From a virus: DNA of 22,903 nt. Each line of letters begins with the position of its first letter. Position 1 is the first letter of the stretch. Location: positions 1 through 22,903 of IMG/VR virus record IMGVR_UViG_3300027714_000130. One strand, given 5' to 3'. A program made the translations under genes and the position numbers. The notes beneath the pieces were generated by a model. That model was not told the DNA's origin. It searched no databases and saw nothing but the letters and a program-made list of their open reading frames with translations. Positions 1 through 22,903 of this stretch are shown piece after piece.

Positions 1-1
1 A

Positions 2-73
2 GAGAAATGTGAAGAATATAAGGGGGCCCCGGGTAAACGAAAATGGTTTGCAAAAGATAGTAGCGGTATGTAG
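2..73 (+). CDS. 3' end of an upstream gene (5' truncated)
   Basis: The second frame is open from the window edge to a TAG stop at 71-73 and gives 23 residues ending in KRKWFAKDSSGM, a lysine-rich tail similar in composition to the genes that follow. Nothing about function can be said. The third frame is also open, to a TAA at 132-134, so which of the two is the true tail cannot be decided from this stretch. I prefer the shorter one because its composition matches the neighbouring proteins and because the sequence after it carries repeats that look non-coding. Confidence 0.35.
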   Translation, partial: EKCEEYKGAPGKRKWFAKDSSGM

Positions 74-155
74 AGTAGGGGCTACACACGGGTCCTATAT
101 TTGCAATAACTTTTATGTGACACTAGGCTATTAAAGAAGTAAGAGTAAGGGGCTA
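72..155. repeat. Imperfect direct repeat, unit AGAGTA(A)GGGGCTA
   Basis: AGAGTAGGGGCTA at 72-84 recurs as AGAGTAAGGGGCTA at 142-155, identical except for one inserted A. Each copy is followed by a CACAC (85-89 and 160-164 within TCACAC). The copies are 70 bases apart in the non-coding stretch before gp1. Such spaced repeats can be protein-binding sites, but no function is shown. Confidence 0.4.
96..103 (+). promoter_or_regulatory. Possible Bacteroidota-type -7 promoter element (TATATTTG)
   Basis: TATATTTG fits the TAnnTTTG consensus for the -7 element of Bacteroidota promoters, and it lies about 100 bases before the gp1 start. No TTG/TTTG -33 partner is seen at the expected distance upstream, so this is a weak call based on one half of the promoter only. 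Confidence 0.25.
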
Positions 156-163
156 ATGTCACA
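116..163. promoter_or_regulatory. Inverted repeat TGTGACA / TGTCACA
   Basis: TGTGACA at 116-122 is the exact reverse complement of TGTCACA at 157-163, with 34 bases between. The seven-base arms could be an operator-like pair or the base of a weak hairpin upstream of gp1. The second arm overlaps the end of the second direct repeat, so both signals may belong to one element. Confidence 0.3.
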
Positions 164-200
164 CTTTTCAATATACTAGTCGGTGTGTAATAATACTATT

Positions 201-473
201 ATGAATAGAAGAAAGAGAATGCACGGTAAGCTAAAGTCTCCATTTGCAAAACAAAAGCTATTACCAGAAGCTGCTAAGGCTAAGGCTGAAAGAGATCTGG
301 CTGCAGCAAAGACTCCATACAGAAAATTTGCAAAGCGTGATGCTCAAAAGAAACGCAGAGACAATCCTAGCGCTACAGGTGATTACGATCACAAGACAAA
401 TAGCTTTAAGTCAGTCAGTGTAAACCGCGCTGGAACCAAAGGTGAGACAACGTCTAAAAAGTACGGATACTAA
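201..473 (+). CDS. gp1: small basic protein of unknown function
   Basis: A 90-residue protein if the ATG at 201 is used. An in-frame GTG at 183 would add six residues (MCNNTI), but ATG is the more usual start here. The protein is strongly basic, with Lys/Arg clusters near both ends (NRRKR at the start, KKRR in the middle), and ends in KKYGY, which echoes the YGK repeats of the next gene. There is no signal peptide or membrane segment. The composition would suit nucleic-acid binding, for example DNA condensation in the capsid or nucleoid binding, but that is inference from charge only. It heads a run of three small genes placed before the chaperonin genes. Confidence 0.75.
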   Translation: MNRRKRMHGKLKSPFAKQKLLPEAAKAKAERDLAAAKTPYRKFAKRDAQKKRRDNPSATGDYDHKTNSFKSVSVNRAGTKGETTSKKYGY

Positions 474-500
474 GTGATAATATATACATCGATAAAATAA

Positions 501-512
501 TAGATTAATCTA
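501..512. other. 12-base perfect palindrome TAGATTAATCTA
   Basis: TAGATTAATCTA reads the same on both strands and sits 14 bases before the gp2 start in the 52-base gap after gp1. It could be a dimeric protein-binding site or chance in A/T-rich DNA. Confidence 0.25.
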
Positions 513-525
513 AAACAAAGAAATT

Positions 526-927
526 ATGCCAAGCAAATTAGGATTTGGAAATTCAAGAAAAAAGTCAAGCGCTATGCCAATGTATGGCAAGTCTCAAAAG
601 AACCCTGTAATGATGGCTAAGAAAATGGTCAAAGGTCCAGATGGAAAAATGGTTCCTGACTATGCTGTTGACGGCAAAGGAGCAAATGACATGAAATCAA
701 GCATGAAAATGAACGACAAGAAGTCTATGGCTAAAATGGATTACGGAAAGTCTCCTGCTAAAAAATACGGAAAGTCTTCGATGAAGGTTACTGATGCAGA
801 GCTTATAGCGGTTGATAAAGCTAAGATGTTGAAAAAAGAAAGACAGCAAGACGGTAAAGGCAAGACAGACAAAGAAATGACGAGCAATTCTATGGCTAAG
901 ATGTACGGAAAAAAGCTTAAAAAATAA
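526..927 (+). CDS. gp2: methionine/lysine-rich low-complexity protein
   Basis: A 133-residue protein with no recognisable fold. By my count about 32 residues are lysine and 17 methionine, so more than a third of the chain is Lys or Met. It is built from loose repeats: YGKS or YGKK occurs four times (near residues 20, 73, 81 and at the C-terminal end), and MxKM/MAKM-like steps recur between them. There are no cysteines, few large hydrophobics and no membrane segment, so it is probably mostly disordered. The starting ATG follows AAACAAAGAAATT without a Shine-Dalgarno motif. Basic, disordered phage proteins may bind DNA or RNA or fill the capsid, but the function is unknown. Its C-terminal KKYG motif is shared with gp1. 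Confidence 0.75.
   Translation: MPSKLGFGNSRKKSSAMPMYGKSQKNPVMMAKKMVKGPDGKMVPDYAVDGKGANDMKSSMKMNDKKSMAKMDYGKSPAKKYGKSSMKVTDAELIAVDKAKMLKKERQQDGKGKTDKEMTSNSMAKMYGKKLKK
742..777 (+). repeat. Direct repeat TACGGAAAGTCT inside gp2
   Basis: The 12-mer TACGGAAAGTCT occurs at 742-753 and again at 766-777, in the same frame, and encodes the YGKS unit. A shortened version (TACGGAAAA) occurs at 903-911. The perfect DNA identity of the first two copies suggests fairly recent internal repeat expansion. Confidence 0.6.
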
Positions 928-944
928 TATCGGAAACACCGATA
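928..944. other. Short hairpin between gp2 and gp3
   Basis: TATCGG (928-933) and CCGATA (939-944) form a perfect six-base stem around the loop AAACA, starting one base after the gp2 stop. No T run follows on the + strand, so it is not a standard terminator for gp2. On the minus strand the hairpin is followed by TTATTTTTT, so a terminator of antisense transcription is conceivable. Confidence 0.35.
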
Positions 945-972
945 CCCACGTTATTAACCTAAAACCAAAATT

Positions 973-1263
973 ATGACGTACCTATATTACCAGACCACCT
1001 CAACTGGTGGCGAAATGAAAGTAAATGATAAAACCAAAAAGCAATGGTCGCATTTAGCGAACAAAGAGAACTGGAGGATAACCCAGTTGCCAAATGGTTA
1101 CTATCAAACCGAGGTTTCAAACCCCGACAATGAAAGCTGGCACGATGTCACACGTCGAGAGACGCTAGAGGGTGCCGAGCAAGCAATAGATGGTTCTGTT
1201 GAGCATTTTATAAGTAAGATGGAAGCAACAAAAGGACCTAAAGTTGTAAAAACATTCAAATAG
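973..1263 (+). CDS. gp3: hypothetical protein, 96 residues
   Basis: A small soluble protein with no family I recognise. The first half is rich in aromatic residues (YLYY, W26, W34, YY near 43) and looks like short beta strands. The second half (residues 60-90) looks helical and ends in the basic tail KVVKTFK. No cysteines, signal peptide or membrane segment are present. The ATG follows the AT-rich leader CCTAAAACCAAAATT. It lies just ahead of groEL and is probably part of the same transcription unit, but nothing ties it to chaperonin function. Its normal composition contrasts with the low-complexity gp1 and gp2. Confidence 0.75.
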   Translation: MTYLYYQTTSTGGEMKVNDKTKKQWSHLANKENWRITQLPNGYYQTEVSNPDNESWHDVTRRETLEGAEQAIDGSVEHFISKMEATKGPKVVKTFK

Positions 1264-1291
1264 TCACAATTTAATTTAATTTAATAAAATA
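1264..1291 (+). promoter_or_regulatory. A/T-only leader before groEL, no Shine-Dalgarno
   Basis: Between the gp3 stop and the groEL ATG there is only a run of TTTAA repeats (about 1269-1284) followed by TAAAATA. No purine-rich ribosome-binding site is present. Similar leaders made almost wholly of A and T precede gp6, gp17, gp23, gp24 and gp25. They probably serve as weakly structured translation-start regions of the kind used in Bacteroidota. Confidence 0.4.
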
Positions 1292-2863
1292 ATGGAGTAC
1301 AACAACCCTAGTCTCCTTATCAAAGACTTAAACTTTGGTGAGGATGCTAAAAGTAAAATTGGTGCTGGGGTAGAGAAACTTGCGAAAGCAGTAAAATCTA
1401 CCCTAGGAGCATCAGGTAAGTGTGTCATATATGAAGATGCACGTGGAATGCCGGTAATCACAAAAGACGGAGTAACCGTTGCAGAAAGCGTAGTCTTATA
1501 CGATCCGGTTGAAAACATAGGAGCTACTTTAATAAAAGAAGCTGCTAAGAATACGGTAAGAGAAGCCGGTGACGGTACTACAACAGCAACAGTTCTTGCT
1601 GAATCCTTACTAAACACTATAAACTCTTCTAAATTTAAGGATTCCTCCACTCGTGTTCTGCGAGATGGTGTCAATAGTGGTTTAAAGAAAGTTAACAACT
1701 ACTTAGACTCTGTTAAAATAGACGTAACTGACCAAACATTAACTAACGTAGCTGCTATTTCGTGTAACAACGATTCAGAGCTAGGTGAAATCATCGCAGA
1801 GGCTTACAAAAAAGTTGGTAAAGATGGTTTTGTGCTTATGGAAGAGTCAGAGACTGAAGAAACCTACGTAGAGGTTGTTGATGGAGTACAATTTGATTGT
1901 GGATTAACATCACCTCACTTTGTAACTAACACGGACAAGCAAAAAGCAGAGCTAGAAAATCCTTTAGTGCTAATATGCATGTCTGAAATACCTAACATAC
2001 GTAAGATACAGACTATACTAGAGTATGCTATTAAAAACAACCGAGCTTTACTTATAGTAGCGCCTGTTGCTCAGCAAGTAAAATCGGCTCTACTCATGAA
2101 TAAGGTTAAAGGTAATATTAAGATCAACATTATTGATCTACCTGGTTTTGGTCCTGGTAAAAAAGATACATGTGAAGACCTAGCTGTACTAACCGGCGCC
2201 ACCGTGTTAAACGAAGAACTAGGAGACGACTTAGATTCTGTAACTATAGAAATGCTTGGAGAAGCTGAGTACTCTACTACAGACGACAAGAACACTGTTC
2301 TTACTGTAGATACAGACCTTGAAGCTTTAGAAGAAAGAATAGATCAAGTTAACAAAAAAATTGCTGATGAAAAAAATAGTTTCCTTAAAAAGAAGCTGGA
2401 ACAGAGATTGTCTATGTTATCAGGTTCGGTTGGAGTTATTAAAGTTGGCGCTGATTCTAAAGTTGAGCTTAAAGAAAAGAAGGATAGAGTTGAGGATGCG
2501 ATATACGCAACCAAAGCGGCGCTAAAGGAAGGTATAGTACCTGGTGGTGGAGTTGCATTGCTAAACGCTTCCACTGAAATAGAAGCTACTTGTGCTGGAG
2601 AGCAAGCTTTGCTAGACTCTATAAAGTCACCGTTTGAAACTATACTACATAATGCTGGTTTTGAAACTTTTGGCCATCCCACTGAGGTTGGATATGGATT
2701 GGACGTAGTAACAGGTGGTGAAGTTGATATGGTTAAGTCAGGGATCATTGACCCAGTTCTAGTAACTAAGTCAGCACTAAAAAATGCAGTTAGTGTTGTA
2801 ATGACTATTGTTTCTGCAGATTGTGTAATTTCAAATGCTAGAGCAGAAGATGAAGGCCATTAA
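1292..2863 (+). CDS. groEL: gp4: phage-encoded GroEL-type chaperonin (Cpn60)
   Basis: A 523-residue group I chaperonin subunit that would form ATP-driven folding rings in the cytoplasm. The nucleotide-site motifs are in place: TLGASGK at 37-43, ITKDG with Asp59 (the D52 position of E. coli GroEL), GDGTTT at 93-98 with Asp94 (D87), VEDA with Asp402 (the catalytic D398), and GGGVALL at 418-424. Equatorial, intermediate and apical regions follow the normal order. It is about 25 residues shorter than E. coli GroEL and ends in RAEDEGH, lacking the GGM-rich tail. By eye, several apical substrate/co-chaperonin contact positions differ from E. coli: His for Tyr203, Leu for Tyr199 and Gln for Leu234. 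groES overlaps its 3' end by 14 bases, so the two are likely translationally coupled. The likely role is folding of phage capsid or tail proteins. Confidence 0.97.
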   Translation: MEYNNPSLLIKDLNFGEDAKSKIGAGVEKLAKAVKSTLGASGKCVIYEDARGMPVITKDGVTVAESVVLYDPVENIGATLIKEAAKNTVREAGDGTTTATVLAESLLNTINSSKFKDSSTRVLRDGVNSGLKKVNNYLDSVKIDVTDQTLTNVAAISCNNDSELGEIIAEAYKKVGKDGFVLMEESETEETYVEVVDGVQFDCGLTSPHFVTNTDKQKAELENPLVLICMSEIPNIRKIQTILEYAIKNNRALLIVAPVAQQVKSALLMNKVKGNIKINIIDLPGFGPGKKDTCEDLAVLTGATVLNEELGDDLDSVTIEMLGEAEYSTTDDKNTVLTVDTDLEALEERIDQVNKKIADEKNSFLKKKLEQRLSMLSGSVGVIKVGADSKVELKEKKDRVEDAIYATKAALKEGIVPGGGVALLNASTEIEATCAGEQALLDSIKSPFETILHNAGFETFGHPTEVGYGLDVVTGGEVDMVKSGIIDPVLVTKSALKNAVSVVMTIVSADCVISNARAEDEGH

Positions 2864-3107
2864 CCATTACGTCGTAGTAGACAAAATAAAAACAGAGCAA
2901 AAGAAGATCGCTGGTCTTATAATGACAGAAGATCTTGACGAAGACAATAGATACGTTAAAGCAAACGTTGTATCTGTAGGCAACCTAGTTGAAGGTATAA
3001 AAGACAGTGATGTAGTCTATTATGATAAGCACGCTGGACACGGAGTACAATTTGAGGATAAACTTTATTTTGTAATCAAAGCAAGTGATATTGTATTGGT
3101 AGATTAA
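2850..3107 (+). CDS. groES: gp5: GroES-type co-chaperonin (Cpn10)
   Basis: An 85-residue co-chaperonin, the lid of the GroEL chamber. I use the ATG at 2850 (MKAINHYVVV), because it aligns with the GroES N-terminus; an in-frame ATG at 2835 would add MLEQK and overlap groEL further. The N-terminal strand VVVDKI, the mobile loop with GLIMTE at 22-27 (matching GIVLTG, the GroEL-binding tripeptide region of GroES), VVSVGN at 40-45 and the C-terminal strand ASDIVLVD all line up with the family. The usual length is 95-100, so the roof hairpin and other loops are shortened. It overlaps groEL by 14 bases and comes after it, whereas bacterial operons place groES first. Confidence 0.9.
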   Translation: MKAINHYVVVDKIKTEQKKIAGLIMTEDLDEDNRYVKANVVSVGNLVEGIKDSDVVYYDKHAGHGVQFEDKLYFVIKASDIVLVD

Positions 3108-3182
3108 ACGTAAACCACAATCCACAAACTTTAAACACAAGATCTTTAAACAAATTATTAATTAATCATAAAAAAAATTAAA
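3108..3182 (+). promoter_or_regulatory. A/T-rich leader before gp6, with a 9-base direct repeat
   Basis: This 75-base gap separates the chaperonin pair from the paralogue array. CTTTAAACA occurs at 3129-3137 and again at 3144-3152, 15 bases apart, followed by TTATTAATTAAT and a run of A before the gp6 ATG. The spacing would suit a promoter or regulator site for gp6-gp9, but I see no clear -33/-7 pair. Confidence 0.3.
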
Positions 3183-3548
3183 ATGGCAAAAGAAAATTTT
3201 TTATTTTTCCAGGAAAATGCGTTGGGTGCATCAGCAACAGCGTATTTAGCTAAAGCAAGTAATTTCCTAGGAGCAGACTCAAGCGCAACTAATAAAATCA
3301 AATTATCGTTTAAAGCTGCAGCTGGTACTGCGGCCGATGACTTGATAGAATTAACGTTTACTCCAGCAGGAGCACACGAACAAGTCATGAAAGCTGTCGC
3401 GGGAGCTATGGCTAACGGGGCAAATGTTAGAACAAACTTCAATACAGTATACGACGGTGTAAACTCAACAGGTGTTGGGATGGCTTGCCCGAGCACAAGA
3501 CTTGGCGCCGCTGTTAATATCACTGTATGTGACATTGTACTAGGATAA
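3183..3548 (+). CDS. gp6: small protein, first member of a four-gene paralogue array
   Basis: A 121-residue protein of unknown function, mostly small residues (Ala, Gly, Thr, Asn). It begins NFLFF after a short lead and has a central block IKLSFKAAAG followed by DDLIELTFTPAG and HEQVMKAVAGAMANGA. This block recurs in gp7, gp8 and gp9 in the same order: a strand ending in SFK or similar, a glycine, a D-x-I-x-LT strand, then a helix with VM-x-AV and AN. The C-terminus ends in a beta strand (ITVCDIVLG), as in the others. Gly/Ala/Thr-rich beta proteins of this size in phages are often virion components, but position and composition are the only support here. It follows groES across a 75-base leader. 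Confidence 0.8.
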   Translation: MAKENFLFFQENALGASATAYLAKASNFLGADSSATNKIKLSFKAAAGTAADDLIELTFTPAGAHEQVMKAVAGAMANGANVRTNFNTVYDGVNSTGVGMACPSTRLGAAVNITVCDIVLG

Positions 3549-3573
3549 TTATAAACTTTAAAAACATAAAAAA

Positions 3574-3927
3574 ATGAATCAGAATAAGAACTTTTTATAT
3601 TCAGCTAATGGCGACGATGCTATTTCAGCTACTATGGAAGCTTTAATGTTTCCAGCTACAGCAATAACAGGAATGTTTGGAGCTAGTGCTACAACTACTA
3701 ACGTAAGTATTCAGACTACAACAGGTGCTGGTAATAATAATCATCAAATGCTTATTACACATGCTTCTTTAAAAAACAAAGAGGTTATGAACGCTGTTGT
3801 TAAGCTGGCTAATTCAGCTGGCCCATTTACAGTTATATCTGCTTTTCCAGTTGGAGGACCAGAGTTATTTCCAATAAATAATTTAGATGGAACAATATTA
3901 GTTACTAACATTGCAATTACTGCATAA
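3574..3927 (+). CDS. gp7: small protein, second member of the paralogue array
   Basis: A 117-residue protein. It starts NKNFLYS, like NFLFF in gp6, then has a Thr/Ala/Gly-rich stretch, the strand QMLITHAS and the helix NKEVMNAVVKLANSAG, which matches HEQVMKAVAGAMANGA of gp6 and YKDVCVAMEELANGTY of gp8. It ends in strands ILVTNIAITA. No catalytic motif, signal peptide or membrane segment can be seen. The ATG follows AAAAACATAAAAAA, with no Shine-Dalgarno sequence. I interpret it as a paralogue of gp6, probably arising by tandem duplication and long divergence. A virion role is plausible but unproven. Confidence 0.8.
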   Translation: MNQNKNFLYSANGDDAISATMEALMFPATAITGMFGASATTTNVSIQTTTGAGNNNHQMLITHASLKNKEVMNAVVKLANSAGPFTVISAFPVGGPELFPINNLDGTILVTNIAITA

Positions 3928-3940
3928 TAAATAAAAAAAA

Positions 3941-4768
3941 ATGGATAATTACGTATATTTTGGCAAGAGATCACACTTCTCTTGTCTAGCAAACGGTAGT
4001 GTACAGACTTCAGATGCTTTAACGGCAGCTAACTTTGGCATAGTACCAGCAGACTTTACGGCTGCAACAGCAACAGAAGAGGCTCAAGGTTATGAGATGT
4101 TTATAGAAACTAAAGAAGCAAATGGATCTACCAGAGGAACTGCTCTTACAGCATTAGGTGATGTTATCACTGGGGAAGTTAAAGCAGGTAATGCCGCTGC
4201 AAAAGCAACAACAATAATTGGTGATGTTACAAGGTTAAAGTTTGACACTGTTGGTATGTCTAGTGGCGTATTGACTGTGGCTAACTTTGGTGCTGATGGG
4301 ACTGATGGCTATTTAGTTGATGCTGCTGACAGATGGATTATTAGAGAAAAAATTGGAAGTACAAACAACGCTTTGTCTGATGTGCCTGCTATAAACCAAG
4401 CTGCTTGTTTGAATATGGCTAACTTTATCAGTGCAGACCCTGTTGACACAGCTACAGCTGCTACTGTTGGTATTGGTATTATTGGTGGAAACGCTGATGG
4501 TCTTGGTGGTACTATTGCAGATATTGACCAAACTCTTTTGTCTTTCAAATCAGTTAAAGGTGATGCTACAAATGACACAATACTTCTAACACACACTTCG
4601 GGTGCTTACAAAGATGTTTGTGTTGCTATGGAAGAATTAGCTAACGGTACTTACCACAGAAACAGCAAGGGTTACTATACTTTTACTGATTTGATGAGTG
4701 GCAAGAAAACTATATGGGAACAAAGATTAGGAATAATCGGATGCTCTATGGTAGTTCAAGCAGTATAA
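3941..4768 (+). CDS. gp8: enlarged member of the paralogue array, 275 residues
   Basis: This protein is over twice the length of its neighbours. The shared block lies in the C-terminal third: LLSFKSVKGDA, then NDTILLTHTSGA and the helix KDVCVAMEELANG, then a strand-rich end (IIGCSMVVQAV). Ahead of it are about 190 residues rich in Ala, Thr, Gly and Asp with no motif I know, opening with YVYFGKRSHFSC. Residues near 20-120 look like alternating strands. No signal peptide or membrane segment is present. The extra N-terminal part is either an insertion between the start and the shared block or a fused domain. Two bases after its stop begins a remnant of a gp10-like gene, so gp8 was once followed directly by that gene. 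Confidence 0.8.
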   Translation: MDNYVYFGKRSHFSCLANGSVQTSDALTAANFGIVPADFTAATATEEAQGYEMFIETKEANGSTRGTALTALGDVITGEVKAGNAAAKATTIIGDVTRLKFDTVGMSSGVLTVANFGADGTDGYLVDAADRWIIREKIGSTNNALSDVPAINQAACLNMANFISADPVDTATAATVGIGIIGGNADGLGGTIADIDQTLLSFKSVKGDATNDTILLTHTSGAYKDVCVAMEELANGTYHRNSKGYYTFTDLMSGKKTIWEQRLGIIGCSMVVQAV

Positions 4769-4770
4769 GC

Positions 4771-4854
4771 TTGAGACTAACTAGTCACGATTTGCGTGAA
4801 TTACAAATCCTAACGTATTACAGGCTCACTAGAAAGTGGGTCTGTAGACCTTAG
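4771..4854 (+). pseudogene. Remnant of a gp10-like gene (N-terminal 27 codons)
   Basis: Read from TTG at 4771, this stretch encodes 27 codons to a TAG at 4852. The first 25 residues match the start of gp10 at 19 positions with no gap: for example RLTS-x-DLR, then LQ-x-L-x-YYRL and RKW-x-C. DNA similarity continues raggedly to about 4860 (GACCTTAGGTTA against ACCTACGGGTTGA) with small deletions that break the frame, then stops at the gp9 leader. Many differences from gp10 are synonymous (TTG/CTT, CGT/AGA, CTC/CTT), so the two copies diverged under selection before this one was truncated. It is most simply the stump of a displaced homologue left by recombination. A functional 27-residue peptide coupled to gp8 cannot be excluded. 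Confidence 0.8.
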
Positions 4855-4868
4855 GTTAAAAAAACAAT

Positions 4869-5234
4869 ATGGAAAAATTATTAGTATTTAACGAGCAAGG
4901 TACTGCTGCCGACGTAGGTGAAACTGTGCATGACGTAGCCGCTTACCCTTTATCTAAGTTTAAAGGTTTTACTAATACTGGCACTACTAACACGCAGTTG
5001 CAAATGATTTTTGAAGGAATGGAAGAAGGTTCTGCCGATGGTGATGCTTCTTCTGTAGATACAATAACGCTTACCATAACTGCCAATAAACAGTATGAAG
5101 CTATGTTGTCTATATGGAACTTCATAAACTCTGATCAAATAAATGGAGTCTACGTTATATGGGATGAATTAAGTAGCTTGCCACATGCAGGGTATGTTTC
5201 AGGATGTGCTATATCTATTTCTTCTGCTGATTAA
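4869..5234 (+). CDS. gp9: small protein, fourth member of the paralogue array
   Basis: A 121-residue protein starting MEKLLVF. The shared block appears as LQMIFEGMEEG, VDTITLTITAN and QYEAMLSIWNFINSDQ, corresponding to SFK..G, D-x-I-x-LT and the VM-x-AV helix of gp6-gp8, with the asparagine near the end of the helix retained. It is more acidic than the others (EGSADGDASSVD). It ends in CAISISSAD, again a short C-terminal strand. Its stop overlaps the gp10 start (TAATG), so gp9 and gp10 are probably coupled. It lies between the gp10-like remnant and the intact gp10, which suggests that gp9 and gp10 arrived together. Function unknown. Confidence 0.8.
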   Translation: MEKLLVFNEQGTAADVGETVHDVAAYPLSKFKGFTNTGTTNTQLQMIFEGMEEGSADGDASSVDTITLTITANKQYEAMLSIWNFINSDQINGVYVIWDELSSLPHAGYVSGCAISISSAD

Positions 5235-5674
5235 TGAGGCTAACCAGCTCAGATCTTAGAGATCTACAATTGCTAAAATACTATAGGCTTGCTAGAAAGT
5301 GGGCTTGTAAAACCTACGGGTTGACAGACGCTGATCTTGAACTATTAATATATTTAGACTGCAAGAGAAGATTTACAAGACAAGAGTTCATTGATGGTAC
5401 TTATACTATGAGTTGGGATAAGTCTAGGTGGGACAAACTAAGAAAACTAGGCTGGATAGAAACTTGGAGGCATAGAAACAGAACAACAATAAAATACTCT
5501 GTTTTTAAAACGTCGTTTAAGTGTAGTCAATTAATAAGTAGAATATACAGAATACTACTAGGTGAAGAAGATTTACCAACATCAGAGCGAAGCGTATTCT
5601 ACGATAACAAGTCGTATACTGATAAGGTTTTTAATAAAGCTATTGATGATATGATAAAAGATACAGATAGATAA
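5234..5674 (+). CDS. gp10: putative winged-helix protein
   Basis: A 146-residue protein with a layout resembling MarR-type winged helices. Two helices (about 5-42, including LQLLKYYRLARKW and DLELLIYLD) are followed by a helix-turn-helix-like part (FTRQEFID at 47-54, then WDKSRWDKLRKLGWI at 61-75), and a beta wing rich in basic residues (TWRHRNRTTIKYSV, 78-90). A further helix (CSQLISRIYRILLG) and a polar tail follow. The resemblance is by eye, and a virion or tail-assembly role cannot be ruled out given the structural-gene surroundings. A stump of a second copy lies upstream at 4771. The ATG overlaps the gp9 stop. If it binds DNA it could control late genes, but no operator was identified. 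Confidence 0.75.
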   Translation: MRLTSSDLRDLQLLKYYRLARKWACKTYGLTDADLELLIYLDCKRRFTRQEFIDGTYTMSWDKSRWDKLRKLGWIETWRHRNRTTIKYSVFKTSFKCSQLISRIYRILLGEEDLPTSERSVFYDNKSYTDKVFNKAIDDMIKDTDR

Positions 5675-5675
5675 T

Positions 5676-6065
5676 ATGGCGTTTAAACTAGGCTCAGAAA
5701 GCAGAAGAGTTAGAAGCTCGAAAGATACACCAATATTTAGAAAAAAACTAGATAAAGGTATACTAGGAGAGGCTAATATGGATGGATCTATCTACATAGA
5801 TAAGTCTGTGCCTAAAAATAGTGCGCTAGAAAAAAGAGTTAAGAATCACGAAGGCTTACACGCTAAAGAAATGAAAGCTGGAAAAATTAGCTACACTGAT
5901 GAAAAAGTAACAGACAGAATAGCTGAGGTTGAGTACAAGAGAGAAGATGGTGAGCTAATAGTAACATCTAGTAAAACTAAAGGAATAAAGCCTGGAGATA
6001 AGTTTAAAGAAGGTGATTCAAAGTTACCACATGAAACTAGAGCTGAAAAGGCAGAAAAATCATAA
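5676..6065 (+). CDS. gp11: small protein with an HExxH metallopeptidase-like motif
   Basis: A 129-residue basic protein. HEGLH at 58-62 fits the HExxH zinc-binding signature, with Glu59 as the would-be catalytic base, in a helix-like context (EKRVKNHEGLHAKEM). A third ligand is not obvious: Glu65 is close by, and Glu87/Glu89 in RIAEVEY are candidates. The N-terminal half (ILGEANMDGSIYIDKSVPKNS) reads like a short strand pair before the motif, as in small minimal metalloproteases, and the last 40 residues are polar and low in complexity. There is no signal peptide. It lies one base after gp10 and just ahead of the holin-like genes, which could fit a lysis or virion-associated peptidase, but activity is not demonstrated. 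Confidence 0.75.
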   Translation: MAFKLGSESRRVRSSKDTPIFRKKLDKGILGEANMDGSIYIDKSVPKNSALEKRVKNHEGLHAKEMKAGKISYTDEKVTDRIAEVEYKREDGELIVTSSKTKGIKPGDKFKEGDSKLPHETRAEKAEKS

Positions 6066-6066
6066 T

Positions 6067-6279
6067 ATGAATATATTTAAAGATAACAACGAGTATAACG
6101 AAAAGTCAATCATCGGCGCAGTAGCATTTGCTATCATGTGCTTAATTATGATCGCTGACTTGGTTACAGGCGTTACGGGAACAGATCTAGTTATAAATGA
6201 GTTTGTATACGACTCGTTTGTTTTAGTGGTCTTAGGATGCTTCGGAATAGCTGGATTAGAAAAATTTGCTAAGAAATGA
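6067..6279 (+). CDS. gp12: small membrane protein with two transmembrane segments
   Basis: A 70-residue protein if the ATG at 6067 is used; an in-frame ATG at 6013 would sit inside gp11 and add a polar stretch with no support. After a hydrophilic N-terminus (NIFKDNNEYNEKS) come two hydrophobic segments: about 14-36 (IIGAVAFAIMCLIMIADLV) and 46-64 (DSFVLVVLGCFGIAGL), ending in the basic EKFAKK. Size, the two membrane spans and the overlap with the following 3TM-holin-like gene (ATGA, four bases) suggest a holin partner or antiholin. I cannot assign it to a named holin family. It might equally be another small phage inner-membrane protein. Confidence 0.7.
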   Translation: MNIFKDNNEYNEKSIIGAVAFAIMCLIMIADLVTGVTGTDLVINEFVYDSFVLVVLGCFGIAGLEKFAKK

Positions 6280-6668
6280 GTATACTAACTAATATATTTT
6301 CAGGAGGAGCAAGTGATCTTATAAAGAGCGTTGGCGGAGTTCTTGACAACTTGACTACTTCTAAGGAAGAGAAGCTAGAAGCTGAACGCAAGATTAAAGA
6401 GTTGATGGCCAACTATGAGGTAGAGATGGAAAAGAACATTACGTCTCGTTGGGAAGCAGATTTAAAGTCTGATTCATGGCTTTCAAAGAATGTACGTCCT
6501 ATGGTACTTATATTCTTAATAGTGTGTACGATGCTACTTATATTTATAGACGCGGGTACGATAAATTTTAATGTGAAAGACTCTTACATAGACCTTTTGC
6601 AATTAGTATTAATAACAGTAATAGGTGCTTACTTCGGAGGAAGAAGCCTTGAAAAAGTAAAAAAATAA
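6276..6668 (+). CDS. gp13: holin-like membrane protein (3TM GTA-type holin family)
   Basis: A 130-residue protein resembling the family of three-TM holins first described for gene transfer agents. A glycine-rich N-terminal segment (LTNIFSGGASDLIKSVGGVL) is followed by a charged helix (27-58), then the family-like phrase SWLSKNVRPMVL (70-81) leading into a membrane segment (about 79-98), and a second strong one near 107-122 ending in GAYFGGRSLEKV. Holins form inner-membrane pores that time lysis. No endolysin with a classical muramidase or amidase motif is visible in this window; the neighbouring HExxH protein gp11 is the only possible peptidase. It overlaps gp12 by four bases. Confidence 0.7.
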   Translation: MSILTNIFSGGASDLIKSVGGVLDNLTTSKEEKLEAERKIKELMANYEVEMEKNITSRWEADLKSDSWLSKNVRPMVLIFLIVCTMLLIFIDAGTINFNVKDSYIDLLQLVLITVIGAYFGGRSLEKVKK

Positions 6669-6672
6669 AATT

Positions 6673-7029
6673 ATGGGAATTAATTCAACAGAGGTAAGTT
6701 ACGGCTTTGGTCAAATGGGATCTGTGTTTACTAAAGCTTCTAGCGACGCTATAATACCACCAACAAACGCTGTTTTTGTAGCAATAACTATGTTAGAAGA
6801 TACTACGTTTGATGCAGATGGACTTGAAGTAGAAACGCCAACTAAGTTTTTAAACGGATCTACTGTTATATCAAACGATCTTGCTGCTGGTAACGAAACT
6901 ACAGACGGAGGTTCAGGTGGAGTAAGAGTTGTAAACTCTACAATATTTCCAAAAGGAATAACTATATACGGTAGGTTTACTGAGATAGACGTTAACGCTG
7001 GTTCTATAATAGCTTACATAGGTCAATAA
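6673..7029 (+). CDS. gp14: small putative virion protein, 118 residues
   Basis: A soluble, beta-rich protein opening with GINSTEVSYGFGQMGSVF and dominated by Thr, Ser, Gly, Asn and hydrophobic strand residues. A Gly-rich link (DGGSGG near 82-88) precedes a strand region with IFPKGITIYGRFTEID (96-111), a pattern common in phage particle proteins that cap or decorate fibres. No enzyme motif, signal peptide or membrane segment is seen. It sits four bases after the holin-like gene and overlaps gp15 through TAATG. A structural role is my inference from composition and neighbourhood; the family is unknown. Confidence 0.75.
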   Translation: MGINSTEVSYGFGQMGSVFTKASSDAIIPPTNAVFVAITMLEDTTFDADGLEVETPTKFLNGSTVISNDLAAGNETTDGGSGGVRVVNSTIFPKGITIYGRFTEIDVNAGSIIAYIGQ

Positions 7030-7271
7030 TGATAGGTTTATCACTAGGAATAAGCAGCTCAGGAGTATCTGAAGCAGGTGTAGCCATAGAAGACTACGTA
7101 TTCGACTTGGTCGGAGGTGAACTTACGCCTAGGGTTAATATAACTAGCAACCAACCAGACTTTAGTGATATTTGGGACGCGAGTTTAAGTGAAATTTCTC
7201 CTGACGCAAGTCCTAGCGCTGAAGGATATTTTGATGTTGATGGCAACGGAGACATACAACCAATAGCATAA
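7029..7271 (+). CDS. gp15: small acidic hypothetical protein, 80 residues
   Basis: The start overlaps the gp14 stop (TAATG), which supports the call. The protein is acidic with almost no Lys or Arg. It starts with a Gly/Ser-rich stretch (GLSLGISSSGVSEAG) and has a DVDGNGDIQPIA end that resembles a calcium-binding loop (D-x-D-x-N-G-D) but lacks the helices of an EF-hand. Short acidic proteins like this often accompany fibre or tail genes, and the fibre-like gp16 follows after 16 bases. Function unknown. Confidence 0.65.
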   Translation: MIGLSLGISSSGVSEAGVAIEDYVFDLVGGELTPRVNITSNQPDFSDIWDASLSEISPDASPSAEGYFDVDGNGDIQPIA

Positions 7272-7287
7272 ATAAAAAAACAATAAA

Positions 7288-8139
7288 ATGGCAACAAAAA
7301 ATATAGTCCCAAGAGCGGACAACGAGGGTAATTTAGGTACAACATCGAAAAGATGGGTTAGCTTTACTGGAAACAAAGTAGACTTAGAACTAGCAACTAC
7401 TCAAGCTAAATTTGCTTTTGATGGAACTAGCAACGCTACTATAACCGTAGCTGACGATAGTGTTACGACAATAGCTACAGCCGAGACTGGACAAATAGTT
7501 ATAGACGCTGGTGGTGACATAGAGCTAAACGCTGATGGTGGTGATATTGTTTTTAAAGATGCTGGAGCAACTTTGGCAACTCTTACATCCGCTGGTCTTG
7601 ATGCTCAAACTGTTGCTGTGGCAATACAAGGGTCATTATCTGGTGAAACTTCTGGTTCTGATGGAGCTGGAGCTTATTTAGTTCCTCAAACTACGGTTAA
7701 CAAGCATAATGTTTGGGGAAATGGAAATGGAACAACTGCTTTTGGTTCTGACTTAGTAATTGACAACAACCAGTCTTTTGCCACTCACAGTGTTTTCTTT
7801 TGTAACAGTGCTGGTAAAGTCAAAAGTATGGACGGTATTATGTCCGTTAACAACGCTGGTCAATCAGTTGTATTTGAGCTGTGGAAAGGTACGCCAGTAA
7901 ATGACACTCAAGTATCTGATGGTGGATCCGCAGTAATAACTGTAGTTTTACTAGCAACAAGTACTGATGCTTCAACTACTAACGCTGAAGTAAACACATT
8001 GCCTACGGCTACTTTAAATGGTAGCGCTCCTTATGCAGCAGGTGATGTTTTGTTTTTAACAGTAAGACTAGCTGCGAACAATACTTCAACTAGTGGATTT
8101 TTCAGAATTGGACTAGAACTTTTAAATACACCTAACTAA
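7288..8139 (+). CDS. gp16: putative tail-fibre or receptor-contact protein
   Basis: A 283-residue beta-rich protein. The N-terminal phrase IVPRADNEGNLGTTSKRW (6-23) is the start typical of phage fibre and appendage proteins (a G-x-LGT-x-x-KRW signature). Next come short repeated strand/turn units with IDAGGDIELNADGGDIVFKD near 72-91, which resemble the shaft-like repeats in fibre proteins of marine phages. After a linker (about 105-135) a C-terminal domain of about 140 residues looks like an all-beta head, ending FFRIGLELLNTPN. No enzyme motif is visible. It likely forms trimers on the virion surface and contacts the host, though receptor binding is inference. Confidence 0.7.
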   Translation: MATKNIVPRADNEGNLGTTSKRWVSFTGNKVDLELATTQAKFAFDGTSNATITVADDSVTTIATAETGQIVIDAGGDIELNADGGDIVFKDAGATLATLTSAGLDAQTVAVAIQGSLSGETSGSDGAGAYLVPQTTVNKHNVWGNGNGTTAFGSDLVIDNNQSFATHSVFFCNSAGKVKSMDGIMSVNNAGQSVVFELWKGTPVNDTQVSDGGSAVITVVLLATSTDASTTNAEVNTLPTATLNGSAPYAAGDVLFLTVRLAANNTSTSGFFRIGLELLNTPN

Positions 8140-8195
8140 TATTACAATACAACAAGTAATAATATATAATAACTAATTTAATTAAATCAAATAAA

Positions 8196-8480
8196 ATGGC
8201 AAAAAGAAAGACCCCAAAGGTTGACTTAAAACCTCGTGCTGAAAAAGTAACAGAGGCACAACTAAAAAGAGCTCAAGCACTCGCTAAAGCTATTAACGAA
8301 ACTAAGTTTGATATTGGTGCTATAGAAGCTAAAAAGCACTCTATGCTACACGAGTATACTCAATTCAATCACATGCTAGAAGAAATGTTAGCTGGGTTTG
8401 AAAAAGAATACGGCAGTAGTAATGTTAATATTCAAGATGGTACTATAAAATACAAAGAAGATGAGCAAACTGATTCGTAA
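8196..8480 (+). CDS. gp17: small coiled-coil protein, 94 residues
   Basis: After a basic start (AKRKTPKVDLKPR) residues 18-72 form a continuous helix with heptad-like spacing (LKRAQALAKAINE, IGAIEAKKHSMLHEY, HMLEEMLAGFEKEYG), ending in a short strand (VNIQDGTIKY) and an acidic tail. It would make a coiled-coil oligomer. Such short helical proteins following fibre genes can act as fibre-assembly chaperones, but I cannot place it in a family. Its 3' end overlaps gp18 by 20 bases in another frame. An A/T-only leader of 56 bases precedes it. Confidence 0.7.
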   Translation: MAKRKTPKVDLKPRAEKVTEAQLKRAQALAKAINETKFDIGAIEAKKHSMLHEYTQFNHMLEEMLAGFEKEYGSSNVNIQDGTIKYKEDEQTDS

Positions 8481-8682
8481 AATAACGATAGGTAAGGATT
8501 ACAAAATTGACGCCATGCACTACTCTGTTAATCAAGAAGTGTATGGTGGTCATACTATATGTGACATTGTGGAAGAAGAAGACAAGTACAGTATCTATAT
8601 TAAAAAAGGTAAAAACGTACTTCCTTGGAAAGACTTCAATAAGAATATGGCTATATCAGTCGAATACAACTTAGAATATTAA
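8461..8682 (+). CDS. gp18: small hypothetical protein, 73 residues
   Basis: A small beta-rich protein with strands KLIRKITIG, EVYGGHTICDIVEEEDKYSIYIKKG and ISVEYNLEY, which would suit a compact barrel or sheet. It overlaps gp17 by 20 bases and its stop overlaps the gp19 start (TAATG), so it is embedded in the coupled string gp17-gp21. I do not recognise a family. The conserved-looking phrases VLPWKDFNKNM and GGHTICDI are good handles for a search. Confidence 0.7.
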   Translation: MSKLIRKITIGKDYKIDAMHYSVNQEVYGGHTICDIVEEEDKYSIYIKKGKNVLPWKDFNKNMAISVEYNLEY

Positions 8683-9266
8683 TGCAGAGCGTTTACAGTT
8701 TTGTTATACGTCCAAAAGGAGAAAGGTATAATAACTCTAAAAAAATTGGTGACAAAAGCCTAGTAATTAACACAGAAGTATTTAACCATCAATTTGTAAA
8801 TAGAGAAGCCGAAGTAGTGTCTTGCCCTATAGTGGGAGATGATCTTGGAATAAAACCAGGAGACACCGTCATTGTGCATCACAACGTTTTTAGACGATGG
8901 CACGATGTTAAGGGGAGAGAAAGAAACAGCAAGTCTTATTTCGATGAAGACACTTATATCGTGTACTCAGATCAAATATTTCTTTACAAGCAAGATGGCA
9001 GTTGGACTTGTCCTAAAGGCTACTGTTTTGTAAAACCATTAAAATCTGTAGACGAGTATGATGACAACAGTGAAAGACCACTAGTTGGTATAGTCGAGTA
9101 CACTGACGGAACTGTTGAGAAAAAAGACTTAGTTGGGTTTAGACCTAGCAGCGAGTACGAGTTTGTTTTTGATAACAAAAGACTATACAGAGTTTTATCT
9201 AATTTTATTACAATTAAGTATGAATATCAAGGAGACGAAGAGGAATATAATCCAAGCTGGACATAG
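8682..9266 (+). CDS. gp19: putative double GroES-like beta-barrel protein
   Basis: A 194-residue protein whose first half can be aligned by eye with the phage's own GroES (gp5). SFVIRP (6-11) matches the first GroES strand, SLVINTE (26-32) the mobile-loop tripeptide region, REAEVVSCP (41-49) the VVSVGN strand, GIKPGDTVIVHHN (56-68) the strand after the turn, and DEDTYIVYSDQIFLYK (88-103) the C-terminal strand. Residues 112-180 repeat the pattern without a mobile loop: YCFVKPLK (114-121), GIVEYTDG (136-143), DLVGFRP (149-155) and RLYRVLSNFITIKYE (167-181). The protein might bind GroEL or act in packaging or assembly, as it lies just before the terminase genes. Its 3' end overlaps gp20 by 47 bases. 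The fold is inference; the gene is secure. Confidence 0.75.
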   Translation: MQSVYSFVIRPKGERYNNSKKIGDKSLVINTEVFNHQFVNREAEVVSCPIVGDDLGIKPGDTVIVHHNVFRRWHDVKGRERNSKSYFDEDTYIVYSDQIFLYKQDGSWTCPKGYCFVKPLKSVDEYDDNSERPLVGIVEYTDGTVEKKDLVGFRPSSEYEFVFDNKRLYRVLSNFITIKYEYQGDEEEYNPSWT

Positions 9267-9495
9267 AGCCGTTGAAGAGCTTATCAAAGTTGCAAAGGAA
9301 GCTATTGTTGATGGTGATGATGACATTACTGCCGATAGACTTAAGAACGCTGCTGCTACAAAGAAGCTCGCTATCTTTGACGCCTTTGAGATACTTAATC
9401 GTATTCAAGAAGAAGAAGCTCTACTCGAAGGTAAGGTTACTGAAGAGAAGAAAGAGAAGGTTTTTAAAGGCTTTGCCGAAGGTAGATCTAAATAA
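9220..9495 (+). CDS. gp20: candidate small terminase subunit
   Basis: A 91-residue helical protein. I start it at the ATG at 9220, because its MNIKETKRNIIQAG opening continues smoothly into the helices; an in-frame ATG at 9133 would place 29 hydrophobic residues in front that are only gp19 read in another frame. It has a long helix (AVEELIKVAKEAIVDG), a conserved-looking turn (DDDITADRLKNAAATKKLAIFDAFEILNR, positions 33-61) and a charged tail with EKKEKVFKGFAEGRSK. Small size, all-helical composition and the spot directly ahead of the large terminase (TAATG overlap) fit a DNA-recognition subunit. No helix-turn-helix is clear. It overlaps gp19 by 47 bases. Confidence 0.6.
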   Translation: MNIKETKRNIIQAGHRAVEELIKVAKEAIVDGDDDITADRLKNAAATKKLAIFDAFEILNRIQEEEALLEGKVTEEKKEKVFKGFAEGRSK

Positions 9496-11711
9496 TGTAC
9501 GAACAAACTTTATTCAAAATAATAGAGCCAATAAAAAAGACTACGATAAGTAGACTTAACAAAGGCAAGAAGTGGAAGTATGGCTATAACAAAGAGCACG
9601 ATATTATTGTGCTATCTAGCAACGGTCAGATTGGTGAAATATACGAAATACAAAACTTGCAAATAGCCTTGCCTAAAGCTCCTAAGAATGTGTATAGCAA
9701 CGAACATAAAAAGTGGAAACAACTTGAAAAACCTACAATACTTAATAAAGTTAAAACGATATTTGACTGGAGAGCATACCCAGAAGATCAAAAAGAACAA
9801 TGGCACGAATATATCGACGGAGAGTTCGATAGGCGTAGCGGTGGTTTTTGGTTTAATAATAATGGAACGCCTACGTATATAACAGGCGCGCATTACATGT
9901 ATCTACAGTGGAGTAAGATTGATGTTGGTGCTCCAGACTTTCGTGAAGCAAATAGGTTGTTTTTTATATTTTGGGAAGCGTGTAAAGCAGATACAAGATG
10001 TTACGGTATGTGCTACTTAAAAAATAGACGTTCTGGATTTTCTTTCATGAGCTCAGCGGAAACAGTTAACCTCGCTACTATATCAAGTGATAGTAGATAC
10101 GGAATACTATCTAAAAGTGGTGCTGATGCCAAGAAGATGTTTACTGATAAAGTTGTACCTATATCAATTAACTATCCTTTCTTTTTCAAACCAATTCAAG
10201 ATGGTATGGACAGACCTAAGTCTGAACTAGCGTACCGTGTGCCAGCGAGCAAATTTACTCGTAAGAAAATAGAGACAAACGAGAAGTTAGAAGAGATAAA
10301 AGGTTTAGATACTACAATTGACTGGAAGAACACGGGTGACAACAGTTATGATGGTGAAAAGCTTTCACTACTAGTACACGATGAGAGTGGTAAGTGGGAA
10401 AGACCTGATAATATACTAAACAACTGGCGAGTTACAAAAACTTGTCTTAGACTAGGTAGTAGAATTATTGGAAAGTGCATGATGGGTTCAACGTCAAATG
10501 CTTTAGACAAAGGCGGCGAGAACTTTAAGAAGTTATATAATAACAGTGACGTAAACAAAAGAAATAGAAATGGTCAAACAAAGTCTGGTTTATATTCTCT
10601 GTTTATCCCAATGGAATGGAACTTTGAAGGATTTATTGACGAGTTTGGACAACCAGTGCTCAGCACTCCAAAGTCAGACGTTTGTGGACCAGACGGAGAA
10701 TTAATAGAAATAGGTGTTGTTGATCATTGGCAAAACGAGGTCGATGGCTTGAAAGAGGATCAAGACGGTTTAAATGAATTTTATCGTCAGTTTCCTAGAA
10801 CAACAGAACACGCTTTTAGAGATGAAGCAAAAAACAGTATATTTAACTTAGTTAAAATATACGAACAAATAGATTATAACGAAGGTATTGGAAGTTCAGC
10901 CGTAGTAAACGTAGGAAACTTTCAATGGGTTAACGGAGTAAAAGACACTAAGGTTGTTTTTCATCCAAACCCAAATGGTAGGTTTAAAATAAGCTGGACG
11001 CCCCCGCCGCACCTTCAGAATAATGTAATAATAAAAAATGGAATAAAACATCCAGGAAATGAGCACATGGGTTGCTTTGGTTGCGATAGCTACGACATTA
11101 GCGGTACTGTTGATGGTAGAGGATCTAACGGAGCTCTTCATGGATTAACAAAGTTCAGTATGGAAGATGCTCCAGCTAACTCTTTTTTCTTAGAGTATGT
11201 TGCTAGGCCCCAAACAGCTGAAATGTTTTTTGAAGACGTACTAATGGCTTGTATTTTTTATGGCATGCCAATATTAGCAGAGAATAACAAGCCTCGCCTT
11301 CTCTATTATATGAAAAGAAGAGGATATAGAGGATTTAGCATGAACAGACCCGATAAGGTTTGGAACAAGCTGTCTATTGCAGAGAAAGAAGTAGGTGGAA
11401 TACCTAACTCTAGTGAAGACATAAAACAAGCTCACGCTGCTGCAATAGAAATGTATATAAATGATCACGTTGGTCATTTAGGTAATGGCAACTATGGTAA
11501 CACTTATTTTAGTGAAACATTAAATGATTGGGCTAAGTTTGATATAAACAAAAGAACAAAGTTTGATGCTGCCATAAGCTCAGGCTTAGCTATAATGGGT
11601 TGTAATAGGCATTTATATGCGCCTGTTTCTAGTCGCGTTAAGCCAAAGTTAAATTTAAGTATATCTAAGTATAAACAAGATGGTTATTCATCGACAATAA
11701 TTAAAAAGTAA
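9495..11711 (+). CDS. terL: gp21: terminase large subunit (packaging ATPase-nuclease)
   Basis: A 738-residue motor protein that would translocate and cut phage DNA at the portal. The ATPase half carries KNRRSGFS at 176-183 in the Walker A position (a degenerate form without GKT/GKS), a Walker B hydrophobic strand ending in LLVHDE (292-297) and GSTSN (331-335) as the coupling motif. The nuclease half has CDSYD with Asp531 followed by GRGSNGALHG, acidic residues 580-581 in FFEDV, and FDAAISSGLAIMG with Asp691, in the order expected for an RNase H-like nuclease. The protein is longer than T4/T7-type terminases by an N-terminal extension of about 110 residues. Its stop lies two bases before the portal ATG. 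Confidence 0.92.
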   Translation: MYEQTLFKIIEPIKKTTISRLNKGKKWKYGYNKEHDIIVLSSNGQIGEIYEIQNLQIALPKAPKNVYSNEHKKWKQLEKPTILNKVKTIFDWRAYPEDQKEQWHEYIDGEFDRRSGGFWFNNNGTPTYITGAHYMYLQWSKIDVGAPDFREANRLFFIFWEACKADTRCYGMCYLKNRRSGFSFMSSAETVNLATISSDSRYGILSKSGADAKKMFTDKVVPISINYPFFFKPIQDGMDRPKSELAYRVPASKFTRKKIETNEKLEEIKGLDTTIDWKNTGDNSYDGEKLSLLVHDESGKWERPDNILNNWRVTKTCLRLGSRIIGKCMMGSTSNALDKGGENFKKLYNNSDVNKRNRNGQTKSGLYSLFIPMEWNFEGFIDEFGQPVLSTPKSDVCGPDGELIEIGVVDHWQNEVDGLKEDQDGLNEFYRQFPRTTEHAFRDEAKNSIFNLVKIYEQIDYNEGIGSSAVVNVGNFQWVNGVKDTKVVFHPNPNGRFKISWTPPPHLQNNVIIKNGIKHPGNEHMGCFGCDSYDISGTVDGRGSNGALHGLTKFSMEDAPANSFFLEYVARPQTAEMFFEDVLMACIFYGMPILAENNKPRLLYYMKRRGYRGFSMNRPDKVWNKLSIAEKEVGGIPNSSEDIKQAHAAAIEMYINDHVGHLGNGNYGNTYFSETLNDWAKFDINKRTKFDAAISSGLAIMGCNRHLYAPVSSRVKPKLNLSISKYKQDGYSSTIIKK

Positions 11712-11713
11712 GT

Positions 11714-14122
11714 ATGGCTGAGTCAGTTATAAAAAAAAGTTTTCCAAGTCAAGTAGTTAGTGATCTAGAAAAAGCAAGTTCAGAATACGGTTTAAAAGTA
11801 GCTAGAGCTATAGAAAGCGAATGGTTTTCTAAAGACAGAGGAAGTGGCAATGGAAGACACTTAGGTCAAAAAAATGATTTTCACAGCTTAAGACTATATG
11901 CTAGAGGAGAGCAGTCTATACAGAAATATAAAGATGAGTTATCTATAAACGGTGATTTAAGTTATTTAAACCTTGACTGGAAGCCTGTTCCAATTATACC
12001 TAAGTTTGTAGACATTGTAGTAAATGGAATATCTGAAAGAACTTACGATATAAAAGCCTACTCTCAAGATCCTTACGGAGTAGAAAAGAGAACTAAGTAC
12101 ATGGAGTCTATTTTAGCGGACATGCGTAGTAAAGAGATAAACGATTTTGCTAAAGAGAATTTTGATATAAATTTATACAACAACGATCCAAAGACTTTGC
12201 CAACATCAGAAGAAGAGCTAACTCTTCACATGCAGCTGTCTTACAAGCAAGCTGTAGAGCTAGCTGAAGAGCAGGCTCTCAACGTGCTGTTTGAAGGAAA
12301 TAGATATGAGTTGATTAAAAAAAGATTTTACTATGACTTAACAGTACTAGGTATCGGCGCTGTTAAAACAGGATTTAACACTTCAGAAGGAGCAACTATA
12401 GATTACGTTGACCCAGCTAACTTAGTTTACTCACATACTGAGTCTCCTTACTTTGAAGATATATACTACGTTGGTGAGGTAAAAACAATTCCAATAAACG
12501 AACTAGTAAAACAATTTCCTAGTATTAGCGTAGATGAGCTGGAATATATAAATAAAAATAGCAACTACAGCGCAGGAAATTACAACTCGCAAGGTAGCTT
12601 TGATAGTAATCAAGTTCAAGTTTTGTATTTTAATTACAAGACTTTCATGAACGAAACCTACAAGGTTAAAGAAACTGGAACTGGAGCTAGCAAGTCTATA
12701 CTTAAGGATGATATGTTTAATCCTCCAGATAATTTAGACGGTAACTTTATCAAGCTACAACGACAAATAGAAACCATATACGAAGGTGCTTTAATATTAG
12801 GATCAGATAAGCTTATTAAGTGGGAGATGTCTAAAAACATGATTAGGCCTAAAAGCGATTTTACTAAAGTTAAAATGAACTACAACATAGTAGCACCTAG
12901 AATGTACAAAGGTAAGATAGAGTCTTTAGTAAAGCGTATCACTGGTTTTGCAGATATGATTCAGCTTACTCATCTGAAACTACAACAAGTAATGTCTAGG
13001 CTAGTACCAGACGGTGTTTATCTTGACGCAGATGGATTAGCGGAAATAGACCTAGGAAATGGAACAAACTACTCTCCACAAGAAGCTTTAAATATGTTTT
13101 TCCAAACAGGTTCTGTTATTGGTAGATCAATGAACGAGCTTGGAGAGGGTAATCCTGGTAGAGTTCCAATACAAGAAATATCAAGTGGATCTGGAGGTCA
13201 AAAAATGCAAAGCCTAATAGGCACCTATAATTATTATCTACAAATGATTAGAGACGTAACTGGCTTGAACGAAGCTAGAGATGGTTCTACTCCAGATAAA
13301 AATGCGCTTGTTGGTATACAAAAACTGGCCGCAGCAAACTCTAATACAGCTACAAGACATATACTACAGTCTGGATTGTTTTTAACTTCTGAAGTTGCAG
13401 AGTGTTTATCGCTAAGAATTTCAGATATAATAGAATACTCTCCAACTAAAGATGCTTTTATTCAAGCTATTGGAGCGCACAACGTAGCAACTCTTGAGGA
13501 AATGTCTAATCTACACTTATACGACTTTGGTATATTCATAGAGCTTACGCCAGATGACGAAGAAAAACAACTGTTAGAAAACAACATACAAGTAGCATTG
13601 CAACAAAAACAAATAAACTTAGAAGATGCTATCGACTTACGTGAGATTAAAAACATTAAGCTTGCTAATCAGTTGCTTAAGATAAGAAGAAAACAAAAAC
13701 AAAAAGAAGATCAAGTTATAGCTCAGCAAAATATTCAGTCTCAATCAGAGGCAAATACTAAAACTCAGCAAGCTGCCGCTCAAAGTGAAATGCAAAAAAA
13801 CCAACAAAAAGCGCAGATCGATATGCAGCTAGAGCAAACAAAAGCGCAGTTTAAGATTCAAGCCATGAAACAAGAGGCTGCTTTGAAGAAAGAGTTAATG
13901 CAGTTTGAGTTTGAAATAAATTCTAAGCTACAACAATCCCAGAAAGACCAGCTTAGCAGTAGTGAAAAACAAAAAGAAGATCGCAAGGACGAAAGAACAA
14001 GAATTCAAGCGTCTCAACAATCAGAGCTAATAGAACAAAGAAAGAGTGGAAATGCACCTAAAAAGTTCGAGTCATCAGGTAATGATATACTTGATGGTAA
14101 TCTTGGTTTAAGTAGTTTTTAG
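11714..14122 (+). CDS. gp22: portal protein
   Basis: An 802-residue protein directly after the terminase gene, in the usual portal position. The first 600 residues have portal-like content: an N-terminal helical region, a WKPVPIIPKFVDIVVNG stretch (88-104) and long helical parts with DVTGLNEARDGS and conserved-looking acidic/aromatic patches. From about 655 to 780 the chain is Gln/Lys/Glu-rich and predicted helical, like the C-terminal barrel or crown of podovirus portals. It would form a dodecameric ring at one capsid vertex. The last 20 residues include KFESSGND (784-791), nearly identical to a phrase near the start of the next protein. Its size is large compared with siphovirus portals but normal for podovirus-type ones. 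Confidence 0.85.
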   Translation: MAESVIKKSFPSQVVSDLEKASSEYGLKVARAIESEWFSKDRGSGNGRHLGQKNDFHSLRLYARGEQSIQKYKDELSINGDLSYLNLDWKPVPIIPKFVDIVVNGISERTYDIKAYSQDPYGVEKRTKYMESILADMRSKEINDFAKENFDINLYNNDPKTLPTSEEELTLHMQLSYKQAVELAEEQALNVLFEGNRYELIKKRFYYDLTVLGIGAVKTGFNTSEGATIDYVDPANLVYSHTESPYFEDIYYVGEVKTIPINELVKQFPSISVDELEYINKNSNYSAGNYNSQGSFDSNQVQVLYFNYKTFMNETYKVKETGTGASKSILKDDMFNPPDNLDGNFIKLQRQIETIYEGALILGSDKLIKWEMSKNMIRPKSDFTKVKMNYNIVAPRMYKGKIESLVKRITGFADMIQLTHLKLQQVMSRLVPDGVYLDADGLAEIDLGNGTNYSPQEALNMFFQTGSVIGRSMNELGEGNPGRVPIQEISSGSGGQKMQSLIGTYNYYLQMIRDVTGLNEARDGSTPDKNALVGIQKLAAANSNTATRHILQSGLFLTSEVAECLSLRISDIIEYSPTKDAFIQAIGAHNVATLEEMSNLHLYDFGIFIELTPDDEEKQLLENNIQVALQQKQINLEDAIDLREIKNIKLANQLLKIRRKQKQKEDQVIAQQNIQSQSEANTKTQQAAAQSEMQKNQQKAQIDMQLEQTKAQFKIQAMKQEAALKKELMQFEFEINSKLQQSQKDQLSSSEKQKEDRKDERTRIQASQQSELIEQRKSGNAPKKFESSGNDILDGNLGLSSF

Positions 14123-14153
14123 ACCAAACAATTATTAATTTATATTTTATATT

Positions 14154-15275
14154 ATGGAAGAAAAAGAAAACGTAACTGAAGAAGTAACACAAGAAACTCA
14201 AGAGCAGACTCCTCAAGTAGACGAGTCAAAGTTTGAGTCAGCAGGAAATGACTCTATTATAAAAGTAGACTTAAGTGAGCCTGTAGAGACTATAGAGCCT
14301 GAGGAAAATACAAAGGCTGTTGAAGAAGTTGTTGAAGAACAATTTGAAGTATTACAAGAAATAACGCAGGAAGAAGTAGAAGAGTCTGTAGAGCAAGTTG
14401 TAGAGCAAGTTGAAGAAGCTGTTGCTGAAGCTGAAGCTACTGGAGAGCCTTTGCCTGAAAATATACAAAAGCTAGTTGACTTTATGGACGAGACTGGTGG
14501 AGACATTAACGACTACGCTAGATTAAATCAAGATTATAGCGAAATGAGTAACGTTAATGCTCTAGAAGAGTATTACAAGCTAACTAAACCTCATCTTGAC
14601 TCTGAAGAAAGAGCTTTCTTAATGGAAGAAAACTTTTCTTTTGATGAAGAAATAGATGAAGAGAGAGAAGTTAGAAAAAAGAAAATCGCTTTGAAAGAGC
14701 AAGTTGCTGAAGCGAAAGCCTACTTAGACGGGCAAAAGTCTAAATATTACGAAGAGATCAAGGCTGGATCAAAGCTCACCGGAGAGCAGAAGAAAGCCGT
14801 AGATTTTTTCAACCGATACAACAAAGAATCGGAAGAGAATGAAAAGATAGCTAGTAACGCTAAGCTTAATTTTAATAAAAAAACCAATCAGGTTTTTAAC
14901 GACAAGTTCAAAGGTTTTGAATATAACGTCGGAGAAAAAAAGTATAGATTTAACGTTAAGGAGGCTGATAAAGTAAGAGATACTCAAAGCGACATTAACA
15001 ACTTTGTTAAAAAGTTTTTAAATGAAGAAGGTCAAATGTCAGACGCTAAAGGTTATCACAAAGCTTTATATTCAGCAATGAACTCTGATGCTGTTGCAAA
15101 ACATTTTTATGAACAAGGAAAAACCGACGCATTAAAAGACAGTGTTGCTAAAAGCAAAAATGTTGACATGCAGCCGAGGCAAGCTCACAAAGAGTTTGAT
15201 GCTGGGGGTATGAAGTTTAAGGTACTTGGTAATGACTCTTCTGATTTTAAGTTTAAAATTAAAAACAAAAAATAA
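14154..15275 (+). CDS. gp23: putative scaffolding protein
   Basis: A 373-residue protein between portal and major capsid, the standard place for a scaffold. The first 105 residues are extremely acidic and low in complexity (runs of Glu/Val/Gln, such as EEVEESVEQVVEQVEEAV), with a short motif KFESAGND at 26-33. The middle (about 165-245) is helical and charged, likely a coiled coil. The last 100 residues turn basic, ending KFKIKNKK, which fits the capsid-binding tail typical of scaffolds. No protease motif is seen, so it probably does not cleave itself. Scaffold is a call from position and composition; an internal head protein is the alternative. Confidence 0.7.
   Translation: MEEKENVTEEVTQETQEQTPQVDESKFESAGNDSIIKVDLSEPVETIEPEENTKAVEEVVEEQFEVLQEITQEEVEESVEQVVEQVEEAVAEAEATGEPLPENIQKLVDFMDETGGDINDYARLNQDYSEMSNVNALEEYYKLTKPHLDSEERAFLMEENFSFDEEIDEEREVRKKKIALKEQVAEAKAYLDGQKSKYYEEIKAGSKLTGEQKKAVDFFNRYNKESEENEKIASNAKLNFNKKTNQVFNDKFKGFEYNVGEKKYRFNVKEADKVRDTQSDINNFVKKFLNEEGQMSDAKGYHKALYSAMNSDAVAKHFYEQGKTDALKDSVAKSKNVDMQPRQAHKEFDAGGMKFKVLGNDSSDFKFKIKNKK
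14388..14411 (+). repeat. Perfect tandem 12-base repeat in gp23
   Basis: GTAGAGCAAGTT occurs twice in a row (14388-14399 and 14400-14411) in frame, encoding VEQV twice. It is an example of recent growth of the low-complexity acidic stretch by slippage. Confidence 0.75.
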
Positions 15276-15300
15276 TTTAACAATTTAAAACAAATTAATT

Positions 15301-16743
15301 ATGGCAATTACAAGTGCAAGTCAGACTAGAGCTGCTGCTGTTCAGCAGACTTTATCTGACAATTATTTAGACATCCAAAACAATGGGTGGGCTCAACAAT
15401 ATCTTCCAGACCTAATGGAGAAAGAAGCTGAAGTGTTCGGTAAAAGAACAATTTCTGGTTTCTTAGCTCAAGTTGGTGCTGAAGAGGCAATGAGCGCAGA
15501 CCAAGTTGTTTGGTCGGAACAAGGTAGATTACATTTATCTTACAAAGGTACTGTTGGTACTCACACTACTAGTACTATTCAGCTAGACACTGATATTGAT
15601 GGTAATGATGTTGGTACTACTCATGGTGTTCGTGTTGGTGATACTGTATTGATTGCTTCTGCTGCTTTAACAGTAAGAGCATTCGTTAGTCAAATCAACT
15701 CTGATACTAATGGTGATCAAAACACAGGTGCTACAGACTTCATTACGGCTATTCCTTACGACGCTGAGCATTTAGATAACTCTGGATTTGGAACTAATGA
15801 TCCTGTTACAATATTAGTCTACGGTTCTGAGCACTCTAAAGGTACTACGGGAAAAGTAGGAGCTAATGAGCCTTCTTTCACTTCTTTTACTAACAAGCCT
15901 ATTATCATGAAAGATATGTACCAGGTTTCTGGATCTGATGCATCTCAAGTTGGTTGGGTTGAAGTTTCTGGTGAAGACGGACAAAACGGTTACATGTGGT
16001 ATTTGAAAGCTGAAGGTGACACTAGATCACGTTTTGCTGATTACACTGAAATGGCGTTGGTTGAAGCAGAAAAAGCTGCTGATGCTTCTACTATCTTAGG
16101 TGGAGCAAACGGACTAGTTGGTACTGAAGGTTTATTCTCTGCTATTTCTAATAGAGGTCACCAAACTTCTGGTGTTACTGGTGTTAATGCTGCTACTGAC
16201 TTAGCTGAATTTGATGCTATCTTAGCTGAATTTGACAAGAACGGTGCAATCGAAGAAAACATGTTATTCTTAAACAGAGCAACTAGCTTGGCTTTTGATG
16301 ATATGTTAGCTTCTATGAATTCTTACGGTGCTGGTGGTACTTCTTACGGAGTATTTGACAACAACGAAGATATGGCATTGAACTTAGGATTCTCAGGATT
16401 TAGAAGAGGTTCTTATGACTTCTACAAGTCTGACTGGAAATATCTTAACGATTTATCTACACGTGGTGGTATCAACGAAAGAAACGCTACTGGTGCAATC
16501 CGTGGGGTTGTTATTCCTGCTGGTACTTCTTCTGTGTACGATGAGCAATTAGGTAAAAACCTAAAGCGTCCATTTTTACACGTTCGTTACAGAGCTTCTC
16601 AAACTGAATCTCGTAAGATGAAAACTTGGATCACTGGTTCTGTAGGAGCTGTTACATCTGACTTAGATGCAATGACTGTAAACTTTTTAACTGAAAGATG
16701 TTTAGTAGTTCAAGCTGCTAATAACTTCATGTTAATGAACTAG
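15301..16743 (+). CDS. gp24: major capsid protein
   Basis: A 480-residue protein that follows the scaffold and is closed by a terminator, the expected context for the major head protein. It has an N-terminal arm (residues 1-45 with QQTLSDNYLDIQNNGW), a long insert of beta segments, then helices and strands ending in a characteristic C-terminal block (RPFLHVRYRASQTESRKMKTWITG and a final ...QAANNFMLMN). HK97-type folds look similar, but no single motif proves it. Codon use differs from the neighbours: of 20 isoleucine codons only one is ATA (ten ATT, nine ATC), whereas surrounding genes use ATA freely, and CGT and GGT are more common. This is typical of a very highly expressed gene. Confidence 0.88.
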   Translation: MAITSASQTRAAAVQQTLSDNYLDIQNNGWAQQYLPDLMEKEAEVFGKRTISGFLAQVGAEEAMSADQVVWSEQGRLHLSYKGTVGTHTTSTIQLDTDIDGNDVGTTHGVRVGDTVLIASAALTVRAFVSQINSDTNGDQNTGATDFITAIPYDAEHLDNSGFGTNDPVTILVYGSEHSKGTTGKVGANEPSFTSFTNKPIIMKDMYQVSGSDASQVGWVEVSGEDGQNGYMWYLKAEGDTRSRFADYTEMALVEAEKAADASTILGGANGLVGTEGLFSAISNRGHQTSGVTGVNAATDLAEFDAILAEFDKNGAIEENMLFLNRATSLAFDDMLASMNSYGAGGTSYGVFDNNEDMALNLGFSGFRRGSYDFYKSDWKYLNDLSTRGGINERNATGAIRGVVIPAGTSSVYDEQLGKNLKRPFLHVRYRASQTESRKMKTWITGSVGAVTSDLDAMTVNFLTERCLVVQAANNFMLMN

Positions 16744-16759
16744 TATTAGATTACTTAAG

Positions 16760-16792
16760 AGGGTCGGGGCTATCGCCTCGATCCCTTTTTTT
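16760..16792 (+). terminator. Rho-independent terminator after the major capsid gene
   Basis: AGGGTCGGGGC (16760-16770) pairs with GCCTCGATCCCT (16775-16786) around the loop TATC, with one bulged base and one G-T pair, and a run of seven T follows (16786-16792). It starts 16 bases after the gp24 stop and should end most transcripts there, limiting expression of gp25 onwards relative to the capsid protein. Confidence 0.88.
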
Positions 16793-16815
16793 ATTAATTA
16801 TTATTATATTATATT

Positions 16816-17658
16816 ATGGCTAAAAAGCAAACAACAAGCAAGGTTGAGGTAGAACAACCAGAGATGAAAGCTACAAATGAAATGAAGCAAGTGGTAATTG
16901 AAAAGCCACAGCTTAAAAAGAAAACTGGACCAGAAGGTGGTTGGGAAATAAAAGATAGGATATACCATCTAAAAGGAAAAACACCCTTGTCTTCTTTAAT
17001 AAAAGGTAGCAACATATACTACTTTGACGAAGAGAAAGGATATGAGAGAGAGCTGAAGCATACTTCTAATCAAAAAACTTGTTTTGTAGATGAAATGCAA
17101 GGAGACCAAAGGTTAGAGCACATTATATTTAGAAACGGAAACTTAAGTGTTCCTAAAAATAAAGTTACTTTACAAAAGCTTCTATCTTTATACCATCCAC
17201 TAAGAGATCTTATATACGAAGAGCACAGACCATCTGTTATAGCGGAAAACCAAGTTGATATGATCGAACTTGAATTAGCAGCTTTAAACGCGGCTGTAGA
17301 TCTAGATATTGATATGGCTGAAGCAGTCATGAGAGTAGAGATTGGATCTAAGGTTACACAGATGAGTTCTAAGGAGTTAAAACGAGATTTACTAGTATAT
17401 GCTAAGAGAAATCCAGGTTTGTTCTTAGACTTAGTAGAAGACGAGAACGTTATGCTAAGAAACTTTGGTATTAGAGCTACTGAAATGGGGATAATTAAAT
17501 TGTCTTCAGATCAAAGAACATTTAAGTGGAGTACTAATGATAGAAAGTTATGTACAGTACCATTTGACGAGCACCCTTATTCAGCTTTAGCCGCTTGGTT
17601 TAAAACTGATGAAGGTATGGAGATATACTCCAACATAGAAAAGCGTTTTAACGCGTAA
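16816..17658 (+). CDS. gp25: hypothetical head/neck protein, 280 residues
   Basis: A soluble protein between the capsid and the connector genes. The first 45 residues are polar and basic (KKQTTSK and KPQLKKKTGPEGGW), then comes a compact strand-rich part (IYHLKGKTPLSSLIKGSNIYYFDEEKG) and from about 125 a mainly helical part with LELAALNAAVDLDIDMAEAV. The C-terminal block (FKWSTNDRKLCTVPFDEHPYSALAAWFKTDEG) has a regular look and would be a useful search target. No enzyme motif or membrane segment is seen. Genes in this position usually encode head-completion or minor head proteins. The leader is the A/T run after the terminator. Confidence 0.75.
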   Translation: MAKKQTTSKVEVEQPEMKATNEMKQVVIEKPQLKKKTGPEGGWEIKDRIYHLKGKTPLSSLIKGSNIYYFDEEKGYERELKHTSNQKTCFVDEMQGDQRLEHIIFRNGNLSVPKNKVTLQKLLSLYHPLRDLIYEEHRPSVIAENQVDMIELELAALNAAVDLDIDMAEAVMRVEIGSKVTQMSSKELKRDLLVYAKRNPGLFLDLVEDENVMLRNFGIRATEMGIIKLSSDQRTFKWSTNDRKLCTVPFDEHPYSALAAWFKTDEGMEIYSNIEKRFNA

Positions 17659-17665
17659 TTAATCA

Positions 17666-17710
17666 TTATAGTAGAGCAGCCACTCTTCGGGGGTGGTTGC
17701 TAAACTATAA
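17666..17710 (+). promoter_or_regulatory. Long UUCG-loop hairpin just before gp26
   Basis: TTATAGT (17666-17672) pairs exactly with ACTATAA (17704-17710) and, after a small internal loop, GCAGCCACTC (17676-17685) pairs with GGGTGGTTGC (17691-17700) with two G-T pairs, closing on TTCGG. The hairpin ends 13 bases before the gp26 ATG, and a run of A, not T, follows. It may be a transcript-processing site, an mRNA stabiliser or a translational control element. It lacks the T tract of a terminator. Confidence 0.7.
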
Positions 17711-17723
17711 AAAAAAAGACACA

Positions 17724-18863
17724 ATGGCAGTTGATATAAATAAAGTTTATCAGAGAGTTTTAACTATAGCTAACAAAGAACAGAGAGGCTATATAACTCC
17801 ACAGCAATTTAACATACTTGCCAATCAAGCTCAAATGGATTTGTTTGAGCAGTACTTCTATGACATAAATCAAGCTAATAGAGTCACTGGTAATTCTACT
17901 GAGTTCTCTGACCCTCTTCATATTCTTGAAGAAAAAATATCGTCGTTTAGAATTAACGAAACATTACTATTAGCTTCTACAGGTAAATTCGAAGACACTT
18001 TTGATTTAGATATTACTGGCTGGACAGCTGTCAGTGGAGCTAATGGAGCAGTTACGCACGTTGTACCTGCTATTGGAAACAACTTTGATGGTGGAATTAA
18101 AATTTTGCAAAGTGCAAACGGAGCAGGAATATCTGCGGAAAGCGCTACGTTTGTTTTAGTAGCTGGCGACAAGTACGTTGTTAAGTACAATTTAATAGAT
18201 ATGTCAGAGCCAGCTTCATATTCTATACTTGTAGAGGACGCATCTAGTAGCTCTCACCAATTTGTAGTAGATGAACCAGCCGTAGGATCTTTTGAGTTCA
18301 CCTTCATAGCAGACACATCTGGAGTTCACAATATTGAAATTAAAAACTTAGACACCACAAACGGTAGTAAGTACATAACAATTGGAGATCTTTCTGTTAC
18401 GCAGGTAGACAACACTACGCTACCAGCAAACTTGTATAGATTAGGTGAAATATTTTACAAAAGCCCTGGAGCAGCTTATCCAGCTACTGTAGTTGAAGTT
18501 AACTCTAATGAAATGACAACTTACAACTTATCTCCTTTAACAAGGCCAACAACATCTAATCCAGCTTACGTAAGATCTGGAGCAAGTTCTATAAAAATAC
18601 ATCCTACTACGCTTGAAACTGGATCAGCAGTTACTTGTAACTACATGAAAACACCAGCGACTGCAAGCTGGGGTTACAACGTAGTCTTAGGCGATGCTTT
18701 GTATAATTCAAATACCACAACTAATTTTGATCTTCACGAATCTGAAGAAGTAAACTTGGTTAATACAATACTTAAGCTAGTTGGAATAATGATTGAAGAT
18801 CAATCAGTATACCAAGCTGCTGCAAACGAAGAGGTAAAAGATATTCAACAAGAAAAACAATAA
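17724..18863 (+). CDS. gp26: connector-like protein with an inserted beta-sandwich domain
   Basis: A 379-residue protein starting at the ATG at 17724; an in-frame TTG at 17697 lies inside the upstream hairpin and is unlikely. Residues 1-86 look like a helical connector or tail protein start (VYQRVLTIANKEQRGYI, QAQMDLFEQYFYD). Residues about 87-228 read as a separate beta-sandwich of the carbohydrate-binding-module type: FEDTFD, DITGW, GGIKILQS, FVLVAGDKYVVKYNL, FEFTFIADTSG and YITIGDLSVTQ. After it the host protein resumes at LPANLYRLGEIFYKSP and runs to the end. The pattern is a domain inserted into a shared neck/tail protein, which could expose a sugar-binding surface near the tail. Function is inference. 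Confidence 0.78.
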   Translation: MAVDINKVYQRVLTIANKEQRGYITPQQFNILANQAQMDLFEQYFYDINQANRVTGNSTEFSDPLHILEEKISSFRINETLLLASTGKFEDTFDLDITGWTAVSGANGAVTHVVPAIGNNFDGGIKILQSANGAGISAESATFVLVAGDKYVVKYNLIDMSEPASYSILVEDASSSSHQFVVDEPAVGSFEFTFIADTSGVHNIEIKNLDTTNGSKYITIGDLSVTQVDNTTLPANLYRLGEIFYKSPGAAYPATVVEVNSNEMTTYNLSPLTRPTTSNPAYVRSGASSIKIHPTTLETGSAVTCNYMKTPATASWGYNVVLGDALYNSNTTTNFDLHESEEVNLVNTILKLVGIMIEDQSVYQAAANEEVKDIQQEKQ

Positions 18864-18866
18864 TAA

Positions 18867-19760
18867 ATGGGACTAGTATCATCAACAGGATCAAATTACT
18901 ATACTAATGAAACTTTAGGTAGCTATCAATTTACATCTTTACAAAATGTTATCGATCAGTTCATGATTGCTTACGTTGGTGAAGATAAGATTATAAGTAA
19001 AATAAAAAGACTAGACGTAGTGTTTCATGCTAAAAGAGCTTTACAAGAGTTTAGCTTTGACACTTTCAAGTGTACTAAGGCTTATGAGTTGGTAATTCCA
19101 CCTACACTAGCTATACCTATTCCGCAAGACTACGTTAACTATACTAAGCTCTGTTGGACAGATGCTTCTGGTATTGAGCATGTATTATATCCAGCAAAAG
19201 ATACTAGCAACCCGTCTAACATAGCTCAAGCTAATACAACTGGCGCCGCGCCTTATTACACTTTTAATTCTAGCGGAGATTTAGACTTAAACACAGAGTC
19301 AGACACTGCTGCCGCATACTTAGGATCTACTCCTTCTGAAAACAACAATAGTGATGACTTTGACTACGATGATGAGTTGTTTAATCCTAACGTTGGGCAA
19401 AGGTACGGGCTAAACCCCGCTCATGCTAATGTTAATGGATCTTTTTACATTGATGAGATAAGAGGCTTTATTAGATTTAGTTCTAATATTTCAGGTAAAA
19501 CTGTGATACTAAAATACATAAGTGATAGCTTAGGTACAGATGCTGAAATGCAAGTTCATAAGTTTGCAGAAGAAGCTATGTACAAATATATAGCTCATGC
19601 AATTTTATCTACAAGAGCTAATACACCCGCAGGTTTAGTAGCTAGATTTAAAAAAGAAGCTTTTGCGGCTAAAAGAACTGCTAAGCTAAGGTTATCTAAC
19701 ATCAAGCTACAGGAGATAACGCAAACGTTGAGAGGCAAGTCGAAACAAATTAAACACTAG
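18867..19760 (+). CDS. gp27: neck/tail structural protein, 297 residues
   Basis: A mixed helical and beta protein between gp26 and the large gp28. The first 110 residues are well ordered (LQNVIDQFMIAYVGED, KIKRLDVVFHAKRALQEFSFDTF, PIPQDYVNYTKLCW). A variable, low-complexity acidic middle (about 125-175) holds many Ser, Asn and Asp residues, and the C-terminus is helical with EEAMYKYIAHAILSTRAN and a basic end. The phrase IPQDYVNYTKL followed by a variable loop is a pattern I associate with podovirus head-tail adaptors such as tail tubular protein A, but I give this only as an analogy from gene order. The gp28 ATG is four bases beyond its stop. Confidence 0.75.
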   Translation: MGLVSSTGSNYYTNETLGSYQFTSLQNVIDQFMIAYVGEDKIISKIKRLDVVFHAKRALQEFSFDTFKCTKAYELVIPPTLAIPIPQDYVNYTKLCWTDASGIEHVLYPAKDTSNPSNIAQANTTGAAPYYTFNSSGDLDLNTESDTAAAYLGSTPSENNNSDDFDYDDELFNPNVGQRYGLNPAHANVNGSFYIDEIRGFIRFSSNISGKTVILKYISDSLGTDAEMQVHKFAEEAMYKYIAHAILSTRANTPAGLVARFKKEAFAAKRTAKLRLSNIKLQEITQTLRGKSKQIKH

Positions 19761-19763
19761 TAA

Positions 19764-22700
19764 ATGGCAGAGTTCAAAAGAAATTTTCTCAAAGGTAAAA
19801 TGAACAAAGACCTTGATGAGAGGTTAATTCCTGACGGAGAATATAGAGATGCTTTAAACATTGAGGTTTCTACTTCTGAAGGATCTAACGTAGGCTCTGC
19901 TCAAAACTTAAAAGGTAACATTATAGTTACTGACAATGAAAAGCTCCACCAAAGCGCTAATGAAATAGATCTTAGAGGTGGTTATATCAACTTTACAAGC
20001 ACAGGTCAAGATCCGTTAGACTATGGGTTAGCATCTTTTACTAATATAACTAAAGATTCTATAACTTTCAAAAACACACTACAAGACTCGCCAGGTGGGC
20101 TTGTTAAGTGGCAAGTTCCAGGATTACTAATAGTAGGTAGGAGTTATAGTGTTTCTTTTGATGTGTCTGACGTAAATGTTAAGAATGTAGGAAGTGGATC
20201 TGGCGGCATGGGTCTAACATCAAGTTTTGGTAACGATTTAAGATTTGAGGTTTCCTCTGCTTCAGCTACGACCGGAGCGTCAGCGTCTATATCCGGCAGC
20301 TTTACGGCTCAAGGTACACAGCTAAACTTATTCTTTAGAATAAATTCATCTGGTACTATTTCTAATTTTTCATTAATTGAGCAGTTTGTTCAAAATCAAA
20401 ACAGCTTTAACGAAAAGTTTTCTCATGCAGATGCTACTACGGTGGGAGCTTATACTGACGAGTCTACTGGTAAAATATATAACTTTGTAGCTAACGCTAG
20501 TTCACTGAGTCAAGACGGAACCTTTGGGGCTTTTACTAGATCTACCGGAGTTAAGTCTGATGTAATAACCGAGTATACTCCGAGCAAATCTACAGATTCA
20601 GGAACTACTCTGCCTATACTATCAGATGTGTACAACGTTAGAAGAGCGCCTGCAGTAGAACAAACTGAGGTAAGCAAAATAACAAATCTTCCAACAGAGC
20701 TAATAAATCCTACCTCAGTTAGTTTAGGTAGAAAAGCATCTAGCATTAGAAAAGGAATGAGAGTTCAGTTGCTAGATCCTAGTGGCGTTGACTTGTACGG
20801 ACCTAATAATAATATTTTTGTTACTAAAGTAGAAAATATATCATCTACCATCGTGGGTGATTCCACCACAGGAAGCTACGTTGGAATAGTAACTACTACT
20901 CCAGCCCCAGTGTTGATGAGTCAAACTTTAATAGACACGGGATGCGTTTATAGTTTCTCCTCAAAAAGAATACTAAACTTTTCTACCGGAAGTTCAGAAA
21001 AAGAAAATGGAGTAGAATTTACTAGCACTCCTAAGCAAACTAACATAACTGCTATAAACTTAGTAGAAGATAATTTATTTTTTACTGACAGCAGAAATGA
21101 ACCTAAAAAAATAGCGTTAGATAAATTTAGAAGCAACGATAACTCTATATACTCTCACTCTATATTTTCTTACAAAAACAAGTCTGACGGAAATACTATA
21201 GAAGGTTTTTTAAAAGAAGAATATATAACTGTCATTAAACAAAGTCCTAAAATAGAACCTAAAGTATCTGCTATACTTTTTAAAAGACCAGGAGGAACTG
21301 TTATTGATACTGACGGCGGTGGTGCTGATAGTGGATTAAATCCTGGGCATTTTACTACAGACACAATATCAGCGTATGCTCAACGAAAGGTTGGTGGAGG
21401 AGCAGGAGAAAACTTTGACATAAATGATGTTACGGTTGGAGGAGAGTTTATTATAATAGCAGTTAACCAAGATAACGGCGACGTTGTTAAGCCTAACTTT
21501 TTAGTTGGAGACATAGTAATTTTAGTTAATGTAGGTGGATCTGATAGCTTCACTGGTATAATTACCACAATAGGCTCTGGGACTGATAACATAACGTTCA
21601 ACGTGTTTACCCTGCAAGTTCTCGACATAAGCCAAGCAGGAGATGAAGAAGCAGGTGCTAGCTTAGCTGGAATATGGACTCTTTCTTTAAAACAAAAAGA
21701 CTCTTTGTTTCCTAGAAAGTTTGTTAGTTTTGCATACAGATACAAATACGTAAGCAAACAGTATTCTGCTATATCTCCTTATTCTAAAACTGTGTTTACA
21801 CCTGGATATTATTCTTATAGCTCCAACGAAGGCTTTAACCTAGGTATGCAGAACTTAATAAAAGGCATAGAAGTTAGTGACTTTATACCAATCAATATTC
21901 CTTTAGATGTAGTTGAAGTTGAGCTTTTGTTTAAAGATAACAACTCTAGTAAGCTTACTTCTATTAAGTCGATACAAAGAGATGAAAGTTGGGGAACTAG
22001 CACTGGCTTTGAAACGGTTGATGCTAAGCCTTTTGGAGAATCTATACCTGAAGATCAACTATTAAGGTCTTGGGACAACGTTCCTGTTAGAGCTACCGCA
22101 CAAGAATTTTCTTCATCTAGGTTGATGTATGGAAACTATGTAGAAAACTATGACTTAAAAGATAGCAATGGAAAATTTGTTAAATCTAGAGTACAATACG
22201 GATCAGAAAAATATAATAAAAACTTAAGCATTACAGCAACTGTTCACAATGGCGTGAACGCTGAAAGAAATAGAGAAACAGCAACACAATCACAGGCAAA
22301 CGCTAGCTTGCCACTGGTAGCTTACGGTAGTACGCAGCAGTTCTATCCTTACGCTTGGAATCAAGATAACAATCACAACAACAACCACACTTTGTTTTCT
22401 TTTTGCAACAACGCAAAACCTAGGATAAATAGAAACCCTGACAAGCAGCAGAAAGCTTCAGAAAGACTTAGGTATTGGTCTGGACACCAACTCTTGTTTG
22501 CCAATCAAGAAAATAACGACCCTGGAAATAACTGGAACGGATGGTCTTTTGTTGTTCCTGAGGAAATGACAGATGGTCAAGTAATTAGCTTTAGCGTTGC
22601 TTGTAGAGGATATTTCGCGAGTCCATTCACAAACGCTGCAGCCTCAGGCACGGATATTGATGATATAGGAGACTACTATAGAATGTCCAACACTGTTGCG

Positions 22701-22903
22701 GTAAAGATTAGGCTTCGAGAAATAGATGAATTTGGACAAGCGGTAGGCTTTAATTACGCTAACAGCTACAGTAACGCTGGTACTGGCAATAACATACCGA
22801 ACGATCTAGTATCAGATAGTTCTACTGGCTTTGGGTGGACTGATAATGCCGTTGCTACTGCCGAATCCTCTTCGCATTTTTGGGGTTGGAGACCTAATGC
22901 ACT
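19764..22903 (+). CDS. gp28: very large tail/nozzle-type protein (3' truncated by the window)
   Basis: I translated this frame to the end of the window: 1046 open codons from ATG with no stop, so the gene continues beyond 22903. The N-terminus (GKMNKDLDERLIPDGEYRDALN, 11-32, and NVGSAQNLKGN, 42-52) and the phrase WDNVPVRATAQ near 770 with YGNYVENYD at 789-797 are signatures I recognise from large tail-nozzle proteins of marine and Bacteroidota phages. A beta-rich block at about 66-206, with YSVSFDVSD, LRFEVSS and GSFTAQGTQLNLFFRINSSG, looks like an inserted carbohydrate-binding-type sandwich. A similar block appears near the end (from about 930). The stub must be finished from the next window before its length can be compared with known nozzle proteins. 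Confidence 0.85.
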   Translation, partial: MAEFKRNFLKGKMNKDLDERLIPDGEYRDALNIEVSTSEGSNVGSAQNLKGNIIVTDNEKLHQSANEIDLRGGYINFTSTGQDPLDYGLASFTNITKDSITFKNTLQDSPGGLVKWQVPGLLIVGRSYSVSFDVSDVNVKNVGSGSGGMGLTSSFGNDLRFEVSSASATTGASASISGSFTAQGTQLNLFFRINSSGTISNFSLIEQFVQNQNSFNEKFSHADATTVGAYTDESTGKIYNFVANASSLSQDGTFGAFTRSTGVKSDVITEYTPSKSTDSGTTLPILSDVYNVRRAPAVEQTEVSKITNLPTELINPTSVSLGRKASSIRKGMRVQLLDPSGVDLYGPNNNIFVTKVENISSTIVGDSTTGSYVGIVTTTPAPVLMSQTLIDTGCVYSFSSKRILNFSTGSSEKENGVEFTSTPKQTNITAINLVEDNLFFTDSRNEPKKIALDKFRSNDNSIYSHSIFSYKNKSDGNTIEGFLKEEYITVIKQSPKIEPKVSAILFKRPGGTVIDTDGGGADSGLNPGHFTTDTISAYAQRKVGGGAGENFDINDVTVGGEFIIIAVNQDNGDVVKPNFLVGDIVILVNVGGSDSFTGIITTIGSGTDNITFNVFTLQVLDISQAGDEEAGASLAGIWTLSLKQKDSLFPRKFVSFAYRYKYVSKQYSAISPYSKTVFTPGYYSYSSNEGFNLGMQNLIKGIEVSDFIPINIPLDVVEVELLFKDNNSSKLTSIKSIQRDESWGTSTGFETVDAKPFGESIPEDQLLRSWDNVPVRATAQEFSSSRLMYGNYVENYDLKDSNGKFVKSRVQYGSEKYNKNLSITATVHNGVNAERNRETATQSQANASLPLVAYGSTQQFYPYAWNQDNNHNNNHTLFSFCNNAKPRINRNPDKQQKASERLRYWSGHQLLFANQENNDPGNNWNGWSFVVPEEMTDGQVISFSVACRGYFASPFTNAAASGTDIDDIGDYYRMSNTVAVKIRLREIDEFGQAVGFNYANSYSNAGTGNNIPNDLVSDSSTGFGWTDNAVATAESSSHFWGWRPNA

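Follow-up and report, generated by a model that had tools for sequence, protein, structure and literature searches.

In the 22.9-kb marine virus record analysed here (22,903 nucleotides, hereafter the window), a displaced copy of the gp10 start is located between gp8 and gp9. It has the appearance of a functional signal that was displaced, not of debris, since its coding constraint is gone while it keeps the strong hairpin that is common to nearly all relatives. We favour, with a probability of about 0.6, the interpretation that it is a relocated mRNA element that ends a cassette of exchangeable genes and that would both stabilise the cassette transcript and insulate gp10, a mechanism that we infer from the comparison of sequences.

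The window is related by its terminase to podophages of Cellulophaga and Flavobacterium, and GroEL has been found in many members of that terminase lineage, named "group 2" (Nishimura et al., 2017, PMC5332604). Its gene order is groEL, groES, four ORFs of one diverse family, then gp10 (Table 1). The exchangeable block between groES and gp10, hereafter the cassette, holds one to five such paralogous ORFs per locus. The 262 cassette ORFs gathered in alignment A3 encode diverse proteins of 95–316 aa with an aromatic N-terminus (MEKYLYF). The model of gp9 (pLDDT 84.9) presents a predicted beta-rich fold for which no match was found in the PDB, its sequence matches are uncharacterised viral proteins only, and neither gp8 nor gp9 has a Pfam match or a convincing PHROG match. 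The loci studied are the best-scoring relatives among those listed and represent a sample of the population, the viral and metagenome collections containing more than 587 gp10 loci; among 50,697 phage records searched at the DNA and protein levels, no relative of the locus or of gp8 was found. Elsewhere in the window, a hairpin with a T-run directly past the putative major capsid gene (16740–16792) is a plausible intrinsic terminator, and a long hairpin without T-run past a gene of 280 aa (17660–17712) is possibly another 3′ RNA structure.

Table 1. Features of the region between groES and the end of gp10 (positions in the window).
Feature	Position	Strand	Basis or relatives
G-depleted, A/C-rich leader, groES to first cassette ORF	3108–3182	+	base composition
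Cassette ORF 1, variable paralogous family	3183–3548	+	best relative 90% identical
Cassette ORF 2	3574–3927	+	best relative 96% identical
Cassette ORF 3 = gp8	3941–4768	+	82% to L082, 56% to L084
Displaced gp10 5′ element ("scar"): TTG ORF 4771–4854 of 27 codons, plus residual homology	4771–4860	+	alignment with gp10
Hairpin 1 of the displaced element, TCACG-ATTTG-CGTGA	4785–4799	+	folding; covariation between and within clades
Hairpin 2 (long) of the displaced element, 13-bp apical stem, lower stem re-registered	4809–4855	+	folding
Cassette ORF 4 = gp9, inserted	4869–5234	+	L125 and L127, where its nearest relatives (46% and 44%) are the last ORF before gp10
Intact gp10, MarR-like winged-helix protein (predicted); codons 1–30 diverged at the DNA level from nearly all relatives	5234–5674	+	
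Residual weakened hairpin inside intact gp10, apical 12 bp only, −14.5 kcal/mol	5282–5309	+	folding

The TTG codon of the scar lies two bases past the gp8 stop and opens an ORF that encodes, at 4771–4851, LRLTSHDLRELQILTYYRLTRKWVCRP, followed by a stop codon. The preliminary description had recognised here a copy of the gp10 N-terminus, broken in its reading frame. This copy is real: 18 of 25 residues are identical to gp10 (19 if the TTG is read as fMet), and the match reaches 38–54 bits depending on the gp10 query, all other places in about 80 loci scoring at most 25.4 bits. The frame break is likewise confirmed and corresponds to a 2-base net deletion near 4850; the homology to gp10 extends to about 4860, beyond the limit of 4845 first proposed. 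Over codons 2–25, the scar differs from the gp10 of its own genome by 11 synonymous and 11 non-synonymous nucleotide differences, against one of each when it is compared with the gp10 of the related locus L036, and its nucleotide identity is 71/75 to the L036 gp10 start versus 52/75 to the own-genome gp10. The body of the intact gp10 is ordinary (codons 31–146 show 78.4% identity to other gp10 genes, versus 79.0% among those genes) and its first 87 nt are diverged (68.9% to relatives, versus 85.1% among relatives), which, with a scar so close to the relatives, indicates that the downstream copy lost what the scar kept. Of the two, the scar has the gp10 start that is canonical for this phage group; the downstream gp10 start is the aberrant one. 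The remnant had been considered as the inert, decayed debris of a foreign gp10, and the divergence between the two copies as a sign of recombination with another phage. The closeness of the scar to the common gp10 start speaks against the former view, and the nucleotide divergence is better explained by the absence, in the downstream copy, of the strongly constrained RNA hairpin that the remnant retains.

The insertion of gp9 suggested in the same description agrees with the comparison of loci, as relatives in which gp8 directly precedes gp10, without gp9, do exist. Two gp8 relatives were identified outside of the window's phage, in L082 and L084, and the TTG start of gp10 is located 6 bases (L082) and 0 bases (L084) past the gp8 stop. 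L082 shares the first three cassette ORFs with the window (best identities 90%, 96% and 82%). From the gp8-gp10 order in L082 and L084 and the first three ORFs shared with L082, we conclude that the window's phage acquired gp9. Among the aligned sequences, those nearest to gp9 are themselves last ORFs before gp10 (Table 1), and the comparison supports the view that gp9 represents one more paralogue of an exchangeable family. The existence of L082 and L084 would also suit an inert scar, left by the insertion or duplication of a gp9-gp10 block, with the former gp10 start decaying since then without function. Such a history is consistent with the broken frame and with the presence of the scar in one phage only, represented by two records (the window and IMG/VR 3300027672_000558). 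The scar element folds at −29.0 kcal/mol overall (shuffle z −4.0), and its hairpin is retained weakly better than expected under random mutation (P about 0.10); the mutations in the scar being few, its youth could account for the retention there. The case for a present function rests therefore on the comparative pattern and on an independent displaced copy found in L184 and L179, and in view of both we consider an inert scar unlikely.

In intact gp10 genes, the region corresponding to the scar is under constraint at the nucleotide level. The first 30 codons exhibit strong synonymous-site conservation in 64 dereplicated gp10 genes, the synonymous divergence falling to 0.23–0.29 of expectation at codons 7–18 and 25–30, compared with about 0.7–0.9 in most of the remaining gene. 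These codons fold into a short hairpin followed by a long one, the latter composed of a 13-bp apical stem and two lower stems, with the loop AGAA in most sequences. When the gene is randomly recoded with preservation of the protein, the mean z is −8.1 for codons 2–31, versus −0.3, −1.1 and −1.0 for the other three segments. Over 152 distinct sequences, we counted 2295 Watson-Crick pairs, 430 G.U pairs and 1 A.C pair, and this ratio of 430 to 1 indicates that it is the mRNA-sense strand that folds. In alignment A1, 97.3% of the cells are paired, compared with 22–53% when the arms are slid, and a double compensatory change is seen in one hairpin pair only. The signal is less clear for hairpin 1 than for hairpin 2, since the variable pair of hairpin 1 is, in one clade, GC in 39 sequences, AT in 34, AC in 14 and GT in 3. 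The pairing of the element is thus selected beyond protein coding, as in conserved cis-acting RNA hairpins. In each of 17 large related contigs, a covariance model of the element gives a single strong match, located at the gp10 start, and it gives two in the window. A search of positions 2800–6100 against 4227 Rfam families (E up to 5) gave no match, and we found no description of the element in the literature. The element is not an intrinsic terminator, as the stem is followed by TTAAAAAAACAAT, without U-tract, and none was found at 4771–4870; scans for sigma-70 promoters and intrinsic terminators revealed no excess over chance. With 22 pairs and two internal loops, the candidate has the extent of an RNase III-type substrate (about 20 bp of double-stranded RNA).

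The strength of the hairpin is linked to the presence of a cassette. Among 162 unique loci in which groES was located, 152 carry a cassette of 372–2977 bp and 10 have no ORF between groES and gp10. With thresholds picked after the data had been seen, the gp10 hairpin is at or below −22.1 kcal/mol in 151 of the 152 cassette loci, whereas the 10 cassette-less loci all have a weaker one, between −4.4 and −20.4 kcal/mol. The sole exception is the window, in which the intact gp10 retains the weakened hairpin of Table 1 and the strong hairpin is found in the scar. That the single cassette locus devoid of a strong gp10 hairpin is the one with a scar hairpin argues against an inert scar. In a gp10 tree built on codons 31–146, whose support is weak (only 13 of its 93 inner branches are starred), the cassette state switches 9 times, and well-supported branches force at least three of these switches; hairpin and cassette state agree in 95 of the 96 rows. 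The gp10 start is probably exchanged by recombination along with the cassette, in which case the element itself would travel with it.

This behaviour raises the question of whether the hairpin could be a recombination or integration site (attC-like or a cassette boundary), acting as folded DNA, with tandem copies produced by successive integrations. The hairpin is indeed located at the cassette boundary, the 5′ end of gp10 switches with the cassette state independently of the gp10 body, and tandem arrays in which ORFs and hairpin are repeated do occur. Such a site is nevertheless quite improbable in our opinion: the excess of G.U over A.C pairs designates a strand folded as RNA, arrays of two to five ORFs normally carry one hairpin and not one per ORF, as attC sites would, and no recombinase was recognised beside the site or in the window, which is a genome fragment. 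The 81 single-ORF and 71 multi-ORF cassettes normally have one element each, with two exceptional tandem cases. In a speculative variant, to which we give equally little credit, the hairpin would combine both roles, cassette-end RNA and recombination junction, as the boundary signal of a phage-borne cassette exchange, and the displaced copies of the window and of L184/L179 would be fossil or active tandem integrations. If this were true, units made of variable ORFs, closed on the right by a folded element, would move in and out of the interval between groES and gp10.

In L184 and L179, which come from different metagenomes, a gp10-like start separates three cassette ORFs from two further ones, after which an intact gp10 follows. 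The peptide encoded by their displaced start is unrelated to gp10 past residue 14, and an 18-bp hairpin persists in the same region. Simulated random mutation of the parent sequence rarely leaves such a hairpin (P = 0.002 for the L184 copy), and the unconstrained scenario is rejected for this copy. The sole difference between L184 and L179 in hairpin 1 is CAA-TTG versus CAG-CTG, a compensatory pair. A hairpin maintained without coding sequence, with a compensatory difference between contigs, is hardly what an inert scar would leave. Two wide pattern scans for further scars returned just the same two phages. According to the preliminary description, a 27-codon ORF kept intact between gp8 and gp9 in relatives would have meant a functional short gene; no relative retains this ORF, and a conserved short gene was rejected on this ground. 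Both displaced copies have a TTG start just past the upstream stop and an ORF of 27–28 codons, as might be expected of a leader peptide. We nonetheless regard a leader peptide as very improbable, given that the L184 sequence changed its peptide and kept its hairpin, and that such an ORF occurs in no other relative.

The protein encoded by gp10 looks like a MarR-type winged-helix protein, an assignment to which we give moderate confidence. The best Foldseek matches of its predicted structure are all MarR-like (E 1.6e-3, probability 1.0), with a TM score of about 0.4 and a pLDDT of 69.6, and Pfam gave no match above its cut-off. A winged-helix protein whose gene start overlaps the element could be autoregulated: gp10, or another factor, would bind the hairpin of its own mRNA (or the corresponding DNA) and limit gp10 translation. 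The start codons of gp10, TTG or GTG in 59 of the 168 loci grouped as cassette-bearing versus 1 of the 10 without cassette, would fit such a control. However, the hairpin is weak or absent where gp10 directly follows groES, and the strong hairpin of the window is detached from gp10, which makes autoregulation distinctly unlikely.

We therefore return to the relocated cassette-end element, for which the following scenario can be proposed. The 3′ boundary of the cassette is marked by the two-hairpin mRNA element, which is normally included in gp10 codons 1–30. In the window's phage, the cassette ORF gp9 and a new gp10 start would have become intercalated between the gp10 body and this element; the reading frame of the original start would then have been lost and its RNA fold kept, the new start being only weakly hairpinned. 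The hairpin may end or protect the 3′ side of the cassette mRNA, through an exonuclease block or RNase III-type processing, and may shield gp10, putatively a regulator made in small amounts, from a heavily expressed cassette. Several features of the cassette fit a strongly expressed message, protected or processed at its 3′ end. The leader preceding the first cassette ORF contains 3% G across cassette loci, versus 20.8% in the whole window, and has the look of a translation leader devoid of structure. A second stop codon directly follows the first in 100 of 152 last cassette ORFs, compared with 24 of 110 inner ORFs and 1 of 152 groES genes, and the hairpin follows about 40–90 nt downstream of the stop of the last cassette ORF. 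If the hairpin served solely to protect the 3′ side of the last gene, a strong one would be expected after gp9, and there is none; as the strong hairpin of the window precedes gp10 with gp9 lying beyond it, insulation suits the arrangement better than a protective role towards the last gene. The leader (window 3108–3182 and the equivalent interval in cassette loci) includes, among other motifs, AAACCATAAACC and ATTATTAAT. A different long hairpin, for example ACCACGCTATTC-ATAC-GGGTAGCGTGGT, is found after a MGRVFF-type ORF, upstream of some cassettes (L003, L206, L209, L217, L235 and L239).

An abundant group of uncultured marine phages of Bacteroidetes type thus appears to carry a strong mRNA structure inside a conserved gene, coupled to a highly variable block of genes. 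The natural loss of coding with the fold kept separates selection on RNA from selection on protein, and what seems to be a gene scar in a phage genome may in fact be a regulatory element that was displaced. The element offers a concrete handle on how phages may fence off exchangeable, probably highly expressed genes.

In T7-like phages, intercistronic hairpins are processed by RNase III. The element resembles them as a long imperfect hairpin with internal loops, placed just past abundant late genes in a polycistronic message; it differs in that it is contained in the coding sequence of the following gene and tracks an exchangeable cassette, cleavage being here only putative. In a terminator library (PMC11696848), stem-loops that stabilise the upstream mRNA combined a 14-nt stem with energies of −28 to −22 kcal/mol; the element is close to these values, its apical stem having 13 bp and its energy in cassette loci ranging from −22 to −28.6 kcal/mol, but is not followed by a U-tract. 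Among retroregulatory or downstream RNA elements, the L17 downstream element is also a cis RNA element in downstream position, proposed to act on upstream genes (PMC2864571), from which our element differs by being embedded in a protein-coding region and by having no match in Rfam. Finally, Cellulophaga phage phi38:1 and the GroEL-bearing Flavobacteriaceae phages of "group 2" (PMC5332604) have a related terminase and gp10, the gp10 homologue of phi38:1 being preceded by a structural gene. These gp10 homologues are however only 26–36% identical, with matches beginning at query residue 9 or 10, past the start of the element region. In the phi38:1 genome (L086), a DNA invertase and the structural gene are encoded at 3294–4007, just upstream of the gp10 homologue. 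Their presence there hints at a locus that is variable in cultured relatives too.
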